Part shown: positions 1 to 64,000 of the stretch, piece after piece
Layout of the letters: every line of letters starts with the position of its first letter
How positions within the stretch are numbered: position 1 is the stretch's first letter
Assembly (NCBI RefSeq): GCF_001989615.1
Contig: NZ_CP019067.1
Coordinates: 2,480,001-2,544,000 of the forward strand
DNA: 64,000 bases
Source: Halorientalis sp. IM1011
GTDB taxonomy: Archaea > Halobacteriota > Halobacteria > Halobacteriales > Haloarculaceae
Direction: 5' to 3'
Notes under the pieces: model-generated
What the model saw: the letters and a program-made list of their open reading frames with translations, nothing else
What the model was told of the DNA's origin: nothing
The model's database searches: none
Position numbers and translations under genes: made by a program

Positions 1-1
1 C

Positions 2-352
2 ACCGAACATTACAACGGGAAGTTCCCGACCTGGCTCGCCCCCGAACAGGTGCGGATCCTCCCGATCAGCGACGACCACATCGCCTACGCCGAGGAGATC
101 AAGCGCGAACTCGGCGATCACCGCGTGACCATCGAAGAGCGCTCCTGGACGGTCAAGAAGAAGATCCGGCAGGCCCACGAGGATCTGGTGCCGTACATGC
201 TCATCCTCGGCGACGACGAGGAGAGCGAAGGGACCATCTCCGTGCGCGACCGGAAGGAACGCGAGGAAAACGACGTGGACCCGACGGCCTTCCGTGACCA
301 TCTCGACGACGAGGTCGGCGAGCAGCGGACCGAGCCGGACTTTCTGGACTAG
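2..352 (+). CDS. thrS: Threonyl-tRNA synthetase, C-terminal part (cut by window start)
   Basis: Only the last 116 residues are present. They form the anticodon-binding domain of a class II aminoacyl-tRNA synthetase, which charges tRNA-Thr with threonine in the cytoplasm. The string around [17 protein letters not shown], followed by the [18 protein letters not shown] segment, is typical of ThrRS C-termini. The frame is open from base 2 to a TAG at 350-352. The gene converges on the next one, and the two stop codons share the palindrome CTAG (349-352). The catalytic domain lies outside the window, so full length cannot be judged. Confidence 0.93.
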
Positions 353-1401
353 TTCTCCGAGTCTTCCGCACCCCGGAGGACGAACGGCCCGATGGCCAGC
401 GTCCGTTTCGCCACCGTGGCGATGCGGAGGATATACACGAGCAGGAAGACGAACGGGACGAGCGCGACGGTCACCGCCCCGCTCATGACCCAGACCATCG
501 TGTCGATGCCCAGGAACGACCCCCAGACGGCACCCGTGTCCACGTAGGTGATCATCGAGATCGACACCACGAGCGCCGGGAGCGCCGAGTACAGCAGGAC
601 GCGCGAGAGATTGATCAGTTCCCACTGGAAGTACAGCGTCTTCACGTGTTCGCGGGCGGGTCCGAACAGTTCGAGCGCGTCCAGCAGGTCCTCGAAGGCG
701 TCCTCGGTCTCCTCGGAGATGACGTCCCGACACTGGGCGCGGAGCCGCCGGGCCTCGTAGATCTTCCCCGAGTAGTTGAAGTTCAGCGAGGCCGAGAGCA
801 CGTCGAACGTCCCGAACTCGGCCTCCTCGAGGGAGTCGTGGACCTCGTTTGCGTTGTCGGTCACGCTGTCGGCGAACGTCTCGATCTGGTCCATGACGGA
901 CTCGTCGGGGCTCTCGGCGACCGAGAGGAGGGTCTCGCTCCGATCCCTGACCGTACCGACGATGGCTCCCAGGAACGCGCTGGGGTTGGCCGGCGCGACG
1001 TCGATGTCGAGTTCGGACTCGATGTGCCGGCGCACGTCGAGGGCGCCCTCCATCCGTTCGTGCTGGTCGCCCAGCGGCCCGAGTTCCTGGGAGAGCACGA
1101 GCTGGTTGATCGTGACGACCAGCGTGACGCCGGTGATGATAGCGGTGATGAACGCCTGGAACGTCGTCTCGATGGGGTCCTTGCTTCCCATCGTCTCACG
1201 GAGCGGTGACGGGTCGAGCGCGCCGATCCCGACCAGCGAGACGAACACGAAGCCGAGCAACGTGGCCGCGACGTGCCAGCGTCGCGCCTCCATCAACACC
1301 CACAGCTTCACCCGGTTACCCGGGACCCGGCCCCGCATGGTGTCGCTGGTCTGTTCGTCCTCGGTCGCCTCCCGGGACTCCGTCCCGCCGTCTCCGTCCA
1401 T
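349..1401 (-). CDS. Membrane protein of unknown function, four TM segments
   Basis: This 350-residue protein has an acidic N-terminus (about 1-40), a TM hairpin at about 43-61 and 81-103, a soluble middle region of about 160 residues rich in acidic helices, and a second TM hairpin at about 269-287 and 301-325. I do not recognise a named domain. The topology (TM pair, long helical domain, TM pair) would suit a membrane-anchored sensor or scaffold, but that is only inference. ATG at 1401 begins the acidic leader and no better start is seen. It ends tail-to-tail with thrS. Confidence 0.8.
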
Positions 1402-1492
1402 ATTGGGGGGTCACTCGCCGCTCGGAAAGTAGTACGGAACTGCCGGGAAACCGTCATCAAGCGGTCGATCGATCGGGGTGGGGCACCGGCGT

Positions 1493-2350
1493 TCAGTTCT
1501 TCTCTTCCTCCCGCAGTTCTTCGAGTTCGGCGTCGAGTTCCTCGTCGCTGACCTCGGTCTCCTCCGTGTCCGGCGTCTCCACGTCGGCCGGGTCCACGTC
1601 GGCCGGCTCGGTGTCCACGTCGGTCTCGCTCGCCTCCGACTCGCCCTCCTCGTCTTTCCCCATCTCGGCTTTGAGCGTGTCGAGTTCGGCGTCGACCTCG
1701 CCTGTGGTACGAATCTCTTCGAGCTCCCGGTCGAGTTGGTCCTCGTCGCTCAGGGCGTCGTCGAAGGCCCCCGTCTCCTGCAGTTCGTCCATCGCGGCCG
1801 CGCGGGCCTCCATCTCCTCGGTACGCTCCTCGGCTCGCTCGATGGACCGGCCCACGTCCTCCATCTCGTCGCCAGCTCCGGTCATCGCCTCGGAGACGCT
1901 CTTGGAGGCCTCGGCGGCCTTATAGCGGGCCTTCATCGTCTCCTTTTTCGTGCGGAACTGCTCGATTCGGTTCTGGAGTTCGTCCTTCTTGTCGATCAGC
2001 TGGTCCTGCTGGCGCTGGAGCTGCTGGATCTGGCTCTCCAGATCCTCGATCTGGTTCATCTTCTGTTTCTTTTTCTCAAGCGCGCGACGCGCGAGGTCCT
2101 CCCGGTCCTGCCGGACGGCTTCACGGGCCTGATCGTTGTGCTTCTCGACGTTCTCCTCGAGGCGGCGCTGCTGGATCTCCAGCCGTTTCTTCTGGGTCGT
2201 CAGGTCCGCGATGCCCTGCTTGACGTTCTGGAGTTCGTCGCGCATCTGCTCGTAGGAGTAATCCAGCGTCTCGGAGGGGTCTTCGGCCCTGTTGAGGACT
2301 CCGTTGACCTTCGAGCGGATGATGTAGGAGGCGCGCGAGAGGATGCCCAT
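1493..2350 (-). CDS. PspA/IM30 (Vipp1) family membrane-stress protein
   Basis: A 285-residue protein of the phage-shock PspA/IM30 family, ESCRT-III-like proteins that coat and protect the inner face of the cell membrane. The N-terminus (MGILSRASYIIRSKVNGVL) is the amphipathic helix that binds lipid. Residues about 25-210 are almost continuous heptad-like helix rich in Q, E, K and R. The last 60 residues are a very acidic tail, as expected in a halophile. ATG at 2350 has a TATA-like box (ATTTAAG on the minus strand, near 2374-2380) about 27 bases upstream, so the mRNA is probably leaderless. The gene is divergent from the hydrolase at 2406. Confidence 0.9.
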   Translation of the reverse strand: MGILSRASYIIRSKVNGVLNRAEDPSETLDYSYEQMRDELQNVKQGIADLTTQKKRLEIQQRRLEENVEKHNDQAREAVRQDREDLARRALEKKKQKMNQIEDLESQIQQLQRQQDQLIDKKDELQNRIEQFRTKKETMKARYKAAEASKSVSEAMTGAGDEMEDVGRSIERAEERTEEMEARAAAMDELQETGAFDDALSDEDQLDRELEEIRTTGEVDAELDTLKAEMGKDEEGESEASETDVDTEPADVDPADVETPDTEETEVSDEELDAELEELREEEKN

Positions 2351-2373
2351 GGGAACCTTTGGGTACCGCTGCC

Positions 2374-2380
2374 CTTAAAT
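2374..2380 (-). promoter_or_regulatory. TATA-like box of the PspA-family gene
   Basis: ATTTAAG on the minus strand, centred about 27 bases before the ATG at 2350. This is the spacing expected for a leaderless archaeal transcript. Confidence 0.5.
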
Positions 2381-2405
2381 CTCTCACACCTGATTGTAAC
2401 CCAAC

Positions 2406-2993
2406 ATGAGCGAGGAGCGCCGCATCGCCGGTGACCGCGAGGTACGGGTCACCGTCGACACTCCCGAGGCCGACCGCGGGGTCGTCGCCTGCCCACCACA
2501 TCCGCAGATGGGCGGCACCCGGTCGGACCCCCGCCTGCGCGCCGTGGGCGAGGCCCTCGGCGAGCGGGGAATCGCCTGTCTGCGCTTCGACTACGGCCCC
2601 TGGGACGAGGGCGAGGGGGAACGCCGGGACGCGCTGAACGTTCTCGCGTCCGCTCGCGACGACTACGACGCCGTCTCCATCTTCGGCTACAGTTTCGGTG
2701 CCGGCGTCGCGCTGCTCGCGGCGGCCGACGCGGAACCGGCCGCCGTCTCGGTGCTGGCACCGCCGGCCTCGCTGGGCGAGCGTGACACGGTCGCGGCGCT
2801 GTCGGCGCTCGCCTGTCCAGTACAGGTCCTGTTCGGCGAGCGCGATTCCACTGTGGACTGGGAACCTATCGTCGAGCGCGCCCGCGAGCGCGGGGACGCG
2901 GTCGAGTCGATTCCGGGCGATCACTTCTTCGCGGGACAGGTCGACCGGATCGGCGAGTCCGTCGCCGCGTTCCTGTCCGGGGAGCGATCCTGA
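2406..2993 (+). CDS. Alpha/beta hydrolase, dienelactone-hydrolase-like
   Basis: This 195-residue soluble protein has the alpha/beta hydrolase layout: an early PPHPQMGG segment (the YfhR/dienelactone-hydrolase-like 'HPHP' loop), the nucleophile elbow GYSFG (about residues 97-101), an acid in GERDSTVDW and the catalytic histidine in PGDHFFAG near the C-terminus. It probably hydrolyses a small ester or lactone; the substrate cannot be told. It starts at ATG 2406, 55 bases from the divergent PspA-like gene, and is followed by pyrG. Confidence 0.85.
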   Translation: MSEERRIAGDREVRVTVDTPEADRGVVACPPHPQMGGTRSDPRLRAVGEALGERGIACLRFDYGPWDEGEGERRDALNVLASARDDYDAVSIFGYSFGAGVALLAAADAEPAAVSVLAPPASLGERDTVAALSALACPVQVLFGERDSTVDWEPIVERARERGDAVESIPGDHFFAGQVDRIGESVAAFLSGERS

Positions 2994-3077
2994 CGGTCAC
3001 GCGACCGAAAAGTGTGCATTCGTTGCACACTCGGGACTTCCCGTAACCGTTTTGAGCGCCCCGCGCGCACCGTCGGT

Positions 3078-4736
3078 ATGCCGACCGAATCAGAGACGAA
3101 CTACGACCCGGAGCTGGGTCGGAAGTTCATTTTCGTCACCGGCGGCGTGATGTCCGGACTGGGGAAAGGCATCACCGCCGCGAGCACGGGACGGCTGCTG
3201 GCCAACGCCGGCTTCGACGTGACCGCCGTGAAGATCGACCCGTACCTCAACGTCGACGCCGGAACGATGAACCCCTACCAGCACGGCGAGGTGTACGTGC
3301 TGAAAGACGGCGGGGAGGTCGATCTGGACCTGGGGAACTACGAGCGGTTCCTCGACATCGACATGACCTTCGACCACAACGTCACCACGGGGAAGGTCTA
3401 CCAGCACGTCATCGAGAAGGAACGCGCCGGCGACTACCTCGGGAAGACCGTCCAGATCATCCCGCATATCACCGACGACATCAAGCGCCGCATCCGGGAG
3501 GCCGCCGAGGGCCACGACGTGTGCATCGTCGAAGTAGGCGGCACGGTGGGGGACATCGAGGGGATGCCCTACCTCGAAGCCCTGCGCCAGTTCGCCCACG
3601 AGCAGGACGACGAGGATATCCTCTTTACCCACGTCACGCTCGTCCCTTACTCGAAAAACGGCGAACAGAAGACCAAACCCACCCAGCACTCCGTCAAGGA
3701 ACTGCGATCGATCGGGCTCCAGCCCGACATTCTGGTGGGGCGGTGTGAGGACAAACTCCACCCCGACGTGAAAGAGAAGATCGCGCTGTTCTGTGACGTG
3801 CCCACCGACGCCGTCTTCTCGAACCCCGACGTCGAGGACATCTACCACGTCCCGCTGATGGTCGAGGAGGAAGGGCTCGACGAGTACGTGATGGAACGAC
3901 TGGACCTCAAAGCCGAGGCCCTGCCCGAGGCCGAACGGGACAACCGCTGGCGTGAACTCGTCACCCGGGAAACCACAGGCGAGGTCGAGATCGCGCTCGT
4001 GGGCAAGTACGGTCTGGAAGACGCCTACATCTCGATCCACGAGTCGCTGAAACACGCCGGCCTGGAGGCGGGCGTCGACGTGAACACGACGTGGGTCCAC
4101 AGCGAGGACCTCGCGGACGGCCACGACGGCGAACTCGCCGACGTGGACGGCGTCGTCGTCCCCGGCGGGTTCGGTTCCCGCGGCATTCAGGGGAAGATCG
4201 AGGCCTGCCGGTACGCCCGCGAGAACGACCTGCCGTGGCTCGGCCTCTGTCTGGGCTTCCAGATGGCCGTCGTCGAGTACGCGCGTAACGTCCTCGAACT
4301 GGAGGACGCCCACTCCGCCGAGATCGAGGAGGATACCCCCCATCCCGTGATCGACCTGCTGCCGGAGCAGTACGATATGGAGGATATGGGCGGCACGATG
4401 CGGCTGGGCGCACACGAGACCGACATCGATCCCGGAACGATCGCGAACGAGATCTACGGCGACACATCCTGTACCGAGCGCCACCGCCACCGCTACGAGG
4501 TCAACCCCGAGTACATCGACGATCTCGAAGAGGCCGGCCTCGTCTTCTCGGGCCACACCAACAACCGCATGGAGATCCTGGAACTGTCCGACCACCCCTA
4601 CTACGTCGGCACGCAGTTCCACCCCGAGTTCCGCTCCCGGCCCGGCCGCGCCAGTCCGCCCTTCGTCGGCCTGCTGGAGACCGTGCTCGAGGAAACCGAT
4701 ACCGAGGCCGCCGACCCCGAGGAGGTGGAGGCCTGA
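3078..4736 (+). CDS. pyrG: CTP synthase
   Basis: A 552-residue enzyme that aminates UTP to CTP using ATP and glutamine. The amidoligase domain begins with the P-loop [10 protein letters not shown] (residues 22-31) and continues to about 280. The class I glutamine amidotransferase domain carries the nucleophile in GLCLGFQ (Cys391) and the late HPEF histidine-glutamate pair. ATG 3078 was preferred over an upstream in-frame start at 3012 because it gives the family N-terminus just before RKFIFVTGG. The last A of its TGA is the first base of the guaA-B ATG, so the two are translationally linked. Confidence 0.97.
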
Positions 4737-5653
4737 TGGTCGACGTCGACTCGTTCATCGACGAGAAGATCGACGAGATCAGCGAGGAAGTCGGCGACGC
4801 AAACGCCATCATCGCACTGTCGGGTGGCGTCGACTCCTCGACGGCCGCCGCGCTGGCCTACGAGGCCATCGGCGCTCAACTGACGCCGGTCTACGTCGAC
4901 ACGGGACTGATGCGGAAAGGCGAGACCGAGGGGATTCGCGAGACCTTCGACTACATGGACTCGCTGCGGATCGTCGAGGCGAAGGACCGCTTTTTGGACG
5001 CCCTCTCCGGCATCACCGACCCCGAGGAGAAGCGCCACGCCATCGGCGAGCAGTTCATCCGGGAGTTCGAGACGGTCGCCCGCGAGGTCGACGCCGACTA
5101 CCTCGTCCAGGGGACGATCTACCCCGACCGCATCGAGAGTGAGGGGACCATCAAGTCCCACCACAACGTCGGCGGTCTGCCCGAGCGCATCGACTTCGAG
5201 GGCATCGTCGAACCGATGCGGGACCTCTACAAGGACGAAGTGCGGGAGGTCGCGCGGGACCTCGACCTCGAATCGATCATCGCAGAACGGATGCCGTTCC
5301 CCGGCCCCGGCCTCGCCGTGCGGATCATCGGCGAGGTGACCGAAGAGAAACTCGACGTGGCCCGGGAGGCGAACCACGTGGTCGAGGAGGAACTCGAAGA
5401 CCACGACCCGTGGCAGGCGCTGGCCGCCGTGATCGGGAAGGCCACGGGCGTCAAGGGCGACAACCGCGTCCACGGCTGGGTCGTCGCCGTCCGCTCGGTC
5501 GAGAGCCGGGACGGTATGACCGCCCGCGCCCAGAACGTCGACTGGGAGACGCTCCAGCGCATCCAGAGCCGGATCACCGGCGAGAACGAGAACGTCGCCC
5601 GCGTGCTGTACGACGTGACCCACAAGCCGCCCGCGACCATCGAGTACGAGTAA
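4736..5653 (+). CDS. guaAb: GMP synthase subunit B (ATP pyrophosphatase, XMP-binding)
   Basis: A 305-residue protein that converts XMP to GMP with ATP and ammonia. The PP-loop SGGVDSS (residues 29-35) and the C-terminal dimerisation/XMP-binding region ([13 protein letters not shown]... [11 protein letters not shown]) are clear. No glutaminase domain is attached. In archaea that subunit is a separate protein, and none is found in this window. The gene overlaps pyrG by one base, so CTP and GMP synthesis genes form one operon. Confidence 0.96.
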
Positions 5654-5716
5654 TCCGGCGGATCGGGGCCGAATGACCCCCACCGCTTTTTTCGCTGGCA
5701 CGAGTCCGGAGAGTCG

Positions 5717-6289
5717 ATGCCCTCCGCTGCCGACGCTGCCGATACCGCCGACGTTGGGAGTGACTCCCCGGCCACCGATCCGGCAGCCGTCGACTTGCCG
5801 GGCCGTCCGGAACCGATCCGGGCCGAGATCCGTGCGATCCCGGTCCTGAATCCACTCGCGGTGGCCGTCGCCGGGTTGATCTACGGACTCGTCCTCGCCC
5901 TCGTCCTGTCGCTGTGGTGGGGGCTGGGACTGGTCCTGTCGCTACCGTCGCCGTCGATCTCGGTGCGAACGGGCCTGATCCTCTGGCTCGTCGGGATCGG
6001 CCTCGCGGTCGGCCGGGACGCGGCCCGGAAGGCCCGGCTGTCGGTCACGATCACGCCGGGCTGGATTCGCCGCTCGTTCGGGTCGCGGGCGGTAACGGTC
6101 CCCCGTGCGGAGATCGAACACGTGCGGGTCCGGACGACGCTCGTCGACCGGTTCGCCGGGACCCGGACCGTGGACGTCTACGACGCGGACGGGCACCGAC
6201 TCCGGATCCCGCGCGTCCGTGCCTCACCGGTCGTCCTGCGGGAACTGGCCGCCCACGCCGAACCCGGGGCGGACGGTCGGCCGACGTGA
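5717..6289 (+). CDS. Membrane protein with C-terminal PH-like (bPH2/YdbS-type) domain
   Basis: 190 residues: a disordered acidic N-terminus (1-38), two TM segments at about 45-76 and 84-100, then a soluble domain (about 105-180) with the LSVTITPGWIRRSFG...VPRAEIEHVRVR...TRTVDVYDADGHRLRIP pattern of bacterial PH-like domains. The role is unknown. Members of this group sit on the cytoplasmic membrane face. A six-T run at 5687-5692 lies about 27 bases before the ATG; it may serve both as TATA box and as a termination signal for guaA-B. Confidence 0.75.
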   Translation: MPSAADAADTADVGSDSPATDPAAVDLPGRPEPIRAEIRAIPVLNPLAVAVAGLIYGLVLALVLSLWWGLGLVLSLPSPSISVRTGLILWLVGIGLAVGRDAARKARLSVTITPGWIRRSFGSRAVTVPRAEIEHVRVRTTLVDRFAGTRTVDVYDADGHRLRIPRVRASPVVLRELAAHAEPGADGRPT

Positions 6290-6332
6290 CTCGACCGTGA
6301 GAGCCAAACCCCGGGGGCGACAGAGGGGGAGT

Positions 6333-6665
6333 ATGAACGCAGTCATCGCCGGCCCCGACGAGCACGACCTCGGGGCGGCACTGACCGAGGCCGGATTCAC
6401 CGTGACGCGAGCAGCGGGTACCGCGAATCGCCCGGCCCTGGAGGAAGCGGGCATCCACGACGCGGACCTGTTCGTCCTCACGGACGCCGCGCTGGCGACC
6501 GCCATCCCCGTCGCGACCGACCTCACCGACGACCTCCGGATCGTCGCCTACACGACCGATTCGCTCCCCGAGTTCGTCAAGGGACAGGCACACATGGCGC
6601 TCGACCCCGAACTGTTCGATCCCGCAGACGTGGCCGAGGAGGCCGCCGAGGCCGCCGGAGACTGA
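6333..6665 (+). CDS. Small Rossmann-like haloarchaeal protein of unknown function
   Basis: A 110-residue acidic protein with alternating strand and helix pattern (AVIAGPDEHDLGAALTEAGF, ADLFVLTDAALAT, LRIVAYTTDSLPEFVKGQ, AHMALDPELFDP). This resembles a nucleotide-binding half-domain or TrkA-N-like fold without an obvious GxGxxG. From memory, similar short proteins near pyrG in haloarchaea are sometimes mislabelled as CTP synthetase; here there is no amidoligase or glutaminase motif, so that label should not be used. ATG 6333 follows a GGGGAG stretch. It is convergent with the MBL-fold gene, with no gap. Confidence 0.75.
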   Translation: MNAVIAGPDEHDLGAALTEAGFTVTRAAGTANRPALEEAGIHDADLFVLTDAALATAIPVATDLTDDLRIVAYTTDSLPEFVKGQAHMALDPELFDPADVAEEAAEAAGD

Positions 6666-7337
6666 TCAGATCGAGTCGACCAGATCGTCGAGCGCCTCGC
6701 GGCCCCGTTCCTCGAACGGGGTACCGTGGCCCATCGCCGCGATCGAGAATTCGGGCGCGCGCTCGGCCAGATCGCGGATGCTCTCTTCGACGGCGTCGGT
6801 GTCGTAGCTCATGAGCCACGGCGAGGGGCGCAGTTTCCCACCGGACTCCCGGACCAGATCCCCGAGGAAGGCCGCGTCGAGCGCCTCGCTGACGTAGGCC
6901 ACGTGGCCGGGCGTGTGTCCCGGCGTGTGGTACGCAGTAAAGGAGCCGATCTCGTCGCCGTCCGCGACGGTCTCGACGGTGAGGGCGGGGGATTTGAGGA
7001 ACGGCCCCAGCGCGTTCTGGAGCGCCCCCTTGTGTTTCGACAGTGGCGGGCGCTCCTTGCCGGTGAGGAACGGTTCGTCGGCCGCGCCGACGTAGACGGT
7101 CGCGTCGAGTCCCTGCAGCCGGCCGAGACCGCCGACGTGGTCGAAATCGTAGTGGGTCAGCAGGACGCGATCCACGTCCTGCAGGGAGTAGCCGGCCTCG
7201 TCGACGCCCAGCACGAGGTTGCGGCCGTCCCACGGGTTGCCGGCGTCGACGAGCGTCACCGTCCCGTCGTCGACGAGATAGGCGTTCACCCCGAGCAGGT
7301 CGTACCACCACACGTCGTCCCCGAGTTCGGTTACCAT
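6666..7337 (-). CDS. MBL-fold metallohydrolase
   Basis: A 223-residue protein of the metallo-beta-lactamase fold, close to glyoxalase II-like hydrolases. Seen: the beta-strand start WWYDLLGVNAYLVDDG, the first metal loop LLTHYDFDHVGG (62-67 HYDFDH), the HTPGHTPGHV loop and a late MGHGTPF histidine. The usual HxHxDH is HxDxDH here, so one zinc ligand is Asp or is lost. ATG 7337 was chosen because the upstream in-frame extension to 7397 is a poor, non-family leader. The substrate is unknown. Confidence 0.88.
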   Translation of the reverse strand: MVTELGDDVWWYDLLGVNAYLVDDGTVTLVDAGNPWDGRNLVLGVDEAGYSLQDVDRVLLTHYDFDHVGGLGRLQGLDATVYVGAADEPFLTGKERPPLSKHKGALQNALGPFLKSPALTVETVADGDEIGSFTAYHTPGHTPGHVAYVSEALDAAFLGDLVRESGGKLRPSPWLMSYDTDAVEESIRDLAERAPEFSIAAMGHGTPFEERGREALDDLVDSI

Positions 7338-7428
7338 CGCCACAGAGTGGGGCCGCCAGCGGCTAAAAGCCACGCAAAGCGACAGGCGTTGGCCCAACCG
7401 CTAAGGCCGACCCGACCGAGGTCGGAGT

Positions 7429-7746
7429 ATGACGTTCGATCGATTGCCCGACCTCGACCCGGACGCGGGTGAGGTGATCGACGAGGAACTGGCGGTGAGC
7501 GACGACGTGCTCGTGAAGGCGTTCGCGCTGGGTCCGGGCGCGGAACTGGACCCGCACGTCCACGACGGGGCCGCGAACGTGTTCCACGTCCTCGACGGGA
7601 CGGTCACCGTCGTTCAGGACGACACCGAGGAGCGGATCACCGCACCCGGCGTGGTGTTCCACGAGCGGGGTCAGTCACACGGCGCGCGAAACGAGACCGA
7701 GGAGGTGGCGATTCTGACGGCGAGCCTCTGCCCGCTCCCCGGGTGA
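7429..7746 (+). CDS. Cupin-domain protein
   Basis: A 105-residue single-domain cupin. The first motif (G..ELDPHVHDGAANVFHVLDG, His43 and His45) and the second (GVVFHERGQSHGARN, His84) mark a small metal-binding beta barrel. Such proteins serve as isomerases, dioxygenase-like enzymes or sugar sensors; the sequence does not say which. It is divergent from the MBL-fold gene with 91 bases between them. Confidence 0.85.
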   Translation: MTFDRLPDLDPDAGEVIDEELAVSDDVLVKAFALGPGAELDPHVHDGAANVFHVLDGTVTVVQDDTEERITAPGVVFHERGQSHGARNETEEVAILTASLCPLPG

Positions 7747-8045
7747 CTGGCCCAGGCGGTGCGGACGAAGGCCAGAGACTGGACCCGTAGGCACTGGATA
7801 GCGGTCGCGTATCCGCAGGTGCGGACACGTGCCGTCTATCCGGTCCCTTACCGTTCAGTGACCTGTTTTTCGGTTGCGAAGGCGGCGACTGCGCCCGGTC
7901 AGCACACCCATAACAATGAGTGGATACGCGGTAGGCCGGGCTATCGCATGATCGGCGCAACTAACCGACCCGTTATTCGCGGACAGATCCGTGCGAGTGG
8001 GTGGCGACTGGTGACGACTGCGGTACCGTCGACGGGGGGAGTGTG
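7747..8045. other. Intergenic stretch, no gene recognised
   Basis: About 300 bases between the cupin gene and the PKD surface protein. Short frames exist on both strands, but none has a recognisable protein, and no tRNA-like fold is seen. It probably carries the promoter of the gene at 8046, but no single TATA box stands out. Confidence 0.4.
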
Positions 8046-10388
8046 ATGCGCACAGGCCCCATCCGCGGCGGTGGAACGCTGGTGCTGGCCCTCCTGCTCG
8101 CGCTGTGTGTGGTCGCAGTACCAACTGGCGCGACAGCCGCGTCCCCGGACGACGTGACGATCACTGTCGAACAGGGCGAGGACTGTTACGAGATCGACCC
8201 GCTCGGGAACGGGGACGAGACGGTCGAGGGGTTCTACGACTACGACACCTCGTACAACTACAGCTCGAACGGGACGACCCACCTGCAGGACAACCAGGTC
8301 AGCAACCTCCTGGTGTACCACGGCAGCGAGGGATACAGTCTGGTCCTGGTCCACGACAAGTACGGCGACGCGCCGTACGGCGGCGTCACGTCGATGACGT
8401 TCACCGGACTTCCGACCGACGGCGAGTGGGCCGTCGAGGACGACGGCTACGACGGACGCGACGACCAGTGGAACCACCAGGGTTCCACAAGCGAGGTGGA
8501 CTGGATGTGGTACGAGAACCGAAACGACGGCGGTGCGTTCCGCGGGCTCACCGCGAGCGAGAACGTCTCGATCACCGTCGATCCCGCGTTCAACGAGGAG
8601 GCCGCGACCTGGGGCGAGTGGGACGCCTCGGGCAACGAGAACGACCGAATCGAGGAGTGGCGGCTCTACACCGGGCCCGACGAGACGACCACCCTCGACA
8701 TGAACCAGTCCGTGACGATCTCCAACTCGGGCTGTGACGCTCCGCCGTCGGCCGCGCTCACGGCCCAGCCGGAGACCGCCGCGGTGGACGAGTCGGTCAC
8801 GCTGAACGCGTCCGACGCGACCGACGACGAAGGGATCGCCGGCTACGGCTGGGACTTCGACGGCGACGGTACCATCGACCTGAACACGACGACCCCGACC
8901 GCGGACTACACCTACGACTCGACCGGCGACTACGAGGCCACTGTCACGGTCAGGGACTACGCGAACAACACCGACACCGCGACGACGACGGTGACGATCA
9001 CCGAGGACGGCGGCGACAGCGGTGACGGCGACGAGGAGAACGGCGACGACGGCGACGGAAACGACGGTGACTCGGGCGACGGCGCCGACGGCCCCGACGA
9101 CACGCCGATGGCCGCGCTCACGGGCCCGACGGAGACGACGGTCGGCGAGACGGTGGCGCTCGACGCGAGTGCGTCGTCCGACGGCGACGGGATCGCGAGC
9201 TACGGGTGGAACTTCGATGGCGACACCACCGTCGACCGAACGACTGTCGAACCGACGGTCGAGACGAGTTTCGACGAGTCCGGTACTCACACCGTGACGG
9301 TCACCGTGAAAGACGAGAACGGCAACACGGCGACGGCCGAACATACGATCGAGGTCGGTGCGACCGACGAGGGACCGACCGGCGAGATCGTCGCGCCCGC
9401 CGAGGCGACCGTCGGCGAATCCGTCACCATCGAGGCGACGAGCCTCTCCGACGGCGTCACGCACGTCTGCTGGTACTTCGACGGCGAGACCGGTCCCGAG
9501 GGCCAGACCGTCACGCACACCTTCGAGGAGACCGGGACTCACGAGGTCACGCTGGAACTGCGAGACGAGCAGGGTCGGAAAACGACCGTCGCCACCGAGA
9601 TCGACGTGGTCGCCGACGACCATGACGGCGATTCCGGGGACGAAAACGACGGGTCCGAGGACGGAGATAGCGACGACGGCTCCGAAGACGACTCGGACGA
9701 TAGTGACGAGAACGACGGGTCGGACGAGGACGACTCGGACGAGAGCGACGGTGCAGACGGTGACGACGACGAGTCCGACGACGGATCGGACGGTGCAGGA
9801 GTCGGTGACGTGAACATCAACCCGGACGTGCCGAACCCGCTAGACCTACGGAACGACCGCGGCGACTCGGCGAACGATTCGACGAACGACACGGCGACCG
9901 ACTCGGCGGTGTCGGTCGGGGACGTTCGGACGAGTCGGGAGACCGTCGACGCGGGCTCGCAGGTCGAGATCACCGTCGACTTCGACGGGGCCGACAACGA
10001 GACGGAGCAAGTGCCGCTGACGGTCCACCAGCAGCGTGCGAACGGGACCGACGGCGTGGTCGACGAACTGCCGGTCGCGATCCCCGAGAACGGGACGGGG
10101 ACGGCGTCCGTGGCGACGACGGTGGAGCGACCGGGCGAGTACTTCGCCACCATCGGCAACCGGACGGCCGCCTTCTCCGTGATGGCTGCCGCGCCGAACG
10201 GCACCGACGAGCCACCGGTGACAGAACCCGGGCCGACGGCGGCCGAACCCGCCGACGACCCGGCCGATTCGACCGACGCGGCCGACGATACCACGACCAG
10301 CGCGAACGGTCCCGGATTCGGGACGGTCGTGGCGGCGCTCGGACTGGTGCTATCCGGCCTGCTGGCCGCCCGGCGGCGAGCGAGCTAG
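8046..10388 (+). CDS. PKD-repeat surface protein with PGF-CTERM sorting signal
   Basis: A 780-residue exported protein. A signal peptide (about 1-33, ending GATAA) is followed by a folded N-terminal region of about 190 residues, then three PKD domains (about 230-320, 351-438 and 440-522). The first two carry the YGWDFDGDG/YGWNFDGD core. An Asp/Ser/Glu-rich linker (about 523-585) and a beta-rich domain (about 586-720) follow. The C-terminus has the tripartite sorting signal: PGFG, a hydrophobic segment, then RRR. This is known to be cut by archaeosortase A and lipid-anchored. Many NxS/NxT sites suggest N-glycosylation. ATG 8046 puts the signal peptide at the right place; an in-frame start at 8001 adds an unrelated leader. 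Confidence 0.88.
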   Translation: MRTGPIRGGGTLVLALLLALCVVAVPTGATAASPDDVTITVEQGEDCYEIDPLGNGDETVEGFYDYDTSYNYSSNGTTHLQDNQVSNLLVYHGSEGYSLVLVHDKYGDAPYGGVTSMTFTGLPTDGEWAVEDDGYDGRDDQWNHQGSTSEVDWMWYENRNDGGAFRGLTASENVSITVDPAFNEEAATWGEWDASGNENDRIEEWRLYTGPDETTTLDMNQSVTISNSGCDAPPSAALTAQPETAAVDESVTLNASDATDDEGIAGYGWDFDGDGTIDLNTTTPTADYTYDSTGDYEATVTVRDYANNTDTATTTVTITEDGGDSGDGDEENGDDGDGNDGDSGDGADGPDDTPMAALTGPTETTVGETVALDASASSDGDGIASYGWNFDGDTTVDRTTVEPTVETSFDESGTHTVTVTVKDENGNTATAEHTIEVGATDEGPTGEIVAPAEATVGESVTIEATSLSDGVTHVCWYFDGETGPEGQTVTHTFEETGTHEVTLELRDEQGRKTTVATEIDVVADDHDGDSGDENDGSEDGDSDDGSEDDSDDSDENDGSDEDDSDESDGADGDDDESDDGSDGAGVGDVNINPDVPNPLDLRNDRGDSANDSTNDTATDSAVSVGDVRTSRETVDAGSQVEITVDFDGADNETEQVPLTVHQQRANGTDGVVDELPVAIPENGTGTASVATTVERPGEYFATIGNRTAAFSVMAAAPNGTDEPPVTEPGPTAAEPADDPADSTDAADDTTTSANGPGFGTVVAALGLVLSGLLAARRRAS

Positions 10389-10389
10389 C

Positions 10390-11037
10390 TCACTCCCGCT
10401 GGGCGAGGCCGACGAGGTGCGGGGCCTGCTCGACGATGATCTCCTCGGCCCCGAGGCGGGCGGCGTTCTCGCTGCCGGGGAGACAGAAAACCACGACGCC
10501 GTCGACGACGCCCGCAGTCGCTCGTGTGCCGACGACTTTCGTCCCGATATCGTCGTAGGAGCGCCGCCGGAACAGTTCGCCGAACCCGGGCAACTCCTTG
10601 TCGAACAGCGGGCGGACGGCTTCGACGGTCACGTCGTCGGGGGTGATGCCGGTGCCCCCGGTCGTGACGACGGTGTCCACGTCCCCACGTCCCGCGACGG
10701 CGTCGACGGTGTTTTGGACGCCGTCGTGATCGTCCCTGATCACGTCTCGGACGGCGATCTCGTGGCCCGCGTCGGTCAGGGCGCTCTCGATTGCATCGCC
10801 CGCGGGGTCGTCCTCCCGCGTCCGCGAGGACGATATCGTCACGATGGCCACACCCAGCGACTCGCGGTCGTGTTCGTGGTGGTCGTGATCGTGAGCGTGT
10901 CCGCCGTCGTCCCCGCTGTCGTCGTGTCCCTCATCGTGCCCTTCGGGTTCGTCCGCCCCGGTCGCGTCGGCGGTCGACGGATCGTCGTCTCCATCGTCGA
11001 CCGAGCGGCGCGTGTCGCGTGACTGGAAATCGACCAT
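10390..11037 (-). CDS. moaB: MoaB/Mog-type molybdenum cofactor protein with His-rich leader
   Basis: A 215-residue protein. Residues about 60-215 form a MoaB/MogA molybdopterin-binding domain with the diagnostic TTGGTGITPDD loop and the FCLPGSENAARLGAEEI end; it acts in adenylylation of molybdopterin during Moco synthesis. The first 58 residues are unusual: very acidic with eight histidines between 34 and 56 (HAHDHDHHEH type), resembling metal-storage tails. ATG 11037 begins MVDFQSRDTRRS, which is common at haloarchaeal MoaB N-termini. It is convergent with the surface protein and divergent from the dehydrogenase. Confidence 0.93.
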   Translation of the reverse strand: MVDFQSRDTRRSVDDGDDDPSTADATGADEPEGHDEGHDDSGDDGGHAHDHDHHEHDRESLGVAIVTISSSRTREDDPAGDAIESALTDAGHEIAVRDVIRDDHDGVQNTVDAVAGRGDVDTVVTTGGTGITPDDVTVEAVRPLFDKELPGFGELFRRRSYDDIGTKVVGTRATAGVVDGVVVFCLPGSENAARLGAEEIIVEQAPHLVGLAQRE

Positions 11038-11133
11038 GGCGGTCCTTCCGGTCGCGCGCCCTAAACAGTCCCGCCGCAGGCGCGGACTCGAACAGTCGAC
11101 ACCGTTTTGCATCCGCCGCCCGAGCGACAGGGT

Positions 11134-12174
11134 ATGCAGGCAGTCCAGTTCTCCGAGCACGGCGATACGGACGTCATCGAGTACGACGAGTTCCCGGATC
11201 CGGACCCGGCCGACGACGAGGTACTCTTCGACGTGAAGGCGGCGGCGCTCAACCACCTCGACGTCTGGACCCGGCGCGGCCTCCCGGGGATCGATCTGGA
11301 GATGCCCCACATCCCCGGCAGCGACGCCGCGGGCGTCGTCACCGAGGTCGGCGCGGACGTGGACCGCTTCGAGGAGGGCGACCACGTCGCCGTCTCGGCC
11401 GGTGTCTCCTGTGGCTCGTGTGAGTTCTGCCGCGACGGCGAGCCGACGATGTGCGTGGACTTCCACATCCTCGGCGAACACGTCCGGGGCGTCCACGCCG
11501 AGCAGGCCGCCGTGCCCGCGGACAACCTCGTGCCGGTCCCCGATCACGTCGACTGGGAGGTCGCGGGGTCGGCCTCGCTGGTCTTCCAGACCGCCTGGCG
11601 CATGCTGGTGACGCGGGCCGACCTCCAGCCCGGCGAGAAGGTGCTCGTGCTGGGGGCCAGCGGTGGCGTCGGTCACGCCGCGCTCCAGATCGCGAAATAC
11701 GTCGGCGCGGAGGTGTACGCGACCGCCAGCAGCGAGGAGAAACTCGAGTACGCCGAAGAACTCGGCGCGGACGAGGTCATCAACTACGAGCAGGAGGACT
11801 TCGACGACGCGATCCGCGACATCACGGGCTACCGCGGCGTCGACGTGGTCGTCGACCACATCGGGGCCGCCACCTGGAACAAGTCGCTGGCCAGCCTCGC
11901 GAAGGGCGGCCGGATCGTCACCTGCGGGGCGACCACCGGTCCGAACCCGGAGACGGACGTGAACCGCATCTTCTGGAACCAGCTGGAAGTCATCGGCTCG
12001 ACGATGGGCACCCCCGGCGAGGTCGACGACGTGCTGGAACTGGTCTGGGAGGGCGAGTTCGAGCCCCGCGTCCGGGACACCCTGCCGATGAGCGAGACCG
12101 CCCGCGCCCACGAGATGCTCCAGGACCGCGAAGGCTTTGGGAAGGTCGTCGTGCGGCCCGACAGCGAGCTGTGA
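11134..12174 (+). CDS. Zinc-type alcohol dehydrogenase / quinone oxidoreductase family protein
   Basis: A 346-residue medium-chain dehydrogenase/reductase. The GroES-like N-half has the substrate-side GSDAAGVV and a structural zinc loop with CGSCEFCRDGEPTMC. The Rossmann half has LGASGGVGHAALQIAKY for NAD(P)H. It oxidises or reduces an alcohol, aldehyde or quinone; the substrate is unknown. ATG 11134 (MQAVQF) is the family start; an ATG at 11107 adds a non-homologous leader. The stop overlaps the GTG of the next gene by four bases (GTGA). Confidence 0.9.
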   Translation: MQAVQFSEHGDTDVIEYDEFPDPDPADDEVLFDVKAAALNHLDVWTRRGLPGIDLEMPHIPGSDAAGVVTEVGADVDRFEEGDHVAVSAGVSCGSCEFCRDGEPTMCVDFHILGEHVRGVHAEQAAVPADNLVPVPDHVDWEVAGSASLVFQTAWRMLVTRADLQPGEKVLVLGASGGVGHAALQIAKYVGAEVYATASSEEKLEYAEELGADEVINYEQEDFDDAIRDITGYRGVDVVVDHIGAATWNKSLASLAKGGRIVTCGATTGPNPETDVNRIFWNQLEVIGSTMGTPGEVDDVLELVWEGEFEPRVRDTLPMSETARAHEMLQDREGFGKVVVRPDSEL

Positions 12175-12512
12175 GCGACGACGGCTACGTCCACGAACCG
12201 GGCGCCGTCGAGGGTAGCGACGGCGACACCGATCGGGAGTCCGACGGGCCCGCGGACGGCGACGTCTACCCGCGCAACACCGTCGGCGACGTGGACGAGG
12301 AGTTCGACTGGCGCGGCTGGCTCCTCGTCGCCGCCATCGTGGTCGCCTTTCTCGTCGTCCCGGGTGCGCTGTACGTGCTGCCCGTGGCCCGCGGCAGCGT
12401 CGCCGCCCTCGGCTGGGGGTGGCGACACACCTACCTCGCCCTGCCGCTGATCCCCGCGATCGTGCTGGCAGCGATCGCGGTCTGGTCGGCGGTGCGGTCA
12501 CGGACCGGATAG
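12171..12512 (+). CDS. Small two-TM membrane protein
   Basis: A 113-residue protein starting at GTG 12171, which overlaps the dehydrogenase stop in a GTGA unit. The acidic soluble N-terminus is about 50 residues (ending DEEFDWRGW) and is followed by TM segments LLVAAIVVAFLVVPGALYVL and LALPLIPAIVLAAIAVWSAV. The overlap implies co-translation with the dehydrogenase. No family is recognised; it could be a membrane partner of that enzyme, which is inference. Confidence 0.7.
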   Translation: MSDDGYVHEPGAVEGSDGDTDRESDGPADGDVYPRNTVGDVDEEFDWRGWLLVAAIVVAFLVVPGALYVLPVARGSVAALGWGWRHTYLALPLIPAIVLAAIAVWSAVRSRTG

Positions 12513-12585
12513 TTCCGCTCTCAGTTTTGATATCGGCGAGGGAACCCTTATTCTGGGGGTTGGCGTTGGTCCGATAACCGGAGCG

Positions 12586-14361
12586 ATGCAACTGCAGTAC
12601 ACGCCGTACACCGCGCCCGTGTTCCTCTCGGCAGTGGTGGGTCTCGGTGTCGGTGCGTTCGCGTTCCAGCACCGCGAGCGACCGGGTGCCTTCCCGCTCG
12701 GGGTGTTCATGCTCGGCGCGAGCCTCTGGTCGTTCGCCGAGGGGATGAACCTCGCGGCGGCGACGCTGGGGCCGAAGTTCTTCTGGACGCGCATGGAGAC
12801 GCTGTTCTCGTGTGCGATTCCGATCGCGTGGCTGGCGGTCGTACTGGAGTACACCGGCAACGACGAGTGGCTCACGCCTCGGACGATCGCGCTCCTGCTG
12901 ATCGAACCGGTCGTGGTCGCCGGCGCGATCTCGTTGCGACCGGGGCTGCTGTGGACGGAGATGTCGCTCGCGGAGGCCGCCGGGTTCGTCGCGTTCGAGG
13001 CCACCCACGGAACTGTCTTTCACGTCCACGTCATCTACTCGTACCTGCTGGTGCTGGTCGGCGGGGCCCTGTTGTTGCGGGTCATCCTCTTCGCGGAGGG
13101 GGTCTACCGGACACAGGCCACCGCGCTGTTGATGGCGATGTTCGTCCCGCTCGTCGGGAACGCGCTGTACATCTACGGGTATCTCCCGACGGGCGTCGAC
13201 CCGACGACCGTCGGGTTCCTGCTCAGCGGACTCGTCATCGCGGGCACGATCCTGCGGGGCCAGTTACTGGAACTCGTCCCGGTCGCCCGACATCTCGCAC
13301 GCGACGAGATCCTGGAGAACATGGAGGACCGCGTGATCGTCCTCGACGACAACCAGCGGATCGCCGACATCAACCCCGCGGCCGCGGAGCTGCTCGACCG
13401 GTCGGAGGCCGCCGCCATCGGGGAACGCGTCGAGACGGTCTTTCCCGATGTGGCCGCGCTACTGGACGGGGGCGCCGACACGCACGTCCAGACGGAACTC
13501 TCGCTGGAGACCGACGAGGGCGGCCGGTACTACAACGTCCGGATCTCGCCACTCCGCCGCGTGGGGGGTGCCGTCGCCGGGACGCTGATCAGCCTCCGTG
13601 ACGTGACCGACAAACGCCAGCAGCGCCAGCGGCTCGAAGTGCTCAACCGTCTGCTCAGACACAATCTCCGCAACGAGATGAACGTCGTCGCGGGCAACGC
13701 GGAACTCGTCGAACGCGAACTGGCTGATTCGGACCTCAGTGACCGCCTCGATCGGATCGTCGAGACGGCCACCCGGATCACGGACCAGAGCGACAAGGTC
13801 GGGCAGGTCTCGCGCACGTTCGACGAGGACGGGACGGTGACGGTCGACCTCTGTGAGACCGTCGCAAACGAGGTCCGGGACGCTCGCGACCGTTATCCGG
13901 GCGCGGAGATCACCGCCGACCTGCCGGCGGACCTGGCCGTCGAGGTCGACCCCGCCATCGCCATCGCGCTCGACGAACTCGTCGCCAACGCCGTCGAACA
14001 CAACGACAGCGACCACCCGACGGTGACCGTCCGAATCCGGGACGCGGAGGGCTTCGCGGTGCTCTCAGTCGCCGACGACGGCCCGGGGATCGACCCACAC
14101 GAACTGGCCGTCCTCGAGGAGGGTGAGGAGACGGCGCTCGAACACGGGAGTGGCGTCGGACTCTGGGTCGTCTACTGGACGATCGAGCAGTTCGGCGGGT
14201 ACCTGGAGTTCGAGAACGACGACCGCGGCTGTACCGTCACGGTGTGGCTCCCGGACGCCGACGAGGAGCCGGACGAACAGCGCTCGGACGGATCGCCCCC
14301 GCTCTCCGGGATCAGGCAGGCGCTGGACGCGACGGCGATCGGGTTCTCGGGCGACGACTGA
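12586..14361 (+). CDS. Sensor histidine kinase with 7TM N-terminal domain and PAS
   Basis: 591 residues. About 1-225 form seven TM helices of the histidine-kinase N-terminal 7TM type. A PAS-like domain follows (about 240-340, MEDRVIVLDDNQRIADINPAAAEL). The H-box LLRHNLRNEMN has the phospho-acceptor at about His359. A HATPase domain has an N-box (DELVANAVEHN), DDGPGID and GSGVGLWVV. This is the haloarchaeal HKI variant with R-H-N-L-R. No response regulator gene is adjacent. A TTATT box at about 12548-12552 lies upstream of ATG 12586. Confidence 0.93.
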   Translation: MQLQYTPYTAPVFLSAVVGLGVGAFAFQHRERPGAFPLGVFMLGASLWSFAEGMNLAAATLGPKFFWTRMETLFSCAIPIAWLAVVLEYTGNDEWLTPRTIALLLIEPVVVAGAISLRPGLLWTEMSLAEAAGFVAFEATHGTVFHVHVIYSYLLVLVGGALLLRVILFAEGVYRTQATALLMAMFVPLVGNALYIYGYLPTGVDPTTVGFLLSGLVIAGTILRGQLLELVPVARHLARDEILENMEDRVIVLDDNQRIADINPAAAELLDRSEAAAIGERVETVFPDVAALLDGGADTHVQTELSLETDEGGRYYNVRISPLRRVGGAVAGTLISLRDVTDKRQQRQRLEVLNRLLRHNLRNEMNVVAGNAELVERELADSDLSDRLDRIVETATRITDQSDKVGQVSRTFDEDGTVTVDLCETVANEVRDARDRYPGAEITADLPADLAVEVDPAIAIALDELVANAVEHNDSDHPTVTVRIRDAEGFAVLSVADDGPGIDPHELAVLEEGEETALEHGSGVGLWVVYWTIEQFGGYLEFENDDRGCTVTVWLPDADEEPDEQRSDGSPPLSGIRQALDATAIGFSGDD

Positions 14362-14391
14362 TCGGTCTGCCGACACTCACGAGTCCCGTGG

Positions 14392-15090
14392 TCACCAGTC
14401 GATTACCTGTCGGTCGCGCCAGAACTGCCCGCTGGGGGACCCGGGTTCGAACCGTGCGAGCCACGCGGGCGTGTCCGCGCCCTCTTCGGGACTGCGGTCG
14501 GCGTCCGGCCCGCCCATCGCCGTGCGGGTCCAGCCCGGACAGGCGGCGTTGGCGACGAGGCCCTGATCGCCGTACTCGGCGTCGAGGTAGGTGGTCAGTG
14601 CGTTCAGGCCGGATTTGGAGATTCGATAGGCGGGCATCCCGCGACCGGCGTCGCCCCGGAGCGACGCCAGGGCCGAGGAGACGTTGACGACGCGACTCCC
14701 GTTGCGCCACAGCAGCAGTGGGAGCGCGTACTTCGTGAGCACGAGCGGGCCGCGGAGGTTGGTGGCGAGCGTCTCGTCGATCACACTGGTCGGCATCTCC
14801 GCGAGGGCGGACCGACTGTCCATCACGCCGGCGTTGTTCACGAGAACGTCGAGACGCCCCTTCTCGTCGTCGATGCAGTTGATCGCGTCGACGACCGAAT
14901 CCTCGTCGGTGAGATCGAGTTTCAGCGGGCGCAACTCGGAGGAAGTCACGTCATCTGGGTCGCGGGCACCTGCGTACACCGTCGCGCCGCGGTCCGAGAG
15001 GTCGGCGGCGATGGCCGCTCCGATCCCGCGGGTCGCGCCGGTTACGAGCGCGACCTGACCGCCCAGCGAGTTGTACGTCTCGACCTCCAT
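14392..15090 (-). CDS. Short-chain dehydrogenase/reductase (SDR)
   Basis: A 232-residue classical SDR with the NAD(P)-binding TGATRGIG, LVNNAGVMDS, the catalytic serine region (VVNVSSALAS) and the YxxxK pair in YRISKSG. It oxidises or reduces a carbonyl/alcohol; the substrate is unknown. ATG 15090 (MEVETYNSLGGQVALVTG) fits the family; an upstream in-frame GTG/ATG at 15117 adds nine unlikely residues. It is convergent with the kinase. Confidence 0.9.
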   Translation of the reverse strand: MEVETYNSLGGQVALVTGATRGIGAAIAADLSDRGATVYAGARDPDDVTSSELRPLKLDLTDEDSVVDAINCIDDEKGRLDVLVNNAGVMDSRSALAEMPTSVIDETLATNLRGPLVLTKYALPLLLWRNGSRVVNVSSALASLRGDAGRGMPAYRISKSGLNALTTYLDAEYGDQGLVANAACPGWTRTAMGGPDADRSPEEGADTPAWLARFEPGSPSGQFWRDRQVIDW

Positions 15091-15233
15091 ATTCCCCCTG
15101 GCGACGGCCACTGGCAAAAAGCCGACTCACCAGTTACCAGCCCTGAAAACTCTCTGCACGGGGTTACGCGCGCCATCAGACGACACCTAATTTCACCATA
15201 TAGTTCGTAAATTACTCCAAAGTTGAAGCGAAA

Positions 15234-15243
15234 TATTATATAT
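15234..15243 (+). promoter_or_regulatory. Strong TATA box for the repeat-bearing secreted protein
   Basis: TATTATATAT stands out in a locally AT-rich stretch and follows a purine-rich BRE-like GAAGCGAAA. Transcription would begin near 15262-15268. This favours the ATG at 15278 over the one at 15242, which lies inside the box. Confidence 0.6.
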
Positions 15244-15277
15244 GATGAACGACTTATGCGGACATGGGGGTAGCGGA

Positions 15278-17383
15278 ATGCAAACCTTGCAAGCAAATCG
15301 AAAGTTACTGTACTCAGTCGGGTTGACTGCACTGCTTATCGCCGTAGTGGCGATGGGGATGGTGGCGGTCCAGCCCGCAGCGGCGACAGGAGTATCGACA
15401 CAGACGACGGACGAGGCGGAATTCGGGAACGTTACCGCCGAGGTAACGAAAGAGACGTTGTTCACCGGAAAGGTCTCGAAAGTCGAAGTCACGTACACCG
15501 CACCTGAAGGGGAGACGGTCGACGTTACGGTCGCGGACAAAACGAAGACCGTGACGGCCGACGGGACCGAAAGCTCGGTGACGCTCCGCGTGGGGGCGTT
15601 CTTCTTCTTCGGTGAGGAGTACCCGGTAAACGTCTCGGCGTCCATCCAGGGCGGCGAAACAGTCGAGGGTCAGATCAACGAGGACGACGGCGTGGTCACG
15701 CTCAAGTCCGTCGACGACGGCCCTGCGGCCCCGGCGAACTTCGACGTCACGACGCCGAGCAGCAACTCACCGGTCGTCGAAGGTGAGACGCTGACGGTCG
15801 ACGCGACCGTCGAGAACACCGGCGAATCCGCCGGCACGCAGACGGTCGAACTGAACGTCGCCGGTAGCGTGCAGGACAGCCAGGAGGTCGACCTGGACGC
15901 TGGCGGGAGCGAGGACGTCTCGCTCTCGTGGACGACGGCCGAGGGCGACGCCGGTAACTACACCGCGACGGTCAGCAGCGAGAACGACAGCGCGTCCACC
16001 GACGTGACGGTCACCGAGTCTGTCACGACCGGCACCATCGAGGGTACCGTCACCGACGACAGCGGGAGCGCCATCGAAGGCGCAACCGTCTCGGCTGACG
16101 GCGAATCGACGACGACGGCCGCCGACGGCAGCTACTCGCTGACCGTCGAGGCAGGTGACTACACGGTCGAAGCCAGTGCGAACGGCTACGAGTCCGACTC
16201 CCAGAACGTCACCGTGAACGCGGAAGAGACGACCACGGCCAACTTCTCGCTGACCGAGATCGTGAACGACGGTACCATCGAGGGCACCGTCACCGACGAC
16301 AGCGGGAGCGCCATCGAAGGCGCTACGGTCTCGGCCGACGGCCAGTCGACGACGACGGCCGCCGACGGCAGCTACTCGCTGACCGTCGAGGAAGGCGACT
16401 ACACGGTCGAAGCCAACGCGGATGGCTACCAGTCCGACAACGCCACCGTCACCGTGACGGCCGGCGAGACGACGAGCCAGAACTTCTCGCTCAGTGCGGT
16501 TCAGACGGATGGTACCATCGAGGGCACCGTCACCGACGCGAGTGACAGTGCCATCGAGGGCGCGACCGTCTCGGCCGGCGGGCAGTCCACGACCACCGCC
16601 GCCGACGGCAGCTACTCGCTGACCGTCGAGGAAGGCGACTACACGGTCGAGGCGACCGCCGACGGCTACGAGGCCGACAACGCCACCGTCACCGTGACGG
16701 CCGGCGAGACGACGAGCCAGAACTTCTCGCTCAGCGAGTCCGGACCGGTCTACCAGTCGTTCACTGCGTGGGCCGAGAGCGGCTACCTGCAGGTCGGGAA
16801 CAACTCCCTGCGGTCGGACCTCCCGGACTGTCCGAACGGTGTGCCCGAGAACGAGTCCAAGGGCTGTGTGAAGTTCACGGCCGACTACGACCCGTCGACG
16901 GGTGACTACACGGTCTCGCCGGAGAACTTCCAGTTCCCGCCGATTCCGTTCGACAACACCACGCTGGGGACCGTCCCGGCCAACAACACCGCGACGGACA
17001 CCATCACCGGCAACCTGAACGCCGAGACGGGTGAGGCGTCGTTCAACGCGCCGATCTTCTCGTACCTCGAGGATCCCGCACTCGACGACAGCTGTGGCCT
17101 CGAGGTCAACGTCGAAGGGACGACCGGCGAGAGCGGTGCCCTGACCGGCGAACCCGGTCCGATCCAGGACGACGGCACTGCCCGCGCGACGCTGGTCGAC
17201 GGGACCTTCAGCATTCCCGCAGCGACCCAGGAGACCTGCGGCTTCCTGGCCACCGCCGTCAACAACGACGTCGGCCTGCCCGCACCAGCGGGCGAGAACG
17301 AGATCGTCCAGAACCTCTACATCGAGTTCAGCGAGAACTCGGTCGAGAACAACCCGGACGCCCCGAGCAACTCGGGCAGCTAA
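15278..17383 (+). CDS. Secreted protein with CARDB-like domain and three carboxypeptidase-regulatory-like repeats
   Basis: A 701-residue exported protein. A signal peptide (1-35, ending QPAAA) is followed by a beta-rich region (to about 150), a CARDB-type adhesion domain (about 153-246), then three tandem 80-residue repeats. Each repeat is a carboxypeptidase-regulatory-like beta sandwich with the core GTIEGTVTD...AIEGATVSA...TTTAADGSYSLTVE. The unique C-terminal domain (about 489-701) ends NPDAPSNSGS with no PGF-CTERM, lipobox or TM anchor, so the protein may be released or held by partners. It is acidic with many N-glycosylation sequons. It could be an adhesin or S-layer-associated protein. 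Confidence 0.85.
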   Translation: MQTLQANRKLLYSVGLTALLIAVVAMGMVAVQPAAATGVSTQTTDEAEFGNVTAEVTKETLFTGKVSKVEVTYTAPEGETVDVTVADKTKTVTADGTESSVTLRVGAFFFFGEEYPVNVSASIQGGETVEGQINEDDGVVTLKSVDDGPAAPANFDVTTPSSNSPVVEGETLTVDATVENTGESAGTQTVELNVAGSVQDSQEVDLDAGGSEDVSLSWTTAEGDAGNYTATVSSENDSASTDVTVTESVTTGTIEGTVTDDSGSAIEGATVSADGESTTTAADGSYSLTVEAGDYTVEASANGYESDSQNVTVNAEETTTANFSLTEIVNDGTIEGTVTDDSGSAIEGATVSADGQSTTTAADGSYSLTVEEGDYTVEANADGYQSDNATVTVTAGETTSQNFSLSAVQTDGTIEGTVTDASDSAIEGATVSAGGQSTTTAADGSYSLTVEEGDYTVEATADGYEADNATVTVTAGETTSQNFSLSESGPVYQSFTAWAESGYLQVGNNSLRSDLPDCPNGVPENESKGCVKFTADYDPSTGDYTVSPENFQFPPIPFDNTTLGTVPANNTATDTITGNLNAETGEASFNAPIFSYLEDPALDDSCGLEVNVEGTTGESGALTGEPGPIQDDGTARATLVDGTFSIPAATQETCGFLATAVNNDVGLPAPAGENEIVQNLYIEFSENSVENNPDAPSNSGS
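16030..16740 (+). repeat. Three direct repeats of 240 bp inside the secreted-protein gene
   Basis: Units begin near 16030, 16270 and 16510, a period of exactly 240 bases (80 codons). Units two and three are nearly identical over their second half (CGCCACCGTCACCGTGACGG...), while units one and two match best over the first. This mosaic similarity suggests recent duplication and gene conversion. Confidence 0.9.
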
Positions 17384-17523
17384 TCCGGGCCGCGACGCCG
17401 ACTAACCACTTCATTTTTCGCGACTACACACGACGAGCAGCAGCACTGCTCTCCGTCGTCGGATAGTCGGGCGAGCGGGCACCGAAAACGGCGAGAGAGC
17501 GGTGAACCGTCGAGAATTCGCGG

Positions 17524-18117
17524 TCAGTCCTGGTCGTCCCGGCGCATCGCGATCTCGAACCAGGGGCAGAGCCGGAGCTGGCGGTACCACCGTGGGTGCT
17601 CGCGGAGTCGCTCGTAGGGCACCCACATGACCCCGGCGACCTCCTCGGGATCGGGATCGAGCGACCGGTCGGTCAGGGTGGCCTGCAACACGGAACAGAC
17701 CTCCCACTCGATGCCCTCGTTGGGGTAGTAGCGTTTGTACTCGAAGCGGTCGGTCACCTCGAGGTCGTCGTACTGGTCGGGTGTGACGCCGAGTTCCTCT
17801 TCGAGGCGCTGGCGGGTCGCCGCCTCCTGACTCTGGCCCTGGACGGGGTGGGAGGCGACGGTGCCGTCCCAGTGGGTGTCCCAGAGCCGTTTGTCCGGGC
17901 TGCGCTGGGCCAGCAGGATGTTGTCGTCCTCGTCGAACAGCAGCGACGTGAACGCGCGGTGTCGGATCCCGTCGCCGGTGTGGGCGTCGAGGCGGTTGAC
18001 CGTCCCCAGTTCGGTGTCGTCCTCGTCGACCTTCACGACCGCCTGCCGGGCGTTTTCGTGTGCGGGGCCGTCGGCCCCGGCGGCGTCCGCCCCGTCGGAC
18101 GTTTCCTCTGAACTCAT
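17524..18117 (-). CDS. idi: Isopentenyl-diphosphate delta-isomerase, type 1 (Nudix fold)
   Basis: A 197-residue enzyme expected to interconvert IPP and DMAPP for archaeal lipid and carotenoid synthesis. Compared with the E. coli enzyme, the metal-binding histidines are present (DAHT His46, RHRAF His53, SHP His90) as are both glutamates in GIEWEVC (Glu137, Glu139). However, the catalytic cysteine position in the TNSVCGHP motif is alanine here (DGTVASHP, Ala88). The acidic N-terminal extension of about 25 residues is halophile-like. It is followed on the same strand by no close partner. Confidence 0.9.
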   Translation of the reverse strand: MSSEETSDGADAAGADGPAHENARQAVVKVDEDDTELGTVNRLDAHTGDGIRHRAFTSLLFDEDDNILLAQRSPDKRLWDTHWDGTVASHPVQGQSQEAATRQRLEEELGVTPDQYDDLEVTDRFEYKRYYPNEGIEWEVCSVLQATLTDRSLDPDPEEVAGVMWVPYERLREHPRWYRQLRLCPWFEIAMRRDDQD

Positions 18118-18165
18118 GCCTGTGCAATCGACCAGCGGGTTGAAAAAGGAATCGAGGTAGCTCGG

Positions 18166-19107
18166 TCAGTCCGACTCCGGATCGGGCTGGTAGGCCGTCC
18201 CGACGGGGAGCTGGACGGCCGAGGGTTCCGTCCGCAGGTGGACCGCACTCGTCGTCCGGAGTTCCCCGTCGAGGCTGAACGTGGCCGGATCGTCCTCGGC
18301 GACCGTCACCGACAGCGCCGGTGCTCGCAGTCGGGTCACGTCGTCGGCGTCGGTGCCGAGTACACGTTCGAGCATCGTCGTGCGGGCGAGATCGGCCAGG
18401 TTCGACCCGGGCCGCTCCTCGACGACGGTCACGTCGAACAGGCCGTCCTCCACGTCGGCCTGACTCCGGCCACGGGCGGGGAAACAGCGGGCGTTCCCCA
18501 CGAGCAGGAGGACCGCCGTCCCCGACCACTCCGTCTCACCGCCGACCTCACCGAAGGCCTCGATCTCGAGCGGGACGCCGTCGAAGTCGGCCGCGGTCCG
18601 GAGTGTCTCGACGACGTACGCGAGCACACCCAGTTCGGACTTCGATTCGGGGTCGGTGTCGGCGCTCGCGTCGGCGGTCAGCCCGCAGATCGCCGAGTTC
18701 AGGAAGGGCGCGTCGTCGGCGAACCCCAGATCGATCCGGCGGCGCTCGCCCGACTCGATCACCTCGAAGGCGTGTTCGATCCCCTCGATCCCGACGTTCT
18801 CGGCGAAGTTGTTGCCCGTTCCAGCGGGGACGACGGCGAACCCCACGTCCGGGAGTGCGTCGGCCTCGACCAGTCCGCAAATGACCTCGTTGAGCGTCCC
18901 GTCGCCGCCCGCTGCGGCCACGAGGTCGGCCCCCTCGTCGGCGGCCGCGGCGGCGAACCGCTCGGCGTCGCCCTCGCCCTCGGTTTCTCGAACGGCGAAG
19001 CCGTGGTCGGCCGCCAGTTCGCGGACGCGGTCGGCGTGGTCGGCGTCGCCACTCACCGGATTCAACACGAGGACACGCTCGGTCGCGGCCCGCGACCCCT
19101 CGTCCAT
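18166..19107 (-). CDS. Diacylglycerol kinase catalytic-domain (YegS/BmrU-like) lipid kinase
   Basis: A 313-residue protein of the DAGK-catalytic family, which phosphorylates lipid hydroxyls. Seen: the N-terminal VLVLNPVSG, the nucleotide loop AAAGGDGTLNEVICGL (GGDGTLNE at 67-74), VVPAGTGNNFAENVGI, and the C-terminal beta domain ending with FSLDGE. In an archaeon the substrate may be a polar-lipid precursor or polyprenol. ATG 19107 gives MDEGSRAATERVLVLNP; an in-frame start at 19152 is less likely. It is divergent from the PHP gene. Confidence 0.88.
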   Translation of the reverse strand: MDEGSRAATERVLVLNPVSGDADHADRVRELAADHGFAVRETEGEGDAERFAAAAADEGADLVAAAGGDGTLNEVICGLVEADALPDVGFAVVPAGTGNNFAENVGIEGIEHAFEVIESGERRRIDLGFADDAPFLNSAICGLTADASADTDPESKSELGVLAYVVETLRTAADFDGVPLEIEAFGEVGGETEWSGTAVLLLVGNARCFPARGRSQADVEDGLFDVTVVEERPGSNLADLARTTMLERVLGTDADDVTRLRAPALSVTVAEDDPATFSLDGELRTTSAVHLRTEPSAVQLPVGTAYQPDPESD

Positions 19108-19198
19108 CGACTCGCCGTCCGACTGGCGTTCTGGATGGGTCACTACCCGCAACGAAGCGGACAGAACGCAAAAGGACTCTTACCGCTTCCTTGCGGCC

Positions 19199-19900
19199 GT
19201 GTTCGCAGTCGACCTCCACACGCATACGCGGTCGTTTCACGGGTTCGAGTCGCGACCCACGCCCGCCGACCCCGTGGGCGCGAGAGCGCTGGCCGCGGTC
19301 GCACGCTACCGCGGTCTCGACGGCCTCGCCTTCACCAACCACGACTACGCCGTCGACTACGCGGTCCCCGGACTCGTCACCATTCCCGGCATCGAGGTGT
19401 CGACCGCCCGCGGCCACGTCCTCGTGATCGGACCGGACCCGCCCGCCGCGACGAAGGTCGGCGGGATGGACCCCGCGGAGGTCGTCGACCTGGCCCACGA
19501 CCGCGACTGCGTTGCGATCGTCGCCCATCCCTACCGCAACAGCACGGTCCGGGAGGTCGAGGCCCCCTTCGACGCCATCGAGATCAACGGCAAACACCCC
19601 CGGACGCGGAACTGGGTCGAGCGCCTCGCCGAGGCCCACGACCTCCCCATCGTCGGCGGTAGCGACGCCCACTACGCCTTCGAGGTCGGCCGCGCACACA
19701 CGCTCGTCGACGCAGACCGACTCACGCCCGCGGCGGTCGTCGACGCCATCCGCGACGGGCGGGTCGCCCCGCGGATCGACACCTGGCTTCCCCACCGACT
19801 GCTCCGGACCTTCTACCGTCGGATCCACTCGGAGAAGGGCCACCTGACCGAACCCGAGTGGACCACACCCGGTGTCGGAGCACCACCCGGGGAGGAGTGA
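19199..19900 (+). CDS. PHP-domain phosphoesterase-like protein
   Basis: A 233-residue polymerase-and-histidinol-phosphatase (PHP) protein. Metal motifs are complete: DLHTHT (5-10), FTNHD, GIEVS, AHPYR and GGSDAHY. Such proteins hydrolyse small phosphoesters; the substrate is not known. The start is GTG 19199, just before the FAVDLHTHT strand, with no in-frame ATG nearby. The short divergent region (91 bases) shared with the lipid kinase has room for leaderless promoters in both directions. Confidence 0.88.
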   Translation: MFAVDLHTHTRSFHGFESRPTPADPVGARALAAVARYRGLDGLAFTNHDYAVDYAVPGLVTIPGIEVSTARGHVLVIGPDPPAATKVGGMDPAEVVDLAHDRDCVAIVAHPYRNSTVREVEAPFDAIEINGKHPRTRNWVERLAEAHDLPIVGGSDAHYAFEVGRAHTLVDADRLTPAAVVDAIRDGRVAPRIDTWLPHRLLRTFYRRIHSEKGHLTEPEWTTPGVGAPPGEE

Positions 19901-19925
19901 CCGCCGACAGCGGCGTCCGCCGCGA

Positions 19926-20378
19926 TCACTCCCAGTCGTAACCGAACTCCTCGGAGGAGCGGTGGATGTAGTCGTTCTCGAGGACTTCGCTGACGATCCG
20001 ACCGAGGTCGTCGAGTTCCCCCTCGATCTCCCGGGCGTCGTCCCGGTCCAGCCCCGCCTCCGCAAGCGCGTCGGGGCCCTCGGGGAGCGACGGCGCACGG
20101 TAGCCCACGTCCTCCGCTGTGGGGTTGTAGTGGAAGTCGAGGTGCTGGAAGGTTCCCAGTTCGCGGGCGGCCCGGAACTGCTCGACCGAGAGGGAGGTTC
20201 CCCTGCGCCACTCCTCGAAGGCGTCCTCCCACGCTCCGGCCGACAGCATGTCCGACAGTGCCTCACGGGCCTCCTCGTCACCGGTCCACTCCTCCGGTTC
20301 GTCGACGGCGTCGTAGTCGCCCGGGTCGCCCGGGCCGCTGAGCCGCGGCGGGTCGGGTACCTCCACGTCGAGTGTCAT
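19926..20378 (-). CDS. Small acidic haloarchaeal protein of unknown function
   Basis: 150 residues, soluble, very acidic and predicted mostly helical, ending RSSEEFGYDWE. It has no signal peptide, TM segment or cysteine motif. I do not recognise a family. Codon use matches the neighbours, and it lies 66 bases downstream of the Lrp-family gene on the same strand, so it could be co-transcribed. ATG 20378 is the only good start. Confidence 0.72.
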   Translation of the reverse strand: MTLDVEVPDPPRLSGPGDPGDYDAVDEPEEWTGDEEAREALSDMLSAGAWEDAFEEWRRGTSLSVEQFRAARELGTFQHLDFHYNPTAEDVGYRAPSLPEGPDALAEAGLDRDDAREIEGELDDLGRIVSEVLENDYIHRSSEEFGYDWE

Positions 20379-20444
20379 ACCCGTCCGTTCGGTCGGGAGC
20401 GGTATGTGCGTTCCCCCGGCCTGCGCTTGGCGACCTCCCCTCGC

Positions 20445-20858
20445 TCACCCGAGCCGTTCGTCCAGAATGAGACGGGTTTTGGTCGAGACGACCTCGTCGA
20501 GTTCCCGCGCCTTCGTGATCAACTCGTTGACCCGCTCGGTGTCGGCGGCGTCGACGACCAGCACGATGTCCTCTTCCCCCGAGACCTGCCAGACCGAGTC
20601 CACCTCCTGCCACTCGACGATGCGATCGGAGATCGCAGCGGTGTCGACGTTGACGTCGACGCTGATCTCGATCATCGCCTTGACGTTCCCGGTGGACGTA
20701 GCGACGGTAAAGCGCTCGATGACGCCGTCCTCGACCAGCCGTTCGACGCGATTCCGGACCGTCCCCTCCGAGGTCCCCACCCGATCCGCGATCTCCGTGT
20801 AGGCCGTCCGGGCGTCCCGTCGCAGAATGCTCAGGATCTGCCGGTCCAGCTCGTCCAT
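20445..20858 (-). CDS. Lrp/AsnC-family transcriptional regulator
   Basis: A 137-residue feast/famine regulator. The N-terminal winged helix-turn-helix is at about 5-55 (LDRQILSILRRDARTAYTEIADRVGTSEGTVRNRVERL). The C-terminal RAM-type ligand domain is at about 62-135. It is divergent from carA with 102 bases between the ATGs; the intergenic region holds a pseudo-palindromic element that recurs in front of carB. This implies control of carbamoyl-phosphate synthesis and possibly of its own gene. From memory, a similar lrp-type gene (trh3) neighbours carA in Halobacterium; this needs checking. Confidence 0.93.
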   Translation of the reverse strand: MDELDRQILSILRRDARTAYTEIADRVGTSEGTVRNRVERLVEDGVIERFTVATSTGNVKAMIEISVDVNVDTAAISDRIVEWQEVDSVWQVSGEEDIVLVVDAADTERVNELITKARELDEVVSTKTRLILDERLG

Positions 20859-20893
20859 TGAGATTTGCGGGTACTCACCCGCCGTACTTGAGG

Positions 20894-20922
20894 ATTGCGA
20901 AATTCGTAACTGCGCTTCGAAA
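20894..20922. promoter_or_regulatory. Putative Lrp-family operator between lrp and carA
   Basis: The element reads ATTGCGA-N3-TCGTAAC-N-G-N3-TTCGAAA. Its left part TTGCGAA-A-TTCGTAA is a 7-1-7 near palindrome of 15 bases, the size of a classic Lrp site. It ends about 5 bases before the carA TATA-like box (ACTTATC, 20928-20934) and lies 35 bases from the lrp start. The same 29-base pattern occurs before carB with 22 identical positions. Confidence 0.6.
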
Positions 20923-20927
20923 GCAAC

Positions 20928-20934
20928 ACTTATC
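20928..20934 (+). promoter_or_regulatory. TATA-like box of carA
   Basis: ACTTATC is centred 30 bases before ATG 20961, consistent with a leaderless or nearly leaderless carA transcript. Confidence 0.5.
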
Positions 20935-20960
20935 CGCGCCGAACGGATACGCATCTCGTA

Positions 20961-22007
20961 ATGACGGACGCCTACGTGGCTATCGAGGGCGGACGCGTCG
21001 TCGAGGCGCGCTCCCGCGCTCCGGGCACGACCCGCGGGGAACTGGTATTCACGACCGCGTACACGGGATACGAGGAGAGTCTGACGGATCCCTCCTACGA
21101 GGAGCAGATCCTGACCTTCTCCTACCCGCTGATCGGCAACTACGGCGTCCGAGAGGAGCGCTTCGAGTCCGACCGCGTCCACCCGCGCGGCGTCGTCGCC
21201 CGCGAACTCACCGAGGACGTGGCCGAGTGGCTCGAATCCGAGGGCGTGCCGGCCGTCGATCACCTGGACACGCGCGAACTCGTCACCGGCATCCGCGACG
21301 AGGGTGCGATGAAGTGTGGCATCGCCGCCGGCCCCGACGCCACCGAGGAGGACGCGCTGGCCGAACTCGAGCAGTGCAAGCACATGTCCGACCACACGGA
21401 GATCGGTGCGCAGGTCAGCGTCGGCGAACCCGAGGTCTTCAACGAAGACGGCGACGGGAAGACGGTCGCGCTGATCGACTGCGGCGCGAAGGGTTCGATC
21501 ATCGACTCGCTGGTCGAGCGCGACGCCGTCGTCCACGTCCTCCCCTACGACGCCACCGAGGACGACGTGGCCGCGATCGACCCCGACCTCCTCTTTATCT
21601 CCAACGGCCCCGGCGACCCCGAGAACTTCGAACAGACGAAAGATCTCGTGGACAGCTACGCCGGCGAGACGCCCATGGCCGGCATCTGTCTCGGCCAGCA
21701 GGTCGTCGCCAGCGCGCTGGGCGGCTCGACCGAGAAGATGGAGTTCGGCCACCGCGGGGTCAACCAGCCCGTCCGTGACCTCCGGACCGATCAGGTCGTC
21801 ATGACCACCCAGAACCACGGCTACACCGTCGCCGAACCCGGCGAGAAGCTCGAGGTCACCCAGATCAACGTCAACGACGACACGCCCGAAGGGCTGGAGA
21901 ACGACGAGCTGGAGATCATCACCCGTCAGTACCACCCCGAGGCCAACCCCGGTCCGAACGACTCGAAGGGCTTCTTCGACGACGTGCTGGCGATGGCCGA
22001 GGACTAA
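20961..22007 (+). CDS. carA: Carbamoyl-phosphate synthase small (glutaminase) subunit
   Basis: A 348-residue subunit that hydrolyses glutamine and delivers ammonia to CarB for arginine and pyrimidine synthesis. The N-terminal CPSase domain (AYVAIEGGRVVEARS...GELVFTTAYTGYEESLTDPSY) and the C-terminal class I amidotransferase domain are complete. The nucleophile is Cys243 in GICLGQQ, and the late histidine is in QYHPEANPGPND. In many haloarchaea carB follows directly; here it is 3.6 kb away on the other strand. Confidence 0.97.
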   Translation: MTDAYVAIEGGRVVEARSRAPGTTRGELVFTTAYTGYEESLTDPSYEEQILTFSYPLIGNYGVREERFESDRVHPRGVVARELTEDVAEWLESEGVPAVDHLDTRELVTGIRDEGAMKCGIAAGPDATEEDALAELEQCKHMSDHTEIGAQVSVGEPEVFNEDGDGKTVALIDCGAKGSIIDSLVERDAVVHVLPYDATEDDVAAIDPDLLFISNGPGDPENFEQTKDLVDSYAGETPMAGICLGQQVVASALGGSTEKMEFGHRGVNQPVRDLRTDQVVMTTQNHGYTVAEPGEKLEVTQINVNDDTPEGLENDELEIITRQYHPEANPGPNDSKGFFDDVLAMAED

Positions 22008-22024
22008 AACCCACTTTTTACGTC

Positions 22025-22231
22025 GGGGGGTTCGCCTTGGGGCGAACCCCCCATCGCAAAAACTTGGGGAAAAACGACCTCGACGCTCGGCTCCGCCTCG
22101 CGTCGAGTGAACCGCGCCTCGCTTCGTCGCCGGCGTGGTCCGAGAGAGCAAAGCTCTCTCGTCATCACGAAAGGCGCGAAGCGCCTTTCGAACGACGACG
22201 CGCCGGCTGCCAGCGGGACCTTCGGTCCCGC
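22025..22231. repeat. Cluster of five inverted repeats after carA
   Basis: Hairpins: (1) arms 22025-22036/22041-22052, a perfect 12-bp stem with loop TTGG; (2) 22079-22086/22100-22107, 8 bp with a 13-base loop; (3) 22141-22149/22153-22161, 9 bp with loop AAA; (4) 22168-22177/22181-22190, 10 bp with loop GAA; (5) 22213-22220/22224-22231, 8 bp with loop TTC. No open frame of note covers them. The first follows a T5 run (22014-22020 area) and may help terminate carA; the rest are unexplained. Confidence 0.8.
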
Positions 22232-22295
22232 CCTGCTCGGCGCGGATGCTGGTGCTCAGTACAGATGAATTAGGGCCTACTCACTTGGTCCGGGG

Positions 22296-22640
22296 TCACA
22301 ACCAATCAGGAGTGATGTACGTCACTGTATCCAATGTCTCTCGATTGGGGAATGCTTCGAGAACCCGCTGGATGATATGGTAGAGTTCGTGCGGGGGAAG
22401 CGACTGGTCGGGGACATAGAACACGCCACTGTGTGAGTCAGCCGACATCTGGACGAAGTCGTCGTCACTGGTGACGATGAGACGGCCCTCTTGGACGGCG
22501 TACAGGCGAATTGTGGTATCGTCGACGCCTTCGCCCAACTCGCCCACGTCGACGACACGCTCTACGTCGTGGCCAGCTTTGTCGAGCTTGTCGGCCAGCG
22601 GAGCCGCGATGTTCTCGTCAAGCAAAAACGACACCTGCAT
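22296..22640 (-). CDS. DUF5615 PIN-like protein, probable toxin
   Basis: A 114-residue protein of the DUF5615 PIN-like group, thought to be Mut7-C/VapC-related RNases of toxin-antitoxin pairs. Characteristic are the N-terminal FLLDENIAAPLADKL with acidic Asp8-Glu9, an acidic middle (GVDDTTI, Asp40-Asp41) and the VTSDDDF loop (Asp59-Asp61), likely metal ligands. It starts one base after the stop of the DUF433 gene, so the pair is an operon. Toxicity is inferred from family and pairing. Confidence 0.85.
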   Translation of the reverse strand: MQVSFLLDENIAAPLADKLDKAGHDVERVVDVGELGEGVDDTTIRLYAVQEGRLIVTSDDDFVQMSADSHSGVFYVPDQSLPPHELYHIIQRVLEAFPNRETLDTVTYITPDWL

Positions 22641-22641
22641 A

Positions 22642-22947
22642 CTACGATTCCGGCAGATCTTCGGGGCCGGTGACGATTTCGGGGTCTTCTTCTGCGGCGT
22701 CGTGAAGCTCTCGCCGGTGTTCTTCGACCGCTCGCATTTCTTCGGGGTGGTCGTGATAGTACGCCAGTGCGTGGTAGACGTCCGCGGCGGTAAGGTCAAA
22801 GCGGTCCGCAACCGTCTGCGCGTCGAGGCCGCGCTCTTCGACCAGCGCGTGGATGTGGCTGACGGTGATTCGTCGGCCCTGAATGTGGGGTTCGTCGTGA
22901 ATCTCTGACTCGTCACCTGAGACAACGGTATTCATCTGCTTCGACAT
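22642..22947 (-). CDS. DUF433 protein, probable antitoxin
   Basis: About 101 residues. The DUF433 core is visible as HIQGRRITVSHIHALVEERGLDAQTVADRFDLTAADVYHALAYYHDHPEEM, a helix-turn-helix-like fold related to VapB-type antitoxins. The C-terminal acidic tail would wrap the partner toxin. Start choice is uncertain: ATG 22947 (MSKQMNTVV) is used, ATG 22935 is possible, and a GTG at 22962 is in frame. A perfect 12-bp palindrome at 22959-22970 sits just upstream and could be an autoregulatory operator. Confidence 0.82.
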   Translation of the reverse strand: MSKQMNTVVSGDESEIHDEPHIQGRRITVSHIHALVEERGLDAQTVADRFDLTAADVYHALAYYHDHPEEMRAVEEHRRELHDAAEEDPEIVTGPEDLPES

Positions 22948-22958
22948 AGGGTAGAATA

Positions 22959-22970
22959 CCACTGCAGTGG
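22959..22970. promoter_or_regulatory. Palindrome upstream of the DUF433/DUF5615 pair
   Basis: CCACTGCAGTGG is a perfect 12-bp palindrome 12 bases before the chosen ATG of the antitoxin-like gene. Position and symmetry suit a self-binding operator, as is usual for toxin-antitoxin operons; binding is inferred. Confidence 0.4.
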
Positions 22971-23174
22971 CCTTCAGTCTTTGCCGGTACGGGAAGTCAG
23001 CCCAGAGTGCTCAATGATGGGAGTACAGATACCGCCCTATCGTTCAGTACAGGATGTCCATTCAACAAACTGGTGTCGATGCTTTCGGCCACAACGTAAT
23101 ACCGAGGAGCCATAACCTGCCGTTTATGTCATTCACTACACAAAACTTTTTGCTATAGGATTTTCCTTCGAATT

Positions 23175-23585
23175 ATGAGACGATTCAGCAAATCTACAAG
23201 CAGGAGATTTTGGGGTCTCTTAGCAGTTGTTGTAGGTACCCTCGTAATCGTACTGCCGATCCACTTTCTCGGACTGGCATTCTTTGAATCCGGGCCGATC
23301 GCAGCCTTCGTAATCATGGTCGAAGTTATTCTGGGACTTGTCGGACTCGGAATAATTGGGGCGGGTGTCTATTCGTATCGGACAGGGAATCAACGGCCAG
23401 CAATAGCAGCAATCGCGATGATTTGCAGCCTCACCATCGTCTTCCGGGTCATCTGGTATATCGAGATACAGATCTACGGGCTTGTCCCCATATGGATCTG
23501 GGTCAGCGCCGGAGTGCTCGCTCTAACCGCTTCACTGTGGCTCACATACCAATTTACACCTCCTAAAGAGATGATTAGTAGTTGA
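23175..23585 (+). CDS. AT-rich orphan membrane protein, four TM segments
   Basis: A 136-residue protein with a basic N-terminus (MRRFSKSTSRRFW) and four hydrophobic helices (about 13-34, 41-65, 74-93 and 100-125). It ends PPKEMISS. No family is recognised. Unlike the rest of the window its codons are AT-rich and the protein is not acidic, which points to recent transfer. The upstream sequence (TTTTTGCTATAGGATTTTCC, about 23146-23165) offers a TATA-like box. There is no clear partner. Confidence 0.65.
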   Translation: MRRFSKSTSRRFWGLLAVVVGTLVIVLPIHFLGLAFFESGPIAAFVIMVEVILGLVGLGIIGAGVYSYRTGNQRPAIAAIAMICSLTIVFRVIWYIEIQIYGLVPIWIWVSAGVLALTASLWLTYQFTPPKEMISS

Positions 23586-23886
23586 ATTTCTCTCGTTTTG
23601 CGGAAGTCCGTAAGTATCGAAGATTCGCAATCTATGATTCAGCTGGCTAATGTTAGTTCCGAGTAAGAGCAGAGCAGGTGCCCTTCTTTCTAGATTTGAT
23701 GGAGTGAACCAGCTGTTCAGTTCGCACATACACTGAGCGATTTTTCGACCGACCCAATTCCACTCATCTCCGGTCACCGGCTCGGTAATCCCCTCGACGG
23801 GCACGTCGTGAGTCGCGAGCATGGACGAGTCGGCGCGCATCGCCTATGCCACGCGCCCGTGGACCCCAGACCTCGTTCCGACCGCA
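23586..23886. other. Intergenic stretch across a composition break
   Basis: The first 180 bases are AT-rich like the orphan gene; from about 23765 the sequence returns to the high-GC norm. A minus-strand open frame (23532-23840) begins with a GC-rich, plausible stretch (MRADSSMLATHDVPVEGITE) and then runs into AT-rich, non-halophilic sequence. It may be the 5' remnant of a gene cut by an insertion, but no family is recognised. Confidence 0.3.
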
Positions 23887-24834
23887 CTACACCGCACTCC
23901 GCCCGCCAGCCCTGATCTCGCCGAGTTCGGTCTCCATGATCTCGTACTCGTCGAGGTACTGGCTGCGCACGTCCTGGAGGCGTTCTTCCATGTTCTCGTC
24001 GTTTTCCTTGAGCGTCTCCAGTTTCCGGTGGACGAGGTCGATCTGGTCTGCGATCTCGTCCTCGCCGCGGAGGTTCATGAACTCGCGGCGGAACTCGTCG
24101 ACCAGCAGGACGGCGTAATCCTCGGTGTCGAGGTAGGCGGCTCCGTTCAGGGACGGTTCCGGGTTGGTCAGGACGAGGCGGGCGAACAGGCGCGGGTGGT
24201 CGTCGACGAACTCGTTGGGTTCGGCCCACGGGTCGACGCCCTCGGCGCGGGCCGCGCCCTCGTAGTTCTGCGGGACCACGTCGTCGATGACCTCGGGGGG
24301 GTCCGAGAGCTCGAAGGCGTGGTCGACGATCCGGGAGAGGTCGGTGTGGAGCTCCTGCCAGGCGTCGCGGTACTCCCGGGAGGCGGTGAGGAAGGCGCTC
24401 ACGTCCGAGACGAGATCGGGGTAGTCCCGGGAGATGTCGGCCACCACGTCGTCTGGGACCCCGGTGTCCTCGATTTCGGGGTAGGTCGGCATCCCGGCCG
24501 GTGGGTTCGTCCGATCCCAGCGGTCGCGGTTTGTCGTGAGCCACTCCAGGATCCGGTCGATCCCCGTCGCGACGATGCGTTTGACGTACGGCCGACGGCG
24601 GAGTTTCCGGCTCTCGGCCGTGGCCTCCTCAAGCCGTCTGGCGTACCAGCCGACGATCACGAGCAGGACGACCGTCCCCAGCGCGCCCGCGATCGTCGCG
24701 AGCGTCCGCGCCGCCGCCAGGCTCTCCGTGAACGCCGCGATGAGCACGCTCACGACGATCCCCACCACCGCGATCGCGAGTATCTGGACCACTCCCGAGA
24801 CGATCCGCGTCGTACTGTTGTCCCTATCTAGCAT
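23887..24834 (-). CDS. Membrane-anchored protein with coiled-coil C-terminus
   Basis: 315 residues: two TM helices at the N-terminus (about 12-34 and 42-64), a basic patch (RKLRRRPYVKR), an acidic helical middle and a C-terminal coiled coil (about 260-305, DEIADQIDLVHRKLETLKENDENMEERLQDVRSQYLDEYEIMETEL). No named domain is recognised. The layout suggests a cytoplasmic helical bundle tethered to the membrane. It precedes the next membrane protein's 3' end region, both on the minus strand. Confidence 0.72.
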   Translation of the reverse strand: MLDRDNSTTRIVSGVVQILAIAVVGIVVSVLIAAFTESLAAARTLATIAGALGTVVLLVIVGWYARRLEEATAESRKLRRRPYVKRIVATGIDRILEWLTTNRDRWDRTNPPAGMPTYPEIEDTGVPDDVVADISRDYPDLVSDVSAFLTASREYRDAWQELHTDLSRIVDHAFELSDPPEVIDDVVPQNYEGAARAEGVDPWAEPNEFVDDHPRLFARLVLTNPEPSLNGAAYLDTEDYAVLLVDEFRREFMNLRGEDEIADQIDLVHRKLETLKENDENMEERLQDVRSQYLDEYEIMETELGEIRAGGRSAV

Positions 24835-24913
24835 ATCCCGTCCCCTCCGACACGTCTCCCCGATAACCTGTGTGGGTACTTAGAGACTGTTATCTCACAC
24901 CCCCAGAGTCGAG

Positions 24914-25567
24914 TCAGATCCGTGCCTGGTCGTTCGCGCTGCCCTGCCGAGCGAGCAGGCCACCGATCGCTCCGAGCACGAGCGGGTAGCCCAGTCCGGC
25001 GAGCACGACCGCCAGCAAGAGGTCCGGGCCCGCCGAGAAGGAAAGCGCCGTCCGGCCCTGGACGGTCAGCGAACGCGAGTGCTCGAAGACGAACGCGCCG
25101 ACGACGGCGAGCGAGAGGTAGCCGATCACCACCGACGCCCCGAGTGTAGCCGCACGAACCGGCCCCGGTCGACGCTCGTCTGCCACCCTGTACGCCACGT
25201 ATCCCGCGCCCAGCAGGACGGCCACCGGCACGAGCAGGTACAGGACGCGCGGTACCGTACTCGAAAGCTCCGAGATGGGGGCGGCGACGGCACCCTGCAG
25301 TTCGAAGACGCTCGCGCTCTCGGTCGACAGTTCGTCGGCGGCCCCGCCGCTCGTCTCGATCGGGACGTTGTGCGCGCCGTAGAACACCCATCCGATCGCC
25401 GTCCATGCCGGCACGTCGCCGGCCACCTCGAACCCGTCGAGCACCGTGAACAGGACGGTGACGAGGTAGCCGGCCACGTACGCGCCGGCCCCGATCAGCG
25501 CCCCGTCCAGCAGGTACTCGGTGTATGCGGTCCCGACGCTCCGTGACTGTCCCAGTCCCCCTTCCAT
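24914..25567 (-). CDS. Polytopic membrane protein of unknown function
   Basis: A 217-residue protein with about five TM segments: YLLDGALIGAGAYVAGYLVTVLF, a short FYGAHNV loop, VLYLLVPVAVLLGAGYVAYRV, AATLGASVVIGYLSLAVVGAFVF and LLLAVVLAGLGYPLVLGAIGGLLA. Similar proteins are common and uncharacterised in haloarchaea. ATG 25567 (MEGGLGQSRS) is preferred to an in-frame start five codons upstream. Confidence 0.75.
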   Translation of the reverse strand: MEGGLGQSRSVGTAYTEYLLDGALIGAGAYVAGYLVTVLFTVLDGFEVAGDVPAWTAIGWVFYGAHNVPIETSGGAADELSTESASVFELQGAVAAPISELSSTVPRVLYLLVPVAVLLGAGYVAYRVADERRPGPVRAATLGASVVIGYLSLAVVGAFVFEHSRSLTVQGRTALSFSAGPDLLLAVVLAGLGYPLVLGAIGGLLARQGSANDQARI

Positions 25568-25652
25568 GCGGGGATATACCACGAAGTCGGTGAAATGGCT
25601 ACTGCAACGTGAGAGCGAACGGAGAAAAGCGGGTCGCGACGGCGTCGCGGCC

Positions 25653-28600
25653 TCAGTAGTCGCCCCAGTCGCGGGTGTCCTTGGGACGGGTGGCCACGTC
25701 CTGCACGTTCAGCGGCTGGTCCGAGGACTCGATGGCCTCGAGGGCCGCCTCGGCGCTCTCGATGGTCGAGAAGTAGGTGATCGTCTCCTCGACACAGACC
25801 TCCAGGATCTCGCGGTTGCGCGAGACGACGAGGTCGATCTCGCCGTCGCGCAGGCGTGACTTGACTGCCTCGATGTCGGCGTCCTCCAGATCCTCCACGT
25901 CGAAGTGGTCCTCGAAGCCGATCACCGGCAGGTCGACGATGGCGTTGCCCTCGGTGGGAATCGGCTTGCCGACGGACATCTGGGCCTTCTGGTAGGCCTT
26001 GCCGAACGAGCCGGCAGTGCCCATGACCTCACCGGTCGATTTCATCTCCGGGCCCAGCCGCGGGTCGCTGCCCGGCAGGCGGTCGAAGGGCAGGACGACT
26101 TCCTTCACGGAGACCTGGTCGGGGATCTGCTCGTCCACGTCCAGTTCCTCCAGGCTCGCGCCGGCCATGACCTTCGCGGCGAGTTTGGCGATGGGCACGC
26201 CCGTCGCCTTCGAGACGAAGGGCACGGTACGGGAGGAGCGCGGGTTGGCCTCCAGCACGTACACCGTCTCGTCTTTGACGGCGAGCTGGACGTTGAGCAG
26301 GCCCACCGTATCGAGCGCCGTCGCGATGTCTTCGGTGACCTCGCGGACGCGTTCGAGGACGTCGTCCGACAGCGAGCGCGGTGGGATCATACAGGCGGAG
26401 TCGCCGGAGTGCACACCTGCAGTTTCGACGTGTTCCATGATGCCGCCGATGAGCACGTCGTCGCCGTCGGCGACGGCGTCCACGTCCAGTTCCACGGCGT
26501 CGGCGAGGAAGTCGTCGATGAGGATCGGCTTGTCCGGAGAGACGCGAACCGCCTCCTCGATGTAGGTCTCGAGGTCCTCGTCGTTGTAGACCACGTCCAT
26601 CGCGCGCCCACCCAGCACGTAGCTCGGGCGCACGAGGACGGGGTAGCCGATCGAGCGGGCGATCTCCAGGGCCTCCTGCTCGGAGGTCGCCGTACCACCC
26701 TCGGCCTGAGCGATGCCCAGATCGTCCATGAGCTGGTTGAAGCGGTCCCGATCCTCCGCGAGGTCCATCGCCTCGACGGCGGTGCCCATGATCTCACAGT
26801 CCAGGCCGCGGCGCTCGATCTCGGCTTCGAGCGGTTCGCCGATGTCGACGGAGGTCTGGCCGCCGAACTGGACCATCACGCCGTCGGCGTTGGTCGTCTC
26901 GATCACGTCGGCGACCTCCTCGGCGGTGATGGGCTCGAAAAAGAGGCCCTCGGAGGTGTCGTAGTCCGTCGAGACGGTCTCGGGGTTGTTGTTGACGACG
27001 TGGGCGTCGATGCCCATCGCCTCCAGCGCCTGGACGGCGTGGACCGAACAGTAGTCGAACTCGACGCCCTGCCCGATCCGGATGGGGCCGCCGCCGACCA
27101 CGACGACGCTCTCCATCTCGGTGTCGACCTGGACCTCGTTACGGCCCAGCCCCGAGAGCGGTTCCCGGGCGGAGTAGTAGTACGGCGTCGAGGCGGCGAA
27201 CTCGCCCGCGCAGGTGTCGACCTGCTTGAACGCGCGGTCCGGGGTCTCGGCGTCGACCTGCTCGACGGTGACGCTTCCACCATCGGCCTCGACCTCCTCG
27301 CTGTCGACCTGTTGTGCCTCGTCGCGGTCGGGGAGCCAGGAGGCGTGGGTGTCGTTGAACTCGCCGCCGGCGATGGCCGTTATCTCCTGATCGGTGAACC
27401 CTTCCTCGGCGGCGGCCGCGAAGTCGCCCGCCGCGGCCGCGGTGGCGGAATCGGCGATGCGCTTGTACCGTTCGAGGTACCACTCGCGGATCTCGGTGAG
27501 GGCGTTGACCTCCTCGACGGAGTAGCCGCGCTCGAACGCCTCGAAGATGGCGTAGGTGCGGTCGGGTGTCGGCCGCTCCAGATACTCTGATTCGAGTTCG
27601 TCGTCGCTCACGTCCGCCCAGTCGACGGCGGGGTCGTACTCGGAACTGCGGAGCGCCTTCAGCATCGACTCCTCGAAGGTCCGGCCGATGGCCATGGCCT
27701 CGCCGGTGGACTTCATGGCCGGCCCGAGCTCGAACTCCACGTCGCGGAACTTGTCTTTGGGCCACCGGGGCACCTTCGTCACGATGTAGTCGATGGCCGG
27801 CTCGAAAGCGGCGGTGGTCTGGCCCGTGATCTCGTTTTCGATCTCGTGGAGGCGCTTGCCCATCGCGACCTTGGCGGTGACGCGGGCGATGGGGTAGCCG
27901 GTCGCCTTCGAGGCCAGCGCCGAGGAGCGAGAGACGCGGGGGTTGACCTCGACGACGCGGTACTCGCCGCCAGGCGTGCCGTCGTCGTGCCAGGCGAACT
28001 GGATGTTACAGCCGCCCTGAATGCCGAGTTCGCGGATCACCTTGAGGGCCGTGTCGCGCATGTCCTGGTGGCCCTCGTCCGGGATGACCTGACTGGGGGT
28101 GACGACGATGGACTCGCCGGTGTGGATCCCCATCGGGTCGATGTTCTCCATGTTACAGATGATGATACAGGAGTCGTCGGCGTCCCGCATCACCTCGTAC
28201 TCCAGTTCGATCCAGCCGTCGATCGACTCGGTGATCATCACGCGATTGTCGCGTGAGAGACTGAGTCCCTTCCGGGTGGCCTCCTTCAGTTCGTCCATGT
28301 CGCCGATGACGCCCGACCCCTGGCCGCCCAGCGTGTAGGTGGTCCGCATGATGACCGGGAGGCCGCCGACGGCCTCGACGGCGTCCTCGACCTCGTCCAT
28401 GGACTCGATGGTCACCGACTCGGGGACGGGTTCGCCGATCGACTCCATTCGCTGGCGGAACTGGTCGCGGTCCTCCGTGGCGTAGATGGTGTCCAGCGGC
28501 GTGCCCATGACCTCCACGTCGTGTTCCTCGAGCACGCCCTCCTCGGCGAGTTCGGCCGTGACGTTCAGCCCGGTCTGGCCCCCGAGGCCGGCGATGACGC

Positions 28601-28853
28601 CGTCTGGCTGTTCCTTCCGGATGATCTCCGCGATGGCCTCGGTGTTGATCGGCTCGATGTACACCTTATCGGCCATCTCCGGATCGGTCATGATCGTCGC
28701 CGGGTTGGAGTTGACCAGCACGACCCGCGCCCCCTCCTCCTGGAGCGCGCGACAGGCCTGCGCACCGGAGTAGTCGAACTCCGCGGCCTGTCCGATCTTG
28801 ATCGGCCCACTCCCGATCAACAGAATCGTGCGGTCCTCTGATCCGTCTGTCAT
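25653..28853 (-). CDS. carB: Carbamoyl-phosphate synthase large subunit
   Basis: A 1066-residue enzyme that makes carbamoyl phosphate from bicarbonate, ammonia and two ATP. Both halves of the internal duplication are intact: each begins with a GSGPIKIGQAAEFDYSG/GGGPIRIGQGVEFDYCS loop, contains an ATP-grasp domain (RTTYTLGGQGSG and RPSYVLGGRAMD) and is followed by an allosteric MGS domain at about 925-1060. The TATA-like CTTATTA on the minus strand at about 28878-28884 is 27 bases before ATG 28853. It is separated from carA and inverted relative to it. Confidence 0.97.
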   Translation of the reverse strand: MTDGSEDRTILLIGSGPIKIGQAAEFDYSGAQACRALQEEGARVVLVNSNPATIMTDPEMADKVYIEPINTEAIAEIIRKEQPDGVIAGLGGQTGLNVTAELAEEGVLEEHDVEVMGTPLDTIYATEDRDQFRQRMESIGEPVPESVTIESMDEVEDAVEAVGGLPVIMRTTYTLGGQGSGVIGDMDELKEATRKGLSLSRDNRVMITESIDGWIELEYEVMRDADDSCIIICNMENIDPMGIHTGESIVVTPSQVIPDEGHQDMRDTALKVIRELGIQGGCNIQFAWHDDGTPGGEYRVVEVNPRVSRSSALASKATGYPIARVTAKVAMGKRLHEIENEITGQTTAAFEPAIDYIVTKVPRWPKDKFRDVEFELGPAMKSTGEAMAIGRTFEESMLKALRSSEYDPAVDWADVSDDELESEYLERPTPDRTYAIFEAFERGYSVEEVNALTEIREWYLERYKRIADSATAAAAGDFAAAAEEGFTDQEITAIAGGEFNDTHASWLPDRDEAQQVDSEEVEADGGSVTVEQVDAETPDRAFKQVDTCAGEFAASTPYYYSAREPLSGLGRNEVQVDTEMESVVVVGGGPIRIGQGVEFDYCSVHAVQALEAMGIDAHVVNNNPETVSTDYDTSEGLFFEPITAEEVADVIETTNADGVMVQFGGQTSVDIGEPLEAEIERRGLDCEIMGTAVEAMDLAEDRDRFNQLMDDLGIAQAEGGTATSEQEALEIARSIGYPVLVRPSYVLGGRAMDVVYNDEDLETYIEEAVRVSPDKPILIDDFLADAVELDVDAVADGDDVLIGGIMEHVETAGVHSGDSACMIPPRSLSDDVLERVREVTEDIATALDTVGLLNVQLAVKDETVYVLEANPRSSRTVPFVSKATGVPIAKLAAKVMAGASLEELDVDEQIPDQVSVKEVVLPFDRLPGSDPRLGPEMKSTGEVMGTAGSFGKAYQKAQMSVGKPIPTEGNAIVDLPVIGFEDHFDVEDLEDADIEAVKSRLRDGEIDLVVSRNREILEVCVEETITYFSTIESAEAALEAIESSDQPLNVQDVATRPKDTRDWGDY

Positions 28854-28895
28854 TGTCCGTTCCCAGTTCGCTCATCGTAATAAGCCCGGCGATAG

Positions 28896-28930
28896 ATTGC
28901 GAGCATCGTAACCGAATTTCGAAATTCGTA
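28896..28930. promoter_or_regulatory. Putative Lrp-family operator upstream of carB
   Basis: Bases 28896-28924 match the lrp-carA element at 22 of 29 positions (ATTGCGA-N3-TCGTAAC-N-G-N3-TTCGAAA). Overlapping it is a perfect 16-bp palindrome, CGAATTTCGAAATTCG (28913-28928). Two TACGA-type cores (minus strand) are 20 bases apart, about two helical turns. The element lies 42 bases from the carB start, just upstream of its TATA-like box. Confidence 0.6.
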
Positions 28931-28975
28931 TTGTGGCAGGTTCACACGGGACGGTCGTCACCGTGACCGGCGCGT

Positions 28976-29824
28976 TCAGTCCCGCCAGACGGCGAGGACA
29001 CGCACGCGCTCGCGGACCGACCCGTCGTGCTGGTCCGTGAACGCCCGGATTCGTTCGGCGGCGGTGACCGAGAACACGGCCAGCACGGTGCCGGCGACCA
29101 CGTCGGTCGCCCAGTGGATCCCCAGGTACATCGTCGAGATGGCGACGCTGGCGGCGCCGAAGACGGCGACGGGGAACCAGTAGGGGTAGGCGTCGCGGGT
29201 CCGGTACGCCATCAGCGCGACGGTCACCGACAGAGAGGTGTGCAACGAGGGGAAGACGTTGGTGTTGCGGTTGATCTCGCTGGTCAGCAACTGCGAGCGG
29301 GGCCAGTGGTGGTACAACAGCGGGTCGACCACGTCGGGCATGAAGTTGCGCGGGCCGTAGGCGATGAACGCGAGGTAACAGATCAGCCCGATCCCGTAGT
29401 TGAGGATGTACGCGATGGTCATCTCCCGCATCGGCCGCTGGTCGTCGAGCGTGAAGTACGCCACTAGCGGGAAGATCATCAGGAAGGCGTAGCCGTAGAC
29501 GTACACGTTCGAGAAGTAGGCTGTCAGAACCGGCGAGGCGATCGACTGGATCTGCGCGACGAGCTCGCCCTCGATGGCGTAGATCCGGTAGGTGATCTGG
29601 ACGCCGACCAGTTGCGAGAGGTCGCCGCTCACGTCCCGGATGAGGCTGTTCACCAGCAAAACGGCGGCCAGGACGGCCACGGCCGGTCCGGCCTCACGGA
29701 TACGTTCCCGGACGTTCTCGCGTGTCGCCCGGAGTCGGGCCGGCCCGACGAGGACCAGCGAGGCGACGACGAGCATCGCCCCGACGACCCCGAGCACTCG
29801 CGCGGAGAGTTCCAGCAGGCTCAC
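28976..29824 (-). CDS. PAP2-superfamily membrane phosphatase
   Basis: About 282 residues with six or more TM helices. The PAP2 active-site motifs FPSLHTS and GIHWATD are present with their histidines; the first KxxxxxxRP motif is not obvious, as in the inositol-phosphorylceramide-synthase-like branch. It likely removes phosphate from a lipid phosphate at the membrane surface. GTG 29824 (VSLLELSARV) is chosen because it follows the preceding gene's stop by four bases; a GTG at 29851 would overlap that gene by 23 bases. Confidence 0.85.
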   Translation of the reverse strand: MSLLELSARVLGVVGAMLVVASLVLVGPARLRATRENVRERIREAGPAVAVLAAVLLVNSLIRDVSGDLSQLVGVQITYRIYAIEGELVAQIQSIASPVLTAYFSNVYVYGYAFLMIFPLVAYFTLDDQRPMREMTIAYILNYGIGLICYLAFIAYGPRNFMPDVVDPLLYHHWPRSQLLTSEINRNTNVFPSLHTSLSVTVALMAYRTRDAYPYWFPVAVFGAASVAISTMYLGIHWATDVVAGTVLAVFSVTAAERIRAFTDQHDGSVRERVRVLAVWRD

Positions 29825-29828
29825 GGTA

Positions 29829-31616
29829 TCACCGTCCGACGAGGTTGCCACCCTCGTAGCGGTAGCCCGCCTCGCCCCAGGCCCGTCGGGCGCGTTCGGA
29901 CTCTATCTGTCCGTCCGATCCGAGGAAGGGGAGCAGCGGATGGTCGCCGTCCCACTCGAGGTCCGACGGGACCCAGTCCGTCCCGGCGAGCGGGCTCGCC
30001 GCGGGCGTCGCGTACCCGTCGAACACCTCGTCCGCGAGGTGTCCCCGGTCGATCAACTGCCCCAGAACCCGTCGGAACTGGTAGTTGTGCAGCGGCGTCC
30101 GTCGCGTATTGTACCCCAGGACGTAGTAGGAGTTCGACGGGCTAGTCAGTAACTTGAGCTCGTCGGCCCCGACGATCTGTTCCGCGCTGTCGACGCCGAT
30201 CCCGTTGACCGCGGCGTCGATGGTCCCGTCGGCGGCCGAGGAGACGACGATCCCGTCGGACACGTCGGCACGGACGACCAGCCGATCGAAGGGGAGCCCG
30301 CCGGCCATCGACTCCGGGAACTCCCCGGCGTCGGTCCGGTGGAGGAAGTGCTCGTCGAACCGACCCAAGACGAGTTCGACGCCCGAGGGCTGTTCTTCGA
30401 AGGCCACCGGCCCGCTCCCGACCGCGGGGACGTTGTTCGTGACCAGCGCCTCCGTCACCTCCCCGCCCACGTCGACGCCGCCGAGGGTCGCCGGCCGGCG
30501 GCGCTGTTGCCAGACGTGTTCGGGCAGGACCGGCACTGTGAGTGCGCGCCGGGCGACCTGCTCGGAGCAGTCCCCGAACGTGAACTCGACGGTTCGGAGG
30601 TCCGTGGCCCGCACGCTCTCGACCAGACTGGCCTGTCCGTGATACCGCGGGACGGGGACGAACGAGTCGCTGTCCGGCGTCGACGTGTCTCTGACGAACT
30701 CGTAGGTGAAGGCCACGTCGTCGGCGGTCAGCGGTTCGCCGTCGTGCCAGCGCTGGTTGGGCCGCAACCGGACCGTCGCCTGGAGCTCCCCGTCGCGGCG
30801 CTCGAACGACCAGCGGTCGGCCAGCCACGGCTCGATCCGGTCGCCGTCGTAGGCCCGCCCCAGCGGGTCGTACAGCAGGTTCGTCAGGATCGTGTTGTCG
30901 CGGTAGCGCACCGCCAGCGGATTGAGGTTCTGGATCTCCTGCCCGTAGGTCGTCCCGATCCGGAGGGTGCGAGGACTGGATTCGGCCTCGGGCGTCGCTT
31001 CCAGCGCCAGATACCCCATCGGCGAATCCAGATCCGCCCGCTCCCAGCCGGTGAACCTGTCGGTCCGAACCGCCCGGATCGTCTCCGGGAACCCGAGGAT
31101 GCTGAACGGCTGGGAGCGCGCGATCGTTCGCTGGAGCGTCGTCACCGCGTCCCGTCGTTCCTGTCCCGTCACGCGTCGCTGCCGCTGAAGCAGGTCGTCG
31201 ACCCGTGCGTTCGAGTAGCCGAAGGGGTTGCGCCAGCCCGGGGACTGCGCGCCCGTCGAGTGCAATAGCGAGTACAGGGCGTCGGGCTCCCGAGGCACAT
31301 CCGGCATCCGTCCGACGAACAGGTCGAACTGGTGGTTGACGAGGATCTGCCGGCGGAGTTCGTCCTCGGCTGTCGGGACGACCCGGGCGTCTACCCCCGC
31401 CGTCTGGAACCACTCCCCGACTGCCCGCGCCAGCCGAAGGGCGTACGGATCCGTATCCGCCGGGAGTGTCTTGATTCGGAGCGTCGTCTGGCCGCTGGCC
31501 CGCCAGCCCAGAAGCGACTGGAGGCGGTCGAGACAGCCGGCGCTCGCGCCGGCCACGCCCGTCGCGCCGCCGGCGAGGAGTTGCCGCCTGGTCACGCCAT
31601 CTCTGCCGGACGACAT
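29829..31616 (-). CDS. Tat-exported lipoprotein, SBP_bac_5-type binding protein with permuted halves
   Basis: 595 residues. A twin-arginine signal (TRRQLLAGG, Arg10-Arg11) and lipobox AGC (Cys28) mark a membrane-anchored lipoprotein. The fold is that of oligopeptide/dipeptide-binding proteins, but the order is swapped. Residues about 44-207 match the part that normally ends the family (TLRIKTLPADTDPYALRLA...GVDARVV...FDLFVGRM...GYSNARVDDLLQ). Residues 217 onward match its normal beginning (TLRIGTTYGQEIQNLNPLAV...IEPWLADRW...QRWHDGEPLTADDVAFTYEF). The protein then ends at ARRAWGEAGYRYEGG, where the C-lobe would usually continue. No permease or ATPase gene is near, so it may work alone or with a distant transporter. 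Confidence 0.88.
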   Translation of the reverse strand: MSSGRDGVTRRQLLAGGATGVAGASAGCLDRLQSLLGWRASGQTTLRIKTLPADTDPYALRLARAVGEWFQTAGVDARVVPTAEDELRRQILVNHQFDLFVGRMPDVPREPDALYSLLHSTGAQSPGWRNPFGYSNARVDDLLQRQRRVTGQERRDAVTTLQRTIARSQPFSILGFPETIRAVRTDRFTGWERADLDSPMGYLALEATPEAESSPRTLRIGTTYGQEIQNLNPLAVRYRDNTILTNLLYDPLGRAYDGDRIEPWLADRWSFERRDGELQATVRLRPNQRWHDGEPLTADDVAFTYEFVRDTSTPDSDSFVPVPRYHGQASLVESVRATDLRTVEFTFGDCSEQVARRALTVPVLPEHVWQQRRRPATLGGVDVGGEVTEALVTNNVPAVGSGPVAFEEQPSGVELVLGRFDEHFLHRTDAGEFPESMAGGLPFDRLVVRADVSDGIVVSSAADGTIDAAVNGIGVDSAEQIVGADELKLLTSPSNSYYVLGYNTRRTPLHNYQFRRVLGQLIDRGHLADEVFDGYATPAASPLAGTDWVPSDLEWDGDHPLLPFLGSDGQIESERARRAWGEAGYRYEGGNLVGR

Positions 31617-31810
31617 TGCGTTGTCGTTACGTTTAGCCGTCCCCGCTATATCCCTTATGTATTCTGGACCCCTCTGTTCGTGTTCCACCCAACGTGAGGA
31701 CTGGCAAGATTCACCTACCGATACCGCTACGAGTCGGAACACTGTCGCCGGCCGGCACCCGAACGACCCGGTACCGGACCCCGGACGCAGCCGAGCGGCG
31801 ACGCGCCCGT

Positions 31811-32038
31811 TCAGGAGCCGTCCTGGAAGCGGTACCGGTAGGGCCGGTCGCGGATGACCTCGACGTCGCCGGTTTCGGCGTGCCGTCCCAGTACCGTCGC
31901 GATCTGGTGCGCGCTGTCGAACTCCTCGCCGTGTTCGTCCAGCAGGTCCAGAATCTCCCGCGCCGTCAGTGGCTCGTCGGCGTCCGCCTCGTCGAGGACG
32001 GTGCGGATGCGTTCGAACCGACCCTGACGTAAGCGCAT
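31811..32038 (-). CDS. Small winged-helix-like protein
   Basis: About 75 residues (MRLRQGRFERIRTVLDEAD...LTAREILDLLDEHGEEFDSAHQIATVLGRHAETGDVEVIRDRPYRYRF). This is the pattern of a compact winged helix of the kind found in haloarchaeal DNA-binding or adaptor proteins. ATGs at 32038, 32044 and 32050 are all in frame; 32038 is preferred because the TATA-like ATTTAATG (minus strand, about 32064-32071) predicts a start near 32040. A 20-bp inverted repeat lies just upstream. It precedes the SBP lipoprotein gene on the same strand by about 195 bases. Confidence 0.7.
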   Translation of the reverse strand: MRLRQGRFERIRTVLDEADADEPLTAREILDLLDEHGEEFDSAHQIATVLGRHAETGDVEVIRDRPYRYRFQDGS

Positions 32039-32072
32039 ACACATACGCATGCCCTACTATCACATTAAATGT

Positions 32073-32092
32073 CGTCAGACGCCCGTCTGACG
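32073..32092. promoter_or_regulatory. Inverted repeat upstream of the winged-helix gene
   Basis: Perfect 9-bp arms CGTCAGACG/CGTCTGACG with a 2-bp spacer, directly upstream of the TATA-like ATTTAATG. A 20-bp dyad at this place is typical of an operator for a dimeric regulator, possibly the adjacent gene product; binding is inferred. Confidence 0.5.
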
Positions 32093-32274
32093 GCCGTTCG
32101 GCGAAAACCCCCGGACGGCACTTCCTCGTTCGTGTCGGCTCCCGTCATACGACCAGTGTCACCGCCGGAAGTGGTGGAGAATCAACAGATTCCCGACGGA
32201 CTGGGGGCGCGTCGGGTGCGACGAAGGGGGAGGGCGACGGGTAATTCCGTCTCCCGGGCGGTGCCGTTCAGGAT

Positions 32275-32808
32275 TCAGGCGGCCGTGTCGTGTTCGGACT
32301 CGAACTCGCGTTGCTCGCGGTAGATCTCGACGAACTCGCTCACGTCGAACTGGAGCATCTGTTCTTCGAACTCGGACATGGCGTCGTCGTCGCCGGCGTG
32401 GCTCATCGCGTGTTCCATCAACTCGACGAGCAACTCGACGACGACTTCGTGGAGTTCCCGCGAGTCGAAGTCGGTGACCCAGACGGCGCTGTAGCCCACG
32501 TCACCGTCGTCGGAGAGGTCGGCGCTCTCGACCCGACCGGGGAACTCCTCGATCACCATCCCCATCAGGTGGGCGGTGGTGAACTCGTCGAACTCGTCAG
32601 CGGGTTCGACCGTGGCGCGCAACACGTCCGCCAGCGACTCCGGGACGAACCGTCCCAGCGGGTGGACGTCCATCACGACTCCGTGTGCGTCGCCGCAGTC
32701 ACAGTCGAACTCCCGGACGCCCAGGTCGAGTTCCCGGGGGCTGAGCGTCTGGCCACAGGCCAACTCCAGGTCGTCGTCCTCGCCGCCCGGCACGCGCGGT
32801 TCTGCCAT
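32275..32808 (-). CDS. Haloarchaeal DUF5815-like protein
   Basis: A 177-residue acidic soluble protein. A C-D-C-G-D-A-H zinc-ribbon-like start (REFDCDCGDAHGVVMDVHPLGRFVPESLADVL) is followed by helical regions around FTTAHLMGMVIEEFPGRV and VVVELLVELMEHAMSHAGD. I associate this pattern with the uncharacterised haloarchaeal family DUF5815, from memory. The function is unknown. ATG 32808 is the natural start. Confidence 0.75.
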   Translation of the reverse strand: MAEPRVPGGEDDDLELACGQTLSPRELDLGVREFDCDCGDAHGVVMDVHPLGRFVPESLADVLRATVEPADEFDEFTTAHLMGMVIEEFPGRVESADLSDDGDVGYSAVWVTDFDSRELHEVVVELLVELMEHAMSHAGDDDAMSEFEEQMLQFDVSEFVEIYREQREFESEHDTAA

Positions 32809-32861
32809 CGCCGTCGCGTACGACTCGCGCCCGGTTAAACGCCGCGGGTCGACGACGCGGC

Positions 32862-33731
32862 TCAGTACCCGTCGCTCCGGCTCTCCGAGGTCTCCCAGTC
32901 GCCGTCGACACCCGTTCCGTCGCCTCCAGCCCCGTCGACGCCCGTCCCGGCATCGCCCGTCGGGCGGAGTTGCTGGTAGGCCCGCGTGGTCACCGCGATG
33001 CCGAACACGCCCACGACTGCGCCGATCACGGCGTTGACCAGTGTGCTCACCGTCCGACCGAGGAGTCCGGCGACCAGCCCGCCCAGGCCGCCGACAACCA
33101 TGCCGAGGACGGCGAGGATGAGCACGAGTGCGAACAGGTACCAGCGGTTCCCCTTCGCGACGTCCCAGCTCCGGCCGAGCGCCCCGATCGCGTTCTCGTC
33201 GTCCAGCGCCACCGCCTGCCGGACGAACACCAGCGAGACCACGAGGAACGCCCCCAGGACGAACCCGCCGATGATGAGGCCGATCAGCCCGACGACGAAC
33301 CCGACGGTGACGATCACGAACGTGACGATGCCAGCGAGGAACCCGTTCACGGTCGCCAGCGGCAGGCCGTCGGCGACTCCGTCGGGCAGCCGCTCCGGAT
33401 CGGCGGCAGCGAACACCCGAACCGCGACGATGCCGACCGCCTCGGCCACGAACGCCAGTGCCACGAACGCCACGGCCAGCAGCGTGGGCGAGAGCCCCAC
33501 TGCGAACGGCGACATGCCGACCTGGCTCCGGAACTCGTCCAGCGAGCCCGCTTCGGCCAGCTCCTGTCCGTACTCCTCGATCACGAACTCGGCCGCGAGC
33601 TCAGTCAGTGACTGTGCGACGACGACGTTGGCCACCCCGAGTACGAGGAACGCACCGACGAGATACGCGCCGGGTCGCGTGAGCAACCGGTCGAGACCGT
33701 CGCTGAGGGCCCGCTCGATGTCGAGGGACAT
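32862..33731 (-). CDS. Polytopic membrane protein, glycerophosphoryl-diesterase-membrane-domain-like
   Basis: A 289-residue protein with about six TM segments separated by short loops (AYLVGAFLVLGVANVVVA; LLAVAFVALAFVAEAVGIVAV; VNGFLAGIVTFVIVTVGFVVGLIGLIIGGFVLGAFLVVSLVFV; WYLFALVLILAVLGMVVGGLGGLVAGL; LVNAVIGAVVGVFGIAV). A conserved-looking QAVALDDENAIGALGRSW loop is typical of YciC/DUF7544-like membrane domains. The Gly/acid-rich C-tail is likely cytoplasmic. No catalytic motif is seen. Confidence 0.78.
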   Translation of the reverse strand: MSLDIERALSDGLDRLLTRPGAYLVGAFLVLGVANVVVAQSLTELAAEFVIEEYGQELAEAGSLDEFRSQVGMSPFAVGLSPTLLAVAFVALAFVAEAVGIVAVRVFAAADPERLPDGVADGLPLATVNGFLAGIVTFVIVTVGFVVGLIGLIIGGFVLGAFLVVSLVFVRQAVALDDENAIGALGRSWDVAKGNRWYLFALVLILAVLGMVVGGLGGLVAGLLGRTVSTLVNAVIGAVVGVFGIAVTTRAYQQLRPTGDAGTGVDGAGGDGTGVDGDWETSESRSDGY

Positions 33732-33824
33732 TCGGGAGAACGTGTGCTCCGATCGACCAAACCGTTTTGGGCGGACGGACCCGGACGATAGACGCCGTGG
33801 TCGTCGGCTCCGGCCCTGCCGTCA

Positions 33825-34112
33825 CTACCCACCGGCCTCCTCGTCCTCGCTCCCGGACTCGCTCTCCTCGGCTTCGGGTTCGTCGTCTTCGGCCTCGCCC
33901 GCTTCGTCCTCGGCGTCCAGTTCGACGTACTCGTCTGGGCTGCTCGCCGGTTCGTCGCCCGCGACCTCGACCTCGGCTTCGACCTCGATCTCCAGGCCGG
34001 GCGCGTCGAGTTCGGCCTCGAACTCCCGGGCGTCGCCGACCGCGACGTCGAGTTCCTGACTGTCGACCTCCACCTCTACCTCCACGTCGACCGTGACGTT
34101 GCTGTCGGTCAC
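33825..34112 (-). CDS. Small extremely acidic protein
   Basis: About 95 residues from GTG 34112. The first half alternates Val with Glu/Asp (VTVDVEVEVEVDSQELDVAVG, LEIEVEAEVEVAG), suggesting beta strands; the second half is an Asp/Glu/Ser tail ending EEAGG. Almost no basic residues are present. A CTTTTTC box about 27 bases upstream supports a leaderless GTG start. No family is recognised, and the frame could be fortuitous given the composition bias. Confidence 0.45.
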   Translation of the reverse strand: MTDSNVTVDVEVEVEVDSQELDVAVGDAREFEAELDAPGLEIEVEAEVEVAGDEPASSPDEYVELDAEDEAGEAEDDEPEAEESESGSEDEEAGG

Positions 34113-34171
34113 GGCTGTCGATACCACGCCGATCGAAAAAGTCGTACGGGCGAGAGCGAGGGTTGCCGGAT

Positions 34172-34582
34172 TCAGGGCCAGTCGTCGCGGCTGTCTTCGA
34201 CCTGCTGGTCGGGGCTGTCGGGTTCGCCCAGTTCCCAGTCGGCGGCCTCGGCGGCGTCCTCGACGTGGAGGAACTCCCAGCCGGCGGCCTCGGCCAGCGC
34301 CTCGTCGTCCTCGTCGGTGCCGACGAAGACGTGGCGTTCGGTCTCGAACTGTCCCTTCACGTTTTCGAGGCTCTCCTCGCGACCCCGGGGGCCGGAGAAG
34401 AAGTCCTGGCGGATCCGGTGTTTGCGCGTGAAGTTGGTCACGACGTAGGTCGGCTTCTCCGAGACGACGCCGACGTACTCGCTCCACTGGCGCGCGTCGT
34501 TGAACACCGAATCGGGGTGTGCCAGTTCCTTGAGCGCGCTCAGATCGAAGGCAAGGGTCATGTCGCTGCTCCCGCCGTTCAT
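34172..34582 (-). CDS. Haloarchaeal protein of unknown function (DUF7124-like)
   Basis: 136 residues. The conserved-looking block DLSALKELAHPDSVFNDARQWSEYVGVVSEKPTYVVTNFTRKHRIRQDFFSGPRG suggests a nucleic-acid or nucleotide-related fold. The second block (FETERHVFVGTDEDDEALAEAAGWEFLHVEDAAEAADW) resembles a Rossmann-like half. I associate it with an uncharacterised haloarchaeal family (DUF7124, from memory). A start at 34561 (MTLAFDL) is an alternative. Confidence 0.78.
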   Translation of the reverse strand: MNGGSSDMTLAFDLSALKELAHPDSVFNDARQWSEYVGVVSEKPTYVVTNFTRKHRIRQDFFSGPRGREESLENVKGQFETERHVFVGTDEDDEALAEAAGWEFLHVEDAAEAADWELGEPDSPDQQVEDSRDDWP

Positions 34583-34640
34583 ACCCCCCGCTCGGCCCGC
34601 GCCGGAGAAAACGCCTTCGATACCGCCGCTCGCGAGGGCG

Positions 34641-34832
34641 TCACCCTCGATCGAGCCGTCGATACAGCGTCACGCCGACGGCGAGTGCGGCAGCGGCGAC
34701 CCCGAGCAGCGTCGGCAGCGGGTCGCCGCCGCCCCACTCCCAGTCGAACGCGGCGAAGCCGATCACGGCGACCAGCGCCACGAGCGCGCCGACGATCCGG
34801 AGAGACCGCGATTCCGCAGGGCGTCCAGGCAT
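34641..34832 (-). CDS. Small two-TM membrane protein
   Basis: 63 residues: a basic N-terminus (MPGRPAESRSLR), a TM helix IVGALVALVAVIGFAAF, a WEWGGGD loop, a second TM helix LLGVAAAALAVGVTLY and a basic end (RRLDRG). The inside-positive ends predict both termini in the cytoplasm. The function is unknown; such small proteins are common between haloarchaeal genes. Confidence 0.6.
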   Translation of the reverse strand: MPGRPAESRSLRIVGALVALVAVIGFAAFDWEWGGGDPLPTLLGVAAAALAVGVTLYRRLDRG

Positions 34833-34893
34833 GTGAAACTGTTCGAAGGACCGTCAGAAAAAGCTGGTCCGACCGTCGCGGGTGATCGGTGAA

Positions 34894-36144
34894 TTACTCG
34901 GACTCGGCGGCAGCGGGCGCGTCGAGGTTCTCCAGATCGACGCTCTGTTCGAGCAGGACCTCCTTCTGGTCGGCGACGTCCCGCTCCTCGCGGATCAGCT
35001 GCTTGTACTTCGACTGGGGTGCCAGGTCGCCGATGAGGACGCCGCCGACGAGTTTGCCGTCCTTGAAGGCGAGTCGCCGCCACTCCGTGTCGGAGTATTT
35101 CCGCTCGGCGTGATCGTCGCCCAGCGTCGGGTGACCGAAGGAGAGGAAGGGGAAGTCGAAGTGCGTGATCGAGTACGAGGAGACCCAGCGGAACTCCTCG
35201 GCCTCGTCACCGTCGACCATGTTCTGCCCGGCGACCGCGCCCTGTTCTTTGGCCGAGCCCCAGGCTCCGTTCTGGGTGTAGTCGTCGAGGATGGTGTCGT
35301 AGAACCGGGTCACGTCACCCGCGGCGTAGACGTCCTCGACGTTGGTCTGCATGTACTCGTCGACGACGATGCCGTCTTGGAGTTCGATGTCGGTGTCCCG
35401 GAGGAACTCGGTGTTGAAGTTCAGGCCGATGGCGACACCGACGAACTCACCCTCGAACTCCTCGCCGTTGGGGTCGACCGCACCGGTGACGACGCCGTCG
35501 TCGTCGGTCGTGAAGTGGTCGACGCCTGAATCGAAGACGGGCGTGACGCCGTTCTCCTCGAGCGCGTCGTGGATGATCTCGGCACCGTCAAGCGAGAGGG
35601 CGTAACGCCACCAGCGGTTGCCCCGCATCAGGTAGTGGGCGTCGATGTCCTGTGCGCCACAGATGGCCGCGAGGTCGATCCCGAGCAGTCCCGCCCCGAC
35701 GACGATGCCCGTGTCGGACTCGTCGGCGTGCTCGCGGATGGCCCGGGCGTCCTGAAAGGTCCAGAAGTGGTGGATCCCCTCGGCGTCGGAGTTGTCGACC
35801 GGGAGCTGTGTGGGCGTCCCCCCGCTCGCCAGGAGTAGCTTGTCGTACTCGATGTCGCCGCTGTCGTGGGTGTGGACCACTTTGGCGTCGGTGTCGACGC
35901 CCGTGACGACCGTATCGAGTGCGAGGTCGATGTCCCGCTCGGCGTACCAGTCTTCCTCGTGGATCGAGATGGGGGCCTCGGGGAGTTTCCCCTTGGCGAA
36001 CTCCTTGATGAGAATTCGGTTGTACAGCGCCTCACCCTCCTCGGTAACGACAGTGATGTCGGCATCGGGGTCCTGTTCCCGGATGGTCTCCGCCGCGGAA
36101 CTCCCCGCGATACCGTCTCCGATGATTACGTGCGACGCGCTCAT
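34894..36144 (-). CDS. NAD(P)/FAD-dependent oxidoreductase (rubredoxin/nitrite-reductase-like)
   Basis: A 416-residue pyridine-nucleotide-disulfide-oxidoreductase-fold flavoprotein. It has an FAD-binding GDGIAGSSAAETIRE at the N-terminus, a middle NAD-binding GIVVGAGLLGIDLAA and a second FAD loop VEDVYAAGDVTRFYD. No CxxxxC redox pair is seen, so it is of the ferredoxin/rubredoxin reductase or NirB N-domain type. The electron acceptor is unknown. ATG 36144 opens right at the first strand. It is divergent from the gene at 36307. Confidence 0.9.
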   Translation of the reverse strand: MSASHVIIGDGIAGSSAAETIREQDPDADITVVTEEGEALYNRILIKEFAKGKLPEAPISIHEEDWYAERDIDLALDTVVTGVDTDAKVVHTHDSGDIEYDKLLLASGGTPTQLPVDNSDAEGIHHFWTFQDARAIREHADESDTGIVVGAGLLGIDLAAICGAQDIDAHYLMRGNRWWRYALSLDGAEIIHDALEENGVTPVFDSGVDHFTTDDDGVVTGAVDPNGEEFEGEFVGVAIGLNFNTEFLRDTDIELQDGIVVDEYMQTNVEDVYAAGDVTRFYDTILDDYTQNGAWGSAKEQGAVAGQNMVDGDEAEEFRWVSSYSITHFDFPFLSFGHPTLGDDHAERKYSDTEWRRLAFKDGKLVGGVLIGDLAPQSKYKQLIREERDVADQKEVLLEQSVDLENLDAPAAAESE

Positions 36145-36306
36145 AACGCGTCGTTTGCATACCGGGCCTAATGTGCATTGCTATCCGAGAGAGTTTCGCG
36201 TCGCCGACCGTCCCATCTCGTGGTCCGCCCGCACACCGGTCCGGAACCGGTCACCGACGGGAACCCGGGACGTTTTAGGACATCCCGTCCTTACGAATGG
36301 GTCGAG

Positions 36307-36903
36307 ATGAAGATCCGCCAGAACGTCCGCCACTGGGCCGCGAAGAAGGCACTGACCGCTCCCGTCATCGGAAAGCGGGTCGAGGACCGTCTGGTCGACC
36401 TCCACACCTCCATCTTCCTCGACAAGGCCGACGCGGTCCACCGCGAGGCCCGCCGCGCCCACCTCGACGACTTCTTCGAGGCCACGATGGACACCTACGT
36501 CGCCGCGCTGGATTCGGGCTACACCGAGGCGAAGGCCCGCGAGATCACCCACGTCCAGGCCAACTTCGACTTCTACAACCACGGCTGGACGGAGATGATG
36601 GAGTTCCCGGGCGACGAACTGGCGGACCACTACGACCGCTACGCGGACTTCTTCGAGCGCTGGGGGATCACCATCGACGACCCGCTCGGCGACTTCCGGC
36701 CCGACGACGGCATATCCGACGCCCCGTCGACCCCCGAGAAACTCGACGACCCCGAACACCCTCACGCCGAGGGCGGGTTCGCCGACGACGTGTACGTCGA
36801 GACCGACGACGGCGAGGTCGTGGTCGGCGGACAGGACGAACCCGAGGACGTGGACCCGGCGGACGCCCCCGGTGTCGACTCCGACGAGGCCGGCGCGGAC
36901 TGA
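36307..36903 (+). CDS. Haloarchaeal DUF6149-like protein
   Basis: 198 residues. The conserved-looking N-part (MKIRQNVRHWAAKKALTAPVIG, then LVDLHTSIFLDKADAVHREARRAHLDDFFEATMDTYVAAL) is basic and helical. The middle (THVQANFDFYNHGWTEMMEFPGDELADHYDRYADFFERWGI) is helical, and the last 60 residues are an acidic disordered tail. I recall this as DUF6149; the function is unknown. ATG 36307 is the family start. Confidence 0.8.
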   Translation: MKIRQNVRHWAAKKALTAPVIGKRVEDRLVDLHTSIFLDKADAVHREARRAHLDDFFEATMDTYVAALDSGYTEAKAREITHVQANFDFYNHGWTEMMEFPGDELADHYDRYADFFERWGITIDDPLGDFRPDDGISDAPSTPEKLDDPEHPHAEGGFADDVYVETDDGEVVVGGQDEPEDVDPADAPGVDSDEAGAD

Positions 36904-36910
36904 TCAGCGT

Positions 36911-37570
36911 TCAACGATCCACCTCGAACAGCACGACGCACTCGACCCCGGTGGATCCACCCGTGTCTCCGCCCAGTGATCCCGTGATCGTGAACGCGTA
37001 AACGCCCGATTCGAGGTCTTCGACCAGTGTCCGGTGATTCTCCCAGTCCCCCGAGGGGTGGGTCTCGACGCTCAGCTCCCAGGTGTACGTCCCGTCGTCT
37101 TCGACGGTCGTCCACGGTTCGACGTGTTCGTCGGGGGCGACGTGTTCCCACTCACTGGTCGTCCGTCGCTCTATCGCCCAGGCGTAGGGGTTCAGCCCGA
37201 ACGGCCCGCCGGACTGGTTGTGGAGTGTGAACGTGATCGTCTCCAGAGTGTCGTCGCCGGTCGTCGGCTCGAACACCTCGCGGTCGGGTTCGACCCACAC
37301 CTCGGCCGACCCGGGTTCGAGCGCATGGAAACAGACCGTCCGGTCGACGCCGTCGCTGAAGGACGGACAGTCCGCCCCGTCGAATCGACCGGAAGGTGCC
37401 ATCGGGGTCCGTCTCTCGTCGGTCGCCGTTCCGGGCGGTGTCTCAGTCCCGCCACCAGTCCCCGTCCTGTCCGTGTCGGTCGGCGTCGATCCGTTCCCGG
37501 ACCGGTCGAGACAGCCAGCGGTCGCCGCCGTCGTCGCGCCGAGCGCTGCCAGTACCGTGCGGCGTTTCAT
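36911..37570 (-). CDS. Tat lipoprotein with Ig-like domain
   Basis: 219 residues. The N-terminus MKRRTVLAALGATTAATAGC has the twin-arginine and lipobox (Cys20) of haloarchaeal Tat lipoproteins. A Thr/Gly/Asp-rich linker to about 60 is followed by a beta-rich domain (DGVDRTVCFHALEPGSAEVWVEP...TLETITFTLHNQSGGPFGLNPYAWAIERR...YTWELSVETHPSG...GVYAFTITGSL). This fits an Ig-like extracellular module. It is convergent with the DUF6149-like gene. The ligand is unknown. Confidence 0.82.
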   Translation of the reverse strand: MKRRTVLAALGATTAATAGCLDRSGNGSTPTDTDRTGTGGGTETPPGTATDERRTPMAPSGRFDGADCPSFSDGVDRTVCFHALEPGSAEVWVEPDREVFEPTTGDDTLETITFTLHNQSGGPFGLNPYAWAIERRTTSEWEHVAPDEHVEPWTTVEDDGTYTWELSVETHPSGDWENHRTLVEDLESGVYAFTITGSLGGDTGGSTGVECVVLFEVDR

Positions 37571-37629
37571 GCCCGATCCGACGCAGCCACGGATAACCTG
37601 TCTTCTGGAGGGTCAAACGTCGGTTTGAC

Positions 37630-38937
37630 TCACTCCGACAGCACGTCGGCAGCGGCGAAGCCGGCCTCGATAGCCCCGTTGAGACTGCGCTCGGGGTACT
37701 GGGCGCGACTGGCCATCCCGGCGTAGGTGACGCCGTCGGCGACCGCCTCCGAGAGGTCGTACGGAATCACCATGTCGAGATACCCGCGCTCGTAGACCGG
37801 CGCTGTCCGGGGGTTGCGGGCGGTCTCCACCCAGTTCACGCTCGCGGGATCGAAGTCGGGGAACAGGTCGGCGATGCCGTCCCGCCAGTGGGCTTCCACT
37901 TCGCCGTCGTCCATCCCCCAGAGGTCTTCGTCGAGGTCCTGGACGTAGCTGGCGGTGTAGTAGAGGTGTTCGCCGCCGTAGCGCTCCGGCGGGACGAAGT
38001 TGGTGTGTTCGATGAACACACCGAAGGGAGCCTCGTCGGCGAGGTTCAGCCAGTAGGTGTCGGTCAGCGACTCGTCCATGCTCCAGACCGAACAGACCGT
38101 TCCCTGGAAGTCGATCTCGCAGGGATAGCCCGTCAGCCCCTCCAGCACGTCCGGCATCGCGGCGACGACGACCCCGTCGACCTCGTGGTTCTGGCCTCCC
38201 TCGGCGGTCTCCACGGCCAGCGACTCGACGCGCCCGTCGGCGGTCCCGAGGTCGGTCACCCGCGCGCCCGTGGTGACGTTCTCACGACCGACGGCGTCGA
38301 CCAGCGCGTCGAGGAAGGGCGCGAACCCACCCTCGGGATAGCCCAGGATCTCGCCTTTGAGGAGGTCGCGTTCGCCGCGGAACTTTACCCGGCCGAGCAG
38401 CCACGCGGCGCTGACGTCTTCCTTGCGCGAGCCGAACTTGGCGGACAGCAGCGGCTCCCAGAAGTTCTCGTAGACGCTCGCGGTCGTGTGTTCGAGCAGG
38501 AACTCCTTGATGGGCACGTCCTCGAAGTCTTCGAGGTCGTCGTAGGTGTCGAAGGATGGGATCCCGCCGCGAACGTCGACTTCCATCGTGAGCATCGCCA
38601 GCCGGAACTTGTCGTACAGCGAGAGGTGCGGGTAGGCCAGGATCTCCCAGGGCTTGTCTAGCGGGTGGACGACGCCGTCGACGTAGTAGGCGTTCTCCCC
38701 CACGCGCCACTCGATGCTGTCGCCCAGCCCCAGTTCTTCGGCCACCTCGACGATGGTCTCCTCGGATTTCGAGAGGTGGTGGTAGAACTTCTCGATGGGA
38801 TCGCCGGCGGTCTCGTAGACAGCCGCGAGCCCGCCCACGTCATCGCTCGCCTCGAACACCTGTACCTCGTGGCCGGCCCGCTGGAGCCGGTGGGCTGCGG
38901 CCAGTCCCGCCACCCCGCCACCGACGACACCGATCAT
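37630..38937 (-). CDS. FAD-dependent amine-oxidase/protoporphyrinogen-oxidase-like enzyme
   Basis: A 435-residue flavoprotein. It has the N-terminal dinucleotide motif GGGVAGLAAAHRLQRAGHEVQVFEASDDVGG, the NAD(P)-binding-like region FYHHLSKSEETI and the C-terminal FAD closure GVTYAGMASRAQYPERSLNGAIEAGFAAAD. The family includes desaturases, phytoene-desaturase-like and UDP-galactopyranose-mutase-like enzymes. The substrate is not clear; carotenoid or membrane-sugar chemistry are possible. Confidence 0.88.
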   Translation of the reverse strand: MIGVVGGGVAGLAAAHRLQRAGHEVQVFEASDDVGGLAAVYETAGDPIEKFYHHLSKSEETIVEVAEELGLGDSIEWRVGENAYYVDGVVHPLDKPWEILAYPHLSLYDKFRLAMLTMEVDVRGGIPSFDTYDDLEDFEDVPIKEFLLEHTTASVYENFWEPLLSAKFGSRKEDVSAAWLLGRVKFRGERDLLKGEILGYPEGGFAPFLDALVDAVGRENVTTGARVTDLGTADGRVESLAVETAEGGQNHEVDGVVVAAMPDVLEGLTGYPCEIDFQGTVCSVWSMDESLTDTYWLNLADEAPFGVFIEHTNFVPPERYGGEHLYYTASYVQDLDEDLWGMDDGEVEAHWRDGIADLFPDFDPASVNWVETARNPRTAPVYERGYLDMVIPYDLSEAVADGVTYAGMASRAQYPERSLNGAIEAGFAAADVLSE

Positions 38938-38982
38938 GTCTCACCGTCCACCCGGCGAACACATGTGCGTTGCCTTCGGCGC

Positions 38983-39354
38983 TCACTCCCCGCCGGAGAG
39001 CCGTTCCCGTCGGCGTTCGAACTCCTCCTCGTCGATCTCGCCCGCTGCGTACCGCTGTCGCAGAGTCGTGAGCGCGTCGTCGGCCCCGGTGGCGGTTCCG
39101 CTCCCGCCCCGCGCCGACAGCGCGTACACCGCTATCGCGGGTACCGCCAGCACGACGAGCAGACCGCCGAGCATCCAGAGCCAGCCGAAGCCACCCCACA
39201 TCCCGCCGGCGTGGCTCCCCATCCACCCGTCGTGATGGTGCATCCCGTCGTCGCCCGTGTGGCCCGCCGCGACCCCGCCAGTCGCCAGGAGCAGCGCCAG
39301 TGCGACACCGACCGCCAGTGCGACACTCGCGAGTCGCGTCGTCGTTCGGGTCAT
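38983..39354 (-). CDS. Small membrane protein with C-terminal SHOCT domain
   Basis: 123 residues: a signal/TM segment (about 7-31), a His/Gly/Met-rich loop (HTGDDGMHHHDGWMGSHAGGMWGG), a TM helix (about 57-79) and a C-terminal SHOCT motif (LTTLRQRYAAGEIDEEEFERRRERLSG). The histidine/methionine loop could bind metal on the outer face, which is inference. It lies 45 bases from the flavoenzyme on the same strand. Confidence 0.8.
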   Translation of the reverse strand: MTRTTTRLASVALAVGVALALLLATGGVAAGHTGDDGMHHHDGWMGSHAGGMWGGFGWLWMLGGLLVVLAVPAIAVYALSARGGSGTATGADDALTTLRQRYAAGEIDEEEFERRRERLSGGE

Positions 39355-39539
39355 ACCTGTACCTATGCACTCGTCCCTTACCCCGGTTGCGCCTGTGTTT
39401 CCGAATCAGCCGAGCGGTCACACTTTCGGAACGAAAGCCACGAACTGGCCAGTCCGAATCCAGCCACGATGACCTGTCTGTCTGGTTCGAACGATCCACT
39501 GACACAGCGGCTATACGTCCTCGCATGATACTACTGGAC

Positions 39540-39959
39540 ATGGACGAACTGGAACTCGGTCAGGCTACGATCACCTACGACGACCCCGAGGAAGGCACCG
39601 TCACGGAGACCGTCGACAACGAGGAACTCGTCTACGCGCGCGACCACTGGATGCTCAAGACAGGGACCGACGAGGACGGCAACGACCTGATGCACCAGAT
39701 CCCCCGCGACCGCGTCCACCACGTCGCCCGCAGCGTCGAACAGTTCGAGGAACAGACCCAGACCGTCCGCCACCGCGTCGAGTCCATCGCCGGCGACCTC
39801 CGGGATCGACTCCCCGTCGACATCGGCGACGGCGGCCAGCGCGGCCGCGGCGACACCCACGGCGAGGACCCTCCGTCCGACAGCACGACCGTCCAGATCG
39901 AGACCGAATCCGAGGCGCGCGACCACGAAGAGGAGTCCGAAGCCGGCTCCGGACAGTAA
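39540..39959 (+). CDS. Small acidic protein of unknown function
   Basis: 139 residues. The N-half is folded (MDELELGQATITYDDPEEGTVTETVDNEELVYARDHWMLKTGTDEDGNDLMHQIPRDRVHHVARSVEQFEEQTQTV) and the tail is acidic. ATG 39540 is chosen because the TATA-like CTATAC (39511-39516) predicts a leaderless start near 39540; ATG 39525 is also in frame. No family name can be given. Confidence 0.7.
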   Translation: MDELELGQATITYDDPEEGTVTETVDNEELVYARDHWMLKTGTDEDGNDLMHQIPRDRVHHVARSVEQFEEQTQTVRHRVESIAGDLRDRLPVDIGDGGQRGRGDTHGEDPPSDSTTVQIETESEARDHEEESEAGSGQ

Positions 39960-40058
39960 GCGACAGCTCTGTCCTACTTCAAATCTCTGGGCGACTTTGC
40001 GACTCACGGACGACTCGCGACGCTACGCGTCGCTCGTCGGAATTGTTCGTCGCAAAAG

Positions 40059-40129
40059 TGCGCTGGCCGAGATTTGAACTCGGGTTAGGACCGTGGCAGG
40101 GTCCTGTGATACCACTACACCACCAGCGC
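40059..40129 (-). tRNA. tRNA-Gly (anticodon GCC)
   Basis: A full 71-base cloverleaf on the minus strand. The acceptor arms GCGCTGG/CCAGCGC pair over seven bases with discriminator A. The D arm contains GTGTAGTGGTATCAC. The anticodon stem GGACC/GGTCC encloses loop CTGCCAC, with anticodon GCC at 40095-40097. The T arm is CCGAG-TTCAAAT-CTCGG. No intron and no encoded CCA. Confidence 0.96.
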
Positions 40130-40229
40130 GCTACTTCACTACATCACACAGTAACCATGGTGGAAGGTATAAGGCTTCCGAATCGGTCCGAAACCGCCGG
40201 GCGGCGTGCCAGTCACTCCCGAACGAAAC

Positions 40230-40595
40230 CTACGAATCTCCCGGGTACGCCACCGTCGACAACAGCGCGTTCTCGGCCTGCCGAGAGTCCAGACGCGTGT
40301 GCTGACAGACAACCGGCCGATCCGACTCGATCACGCTCGCGAAGGCCGTCCCCCGCGGGATCTCGGGCTCTTCGAACTCGTTGAACTGGACGTGGACCGT
40401 CCGCTCGGCGGGGACCGTCACCTCGTAGGGACCGGCCGGTTCCCGATCCTCGAAGTAGACCGTCACCTCGGCGTGGGCGGCCGCCTCCGTCGCGTTCAGG
40501 AGGCAGATCGTCTCGTGGCTCTCCATCTCCGGCGGCCCGTGACTGGTCTCCGGGATGTACCCCTCCGGGATGGCCCACTGGGTGCGTCCGATCAT
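40230..40595 (-). CDS. Anabaena sensory rhodopsin transducer (ASRT)-like protein
   Basis: 121 residues that closely follow the ASRT family, small soluble beta-sandwich tetramers. Matches are IGRTQWAIPEGYIPE, ESHETICLLNATEAAAHAEVTVYFEDREPAGPYEVTVPAERTVHVQFN, GTAFASVIESDRPVVCQHTRLDSRQAENALLSTVAYPG. In Anabaena the protein interacts with a sensory rhodopsin and DNA; most homologues elsewhere occur without rhodopsin and may bind sugars. No rhodopsin gene is present in the window. ATG 40595. Confidence 0.93.
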   Translation of the reverse strand: MIGRTQWAIPEGYIPETSHGPPEMESHETICLLNATEAAAHAEVTVYFEDREPAGPYEVTVPAERTVHVQFNEFEEPEIPRGTAFASVIESDRPVVCQHTRLDSRQAENALLSTVAYPGDS

Positions 40596-40660
40596 GGCGG
40601 CGGTTCCACGCCGACAGGCATAAACGACGGTCTGGGATGCGAGTCGCGTGCAGGCTGGCT

Positions 40661-41299
40661 ATGTCCACCGGCCGAATCCGGGCCAGTTCTGCTGAGGGGC
40701 CAGTGCCAGTCGGGGACCGAGCGGCAAGTACGCATACCGCCGTCGCCGTGGACGTGCCGTCGGTGACCGACTCGAACCCCGCGGCGACCGAATCGACCGA
40801 CTGGAACCGCGAACCCGCTGACGAAGCCGACGGGCGTGGCGGATCCCCGGGTCGGGTTTCCCGCCGTGACGCGCTCGGTCTCGGTCTGGTCGGCGGGGCC
40901 GTCGCGACGGTCGTGATGACCGCGTTCCGGATCCCGATCACCGACTCGCTCCCGCCGACGGCGGAGTTCTGGGCGCGCTTCGTCGGGAACGGGGAGCCCA
41001 CGGACTATCCCCTGGTGGCGCTCGTGCTCCACCTCTGCTACGGGATGGGAGCGGGGGCGGCCTTCGGGGCGGTCTTCGTCCCCCGAACGAGCGGGTCAGA
41101 CGCCCGCGAGGAGTGGCAGGGGACGGCTCTGGCGACGGGGTACGCCATGCTCCTGTCGGTGTTCGGGACCCGGGTCATGCTGGAGCGGGTGCTCGGACTG
41201 GATCTGGACCCCGACGAACGCTGGATCTTCCACGTGAGTCACGCGATCTACGGGCTGACGCTGGGCGCGTGGCTGGGGTCGAACGTGCCGGACCGCTGA
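40661..41299 (+). CDS. Membrane protein, DUF6789-like
   Basis: About 212 residues. A variable acidic N-terminus precedes RVSRRDALGLGLVGGAVATVVMTAF, and there are about four TM segments (YPLVALVLHLCYGMGAGAAFGAVF; GTALATGYAMLLSVFGTRVML; FHVSHAIYGLTLGAWLGS) with His residues in the helices. Similar proteins are annotated DUF6789 in haloarchaea (from memory). The start is uncertain: ATG 40661 is used, but GTG 40763 has a TATA-like GCATACC 27 bases upstream and may be the true leaderless start. Confidence 0.72.
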   Translation: MSTGRIRASSAEGPVPVGDRAASTHTAVAVDVPSVTDSNPAATESTDWNREPADEADGRGGSPGRVSRRDALGLGLVGGAVATVVMTAFRIPITDSLPPTAEFWARFVGNGEPTDYPLVALVLHLCYGMGAGAAFGAVFVPRTSGSDAREEWQGTALATGYAMLLSVFGTRVMLERVLGLDLDPDERWIFHVSHAIYGLTLGAWLGSNVPDR

Positions 41300-41339
41300 C
41301 CCGTGTGAACGCTCCCCAACGCGCACGCGAAGCGGGTCC

Positions 41340-41346
41340 TTTTTAA
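41340..41346 (+). promoter_or_regulatory. Probable TATA box of the ribosomal-protein operon
   Basis: TTTTTAA precedes the first gene of the operon, giving a predicted transcript start near 41368-41372 and a leader of about 34 bases before ATG 41404. No other strong box is seen between here and uL3. Confidence 0.5.
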
Positions 41347-41403
41347 CCTGGCAGTAGAGTAGATTCGGCACAGTCTAGTGGCGTGGCGTGGAAGCGTCAC
41401 GGC

Positions 41404-42279
41404 ATGACAGTCAGCGTGCTCGTGCCGTCATCGCTGACCCGGGAAGCCGAGGACAAACGCGAGGCAACTCGCAAAATCGGTTACGTCGCCCGCGCGGCGA
41501 CGGTGTTCCGGGTCGATCGTCTGGTCGTCTTCCCCGATTCCGGGGCGGAGGGCCGATGGGGTGACGGGTTCGTCGAAACCGTGCTGCGGTACGCCGCGAC
41601 GCCGCCATACCTCCGAAAGGAGGCGTGGGGTAAGCGGGACGAACTGGAGTACGCGGGCGTCCTGCCGCCGCTCCGCGTCGCCTCACGGACCGGCTCCGGA
41701 TCGGACGATTCGGGGTCGTTAAGACAGGGAATCGTGACCGAGGTCGGATCTGACGGACGCGTTCGGGTCAATTGCGGACTGCAACACCCGATCTCCCTCC
41801 CCGAGCCCGACGGCGGGCTGGCGGAGGGGGAGCGCGTATCCATCAGGGTCTCTTCGCGACGGCCGGTCCGCGCCAAGTTCGCCGACGAGTCCCCGCCGGG
41901 ATTCGTCGTCGAGGCGTCGGACCTCTCGACGGAGCTCTCGCGTGACGACGCCGGTGTTCGCGTTGCCACATCACGGCACGGCGAACAGCTGAGTGTCGAC
42001 CGTCTCGGCGACATCGTCGCCGAGACGGCACCGCGAGGGATGACGGTCGCGTTCGGGTCGCCCGAGCGCGGTCTCCCGGAGATACTCGGTGTCGCCCCAC
42101 CGGGCGGCGACGAGGGCGGCGAAGTGACCGAGCGAGAACGGACGGATCTACCCGCGGACGAACCGGATGGGTCCCGGTTCGACCTCTGGCTGAACGCGGT
42201 TCCGAATCAGGGCAGCGAGGTCGTGCGAACGGAAGAAGCGATGTTCGCCGTGCTCGCCTGCCTCTCACTCACGGAGTGA
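41404..42279 (+). CDS. SPOUT-fold RNA methyltransferase-like protein (archaeal L3-operon leader)
   Basis: A 291-residue protein of the putative SPOUT/DUF171 RNA methyltransferase group that precedes uL3 in archaea. Seen: the N-terminal SVLVPSSLTREAEDKREATRKIGYVARAATVFRVDRLVVF, the inserted OB-like part (about 100-180, GIVTEVGSDGRVRVNCGLQ) and the C-terminal knot region (GMTVAFGSPERGLPEILG...FDLWLNAVPNQGSEVVRTEEAMFAVLACL). It probably modifies rRNA. ATG 41404 (MTVSVLVPS) is preferred to the GTG at 41383. Confidence 0.88.
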   Translation: MTVSVLVPSSLTREAEDKREATRKIGYVARAATVFRVDRLVVFPDSGAEGRWGDGFVETVLRYAATPPYLRKEAWGKRDELEYAGVLPPLRVASRTGSGSDDSGSLRQGIVTEVGSDGRVRVNCGLQHPISLPEPDGGLAEGERVSIRVSSRRPVRAKFADESPPGFVVEASDLSTELSRDDAGVRVATSRHGEQLSVDRLGDIVAETAPRGMTVAFGSPERGLPEILGVAPPGGDEGGEVTERERTDLPADEPDGSRFDLWLNAVPNQGSEVVRTEEAMFAVLACLSLTE

Positions 42280-42286
42280 CCAACGC

Positions 42287-43303
42287 ATGCCACAACCAAG
42301 CAGACCACGAAAAGGCTCGCTGGGCTTCGGCCCGCGCTCGCGGTCGGCCAGTGAAGTGCCGCGCTTCAACACCTGGCCCGACGACGACGGACAGCCGAGC
42401 CTCCAGGGCTTCGCCGGCTACAAGGCCGGCATGACACACGTCGTGCTGATCAACGACGAGCCCGACTCCCCACGCGAGGGGATGGAGGAGACGGTTCCCG
42501 TCACGGTCGTCGAGACGCCGCCGATGCGCGCCGTCGCCGTGCGAGCCTACGAGGACACGCCCTACGGCAAGCGACCGCTCACGGAGGTCTGGACCGACGA
42601 GTTCCACCCGGAACTCGACCGGACCCTCGATCTCCCCGACGAGCACGACGCCGAGGGCGCTCGCGACGAAGTACAGACCGCGCTGGAGAACGGCGATCTC
42701 GCGGACGTGCGTGTCATCACGCACTCGGTCCCCGACGCCGTCCCCAGCGTACCCAAGAAAAAGCCCGACGTAATGGAGACACGCGTCGGCGGTGGCTCCC
42801 TTTCCGACCGCGTCGAGTTCGCGTTCGATCTGCTCGACGAGGGCGGCGAACACGCGATGAACGACGTGTTCCGCGCGGGCGAGTACATGGACGTCTCCGG
42901 CATCACCAAAGGCAAGGGGACGCAGGGTCCCGTCAAGCGCTGGGGCGTCCAGAAGCGGAAGGGCAAGCACAAGCGCCAGGGCTGGCGACGCCGGATCGGT
43001 AACCTCGGCCCGTGGAACCCCTCGCGGGTTCGCTCGACCGTCCCCCAGCAGGGGCAGATGGGTTACCACCAGCGGACCGAACTGAACAAGCGGCTCGTCG
43101 ACGTCGGCGAGGGCGACGAGCCCTCCGTCGACGGCGGCTTCGTCAACTACGGCGAGGTCGACGGGCCGTACGCGCTGGTGAAGGGTTCGCTGCCGGGGCC
43201 GGACAAGCGCCTGCTGCGCTTCCGCCCGGCGGTCCGACCGAACGACCAGCCGCGCCTCGATCCCGAGGTGCGCTACGTGTCTCAGGAGAGTAACCAAGGA
43301 TGA
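42287..43303 (+). CDS. rpl3: Ribosomal protein uL3
   Basis: 338 residues of the large-subunit protein uL3, which buttresses the peptidyl-transferase centre. The long central loop is recognisable (GGEHAMNDVFRAGEYMDVSGITKGKGTQGPVKRWGVQKRKGKHKRQG WRRRIG region), as is the archaeal N-terminus MPQPSRPRKGSLGFGPR. It starts seven bases after the methyltransferase stop and overlaps uL4 by four bases (ATGA). Confidence 0.97.
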   Translation: MPQPSRPRKGSLGFGPRSRSASEVPRFNTWPDDDGQPSLQGFAGYKAGMTHVVLINDEPDSPREGMEETVPVTVVETPPMRAVAVRAYEDTPYGKRPLTEVWTDEFHPELDRTLDLPDEHDAEGARDEVQTALENGDLADVRVITHSVPDAVPSVPKKKPDVMETRVGGGSLSDRVEFAFDLLDEGGEHAMNDVFRAGEYMDVSGITKGKGTQGPVKRWGVQKRKGKHKRQGWRRRIGNLGPWNPSRVRSTVPQQGQMGYHQRTELNKRLVDVGEGDEPSVDGGFVNYGEVDGPYALVKGSLPGPDKRLLRFRPAVRPNDQPRLDPEVRYVSQESNQG

Positions 43304-44043
43304 ACGCGACAGTACGTACCCTGGACGGCGGCGAAGACGGGGAGGTCGACCTCCCGGAGGTCTTCGACACGCAGCTCCGACCGGATCTGATCCGGTCGGC
43401 GGTGCAGGCCGCCCAGGCAAACCGGAAACAGGACTACGGGAGCGACGAGTACGCCGGCCTGCGAACGCCGGCCGAGTCGTTCGGCTCCGGCCGCGGGATG
43501 GCCCACGTCCCCCGAGAGGGCGGACAGGCACGACGCGTGCCCCAGGCCGTCGGTGGCCGCCGGGCCCACCCGCCGAAGTCCGAGAAGGACCGCACGCAAG
43601 ACATCAACGACAAGGAGCGCAAACTCGCCGTCCGGTCGGCCGTCGCGGCCACGACCGACGCCGAGGTCGTCGCGGAGCGCGGCCACGAGTTCGACGACGA
43701 CGTCGAACTCCCCGTGGTCGTCTCCGACGACTTCGAGGACCTGGTGAAGACCCAGGAGGTCGTCGACGTGCTGGAGGCGCTGGGCCTCGAGGACGACATC
43801 GAGCGCGCCGACGAGACCAAGATCAAGGCCGGTCAGGGGAAGACCCGCGGTCGGAAGTACCGTCGGCCGTCCTCGATCCTGTTCGTCACCAGCGAGGAGC
43901 CGTCGCGTGCCGCCCGCAACCTCGCGGGCGCGGACGTGGCGACCGCGCGGGAGGTCAACGCGGAAGACCTCGCGCCCGGCGGCCAGCCCGGCCGGCTCAC
44001 CGTCTGGACCGAGAGCGCGCTCGAGGAGGTGGCCGACCGATGA
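43300..44043 (+). CDS. rpl4: Ribosomal protein uL4
   Basis: 247 residues. The extended loop that reaches into the exit tunnel is present (GSGRGMAHVPREGGQARRVPQAVGGRRAHPP). Archaeal hallmarks include the C-terminal SSILFVTSEEPSRAARNLAGADV. The start overlaps uL3 and the stop overlaps the uL23 ATG (ATGA), so it is co-translated. Confidence 0.97.
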   Translation: MNATVRTLDGGEDGEVDLPEVFDTQLRPDLIRSAVQAAQANRKQDYGSDEYAGLRTPAESFGSGRGMAHVPREGGQARRVPQAVGGRRAHPPKSEKDRTQDINDKERKLAVRSAVAATTDAEVVAERGHEFDDDVELPVVVSDDFEDLVKTQEVVDVLEALGLEDDIERADETKIKAGQGKTRGRKYRRPSSILFVTSEEPSRAARNLAGADVATAREVNAEDLAPGGQPGRLTVWTESALEEVADR

Positions 44044-44294
44044 GCTCGATCATCCGCTACCCCCACGTCACGGAGAAGGCGATGAACAAGATGGACTTCG
44101 AGAACAAGCTCCAGTTCGTCGTCGACACCGGCGCGGGGAAAGGCGAGATCGCCGACGCCATCGCCGAACAGTTCGACGTGACCGTCGTCGACGTGAACAC
44201 GATGGTCACCATGGACGGCGAGAAGAAGGCCACGGTGACGCTCTCCGAGGAGGACGACGCCGAAGAGATCGCCTCCCGGATCGGGGTGTTCTGA
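44040..44294 (+). CDS. rpl23: Ribosomal protein uL23
   Basis: 84 residues, compact uL23 (MSSIIRYPHVTEKAMNKMDFENKLQFVVD...VTVVDVNTMVTMDGEKKATVTLSEEDDA). It lies at the tunnel exit, where it docks SRP and the translocon. It follows uL4 with a four-base overlap. Confidence 0.97.
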   Translation: MSSIIRYPHVTEKAMNKMDFENKLQFVVDTGAGKGEIADAIAEQFDVTVVDVNTMVTMDGEKKATVTLSEEDDAEEIASRIGVF

Positions 44295-44296
44295 TC

Positions 44297-45028
44297 ATGG
44301 GACGACGAATTCAGGGACAACGACGCGGTCGCGGTGGCCCGACGTTCCAGGCCCCGTCACACCGCTACAAGGCGGACCTGTCGCACCGGAAGCTCGAAGA
44401 CAAAGACGTCGTCTCCGGGACGGTCGTCGACATCGAACACGACCCGGCCCGCAGCGCACCCGTTGCGGCCGTCGAGTTCGACGACGGCGACCAGCGCCTC
44501 GTGCTCGCGCCCGAGGGGATCGGCCTGGGCGATACGATCCAGGTCGGTATCTCCGCGGCGATCGAGCCCGGCAACACGATGCCGCTGGCCGAGATCCCGG
44601 AAGGGGTCCCGGTCTGTAACGTCGAGGCCAACCCCGGCGACGGTGGGAAGTTCGCCCGCGCGTCGGGCGTCTCCGCCAATCTGATGACTCACGACCGCTC
44701 GGTCGCGGTCGTGAAGCTCCCGTCGGGGGAGATCAAGCGGCTCGATCCGGACTGCCGGGCGACCATCGGGGTCGTCGCCGGTGGCGGTCGGACCGAGAAG
44801 CCCCACGTCAAGGCGGGGAACAAGTACCACAAGATGAAAGCGCGAGGGACGAAGTGGCCGAACGTCCGCGGTGTGGCGATGAACGCCGTCGACCACCCGT
44901 TCGGTGGTGGCGGTCGCCAGCACCCGGGCAAGCCCAAGTCCATCTCGCGGAACGCGCCGCCGGGCCGGAAGGTCGGGGACATCAGTTCCCGGAAGACCGG
45001 CCGCGGCGGGAAGGGTGGTTCTGAATGA
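44297..45028 (+). CDS. rpl2: Ribosomal protein uL2
   Basis: 243 residues. The SH3-like core ([28 protein letters not shown]) and the conserved C-terminal loop ([42 protein letters not shown]) near the catalytic centre are intact. The start ATG 44297 is two bases after the uL23 stop. The stop overlaps uS19 by four bases. Confidence 0.97.
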
Positions 45029-45447
45029 GTTCGGAGTACCAGATCGGCCACGAGGGAGAGTTCTCCTACCGTGGTCACAGTCTCGAGGAGTTGCAGGACA
45101 TGGACGTCGACGAGGTCGCGGAACTGCTCCCCGCACGCCAGCGGCGAAGCATCGAGCGCGGCCTGTCCTACGAGAAAGAACAGCTGCTCGAGGAGGCCCG
45201 CGAGGCCGGCGAGGAGGAGACCGCGAACGATCCGATCCGCACGCACCTCCGGGACATGCCGATCCTGCCGGAGATGATCGGACTCACGTTCGCCGTCCAC
45301 AACGGCCAGAGCTTCGAGCGCGTCGAGGTCGAGCCGGAGATGCTGGGCCACTACCTCGGCGAGTTCCAGCTCACACGGACATCCGTCGAGCACGGACAGG
45401 CCGGGATCGGGGCGACCCGCTCCTCGAAGTTCGTGCCACTCAAGTAA
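45025..45447 (+). CDS. rps19: Ribosomal protein uS19
   Basis: 140 residues. The archaeal N-terminal extension ([35 protein letters not shown]) precedes the RNA-binding core ([57 protein letters not shown]). It sits in the small-subunit head. Four-base overlap with uL2. Confidence 0.97.
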
Positions 45448-45450
45448 CAC

Positions 45451-45912
45451 ATGGGAATCAGCTACTCAATCGACCCGGACCCGGACACGACGGCGAAAGC
45501 GATGCTTCGGGAACGGCAGATGAGCCACAAGCACAGCAAGGCCATCGCCCGCGAGATCAAGGGCATGACCGCCGACGAGGCCACGGAGTACCTCGAAGCG
45601 GTCGTCAACGAAGAGCAGTCGGTGCCCTTCAAGTCCCACAACTCGGGCGTCGGCCACCGCAACGACATCGACGGCTGGGACGCCGGTCGCTTCCCCGAGA
45701 AGGCCAGCGAGGCCTTCCTCGACCTGCTGGAGAACGCGGTCGGCAACGCCGACAACCAGGGCTTCGACGGTGAGTCCATGGAGATCATCCACGTCGCCGC
45801 CCACAAGGTCGGCGAGACCCGCGGCCGCAAGCCCCGCGCGATGGGGCGGGCCACTGAGTGGAACTCCCCGGAAGTCGACGTCGAACTGATCCTCGAGGAG
45901 GTCGAGAACTGA
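45451..45912 (+). CDS. rpl22: Ribosomal protein uL22
   Basis: 153 residues. The beta-hairpin that lines the exit tunnel is in the HVAAHKVGETRGRKPRAMGRAT region; the N-half (AKAMLRERQMSHKHSKAIAREIKGMTADEATEYLEAVV) is the globular domain. Its TGA shares one base with the ATG of uS3. Confidence 0.97.
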   Translation: MGISYSIDPDPDTTAKAMLRERQMSHKHSKAIAREIKGMTADEATEYLEAVVNEEQSVPFKSHNSGVGHRNDIDGWDAGRFPEKASEAFLDLLENAVGNADNQGFDGESMEIIHVAAHKVGETRGRKPRAMGRATEWNSPEVDVELILEEVEN

Positions 45913-46847
45913 TGGCTGACGAACACCAGTTCATCGAGGACGGCCTCCAGCGGACCCAGATCGACGAGTTCTTCGCCGACGAACTGGGCCGTGCGGGCTA
46001 CGGCGGCATGGACGTCGCCAAGACGCCGATGGGGACCCAGATCGTCCTCAAGGCCGAAAAACCCGGCATGGTCATCGGCAAGGGCGGGAAGAACATCCGG
46101 AAGGTCACGACCGAACTCGAAGATCGGTTCAACCTCGAAGACCCCCAGATCGACGTTCAGGAGGTCGAAGAGCCGGACCTGAACGCCCGGATCGTCGCCG
46201 ATCGCCTGGCCAACGCCCTCGAACGCGGCTGGTACTTCCGGAAGGCCGGTCACACCACGATCGACCGGATCATGGAAGCCGGCGCACTCGGGGCCGAGAT
46301 CGTCCTCTCGGGCAAAGTCACGGGCGCACGCTCACGCGTGGAGAAGTTCAACCGTGGCTACATCAAGCACAACGGTGAGCCCGCAGAGACCATCGTCGAC
46401 CACGGTCAGGGGACGGCGGTCATGAAGCTCGGCACGATCGGCGTGGACGTGAAGATCATCCCGCCGAACGCCCAGCTCCCCGACGACTTCCGCATCTACG
46501 AGGACGCGGACGTCGAGGACTACGTCGAAGACGTCGAGGGCGAGAGCGTCGAGGAACTCCTCGAAGGCGAACCCGAGGAGGGTGACGAGGAGCCCTCGAC
46601 GGGCGCGCCGCCGGAGGACGCCGACGAGGCCGAACCGGCCGACGAGGACGTCGCCGAGGAGGTCCTCGACGAAGAGATCGTCGAGGAAGACGTCGAGGTG
46701 CCCGACGAGGAACCCGACGACGTCGACATCGACGAACTCGACGACGCCATCGAGTCCGAAGTCGACGAGGACACCGAGGCCGAAGCGGAAGAGCTGATGG
46801 ACGAGATGGAAGACGAGGCCGACGAGGCCGAGGAGGATGAGCAATGA
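45912..46847 (+). CDS. rps3: Ribosomal protein uS3 with long acidic tail
   Basis: 311 residues. The KH domain ([30 protein letters not shown]) and the C-terminal uS3 domain ([41 protein letters not shown]) end near residue 200. The last 110 or so residues are nearly all Glu, Asp, Ala and Val (for example [22 protein letters not shown]), a solubility tail seen in haloarchaea. It overlaps uL29 by four bases. Confidence 0.96.
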
Positions 46848-47056
46848 CGATCATCCACACCGACGAGATCCGCGACATGACGCCGCCTGAACGGCAGGCG
46901 GAACTCGAGGATCTGGAGACGGAACTGCTGAACACCCGGGCCGTGCAGGCCGCGGGTGGTCGCCCGGAGAATCCGGGCGAGATCAAAGAGATCAGGAAAG
47001 CCATCGCCCGGATCAAGACGATCCAGCGCGAAGAAGGCGACCTGGACGAGGAATAA
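46844..47056 (+). CDS. rpl29: Ribosomal protein uL29
   Basis: 70 residues, helical hairpin uL29 ([55 protein letters not shown]). It lies beside uL23 at the tunnel exit. Two bases separate it from the RNase P protein gene. Confidence 0.96.
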
Positions 47057-47058
47057 CG

Positions 47059-47352
47059 ATGCCACTGACACCCGCGACGCTCACGCGACACGAACTCATC
47101 GGCCGCCCGGTTCGGGTGGTCGCCGCGTCCAACCCCGATCTCGTCGGCATCGCCGGCGAGGTCGTGATGGAGACGACGCGGACCCTGTCGATAGAGGGTA
47201 GTACGGCAGAGCGGGTGTGGCAAGTGCCGAAGGGCGACGCGACGTTCGAGTTCGATCTTCCCGGCGGTGAAACGGTCACTGTCGAGGGCGAACAGTTGGT
47301 CGCGCGGCCTGCGCGGCGCACGGAACGAACAGGTGATTCGAAATGGCGCTAG
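47059..47352 (+). CDS. rnp1: RNase P protein component 1 (Rpp29/Pop4 homologue)
   Basis: A 97-residue Sm-like beta-barrel subunit of archaeal RNase P, the tRNA 5'-processing enzyme ([40 protein letters not shown]...[37 protein letters not shown]). Its place between uL29 and uS17 is the known archaeal arrangement. The 3' end overlaps uS17 by ten bases. Confidence 0.95.
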
Positions 47353-47702
47353 GACTTAACGTAGAACGGCCGGAGGAGGCCTGCTCCGACGAGAACTGCC
47401 CGTTCCACGGCACACTCAGTGTGCGTGGGCAGACGCTCGAAGGGGAGGTCGCCTCCACGGACATGGACAAGACCGTGATCGTCGAACGCGAGTACGACGT
47501 GAAGGTGCCCAAGTACGACCGATTCATGAAGCGTCGGTCGCGCGTCCCGGCTCACGCACCCCCGTGCGTGGACCTGGAGGTGGGCGACACGGTCCGTATC
47601 GCAGAGACACGACCGCTCTCGAAGACGAAAAGCCACGTCGTCGTGGAACGCGTGGCCTCGGCGGACGCCACCGAGGTGGCCGCCGCTGGAGGTGACGACT
47701 GA
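47343..47702 (+). CDS. rps17: Ribosomal protein uS17
   Basis: 119 residues. OB-fold core with [69 protein letters not shown]. The two cysteines in [13 protein letters not shown] are typical of archaeal uS17. Its TGA shares the A with the uL14 ATG. Confidence 0.96.
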
Positions 47703-48100
47703 TGGAGGCACTCGGTGCCGACGTCACCCAGGGCCTCGAGAAGGGCTCGCTGATCACGTGTGCCGACAACACAGGCGCACGCCAGCTCAAGGTGGTCAGC
47801 ATCTCGGGGTACTCCGGGACGCTGAACCGCCACCCGAAAGCGGGCCTCGGTGACAAGATCACCGTCTCGGTCACCAAGGGGACGCCGGAGATGCGTCGCC
47901 AGGTGCTCGAAGCGGTGGTCGTCCGCCAGCGCAAGCCGATCCGGCGGCCGGACGGCACACGCGTGAAGTTCGAGGACAACGCGGCGGTCATCATCGACGA
48001 GAACGAGGAACCCCGCGGGACCGAGATCAAGGGTCCCATCGCTCGCGAGGTCGCCGAACGGTTCGGCTCCATCGCGAGCACGGCTACGATGATAGTATGA
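47702..48100 (+). CDS. rpl14: Ribosomal protein uL14
   Basis: 132 residues, highly conserved uL14 barrel at the subunit interface ([86 protein letters not shown]). Overlaps uL24 by four bases. Confidence 0.97.
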
Positions 48101-48459
48101 CACGACAACCACACAAACAGCGAACCCAGACCGAGCGCGCGCCGCTGCACGAGCGCCACGCCGAGGTGCGGGCGACGCTGGCCGACGACCTCCGCGAGGA
48201 GTACGGCCAGCGAAACGTCCGCGTCAACGCGGGCGACACGGTCGAGGTCCTGCGTGGCGACCACGCCGGCGAGGAAGCCGAGGTCGTCGCCGTGGACCTG
48301 ACCGATCAGGTCGTCCACGTCGAGGACGTGACGCTGGAGAAGGCGGACGGGGAGGAAGTGCCCCGGCCGCTGGACGCGTCGAACCTCCGCGTGACGGCCC
48401 TCGACCTCGAGGACGAGCGGCGGCAGGCGCGACTCGAATCGGAGGAGGATAGCGCATGA
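48097..48459 (+). CDS. rpl24: Ribosomal protein uL24
   Basis: 120 residues. The KOW motif is in [59 protein letters not shown]. It initiates large-subunit assembly. The N-terminal archaeal extension carries the [13 protein letters not shown] segment. Overlaps eS4 by four bases. Confidence 0.96.
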
Positions 48460-49166
48460 CGAAACATCAGAAACGACTCTCCGTCCCGAAGAGTTGGCCG
48501 GTCGAGCGCAAGACCGAGACGTTCACGGTGAAGGCAGACGCCGGTCCGCACGGCGAAGCAGGGGTCCCCCTGCTGATCGTCCTGCGGGACGTACTGGAGT
48601 ACGCCGACTCCCGGAAGGAGGCCCGCTACGCCCTCAACCAGGACAACGTCCTGATCAACGGCAAGGCGGTCTCGGACGAGGAACGACCCGTCGGGATGTT
48701 CGACATCCTGGCGTTCACCGAGCGCGAGGAGTACTACCGCGTGTTCCCCGGCGAGGGCGGACGGCTCGCCCTGACGCCCATCGACGAGGAGTCGGCGGGC
48801 TCGAAGCTGGGCAAGATCGTCAACAAACAGCACATCCCCGGTGGGGACGTACAGCTGACCCTGCACGACGGCCAGACGCTGACCGTCGACGAGGACAGCG
48901 AGTACGGCGGCAACGACTCCATCGTCGTCGACAACGACGACGGGGAAATCGTGGCCCACTTCCCCTACCAGGAAGGCGAACTCGTGACGGCGGTCGCCGG
49001 CGCACACGCCGGTGACATCGGCCGGATCGAGGAGATCCAGATCACGCCGGGCAGCTCCGAGAACAACGTCCTCGTCGAGCAAGAGGACGACGACGGTTTC
49101 GAGACCGTCGAGGAGTACGTCGTCGTGATCGACGAGAACTTCGTCGAAGGAGGTGACGACGAATGA
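48456..49166 (+). CDS. rps4e: Ribosomal protein eS4
   Basis: 236 residues, the archaeal/eukaryotic eS4: S4-like RNA-binding part ([51 protein letters not shown]), a central domain and a C-terminal KOW region ([33 protein letters not shown]). Overlaps uL5 by four bases. Confidence 0.96.
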
Positions 49167-49696
49167 GCTCCGAGAGCGAATCCGGTGGCGACTTCCACGA
49201 GATGCGCGAACCGCGCATCGAGAAGGTCGTCGTCCACATGGGCGTCGGGCAGGGCGGTCGCGAACTGGCCAACGCCGAGGACATCCTGGCCGAGATCACG
49301 GACCAGCAGCCGGTCCGGACGACGGCCACGGAGACCGTCGGCGAGTTCGACATCCGCGAGGGTGACCCCATCGGTGCGAAGGTCACGCTGCGCGACGAGG
49401 AAGCCGAGTCGTTCCTGGAGACGGCGATTCCGCTCGTCGACCTCTCGAAGTCCCAGTTCGACGACACCGGCAACTTCAGCTTCGGTGTCGAGGAACACAC
49501 GGACTTCCCGAGCCAGGAGTACGATCCGAACATCGGGATCTACGGGCTGGACGTCACGGTCAACATGGTCCGCCCCGGCTACCGGGTGGCCAAGCGTGAC
49601 AAGGCCTCGCGGTCGATCCCGTCGAACCACCGACTGAACCCCGACGACGCAGTCGCGTACGTCGAGGCGGCTTACGACGTGGAGGTCAACGAATGA
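49163..49696 (+). CDS. rpl5: Ribosomal protein uL5
   Basis: 177 residues. It contacts 5S rRNA and the P-site tRNA ([42 protein letters not shown]...[69 protein letters not shown]). Overlaps uS14 by four bases. Confidence 0.97.
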
Positions 49697-49908
49697 GCGA
49701 AAGCGAGACAGAAGCCGACGCCGAGGGCGAGGAGACCGAGGAGGTCCGCGACGCCACCGGCGAGCAGACGGCGAAACGCACGGAGCAACTCCGCTCTTGC
49801 CAGCGGTGTGGTCGCGAGCAGGGACTGGTCGGCAAGTACGACATCTACCTCTGTCGTCAGTGCTTCCGCGAGATCGCACGCGGCATGGGCTTCAGGAAAT
49901 ACTCATGA
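49693..49908 (+). CDS. rps14: Ribosomal protein uS14, zinc-binding type
   Basis: 71 residues. The C-terminal half is the zinc-ribbon uS14 ([37 protein letters not shown], with two CxxC pairs). An unusually long acidic N-terminal extension of about 30 residues precedes it. Overlaps uS8 by four bases. Confidence 0.96.
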
Positions 49909-50297
49909 CAGGCAACGATCCGCTATCCAACGCGCTCTCGGGGCTGAACAACGCCGAAAGCGTCGGACATCTGGAGCAGACGGTATCGCCCGCCTCGAAC
50001 GAGATCGGCAGCGTGCTCGAGGTCTTCTACGACCGCGGGTACATCGACGGGTTCAGTTTCGTCGACGACGGCAAAGCCGGTGAGTTCGAGGTCGAACTGA
50101 AGGGTGCGATCAACGAGTGTGGCCCCGTCAAGCCCCGCTATTCGGCGGGCGCAGACGAGTTCGAGAAGTGGGAGAAGCGGTTCCTCCCCGCTCGGGACTA
50201 CGGCACACTCGTCGTGACCACCAGCCACGGGATCATGAGCCACTACGAGGCCCGCGAGGAGGGCATCGGTGGCCAGGTGATCGCCTACGTATACTGA
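49905..50297 (+). CDS. rps8: Ribosomal protein uS8
   Basis: 130 residues. Recognised by [47 protein letters not shown] and the rRNA-binding end [32 protein letters not shown] 49905 overlaps the uS14 stop by four bases; two bases separate it from uL6. Confidence 0.96.
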
Positions 50298-50299
50298 CA

Positions 50300-50836
50300 A
50301 TGCCACGCACAGAACTCGAAATTCCGGACGAGGTAAGCGCCGAGATGGACCATCTCGACCTCAGCGTCGAGGGTCCCAACGGCAGTGTGACGCGCCGGCT
50401 CTGGTACCCGGACGTCGACGTCTCCATCGAGGATGGCGCGGTCGTCATCCAGAGCGAGAACGACGACGCCAAGACGAACTCGACGCTCGGCACCTTCGAG
50501 AGTCACGTCAGGAACATGTTCCACGGCGTGACCGAGGGCTGGGAGTACGAGATGGAAGTCTTCTACTCTCACTTCCCGATGAAGGTCCGCGTCGAGAACG
50601 ACGAGGTCGTCATCGAGAACTTCCTCGGCGAGAAAGCGCCCCGGCGGACCACCATCCACGGGGACACCGAGGTCAGCGTCGACGGCGAGGAACTGACCCT
50701 GACGGGCTCGGACATCGAGGCCGTCGGCCAGACCGCCGCCGACATCGAACAGCTCACCCGGGTCAAGGACAAGGACATCCGGGTGTTCCAGGACGGCGTC
50801 TACATCACCGCGAAACCGAACCGAGGTGAGGCCTGA
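50300..50836 (+). CDS. rpl6: Ribosomal protein uL6
   Basis: 178 residues with the duplicated uL6 domain (second copy: [81 protein letters not shown]). It lies near the GTPase centre. Its TGA shares one base with the eL32 ATG. Confidence 0.96.
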
Positions 50837-51915
50837 TGACAGAAGACGAAGACAAGAGCAGAGAGGGACGTGGTGAGGACGCTCACAACGACGAACTCGA
50901 AGAGGAAGTCGCCGCCGAAGACGACGCCACGCAGGTCGACGAGGAAGAACTCGCCGGCGACGCCGCCGAGCGTGAGCAGGCTGGCGACGACGAACTGACC
51001 GACATCGCGGGCGTCGACACCCAGACCGCTGCGACCCTTCGCGGGGCCGGCTACGAGACGACCGACGACCTCGCGGAGGCGAGTCAGGACGACCTGACCG
51101 ACATCGAGGGCATCGGCAACGCACTGGCGGCCCGCATCGAGGCCGAGGTCGGCGACGTGGAAGTCGACGACGAGACCGACGCGGAGGTCGAAGGCGACGA
51201 CTCGGCGGCCGAGGAGGCCGACGAGACCTACGACGACCTGACCGACATCAGCGGCGTCGGCGACTCGAAGGCGGCCGCGCTGGAAGGCGAAGGCTACCGG
51301 ACGGTCGACGACGTTCGCGGTGCGAGCCAGGACGACCTGTCCGAAGTCGACGGCATCGGCAACGCGCTGGCGGCCCGCATCAAGGCGGACGTGGGCGGAC
51401 TCGAAGTCAGCGAGGAGACCGAGGCCGAAGTCGAAGACGAGTCGCCCGAACCAGAGGAGGCCGAGGACGTCGAGACGGAACTCCAGGCCCGCGGGCTGAC
51501 CGAGAAGACGCCGGACCTCTCCGAGAACGAGCAGCGGCTCCTTAACCAGCGGGGACGCGAAGGCAAACCGCAGTTCAACCGCCAGGACTACCACAAGAAA
51601 AAGCGGGTGCCCACCTCGTGGCGTCGCCCACGCGGCCAGCTCTCGAAGCAGCGCCGCGGCATCAAGGGCAAAGGCGACACGGTTCAGGCCGGGTTCCGCA
51701 CCCCGAAAGCGGTTCGGGGCAAACACCCGAGCGGCTTCGAGGAGGTTCGCGTCCACAACGTGGACGACCTCGAAGGCGTCGACGGCGACCGCGAGGCGGT
51801 CCGGATCGCCTCGAAGGTCGGCGGCCGCAAGCGCGAACGCATCGAAGAGGAAGCCGAGGACCGCGGCGTGCGCGTCCTCAACCCCACCTACGTCGAAGTG
51901 GAGGTCGAAGAATGA
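50836..51915 (+). CDS. rpl32e: Ribosomal protein eL32 with two N-terminal helix-hairpin-helix modules
   Basis: 359 residues. The eL32 core is at about 220-350 ([65 protein letters not shown]). Ahead of it are two tandem HhH modules at about 52-104 and 133-184, offset by exactly 81 residues (LTDIAGVD...[30 protein letters not shown] and LTDISGVG...[30 protein letters not shown]). Haloarcula marismortui eL32 is about 240 residues with a single such part, so this one appears enlarged by an internal duplication. Acidic linkers join the modules. Confidence 0.95.
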
Positions 51916-52361
51916 CGGATCTGAGTGCACAGAAACGGCTCGCGTCGGACATCCTGGACGTCGGGAAGAACAAGATCTGGTTCGACCCCGAGGAGCAGGG
52001 CGAAATCGCCGACGCGATCACGCGCGAGGACGTTCGTGAACTGATCGACCAGGGCACGATCCAGTCCGAGGACGCGAAGGGCAACTCACGCGGCCGGGCC
52101 CGCGAGCGCGCCGAGAAGCGCGCCTACGGCCACCAGAAGAACGCCGGCTCCCGGAAGGGCAAGTCCGGCGGCCGCCAGGACCCCAAGGAGGACTGGGAGA
52201 GCCGCATCCGCGCACAGCGGAACCGGCTGCGCGAGATGCGAGACGACGGTGACCTGTCGAGTTCGGAGTACCGCGAGCTCTACGACCAGGCTGGCGGTGG
52301 CGAGTTCGACAGCGTCGCCGACATGGAGCGATTCATCGACAATCAGTACGGAGGCGAATGA
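51912..52361 (+). CDS. rpl19e: Ribosomal protein eL19
   Basis: 149 residues, helical eL19 ([112 protein letters not shown]). It forms an inter-subunit bridge. Overlaps eL32 by four bases. Confidence 0.96.
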
Positions 52362-52362
52362 C

Positions 52363-52920
52363 ATGGCAACAGGACCACGATACAAGGTGCCGATGCGGCG
52401 TCGCCGCGAGGCACGAACCGATTACCACCAGAGGTTGCGCCTGCTGAAATCCGGGAAACCCCGGCTGGTCGCTCGCAAGAGCAACCAGCATACTACGGCG
52501 CAGCTGATCGTCACTGGCCCGCAGGGCGACGAGACGGTCGCGAGCGCACACTCCAGCGATCTCGAGGAGTTCGGCTGGGAGGCTCCCACCGGGAACCTGC
52601 CCGCCGCCTATCTCACGGGACTGCTGGCAGGCAAGCGCGCGCTCGCGAACGGATTCGAGGAGGCCGTGCTCGACATCGGCCTCAACACCGCCACGCCGGG
52701 CAGTAAGGTGTTCGCAGTACAGGAAGGTGCAATCGACGCCGGGCTCGAGATCCCCCACAACGACAGCGTGCTCGCCGACTGGGAGCGCACCAGTGGCGAA
52801 CACATCGCCGAGTACGCCGAACAGCTCGACGAGCCGCTGTACTCCGGGGAGTTCGATGCCACGGAGCTGCCGTCGCACTTCAGCGACGTGCGAGAGACAC
52901 TGATGGAGGCTGAACTATGA
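52363..52920 (+). CDS. rpl18: Ribosomal protein uL18
   Basis: 185 residues, 5S-rRNA-binding uL18 of the archaeal type ([50 protein letters not shown]...[53 protein letters not shown]). One base after the eL19 stop; overlaps uS5 by four bases. Confidence 0.96.
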
Positions 52921-53549
52921 GCAACGGATGGGAACCGCGCACGCGGCTCGGCCGGAAGGTACAGGAGGGCGAGATCGACTCGATGAAGGAGGCCCTCAAC
53001 TCCGGTCTGCCGCTGAAGGAACCGGAGGTCGTCGACCAGCTGGTCCCCGACCTCGAAGACGAAGTGCTGGACATCAACATGGTCCAGCGGATGACCGACT
53101 CCGGCCGCCGGGTGAAGTTCCGGTGTGTCGTCGTCGTGGGCAACCGCGACGGCCTCGTCGGCTACGCCGAGGGGCGTGACGACCAGGTCGGCGGTGCGAT
53201 CCAGAAGGCGATCGACATCGGCAAGCTGAACCTGATCGACGTCTCCCGTGGCTGCGGGTCCTGGGAGTGTGGCTGTGGGCGACCCCACACCGTCGCGCTC
53301 CGGACGACCGGCAAGGCGGGCAGCGTCGAGGTCGAGCTCCAGCCGGCCCCGCGCGGGCTGGGACTGGCGGGCGGGGAGACCGTCCGGCACGTTCTCGAAC
53401 TCGCCGGGATCGAAGACATCTGGACCCGTTCCTCGGGGAACACCCGGACCACGGTCAACTTCGCGAAGGCGACGTTCAACGCCCTGCAGAACACGGCCGA
53501 GGCCCGCGTGCCCCAGCGAACGATGGAGAAACGAGAGGTGATCGAGTGA
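52917..53549 (+). CDS. rps5: Ribosomal protein uS5
   Basis: 210 residues. The double-stranded-RNA-binding-like domain ([77 protein letters not shown]) and the C-terminal domain ([45 protein letters not shown]) are complete. It sits at the decoding site. Its TGA shares one base with the uL30 ATG. Confidence 0.97.
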
Positions 53550-54013
53550 TGCAGGCGCTCGTCCAGATCCGCGGTGACGTGAACATGGCCGAGGACGTCA
53601 GCGACACGCTGGAGATGCTGAACGTCCACGACGTGAACCACTGCACGCTGGTGCCGGAGACCGACGCCTACCGCGGGATGATCCACAAGGTCAACGACTA
53701 CGTCGCCTACGGCGAACCCAGTCAGGCGACCGTCGAGACGCTACTGCAGACGCGAGGCGAACCCCTCGAGGGCGACGCCGACATCGACGACGAGTGGGTC
53801 GCCGAGAACACGGACTACGACGCCATCGACGGCCTCGCCTTCGCGCTGATCGCCGAGGAGACGACGCTGCGCGAGCAGGGTCTGGCACCGGTGCTCCGAC
53901 TGCACCCGCCCCGTGGCGGTCACGACGGCCTGAAGGGCCCGGCGTCCACGGACGGACAGCTCGGCAAACACACAACTGAGGAGATCGACGATCTCCTCAC
54001 AGCGATGCGATAA
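53549..54013 (+). CDS. rpl30: Ribosomal protein uL30
   Basis: 154 residues, the archaeal long form ([66 protein letters not shown], ending with LRLHPPRGGHDGLKGPASTDGQLGKHTTEEIDDLLTAMR). Two bases separate it from uL15. Confidence 0.96.
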   Translation: MQALVQIRGDVNMAEDVSDTLEMLNVHDVNHCTLVPETDAYRGMIHKVNDYVAYGEPSQATVETLLQTRGEPLEGDADIDDEWVAENTDYDAIDGLAFALIAEETTLREQGLAPVLRLHPPRGGHDGLKGPASTDGQLGKHTTEEIDDLLTAMR

Positions 54014-54015
54014 CA

Positions 54016-54525
54016 ATGACGAGCAAAAAGAAACGACAGCGCGGCTCGCGGACGCACGGCGGCGGCAGTCACAAGAACCGTCGTGGCGCGGGTCACCGCG
54101 GTGGCCGCGGTCGCGCCGGTCGTGACAAACACGAGTTCCACAACTACGAACCGCTCGGCAAGTCCGGGTTCAAGCGCCCCCAGAAGCTCAAAGAGGAGAT
54201 CGCGGAGATCGACCTCCGCGAACTCGACGAGGACGCCGCGCTACTGGCGGCCGACGGCGTTGCCGAAGAGACCGACGGCGGCTTCCGGATCGACGTGCGG
54301 GACGTCGTCGAGGACGGCCACGAGGTCGACGCGGTGAAGGTCCTCGGCGGCGGGCAGGTCCGCAACGAACTGACCGTCCTCGCGGACGACTTCTCCGAGT
54401 CGGCCCGGGAACTGCTCGAATCGGCCGGTGGCAGCGCGGAGCTCACCGAACGCGGCGAGAAACGACAGGCCGAACGCGAAGACGAATCCGATAAGGATAC
54501 AAGCGAGGAAGAAGGGTCCGCGTAG
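54016..54525 (+). CDS. rpl15: Ribosomal protein uL15
   Basis: 169 residues. The Gly/Arg/His-rich N-terminus that threads the 23S rRNA (KKKRQRGSRTHGGGSHKNRRGAGHRGGRGRAGRDKHEFHNY) and the C-terminal domain (EVDAVKVLGGGQVRNELTVLADDFSESARELLESAGG) are clear; an acidic tail follows. One base before the secY ATG. Confidence 0.96.
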   Translation: MTSKKKRQRGSRTHGGGSHKNRRGAGHRGGRGRAGRDKHEFHNYEPLGKSGFKRPQKLKEEIAEIDLRELDEDAALLAADGVAEETDGGFRIDVRDVVEDGHEVDAVKVLGGGQVRNELTVLADDFSESARELLESAGGSAELTERGEKRQAEREDESDKDTSEEEGSA

Positions 54526-54526
54526 T

Positions 54527-55996
54527 ATGGGTTGGAAAGAAACCGCCGAACCGGTACTCACCCGCATGCCCTCAGTGGCACGGCCGGAGGGCCACGTTCC
54601 GTTCAAACGGAAGCTGGCCTGGACGGCCGGCGTGCTGGTGTTGTATTTTTTCCTGACGAACGTCTACCTGTACGGACTGGGCACAGCAGGCGGCGACATC
54701 TTCGGGCGCTTCCGCTCGATCCTCGCCGGCGGGCAGGGGACGATCCTCCAGCTTGGGATCGGTCCCATCGTCACCGCATCCATCGTCCTGCAGTTGCTCG
54801 GCGGTGCGGACTTGCTGGGACTGGACACCCAGAACAACCCCCGTGACCAGGTGCTCTACCAGGGTCTCCAGAAGCTGCTGGTGATCGTGATGTGTATCCT
54901 GACGGGGCTACCGATGGTCTTCGCCGGCAACTTCCTGCCCGCGAGCCCGCAGGTCGCACAGAGCCTCGGAATCGGGCTCGCCGGTGTGAAGATGCTGATC
55001 TTCGCCCAGGTGTTCATGGGCGGGATCCTCATCCTCTACATGGACGAGGTCATCTCGAAGTGGGGCGTCGGCTCCGGTGTCGGTCTGTTCATCGTCGCCG
55101 GTGTCAGCCAGCGCCTCATCGGCGGTTTCTTCGCCCTGCCCGGAATCGGCTCGGAACAGGTCGGGTTCTTCCCGTCCTGGATCCTGATCGCGATCGGCGA
55201 ACAGCCGATCGGGTCGCTGTTCGGCTCGGGGCTCCAGCAGGTGCTCATGAGCTCGCAATTCGGCCTGATCCGGCTGGCGACGACGATCTTCATCTTCGTG
55301 GTGGTCGTCTACGCCGAGTCGGTGCGCGTCGAGATTCCGCTGTCGAACGCACGGGTCAAGGGCGCGCGCGGTCGCTTCCCGGTGAAGCTGATCTACGCGA
55401 GCGTCCTGCCGATGATCCTCGTGCGTGCGCTGCAGGCGAACCTCCAGTTCCTGGGGCGGATCCTGAACGCACAGCTCGGAGCGGGGATGCCGGCCTGGCT
55501 CGGCACGTACTCGGAGTCCCAGCCCACCGGCGGGCTGTTCTACTACATGGCGCCGATTCAGCGCCCGGGTGACTGGATCCCGGCGCTCGGTCAGACCACT
55601 GCGGAACTCTGGCAGATCGCGATCCGCGTCTCCGTCGACCTGACGTTCATGGTCATCGGTGGCGCGATCTTCGCGATCTTCTGGGTCGAGACGACCGACA
55701 TGGGCCCCGAAGCGACGGCCCAGCAGATCCACGGCTCCGGGATGCAGATCCCCGGCTTCCGGCAGAACCCCGGCGTCATCGAGAAGGTTCTGGAGCGGTA
55801 CATCCCCCAGGTCACCGTCATCGGCGGCGCGCTTGTCGGCCTGCTGGCCGTGATGGCCAACATGCTCGGCACCATCGGTGGTGTCGGTGGGACCGGCCTG
55901 CTGCTGACGGTCTCCATCACGTACAAGCTGTACGAGGAGATCGCAGAAGAGCAGCTCATGGAGATGCACCCCATGATGCGCCAGATGTTCGGCTAA
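54527..55996 (+). CDS. secY: Preprotein translocase subunit SecY
   Basis: 489 residues and ten TM helices, the channel subunit of the Sec translocon. Hallmarks are the N-terminal PSVARPEGHVPFKRKLAWTAGVLVLYFFLTNVYLYG, the IGPIVTASIVLQLL helix 2, the cytoplasmic ribosome-binding loops (VEIPLSNARVKGARGRFPVKLIYASVLPMI) and the end TYKLYEEIAEEQLMEMHPMMRQMFG. It is the last gene of the ribosomal operon; the start, two bases after uL15, indicates co-expression. Confidence 0.97.
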   Translation: MGWKETAEPVLTRMPSVARPEGHVPFKRKLAWTAGVLVLYFFLTNVYLYGLGTAGGDIFGRFRSILAGGQGTILQLGIGPIVTASIVLQLLGGADLLGLDTQNNPRDQVLYQGLQKLLVIVMCILTGLPMVFAGNFLPASPQVAQSLGIGLAGVKMLIFAQVFMGGILILYMDEVISKWGVGSGVGLFIVAGVSQRLIGGFFALPGIGSEQVGFFPSWILIAIGEQPIGSLFGSGLQQVLMSSQFGLIRLATTIFIFVVVVYAESVRVEIPLSNARVKGARGRFPVKLIYASVLPMILVRALQANLQFLGRILNAQLGAGMPAWLGTYSESQPTGGLFYYMAPIQRPGDWIPALGQTTAELWQIAIRVSVDLTFMVIGGAIFAIFWVETTDMGPEATAQQIHGSGMQIPGFRQNPGVIEKVLERYIPQVTVIGGALVGLLAVMANMLGTIGGVGGTGLLLTVSITYKLYEEIAEEQLMEMHPMMRQMFG

Positions 55997-56105
55997 CACC
56001 GGGCACCCGTTCTTCTCTCTCGACCGCGGTTCGGTATCGGGACGTACGTGCGCTCGCTCGAAGCGACCGGTAGCTTATTGCCCGTCTCCCGTCATTTTTC
56101 ACCGA

Positions 56106-57737
56106 ATGGAGCTGGTTCCGGCCGTCGATCCCGTATTCGTCGCCTACATCGCGGCGTTCGCTGTGGCGGCGGTGGGCTGTTTCGCCAGCGTGGGCCGGGT
56201 CACCCGGATCGAGGACACGGACACGCGACGCGGTCTCGTGGCGCTACTCGTCACGAGCGGTGGCTGGGCACTCGCGCACGTGGGCTTCCTGCTCGCGCCG
56301 ACCGAACCACTGAAACAGGGCTTCTATCTCGTCGGACTCGTCGTCGGGTTCGCGACCGTCGGTCCGTGGCTGTACTTCTGCTCGGCGTACACCAATCGGT
56401 CGCTGCACCGCGACGTGAGCCTCCGCCGCGTCGCGGTCGGCGTGTTTCTGGCGATCGTGGCGGTGAAGCTCACGAACCCGGTCCACGGGCTGTATTTCTC
56501 CGCGACGCCGACCGCGACGCCGTTTCCCCATCTCGCGGTCACGCACGAACCGCTCCACTGGATCGTGATGGGGCTGTCGTACGCGCTCGCGATCGTCGGG
56601 GCGTTCATGCTCTTCGAGTACTTCGCACAGGTCGGGTACGACACGACGCCGCTGCTGGCGCTCGTCGGCGCGACGGGGCTGCCCATCGTGTTCGACATCG
56701 TGGGCTTTGCGACGCCGTATCTCATCGACATCACCTACGAACCGCTCGGCGTGGCCGTCTTCGCCGTCGGTGTCGCCTTCGTCTACCTCGACCGGTTCCG
56801 GTCGGTCCAGTTGGCCGGCAGTCACGACGATCCGATCATCGTCGTCGACGACGCGGATCGTATTCGCGACTACAACGACCGGGCAGGGGACCGCTTCCCG
56901 GAACTGCGGGGGGACGTGCTCGGCGACCCGCTCTGGACGATCGTCCCGGACGTGACGGACGCGCTCGACTCCGGGGAGGGGATCGTCGAGCGGGCCAGCG
57001 ACGACGGCGTCCGGTACTATCAGGTCTCGGAGAGTCCCTTCGCCGCTGGCCAGGCGACCCTGGGGCGACTGATCGTCTTTACTGACATCACGGAGCGGGA
57101 GCGATACAGGCGGGAACTGGAACGGCAGAACGAGCGGCTGGATCGGTTCGCCGGGATGGTCAGTCACGACCTCCGGAACCCGCTCAACGTGGCGATGTCT
57201 CGTCTGGAACTGGCCCGCAACAGTCGCGACGACGAGAACCTGCGGACGGCCAGTCAGGCGCTCGATCGGATGGAGACGATGATCCGGGACGTGCTGGCAC
57301 TGGCCCGCCACGGCCAGCCGATCGACGAGACGGAATCGGTGACGCTGTCCGGCCTCGCGCGTCAGTCCTGGCGCATGGTCGACGCCGGCGAGGCAACCCT
57401 CCAAGTCGATGGCGACCTGACGTTCACGGCGGACGCGACCCGCCTCCAGCACCTGCTGGAGAACCTCTTCCGCAACTCACTGGAACACGGCGGCGAGGAC
57501 GTGACGATCCGCGTGGGGGCACTCGCCGACGGGACGGGCTTTTTCGTCGAAGACGACGGGCCGGGGATCCCGGCCGAGGAGCGGGAGTCGGTCTTCGAGA
57601 GCGGCTACTCGACGGCCGACGACGGGACCGGATTCGGGCTGGCGATCGTCGACGAGGTCGTCGACGCCCACGACTGGGAGCGCACGCTGACCGAGAGCGA
57701 GGCTGGCGGCGTCCGAATCGAGATCACTGGCGTGTGA
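56106..57737 (+). CDS. Sensor histidine kinase with 7TM N-terminal domain
   Basis: 543 residues. About 1-225 are seven TM helices of the histidine-kinase N-terminal 7TM type; a PAS-like region follows (about 235-325, DDPIIVVDDADRIRDYNDRAGDRFPEL). The HisKA H-box MVSHDLRNPLN has His354. The HATPase domain has LLENLFRNSLEHGGE, DDGPGIP and GTGFGLAIV. The PAS-HisKA link carries TDITERERYRRELERQNERLDRF. The TATA-like CTTATTG (56074-56080) is about 29 bases before ATG 56106. No response regulator is adjacent. Confidence 0.93.
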   Translation: MELVPAVDPVFVAYIAAFAVAAVGCFASVGRVTRIEDTDTRRGLVALLVTSGGWALAHVGFLLAPTEPLKQGFYLVGLVVGFATVGPWLYFCSAYTNRSLHRDVSLRRVAVGVFLAIVAVKLTNPVHGLYFSATPTATPFPHLAVTHEPLHWIVMGLSYALAIVGAFMLFEYFAQVGYDTTPLLALVGATGLPIVFDIVGFATPYLIDITYEPLGVAVFAVGVAFVYLDRFRSVQLAGSHDDPIIVVDDADRIRDYNDRAGDRFPELRGDVLGDPLWTIVPDVTDALDSGEGIVERASDDGVRYYQVSESPFAAGQATLGRLIVFTDITERERYRRELERQNERLDRFAGMVSHDLRNPLNVAMSRLELARNSRDDENLRTASQALDRMETMIRDVLALARHGQPIDETESVTLSGLARQSWRMVDAGEATLQVDGDLTFTADATRLQHLLENLFRNSLEHGGEDVTIRVGALADGTGFFVEDDGPGIPAEERESVFESGYSTADDGTGFGLAIVDEVVDAHDWERTLTESEAGGVRIEITGV

Positions 57738-57801
57738 GGTCGCCGCGACGGCGGCGAGGCGGAAGACCTAATATCGGCGTCCCGCGTTCTCCGGCAACTG
57801 C

Positions 57802-58950
57802 ATGCAAGACGTCGTACTGCTGACCGCGGACTCGGTTCGTCGGGACTTCGTCGACGCCATGCCCTTCGTCTCCGATCACGAGGTGCTGACTGGCGTGACT
57901 GCAGGCCACTACACGCGGCCGAGTCTGGCGGCGCTGCAGTCCTCGCGGCTGCGTGCGTCGGTCCAGTCGCGGGTCGTCGGGCCGACGATCGCCGAGGCGT
58001 TCAGCGAGGCGGGCTATACGACCATCGGGCTGGTGCCGACGGCACAGGCCGATCCGGCCTTCGGGTTCGACGACGGCTTCGACCACTACGACAACTACAT
58101 GTCCGGGTCGGGCAACGCCGCGTCGAACCGGCGGAGCAGTCTCCGGGAGTATCTCGGCTCGTTCGACATCGTCCGGCAGGTGTACCGCCGGGTCTATCCG
58201 ATGGAGGCCAACATGGACGACCTGCCCGAAGACGACGAGGTGGTCGACGAGGCCATCGAGCGGTTCAACGACGCCGACGGGCCCCGGTTCCTCTGGGTCC
58301 ACCAGATGGAGAGCCACCGACCCTACGGCACCGGTGAGGACGCGATTCCCTCTGCGATCGACCGCAAGGCCGAGGCGTCGGGCGGTCGCCACTGGTTCGG
58401 CTCCTCGGAGGTGACCGACGCGGAACGCGGGATCATCACGTCGGCCTACCGCGACGCGCTGGGTCGGGTCGACGACCGGATCGAGCGCGTCCTCACGGAG
58501 ATCGACAGCGAGGACCCGATCTTCGCCTTCGCCGCCGACCACGGTGACGAGTTCGGCGAGGAGGAGTACTACTACCACCAGGGGTACCGCCGGCGGGTGC
58601 CCGACACGGTGATCCGGGTGCCAGTCGTTCTCGACGGGGTCGAGACGACCGGCGACAGGCTGAGTCTGCTGGACATCGGGCCGACGCTGGCGGCCGGGGT
58701 TGGGATCGACGCGCCCGATGCCTGGCAGGGGACGGACCTGACCGAGGCGGCGACCGAGGAAGCGGTGACGGTCGCGCCCTGGCACGAGAAAGCGACGGTC
58801 GCGTGGCAGGACTTCGAGCGGAAACTGATCGCCCGGGACGCAGACGTGTCGATGACGGAGGGCGGCGAGGAGGTGGCGGTCGACCGGACGGAGGTGTCCG
58901 ACGAGGTCGAACGCCAGTTGCAGGATCTGGGGTACGCGGACGCGGGGTGA
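57802..58950 (+). CDS. Sulfatase / alkaline-phosphatase-superfamily protein
   Basis: A 382-residue soluble protein of the sulfatase fold. Seen: the metal strand VVLLTADSVRRDF, a nucleophile region TAGHYTRPSLAALQSSR, where Thr replaces the usual Cys/Ser before xPS, the partner loop FLWVHQMESHRPY and the metal-binding FAADHGDEFGEE...HQGYRRRVPDTVIRVPVVL. Without a formylglycine Cys/Ser it is more likely a phosphoglycerol-transferase-type or phosphodiesterase enzyme than a true sulfatase. It precedes a glycosyltransferase, which suggests surface glycan or lipid modification. Confidence 0.88.
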   Translation: MQDVVLLTADSVRRDFVDAMPFVSDHEVLTGVTAGHYTRPSLAALQSSRLRASVQSRVVGPTIAEAFSEAGYTTIGLVPTAQADPAFGFDDGFDHYDNYMSGSGNAASNRRSSLREYLGSFDIVRQVYRRVYPMEANMDDLPEDDEVVDEAIERFNDADGPRFLWVHQMESHRPYGTGEDAIPSAIDRKAEASGGRHWFGSSEVTDAERGIITSAYRDALGRVDDRIERVLTEIDSEDPIFAFAADHGDEFGEEEYYYHQGYRRRVPDTVIRVPVVLDGVETTGDRLSLLDIGPTLAAGVGIDAPDAWQGTDLTEAATEEAVTVAPWHEKATVAWQDFERKLIARDADVSMTEGGEEVAVDRTEVSDEVERQLQDLGYADAG

Positions 58951-59036
58951 GCGGGCCGTACGCGGCCCTGTGGGCCTGTGTGCGGGCCGAGACACAACGC
59001 ATTTAACGGTTCTCACGAAATCGAAGTTCAATTAGC

Positions 59037-60098
59037 ATGTTGGCCACTGGGTCGCCCTTTCAGGCCACCGGCCTCGACAGCCCGACGCTGACGGCCGTGC
59101 TGGTGGCCGTCGCCCTCCTGACCTTCCTCTGGGGGTTCAGACGCTACCGGCGTAGTTTCTCGAAGACGGAGTTCGGCGTGGCGACGGCCATCGCGGCCGG
59201 CACGCTGGTGATCGCAGTCTTTCCCGACCTGTTCAACGCGCTCGGGAACGTTCTGCGGATCGAGCGGCGGCCGCTGGTCATCTCGCTGGTGGCCACCGTC
59301 CTGCTGATGGCGCTCGTGCTGTACGTCATCGGCCGGCTTCGCGAACAGCAGCTCACGATCGCCGAACTCACCCGGAGTCTCACCGTGGATCAGGCCGATA
59401 TCCACGGTGACGGGGAACGAACGGTCTACGTCGTCATCCCGGCGTACAACGAGGCCGACAGCGTCCAGTCGGTCGTGGACTCCCTGCCAGAGACGGTCCG
59501 AGGGTACGAGGTCGTGCCGCTGGTCGTCTCGGACGGCTCCTCGGACGCGACCGCTCGCCGGGCCGGCAAGACCGACGCGGCGGTCGTCGAACACCCGATC
59601 AACCAGGGGCAGGGCGGCGCGCTGAAGACGGGCTTCGAGATTGCGCGGGAGAACGGGGCGGACGTGGTGGTCACCATCGACGCCGACGGCCAGCACCCGA
59701 TCGATCAGCTCGACAACCTGATCGGGCCGATCGTCGACGACGACGCCGACTACGTCGTCGGCTCGCGCTACATCGGGACCGACCGCTCGGGCAACGGCCC
59801 CGTCAGGCAGGTCGGCATCCGGACGTTCACGTGGCTGATCAACCTGCTCACGGACATGGAGATCAGCGACTGCACGAACGGGTTCCGGGCGATCCGTGGG
59901 TCGCGACTCGACGACCTGACGCTGACCGAAGAGCAGTTCAGCGCACCGGAACTGCTCATCGAGGCGCGCAAGAACGGGCTGCGTATCCGGGAGATCCCGG
60001 TCACGATCGCCGAGCGGGAACACGGCGAGAGCAAGAAGCCGAAGGTCAGGTACGCGCTGGGGCTGATGCGGACGATCCTCGTGACCTGGATCCGCTAG
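59037..60098 (+). CDS. DUF2304-glycosyltransferase family 2 fusion
   Basis: 353 residues. The N-terminal part has three TM helices (about 17-33, 46-65 and 77-98) with the DUF2304 signature (RRYRRSFSKTEFGVATAIAAGTLVIAVFPDLFNAL). A GT-A domain of the dolichol-phosphate-mannose-synthase type follows from about 126 (YVVIPAYNEADSVQSVVDSLPE, VSDGSSDAT, TIDADGQHP, DCTNGFRAIRGS). It probably adds a sugar to a polyprenyl carrier at the membrane. DUF2304 and GT2 are usually separate adjacent genes. TTTAA at 59002-59006 is the likely TATA box. It shares a CTAG stop overlap with the permease. Confidence 0.9.
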   Translation: MLATGSPFQATGLDSPTLTAVLVAVALLTFLWGFRRYRRSFSKTEFGVATAIAAGTLVIAVFPDLFNALGNVLRIERRPLVISLVATVLLMALVLYVIGRLREQQLTIAELTRSLTVDQADIHGDGERTVYVVIPAYNEADSVQSVVDSLPETVRGYEVVPLVVSDGSSDATARRAGKTDAAVVEHPINQGQGGALKTGFEIARENGADVVVTIDADGQHPIDQLDNLIGPIVDDDADYVVGSRYIGTDRSGNGPVRQVGIRTFTWLINLLTDMEISDCTNGFRAIRGSRLDDLTLTEEQFSAPELLIEARKNGLRIREIPVTIAEREHGESKKPKVRYALGLMRTILVTWIR

Positions 60099-62422
60099 CC
60101 GAACAGGCGTTCCAGCAGCGACCGGTCGCGGGCTTTCTCGGCTAACAACACTGAGCACTCCACCTCGTCGACCACGTCGAGCACGAGCGACCCGCGCACG
60201 AGCCGTTCGAGCAGGCCTTCCTCGGTCGCGCCGATGATCATCAGGGTCGCGTCCCCGGCGGCGGTCTCGATGGCCGTTTCCACGTCGCCGGTCTCGACCC
60301 GGAGGTCGGCGTCCCCGAGGCCGTTCTCCTCGGCCCACTCCGAGAGGAAGGTTCGGCCGGTGTCTTCGTCGTCGGCGACGTGCAGCAGGGTCACCTCGGA
60401 GTCGTACTCGGCCTGTAACATCTGCGCGGTGGCGGCACTCAGCTCGGAGTCCGGGCCGCCGGCGGTGGGGACGAGCACGCGCGAGGGGTCGAAGCCCCGG
60501 TTCTTCAGGACGAGGAAGTCACAGGGCAGATCCTGTGCGAGTTCGTCGATGGCGGACTCGGCCCGGCCCGGCGAACCGTGCGAGTCGGGGCCCCAGCCCA
60601 TCACGACGAGGTCGGCCTCGTGTGACTCGGCGGCGGTGAAAATCTCCTCGAAGGAGCGGTGTGAGAGGATCGTTTGGGTCTCGACGGGGACGCCGAACGT
60701 CTCGGCGTCGGCCTCGGCGGCGGACAGCAGGTCGGCCGACTCGGCGTCGAGGTCGTCGACGTGGTCGGCCCCGTAGGCCAGCGAGGTCTGGTCGGGGACA
60801 GTGACGATGTGGGTGGCCAGCACGCTCCCGTCGCGCTGTTTCGCGATGGCGCTGGCGAGCGTGATGAGTTCCGTCTCGTGTTCGGGGTTGGCCAGCGGGA
60901 CCATCACCCTGTACTGGCCGCCGTCGGGCTGGACACCCTCGGCCGCAGCCACAGCGGAATCGGGCATGTCCTCGGAGCGTGCCTGGACGTACTGGCCGAG
61001 GATGCCCTGCTTCTCGGTGCGCGTGCGGGCGTAGACGAAGTACCACGCGACGGCGGCGGCGACCAGTCCGAACCCGAGCGTGACGATGGTCGGCTCGATG
61101 AAGTAGATCAACGCGAAGGAGGTGATCGCGCCGAGGATCGGCGTGAACGGGTACAGCGGGACGGTGTAGTCGGGCTGGTAGTCGGCCGGATCCGCCGTCC
61201 GCATCACGATCAACGCGATGTTGAGCAGGCCGTAGATCACCAGATGGAGGAAGCTGGCGGTGCTGGACAGCGAGACGACGGCGTCCCCGCCGACGACGTT
61301 CGCGCCGACGATGAACGCGATGATGAGCGCGCCGGTGACCGCGATCGAGCGGTAGGGCGTCGCGAACCGGTCGTGGATGTCGTTCAGCGCGGGCGTGATC
61401 AGGCGATCCCGGCCCATGGCGAAGTTGATGCGGGAGGACGCCAGGATCGAGGCGTTCGCAGAGGAAGCCGTCGCGAGCAGGCCACCGAACAGCATGGCGA
61501 CGGCTCCGAGCGGGCCGAGCAACTCCCGGGCGGCCGAGACCACGACGATGTTGCCGGCCCCCTGTTCGGCGGCGATGAAGCCCTGCGGTACCGCAGCGCT
61601 CATCGCGATCAACACGAGGCCGTAGATGGCCGTCACGAGGACGACACTGCCGATGACGGCGCGGGGCAGGTTTCGCCCGGGGTCTTTGATCTCCTCGGCG
61701 ACGCTCGTGATCTGGACGAACCCGAGATAGGAGACGAAGATGATGCCCGTCGTCACCATCATCGGGCCGTATCCCCTGGCCTCCGGGAGGTTCGCCGGAT
61801 CGGCCCGGAGCGCCCCGGCGATGGTGAAGACCGTGAGAATCGCGATCAAGATTACGACGATGATGTTCTGGAGCCGGCCGGTCTCCTTCGCGCCGACGTA
61901 GTTGACCGAGATGAAAAAGAGGCCGCCGAGCACCGCCAGGAACGTCACGGTGTCTGCGGTGAGAACGCCGAGGCCGACGGTCGCACGGATCCAGTCGGCG
62001 ACCGAGCCCAGTCCCACCTGCCGGACGAGGCCGACGAGTCCGCCGACGAAGTCGATCTTCTCGCCCAGTCCGGCGATGGCAGCGATGTACTCGCCGAATC
62101 CGACCATGTAGAAGGCGGAGGCGAAGGCCAGCCCGAGCCAGTTGGCCCAGCCGGCGATCGAGCCGAACAGGGGGCCCAGTGCGTGGTTGACGTAGTAGTA
62201 CGCGCCGCCCGATTTGGGCATCGCGGTCCCGAGTTCGCTGGCCGATAAGGCCGTGAGCAGGGCGATCCCACCGCCGACGAGGAAGGCGACGACGGCGAAG
62301 GATCCGGACAGCTGGATCGCGTCGCCCGGCAACACGAAGATGCCCGCGCCGATCATTGTCCCGACGCCGATGGTCAGCGCGGCCAGCGGCCCCAGGTCCT
62401 TGGCGAGTTCCTCGTCGCTCAT
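60095..62422 (-). CDS. Amino-acid permease (APC family) with two C-terminal UspA domains
   Basis: 775 residues. Residues about 1-470 are a 12-TM APC-superfamily transporter (LGPLAALTIGVGTMIGAGIFVLPGDAI, MPKSGGAYYYVNHALGP and VAEEIKDPGRNLPRAVIGS are diagnostic). After a linker, two universal-stress-protein domains follow (about 507-630 and 640-765). The second carries a GxxxxGxxxxLV-like end (MIIGATEEGLLERLVRGSL). UspA domains bind ATP or AMP and may sense energy state. Its substrate is an amino acid or polyamine. It overlaps the UspA gene at 62419 by four bases (ATGA), forming an operon. Confidence 0.92.
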   Translation of the reverse strand: MSDEELAKDLGPLAALTIGVGTMIGAGIFVLPGDAIQLSGSFAVVAFLVGGGIALLTALSASELGTAMPKSGGAYYYVNHALGPLFGSIAGWANWLGLAFASAFYMVGFGEYIAAIAGLGEKIDFVGGLVGLVRQVGLGSVADWIRATVGLGVLTADTVTFLAVLGGLFFISVNYVGAKETGRLQNIIVVILIAILTVFTIAGALRADPANLPEARGYGPMMVTTGIIFVSYLGFVQITSVAEEIKDPGRNLPRAVIGSVVLVTAIYGLVLIAMSAAVPQGFIAAEQGAGNIVVVSAARELLGPLGAVAMLFGGLLATASSANASILASSRINFAMGRDRLITPALNDIHDRFATPYRSIAVTGALIIAFIVGANVVGGDAVVSLSSTASFLHLVIYGLLNIALIVMRTADPADYQPDYTVPLYPFTPILGAITSFALIYFIEPTIVTLGFGLVAAAVAWYFVYARTRTEKQGILGQYVQARSEDMPDSAVAAAEGVQPDGGQYRVMVPLANPEHETELITLASAIAKQRDGSVLATHIVTVPDQTSLAYGADHVDDLDAESADLLSAAEADAETFGVPVETQTILSHRSFEEIFTAAESHEADLVVMGWGPDSHGSPGRAESAIDELAQDLPCDFLVLKNRGFDPSRVLVPTAGGPDSELSAATAQMLQAEYDSEVTLLHVADDEDTGRTFLSEWAEENGLGDADLRVETGDVETAIETAAGDATLMIIGATEEGLLERLVRGSLVLDVVDEVECSVLLAEKARDRSLLERLFG

Positions 62423-62853
62423 CCATCCCCTCCGTCGGTCTCCTCGTCAGGGAGGACCACGACGGGCCGATCCGTCTCGGTGATCAGGTCCAGCGCCACG
62501 TCGCCGGTCAACAACTGGACCCACCGGCTCCCGCCCCGCGGCGTGAAGACGATAGCCGTCGCGTCGATCTCGTCGGCCACGTCGAAGATCGTCTCGGCCA
62601 CGTCCGTGCCGTAGGCGATCTCGGTCTCGACGCCCTCGCCCAGTTCCTCGCGGACGACGGCGAAGATCTTCTCGGCCTCCTCCTCGCGCTGTTCGACGGA
62701 GGCCTTGTCGACAGCGCCGCCGGCCTTCTCGATCACGTGGACGGCGACGACGCGGTCGGCGTCTGCTCCGTACGAATCGAACGCTCGCGCGGTGGTCCGT
62801 GCGTCATCCCTGCTCGCGACCGGCAGGAGGACCCGATCGAAGAGGTCGGTCAT
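62419..62853 (-). CDS. Universal stress protein (UspA) family
   Basis: A 144-residue single UspA domain (MTDLFDRVLLPVASRDDARTTARAFDSYGADADRVVAVHVIEKAGG...EIDATAIVFTPRGGSRWVQLLTGDVALDLITETDRPVVVLPDEE). The ATP-loop GxxGxxxxGS is not typical (PRGGSRWVQLLTGDVA), so nucleotide binding is uncertain. ATG 62853 is preferred to a start at 62874. It overlaps the permease start by four bases, which implies a joint function. Confidence 0.9.
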   Translation of the reverse strand: MTDLFDRVLLPVASRDDARTTARAFDSYGADADRVVAVHVIEKAGGAVDKASVEQREEEAEKIFAVVREELGEGVETEIAYGTDVAETIFDVADEIDATAIVFTPRGGSRWVQLLTGDVALDLITETDRPVVVLPDEETDGGDG

Positions 62854-63054
62854 CGTGGTCCGTCCGCGCGCCACCGTTCGGTCGGTCCGATTCCCCTTTC
62901 TCGTGACCGAATCCGTCCCATCATGTGCGGGACTGATAGTCGACCGACCTTAACTTCTCGGACATGCGGTCTCGACTGCGGGACCGGAGGAAGGGAAATT
63001 CTCTTGAGTAGCCCGCCGGAAGGGACTCCCAATGACGGGTGCTGGTGATCGACC

Positions 63055-64000
63055 GTGCGGGTAATCATCGTCGGCGCGGGGCAGGTCGGTTCGAGTATCG
63101 CGGCCAGCCTCGCGTCCGATCACGACGTGGTGGTGATCGACACCGATCCCGCGCGCGTAGACGAACTCACCTACTCACACGACGTGCTCCCGATCGAGGG
63201 CGACGGGACGGATCTGGACACGCTCGAAGAGGCGGGCGTGGGCGGGGCGGACATGCTCATCGCCAGCACGGACAGCGACGAGACGAACATCGTCACCTGC
63301 GGCGTGTCGGCCATCGTCGGCGACCCCTTCACAATCGCCCGGGTGAAACAACCGCAGTACCTCCGCGCCTGGGAGCAGCGTCGCGGGGCCTTCGACGTGG
63401 ACTTCATGGTCTGTACGGACCTGCTGGCGGCCAAATCCATCGTCGGCGTGATCGGCCTCGCGACGGCCCAGGACGTGGACATGTTCGCCGACGGGCTGGT
63501 CCAGATGACCGAGTTCGAGATCCCGGCGGAGAGTCCGGTGGCCGGCCAGACCGTCGCGGAGGCCGACCGCTTCGACTCGCTGACCTTCGCCGCCATCCTC
63601 CGGGACGACGAGGTCCTCGTCCCGACGGGTGAGACGGTCATCGAGGCCGACGACGACGTCGTCGCGATCGGGAGTCCCGAGAGCATGCGCGAGTTCAGCA
63701 CCGCGGTCGCGCCGCAGGCGGACGAGGCCAACGACGTGGTGGTCGTCGGCGGTGGCGAGATCGGGTATCAGGTCGCGCGCCTGCTGGAAGAGAGCGGATA
63801 CAAGCCCCGACTGTTCGAGCGCGACGAGGGCCGCGCCCGCTGGCTCGCCGAGAACCTCCCGAACACGACGGTCCTCAACGGGGACGCAACGGATCAGGAA
63901 CTGCTCGAACGCGAGAGCGTCGGTAAGGCGGACGTGCTGGTCTCGGCGCTGGACAACGACCAGAAGAACCTCCTCTCGACGCTCATCGCCAAGCGGATGG
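63055..64000 (+). CDS. trkA: TrkA-type potassium transport regulator, N-terminal part (cut by window end)
   Basis: 315 codons are present and the frame stays open at the window end. Two RCK units are seen. The first Rossmann unit starts RVIIVGAGQVGSSIAASLA, with VVIDTDPARVDEL and IASTDSDETNIVTCGVSAIVG; its TrkA-C part is at about 135-215. The second Rossmann starts VVVVGGGEIGYQVARLLEESG. TrkA binds NAD(H)/ATP and gates the TrkH potassium pore, central to haloarchaeal salt-in adaptation. The start is GTG 63055, directly at the first strand; no ATG is in frame nearby. It is divergent from the UspA-permease operon. Confidence 0.93.
   Translation, partial: MRVIIVGAGQVGSSIAASLASDHDVVVIDTDPARVDELTYSHDVLPIEGDGTDLDTLEEAGVGGADMLIASTDSDETNIVTCGVSAIVGDPFTIARVKQPQYLRAWEQRRGAFDVDFMVCTDLLAAKSIVGVIGLATAQDVDMFADGLVQMTEFEIPAESPVAGQTVAEADRFDSLTFAAILRDDEVLVPTGETVIEADDDVVAIGSPESMREFSTAVAPQADEANDVVVVGGGEIGYQVARLLEESGYKPRLFERDEGRARWLAENLPNTTVLNGDATDQELLERESVGKADVLVSALDNDQKNLLSTLIAKRM

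Follow-up and report, generated by a model that had tools for sequence, protein, structure and literature searches.

A circularly permuted cluster C substrate-binding lipoprotein with a conserved PAP2 partner: a plausible new system in haloarchaea

Background and comparison with described systems

The closest precedent for the permutation described here is Tp0684/MglB-2 of Treponema pallidum, which together with its relatives (termed 'Type Ic / Cluster Bc') represents naturally circularly permuted, tethered binding proteins (PMC4990184). TpMglB-2 has a cluster B fold, binds glucose and is still viewed as the binding protein of an ABC importer (PMC4990184). The mycobacterial lipoprotein LpqW has been reported to participate in phosphatidylinositol mannoside/lipomannan synthesis and not in import (PMC3229680; PMC12421883). 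By analogy, LpqW can be taken as a precedent for a protein of this type serving lipoglycan synthesis rather than import.

The window analysed here is a stretch of 64,000 nucleotides from Halorientalis sp. IM1011 (contig NZ_CP019067.1, positions 2,480,001 to 2,544,000), and it encodes a substrate-binding protein (SBP) whose two sequence pieces both match cluster C SBPs such as AppA (1xoc), DppA (1dpp), NikZ (4oet) and CtaP (5isu). The resemblance extends in part to the predicted fold and, by motif, to the nature of an extracytoplasmic lipoprotein; unlike those proteins, the window's SBP has its pieces swapped, a conserved PAP2 partner and no importer genes. Like TpMglB-2, it is a tethered binding protein with a naturally occurring, circularly permuted chain, a trait that it has in common with a family of relatives, whereas the chain is cut elsewhere than in the cluster B protein, and the sequence and fold matches go to cluster C. 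Regarding LpqW (2grv), a profile of front segments from the permuted family matched residues 408-466 (E 6e-5), and LpqW is likewise a lipoprotein; however, the matched part of LpqW is placed as in the canonical order, and the partners differ. To our knowledge, LpqW has no known link to PAP2.

In the literature searched, in which subscription journals were thinly covered, neither a permuted cluster C SBP nor a haloarchaeal SBP-PAP2 system was found, and no solved chain with permuted order was present among the best 60 matches of each of two PDB searches. The protein family thus seems to represent a natural circular permutation, hitherto undescribed, within cluster C, a large class of binding proteins, and it is conserved in two domains of life; this conservation allows the effects of lobe order and anchor position on such proteins to be examined. 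The haloarchaeal branch would in addition be a clear-cut example of a binding protein that exchanged transport for work with a membrane enzyme and is inherited together with two partners, and a new haloarchaeal system built around the permuted SBP is plausible.

Gene structure and order of the sequence segments

The SBP gene is located on the minus strand at 29829..31616, with an ATG at 31616 and a stop codon at 29829-29831, and its translation of 595 aa was assigned to SBP_bac_5 (cluster C) on the basis of Pfam and an AlphaFold model. The N-terminus (residues 1-28; 31533..31616, minus strand) contains the Tat-type motif TRRQLLAG and the lipobox SAGC28, in which R10, R11, G27 and C28 were invariant among 37 permuted proteins; by motif, the protein is a predicted exported, membrane-tethered lipoprotein. 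The lipid-bearing Cys28 is connected to the first strand by a short tether (residues 28-44; 31485..31535, minus strand), measuring 14-17 residues in 41 PAP2-linked members as compared with 11-90 in the haloarchaeal transporter-linked permuted proteins. The tether is followed on the same strand by segment B, which corresponds to the old C-terminal third now placed at the front (residues 45-207; 30996..31484), by a linker between the former C- and N-termini (residues 208-216; 30969..30995, modelled at a pLDDT of about 86), and finally by segment A, the old N-terminal two thirds (residues 217-595; 29832..30968), both segments being delimited by Pfam and PDB profile matches.

When searched against the Pfam SBP_bac_5 profile (368 positions), the protein scored 129.6 bits in total, with residues 261-588 aligned to positions 2-281. 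The N-terminal 215 residues alone aligned to positions 281-366, a weak match below the Pfam cut-off (14.5 bits, E 0.02), and no other family was found for them at E<10 in the Pfam search. A profile built from 21 homologous front segments, 18 of which themselves match SBP_bac_5 in Pfam, identified about 50 cluster C chains in the PDB, nearly always in the C-terminal third. The best of these was AppA (residues 371-497, E 5.8e-14), with DppA (357-487, E 3e-10), OppA and NikZ ranking below it, and this search gave no significant match outside cluster C-type binding proteins. Segment A, in turn, matched residues ~30-350 of solved cluster C SBPs. Likewise, when the permuted family was used as a full-length profile, both pieces aligned to one and the same canonical chain, in swapped order; in 5isu, for example, family residues 227-550 aligned to 31-319 and family residues 59-192 to 353-483. 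In a split-profile assay with separate profiles for the N-part (A) and the C-part (B), canonical controls read A-then-B and the permuted family B-then-A. Every permuted protein that was run against Pfam had its breakpoint at position 281-286. The window's SBP is homologous to both parts of the family profile but lacks their canonical order, and the protein is accordingly classified, from its sequence, as a permuted variant of SBP_bac_5/cluster C outside the standard membership.

These analyses bear out the preliminary description of the locus, in which residues 44-207 had been assigned to the C-terminal third of the family, the usual N-terminal start had been placed only at residue 217, and a circular permutation had been proposed. 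The same description had named two outcomes that would speak against this proposal, namely unrelated domains or a front part that fits better in another family, and neither was observed. The weak match of the single front sequence is the one point in favour of a reading without permutation, in which the protein would consist of unrelated domains or a fusion, or result from an error in assembly or annotation; set against the profile match to the C-terminal third of AppA, the swapped order in many independent genomes and the single confident fold described below, such an origin is extremely improbable. Most haloarchaeal relatives possess full-length homologues with the same order, at 37-83% identity, which excludes an assembly artefact and chance. 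The preliminary description had also suggested that the permutation may have arisen by duplicating the domain and losing its outer parts; none of the loci examined contained a fused double copy that could represent such an intermediate.

Predicted fold

The AlphaFold2 model of the SBP, built with 40 permuted homologues, was a single confident globular protein (mean pLDDT 86.3, pTM 0.84), and pLDDT fell below 50 only at residues 1-40 and 379-383. Foldseek matched the model to the cluster C proteins NikZ, AppA, AccA and DppA with a best E of 1.1e-14. Coverage was partial, which is what a sequential aligner should give for a permuted chain. Going by the known structures of OppA and DppA, the cut falls within lobe II, from which we infer a permuted topology in which lobe I would be continuous, lobe II split, and the lipid anchor shifted from lobe I to lobe II.

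Distribution and origin of the permuted family

The distribution was established by a scan of named genomes combined with the split-profile assay, canonical relatives being sampled via patterns from the permuted family. Proteins with the B-then-A order were found in at least eight haloarchaeal genera, i.e., Halorientalis, Halovenus, Halorubrum, Natrinema, Natronolimnohabitans, Halobiforma, Halomarina and Halovivax. Among the matches listed, a second haloarchaeal group with this order comprised Halolamina, Natrarchaeobius, Halogeometricum and Halorubrum cibi, and the bacterial proteins came from Halomonas, Aliihoeflea, Pararhodobacter, Roseibium and Paracoccus, as well as from MAGs assigned to Desulfobacteraceae, Trueperaceae and Anaerolineae. 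Proteins with the permuted order and a shared breakpoint come from haloarchaea as well as from several bacterial phyla.

In the main tree, calculated with IQ-TREE from re-circularised sequences (69 rows) under the assumption that the root lies among the canonical proteins, one branch parted canonical from permuted proteins with support of 100/98. The PAP2-linked haloarchaeal clade was supported at 100/100 and the transporter-linked permuted group at 99/92; in a quick 84-row tree, the support for the canonical/permuted split was only 61. Since all permuted proteins fall on one side of one branch, the simplest reading of the tree is that a single ancient permutation event is likely. The age and breadth of the permutation, together with the identity of the neighbouring gene product as a PAP2 protein, go beyond what the preliminary description contained.

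The PAP2 partner

A gene on the same strand (28976..29851, minus) overlaps the SBP gene at its 3' end and encodes a predicted integral membrane phosphatase/phosphotransferase of 291 aa, with a Pfam PAP2_3 score of 64.2 bits against a cut-off of 27. Its catalytic residues R168, P201-S202-L203-H204, H246 and D250 were invariant in 56 copies, and with this motif intact the partner is a putative phosphatase or phosphotransferase. The partner resembles PAP2_3 enzymes such as inositol phosphorylceramide synthase/Aur1, bacterial PAP2 phosphatases and LpxE in its Pfam assignment, motif residues and fold, its model (pLDDT 87.8) being closest in Foldseek to inositol phosphorylceramide synthase/Aur1 and a B. 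subtilis PAP2 phosphatase; it differs from them in that its subfamily is separate, haloarchaeal and coupled to a lipoprotein of the binding type, and the best Foldseek E is only a modest 1.6e-3.

In nearly all members of the clade, the PAP2 gene lies directly downstream of the SBP gene, in many unrelated neighbourhoods, with a spacing that ranges from an overlap of a few bases to about 100 bases. In two genomes (G056 and G059) PAP2 is present, yet situated away from the SBP gene. In Natrinema (loci L078, L082, L083, L084, L086 and L088), one PAP2 gene is flanked by two permuted SBP genes, an SBP-PAP2-SBP arrangement that suggests a duplication inside the system.

Co-occurrence of SBP, PAP2 and c3

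Co-occurrence was assessed in two samples. In the first, composed of 60 related genomes in which the SBP was called at E<=1e-64 and the PAP2 subfamily at E<1e-50, PAP2 was present in 34/35 SBP-positive genomes vs 0/25 SBP-negative ones; the sole SBP-positive genome without it, G049, has a completeness of 76% and a contig that stops inside the SBP gene. In the second sample (295 genomes of the phylum, sharing 10 SBP-positive genomes with the first), PAP2 was found in all 31 SBP-positive genomes vs 1 of the 264 SBP-negative genomes, the latter being a weak match. Inside the genera g1, g6, g10 and g44, SBP and PAP2 were present or absent together. Fisher p-values for these counts overstate the significance because the genomes are related and not independent. 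Gene order and co-occurrence together reveal a functional link between SBP and PAP2, whatever its mechanism.

A second gene family, c3, shows the same pattern. It encodes a membrane protein, mostly of 365-480 residues, with the motif LWPYTSR..GRTLAIN, and it is located upstream of the SBP gene, often immediately so, in about nine loci (e.g., L033:7192-8454 and L048:6877-8139), while in the genome of the window it is encoded outside the window, at C1:1458311-1459780. It was detected in 32/35 SBP-positive genomes of the first sample and 30/31 of the second, and in none of the SBP-negative genomes of either sample; c3 probably belongs to the same system as the SBP and PAP2. There was no significant Pfam or NCBIfam match for c3. 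Its sole PDB match, 2p0v (E 0.0013), was too weak to be used for identification, and Pfam gave no confirmation of a suspected resemblance to LssY_C.

These partners are also relevant to a possible sensory role. In Halobacterium, BasB and CosB are binding proteins that report their ligands to membrane transducers, and such pairing is known in haloarchaea. A membrane-tethered binding lipoprotein without a permease would suit that role; however, it is a PAP2 enzyme and c3 that are conserved as partners, and no transducer was recognised among the conserved neighbour clusters, which leaves a sensory protein of the BasB/CosB type a rather remote alternative.

Importer genes

The transporter-linked permuted SBPs, both bacterial and haloarchaeal, are encoded directly 5' of DppB, followed by DppC and DppD/F where the contig reaches. 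The bacterial permuted SBP_bac_5 loci (L094, L095, L097, L098, L099, L101, L105, L120 and L131) are, for the most part, situated beside DppB/C/D/F genes.

In the window's haloarchaeal clade, the neighbourhood survey found no ABC permease gene adjacent to the SBP gene, consistent with the earlier observation that no transporter genes adjoin it in the window. An orphan SBP could still be an importer component serving a Dpp/Opp-type ABC permease encoded elsewhere, given that the genes of all other permuted SBPs adjoin DppBC/DF genes wherever the flanking sequence is long enough and that many SBP-positive genomes contain DppB homologues at other positions. Against this, DppB was absent at E<=1e-15 from four genomes of the same genus that are 98-100% complete and possess both SBP and PAP2 (G001, G003, G004 and G006). 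In the genome of the window, the DppB match is located just downstream of a canonical SBP gene and is followed by a second permease gene, and across genomes the presence of the SBP was tracked by PAP2 and not by DppB. An importer role is therefore unlikely, although less so than a sensory one. The missing DppB, the permease linked to a canonical SBP and the short tether favour a task at the membrane surface together with PAP2, and the SBP of this clade probably serves something other than ordinary nutrient uptake.

Proposed role of the SBP-PAP2 pair

Our main reading, to which we assign a probability of roughly 0.65, is that a permuted cluster C SBP left the importer and became paired with a PAP2_3 enzyme as a substrate presenter or regulator. 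The sequence shows that the chain is cut in the loop that follows Pfam position ~285 and that the short linker now connects the former termini. Judging from the tree, this most likely happened once, in the binding protein of an ABC transporter, and was passed on to both haloarchaea and bacteria. Within one clade of haloarchaea, the protein would then have left the importer and entered a presumably physical partnership with the PAP2_3 membrane enzyme. The short tether would keep the lipoprotein near the outer face of the membrane, where its cleft may bind a solute or a lipid headgroup. Going by its family, the active site of the PAP2 partner would face outwards, and the bound ligand could be handed over to it by direct contact or be used to regulate it.

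In a more specific form, the SBP, the PAP2/Aur1-like enzyme and c3 would constitute a new haloarchaeal surface system that processes a phosphorylated lipid or solute, in which the SBP would present substrate to the enzyme instead of to an ABC importer; we consider this an evenly balanced proposition.

Other genes in the neighbourhood

Two further gene families were considered as partners, namely c19 (GT-C/PMT_2-like) and c20 (arylsulfotransferase-like), and both were dropped because they showed no genome-wide co-occurrence with the SBP. Genes of these families adjoin the SBP-PAP2 pair in some genomes (loci L039, L041, L042 and L046). Upstream of the SBP gene in the window, a DUF5815 protein is encoded at 32275-32808 (minus strand) and a membrane protein that matches GPDPase_memb weakly, below the cut-off, at 32862-33731 (minus strand), both of which are conserved in the same genus.

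Follow-up and report, generated by a model that had tools for sequence, protein, structure and literature searches.

The closest described relatives of the protein studied here are the one-module eL32 proteins of haloarchaea, as represented by L32e of Haloarcula marismortui (1s72_Y/1jj2_X). The 240/241-residue H. marismortui sequence carries a helix-hairpin-helix (HhH) module at residues 13-73, and the chains resolved in its 50S subunit begin at residue 95 (residues 95-238 in 4v9f_Y and 95-236 in 1jj2_X), after this module, indicating that the single module is not modelled in the H. marismortui 50S structures. A newer haloarchaeal eL32 chain (9l94_Q) is 234 residues long.

In the window (the whole 64,000-nucleotide stretch of the Halorientalis sp. 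IM1011 chromosome analysed here), we identified an eL32 protein of 359 residues. Its core and proximal module are like those of the H. marismortui protein, with which it aligns over residues 122-359, whereas its distal module and long acidic tail have no counterpart in that protein of 241 residues. Two-module eL32 proteins of other haloarchaea share the architecture of two HhH2 modules, acidic linkers and core, but differ from the window protein in module offset and tail length, and their origins may be separate.

Tandem acidic HhH2 modules at a terminus of an RNA-binding protein are also present in AR1-AR2 of NusA, a bacterial transcription factor. NusA AR2 is described in PMC6614801 as a dual HhH whose binding partners are SuhB (Kd 94 nM) and the RNAP alpha CTD. 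This is a resemblance only, as the NusA repeats lie C-terminal to the S1-KH domains whereas the eL32 modules precede the core; the remainder of the two proteins is non-homologous, and the likeness may be merely that of a common fold. The same fold occurs in the N-terminal domain of RadA/Rad51 and in the HhH2 domains of Hel308/Hjm and XPF/Hef (Z 9-10), which are DNA-repair enzymes, in contrast to the eL32 module, which is acidic and borne on a ribosomal protein.

Identity and domain architecture of the window eL32

The eL32 gene occupies positions 50836..51915 of the window on the forward strand, and encodes 359 residues plus a stop codon. The Ribosomal_L32e profile (PF01655) matched residues 244-349 over its entire length (model positions 1-108 of 108) at 122.5 bits, against a curated Pfam cut-off of 25, and this was the single PF01655 match in a profile search of the whole 3.78 Mb genome (G000). 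The NCBIfam 50S L32e model PRK12766 gave 490 bits (cut-off 239), and phmmer recovered 1s72_Y at an E-value of 2.2e-112. The gene sits between those of uL6 (50303..50836, forward strand, from a predicted start; PRK05518, 261 bits, cut-off 184) and eL19 (51912..52361, forward strand; PRK08570, 204 bits, cut-off 131), with overlapping stop and start codons on both sides, in a ribosomal protein cluster in which L6, L19e, S8 and L18 all score above their cut-offs. The ATG of eL32 overlaps the uL6 stop codon and is closely preceded by GAGGTGA. The frame opens just two codons before this predicted ATG, indicating that the length of the protein is no start-site artefact and ruling out a wrong start codon as its cause. 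The closest eL32 among the matches listed was that of Halorientalis regularis (90% identity).

We divided the protein into six parts, all on the forward strand. An acidic N-terminal tail of 52 residues (residues 1-52, 50836..50991; 46% D/E, net charge -20) is of low confidence in the predicted model, with pLDDT of about 43-55. It is followed by the distal, extra HhH2 module (residues 53-112, 50992..51171; 94 bits with a module HMM, net charge -15), an acidic inter-module linker (residues 113-133, 51172..51234; pLDDT below 50 at residues 109-129), the proximal module of the ordinary haloarchaeal kind (residues 134-193, 51235..51414; 104 bits), and an acidic linker to the core (residues 194-226, 51415..51513; net charge -12, pLDDT below 50 at residues 192-210). 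The core itself (residues 227-359, 51514..51912) is basic, with a net charge of +7, and is 88% identical to the resolved H. marismortui chain, from which we infer that the protein probably joins the 50S subunit and sits there on 23S rRNA; a fold search with the core returned eL32 of other ribosomes. In the predicted model the modules are confident (pLDDT of about 87-94 for the distal and 83-92 for the proximal), the linkers are disordered (about 40) and the pTM is 0.27, suggesting that the modules are separate beads, with the placing of the parts not fixed by the model.

Both modules were independently recognised as HhH domains. The Pfam profile HHH_5 (PF14520; cut-off 27) scored 86.2 bits in two stretches of the protein, and 48.6 bits on each of the isolated copies, both above the cut-off. 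PRK12766, whose model of 238 positions describes the one-module form, likewise matched two stretches, so that the protein departs from a single-HhH form. The hairpins of such modules are marked by a G-h-G motif, which is present in three of the four hairpins here, hairpin 1 of the distal module reading GVD instead of GVG.

The two modules lie exactly 81 residues apart and share 37/61 residues in a local alignment, and a BLASTP comparison of distal with proximal copy gave an E-value of 4e-24 with 63% identity over 59 residues. The local alignment score is 238, whereas none of 2000 shuffled sequences scored above 84 (z 24.5), ruling out a chance or low-complexity repeat. In the DNA, 211 nucleotides at 50987-51197 recur at 51230-51440 with a spacing of 243 and 74% identity. 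The likeness runs on into the linkers, with ETDAEVEG after the first module and ETEAEVED after the second, indicating that the repeated unit is the module plus its tether.

These alignments and profiles bear out the preliminary description of an HhH duplication, at an offset of 81 residues (243 bases), ahead of a normal eL32 core, and its statement that relatives such as H. marismortui have one module also holds. The "two HhH units" that it saw repeated are nevertheless each a whole (HhH)2 module of two hairpins, giving four hairpins in all, and the proximal of the two is the normal haloarchaeal module, so that only the distal one is extra. The greater length that it noted relative to H. marismortui (359 versus about 240 residues) is correct. 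The growth from the 241 residues of the H. marismortui chain is made up both of a module plus linker of ~81 residues and of ~37 residues of acidic N-terminal tail; among the Halorientalis frames listed, H. regularis (the G005/L004 copy) is the only one besides the window to have this tail.

Distribution and conservation of the extra module

We scanned 341 haloarchaeal eL32 loci, a partly redundant set in which some genomes recur and some loci are cut by contig ends, with the module HMM. This identified 258 loci with one module, 81 with two and two with four; none lacked a module. The presence of at least one module in 341/341 loci indicates that the proximal copy is the normal haloarchaeal one.

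Of 391 genomes sampled evenly across the class, 388 gave a match, and at least two modules were present in 39/388; within the family to which the window belongs they were present in 49/142 genomes with a match. Haloferax volcanii has one module. These counts derive from HMM scans of every genome with an open frame of at least 270 residues, the others being scanned or scored as single by frame length, and the shortest complete two-module frame seen was of 302 residues; module calls are unsafe for five genomes, of which G134, G342 and G365 have loci that are partial or lie at contig ends, G399 has a split one and G448 one at a contig end. The preliminary description had reasoned that the duplication would be ordinary if most haloarchaeal eL32 proteins had two modules; such a majority is rejected by the 39/388 genomes of the class. 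A trait confined to this genome or genus is also rejected, by the 49/142 genomes of the family and by occurrences elsewhere: in f8 (g37 and g81), in f10 (g63, with Salinarchaeum) and, through single genomes of g60 and g79, in f4. Two-module proteins were found in Halorientalis regularis, Halovenus, Halorhabdus, Halomarina and Salinarchaeum, with the offset between modules ranging from 67 to 160 residues and linkers of very variable length. The two-module eL32 is thus a minority trait, though not a rare one.

We additionally noted three unusual forms. The two four-module proteins, in G437 (L183) and G391 (L184), both of genus code g4, have three degenerate modules in direct tandem, then a long acidic linker and a normal module; their tandem has a period of about 60 residues, almost no linker and a common KLGG/VLGG-type motif. 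In Halovenus salina, which has an intact eL32 copy at 19755, another eL32-like copy, which shares the two modules but has a frameshifted core, lies near the other end of the chromosome record (L186, G422:C1:3315800-3317700), and is perhaps an assembly overlap of the record ends, or a pseudogene. Finally, the eL32 match in L187 (G399, g3) is split over two frames, probably through a frameshift or an assembly error.

We pooled dN/dS from 19 pairs of relatives, which are non-independent and reuse some sequences. It was lowest in the proximal module (0.098), followed by the core (0.117), the distal module (0.137), the linker between proximal module and core (0.162) and the inter-module linker (0.335). 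The low distal value speaks against a module free to decay; judged by these sequence comparisons, the distal copy appears to be under purifying selection and the extra copy to be kept by selection, although purifying selection on a fold is no proof of function. Among 220 distinct single-module proteins, identity reaches 97% or more in 24/60 module columns. Nearly all of these positions are retained by the proximal copies of 62 two-module proteins, so strongly is this module conserved, and with them the surface typical of the family. The distal copies of the same 62 proteins have A13, L16, G20, G40, L45, A46 and R48 in at least 97%, and K50 in 76%. Conservation at G9, G42, D52, G54 and L56 is 56%, 53%, 50%, 47% and 40% in the distal copies, versus 90%, 98%, 100%, 100% and 94% in the proximal copies. 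The distal copy thus retains the residues expected of the fold, but often sheds those that are near-invariant in the proximal copy. It is also the more acidic, with a mean net charge per 60 residues of -13.3, against -9.7 for proximal and -9.8 for single modules.

Gains, losses and origins

The two-module trait is scattered over an operon tree of 82 tips, built with FastTree from 17 ribosomal-cluster proteins (3894 columns), in which tips were picked to include two-module genomes, and so are no random sample, and three tips have less than 60% of the columns. Parsimony over 81 tips (G448 being left out) needs a minimum of 12 changes at equal costs, or 15 with gains only. Single-module sisters occur inside or beside two-module clades (Halorientalis salina, G450 and G128); H. 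salina (G006) is nested inside two-module Halorientalis, and its single module is most simply explained as a loss. The distal copy is retained in 4/4 Halorhabdus-like (g6) tips and in 8/8 tips of g8.

Evidence on the number of origins comes from hairpin 2, which is two residues shorter in both modules of G444, G445 and G446 (g89/g90; one of the three has L100 as its named copy) and, by the same deletion, in the single modules of the sister genus, g11. We saw this deletion (ADVVGNALAAR-type) in every copy of the clade that was seen, in L154, L170, L176, L190 and L320 of g11 and in L149, L161 and L169 of g89 and g90; it takes away the G-h-G of hairpin 2. Its presence in both G444-G446 modules and in g11 indicates that the distal copy of this lineage arose from the local module, or was overwritten by gene conversion; on these sequences a local duplication in this lineage (or gene conversion), and several origins overall, are probable. 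The two modules of L063 are 88.1% identical in DNA, which suggests a recent duplication. The alternative of a single ancient origin, with a two-module class ancestor and loss of the distal copy from most lineages, would require 19 losses on the 81-tip tree and is contradicted in G444-G446 unless gene conversion occurred; we regard it as quite improbable, even though repeats readily undergo deletion between them. A module tree (121 modules of 60 columns, too little to separate one from multiple origins) with all 40 distal modules held as one clade had a p-AU of 0.597 and lay 7.0 log-likelihood units above the free quick search, a result that weakens the case for many origins, as the AU test does not reject one all-distal clade. 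Holding the g89/g90 modules with g11, a grouping that the AU test does not reject either, raised the likelihood by 13.5, a larger gain than that from the all-distal clade. Nearest-identity comparison of modules cannot tell the origins apart, because proximal modules evolve slowly in both cases. Overall, copy number has varied by gains and by at least one probable loss.

The single module extends beyond the haloarchaea. Of 27 further loci, seven, all outside the class, have one basic, Lys-rich module, 19 have none and one is haloarchaeal. The seven (L342-L346, L351 and L353, of families f17, f22 and f25 in the same phylum; E 5e-16 to 1e-12) have net charges of +3 to +7, indicating that the single module predates its acid-rich version in haloarchaea, and the basic form is possibly the pre-halophile state. 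Within the part of PMC7599335 that was available, Hikarchaeia are placed as sister to Haloarchaea and L32e is not mentioned; the lineages f17, f22 and f25 may be Hikarchaeia.

Possible roles of the distal module

We propose, with about as much belief as doubt, that the modules are mobile beads, of which the proximal one keeps an ancestral task and the distal one is an acidic accessory gained by tandem exchange, as opposed to a second rRNA clamp. The sequences show that haloarchaeal eL32 bears at its N-terminal end a small, acidically tethered HhH2 module, and that in this genome tandem duplication of module plus tether has given a core with two such beads in a row. The beads would be mobile on the ribosome surface and would not pack on each other. 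The proximal bead may retain the binding of rRNA or of a partner, and the distal bead may act mainly by protein contact or by bulk and charge, as do the NusA acidic repeats. Modules would likely be gained and lost when GC-rich acidic linkers, or the modules themselves, undergo unequal tandem exchange. Protein contact or bulk is suggested by the acidity of the distal copy, by its loss of hairpin glycines and by its likeness to NusA: the nearest non-eL32 PDB sequence to it is the NusA acidic repeat (E 2e-6), with isolated AR2 chains 1wcn and 2jzb at 2e-5, and Foldseek aligned 151 columns to NusA in 8y5l (E 4.7e-5).

The fold matches of the distal module speak against such an accessory bead, being mostly to DNA-binding proteins: helicase Hjm (Z 10.4), Hef, RadA, XPF and FANCM-FAAP24 were the best among the 50 best VIA-align matches, in which NusA was absent, and RadA also showed a weak sequence likeness in the PDB (E 8e-5). 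HhH2 modules are usually nucleic-acid binders, and the distal copy could, in line with the preliminary description and its suggestion of altered rRNA contacts through binding without sequence preference, be a further module binding rRNA or mRNA, strengthening or extending the rRNA contacts. R48 and K50 are kept as described, the Lys-rich outgroup modules fit an ancestral nucleic-acid role, and acidity is expected of any halophile protein, so that charge alone is no argument against such binding. We nonetheless consider this unlikely, as the distal copies are the most acidic, about half of the 62 have lost the hairpin glycines G9 and G42, hairpin 1 of the window copy itself reads GVD, and the crystal structures of H. 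marismortui contain no model of its single module. A neutral expansion, in which a tolerant N-terminal tail of eL32 grows by unequal exchange and the extra module is merely folded and soluble, would account for the patchy distribution, the single-module sisters, the variable linkers and offsets, the recent-looking copy in L063 and the four-module forms; it sits poorly with a distal dN/dS close to that of the core and far below that of the linker, and with the retention of the copy in all g6 and g8 tips, and we hold it to be somewhat unlikely. More speculatively, and with little expectation that it is right, the accessory beads might form a mobile acidic HhH2 arm on eL32 for NusA-like docking or spacing, recruiting a translation, assembly or transcription factor, with a bead number that evolution has altered repeatedly (one, two, four) and that tunes the coupling of the ribosome differently from lineage to lineage.

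No description of an HhH duplication in eL32 was found in the open-access literature searched; the duplication is a real but modest variant, neither unique nor the rule, and apparently undescribed in those papers. To our knowledge, ribosomal proteins seldom alter their domain make-up within a class; eL32, with its gene in a conserved ribosomal cluster, has one, two or four folded modules among close relatives, through probable losses and a probable independent gain. It is noteworthy for how freely the number of modules on a ribosomal protein varies among relatives. The job of the eL32 HhH module is approachable through close relatives that differ naturally in having one or two modules, for example Halorientalis salina and H. 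regularis, and if bead number changes nothing, eL32 would show cleanly that the ribosome tolerates repeat growth.
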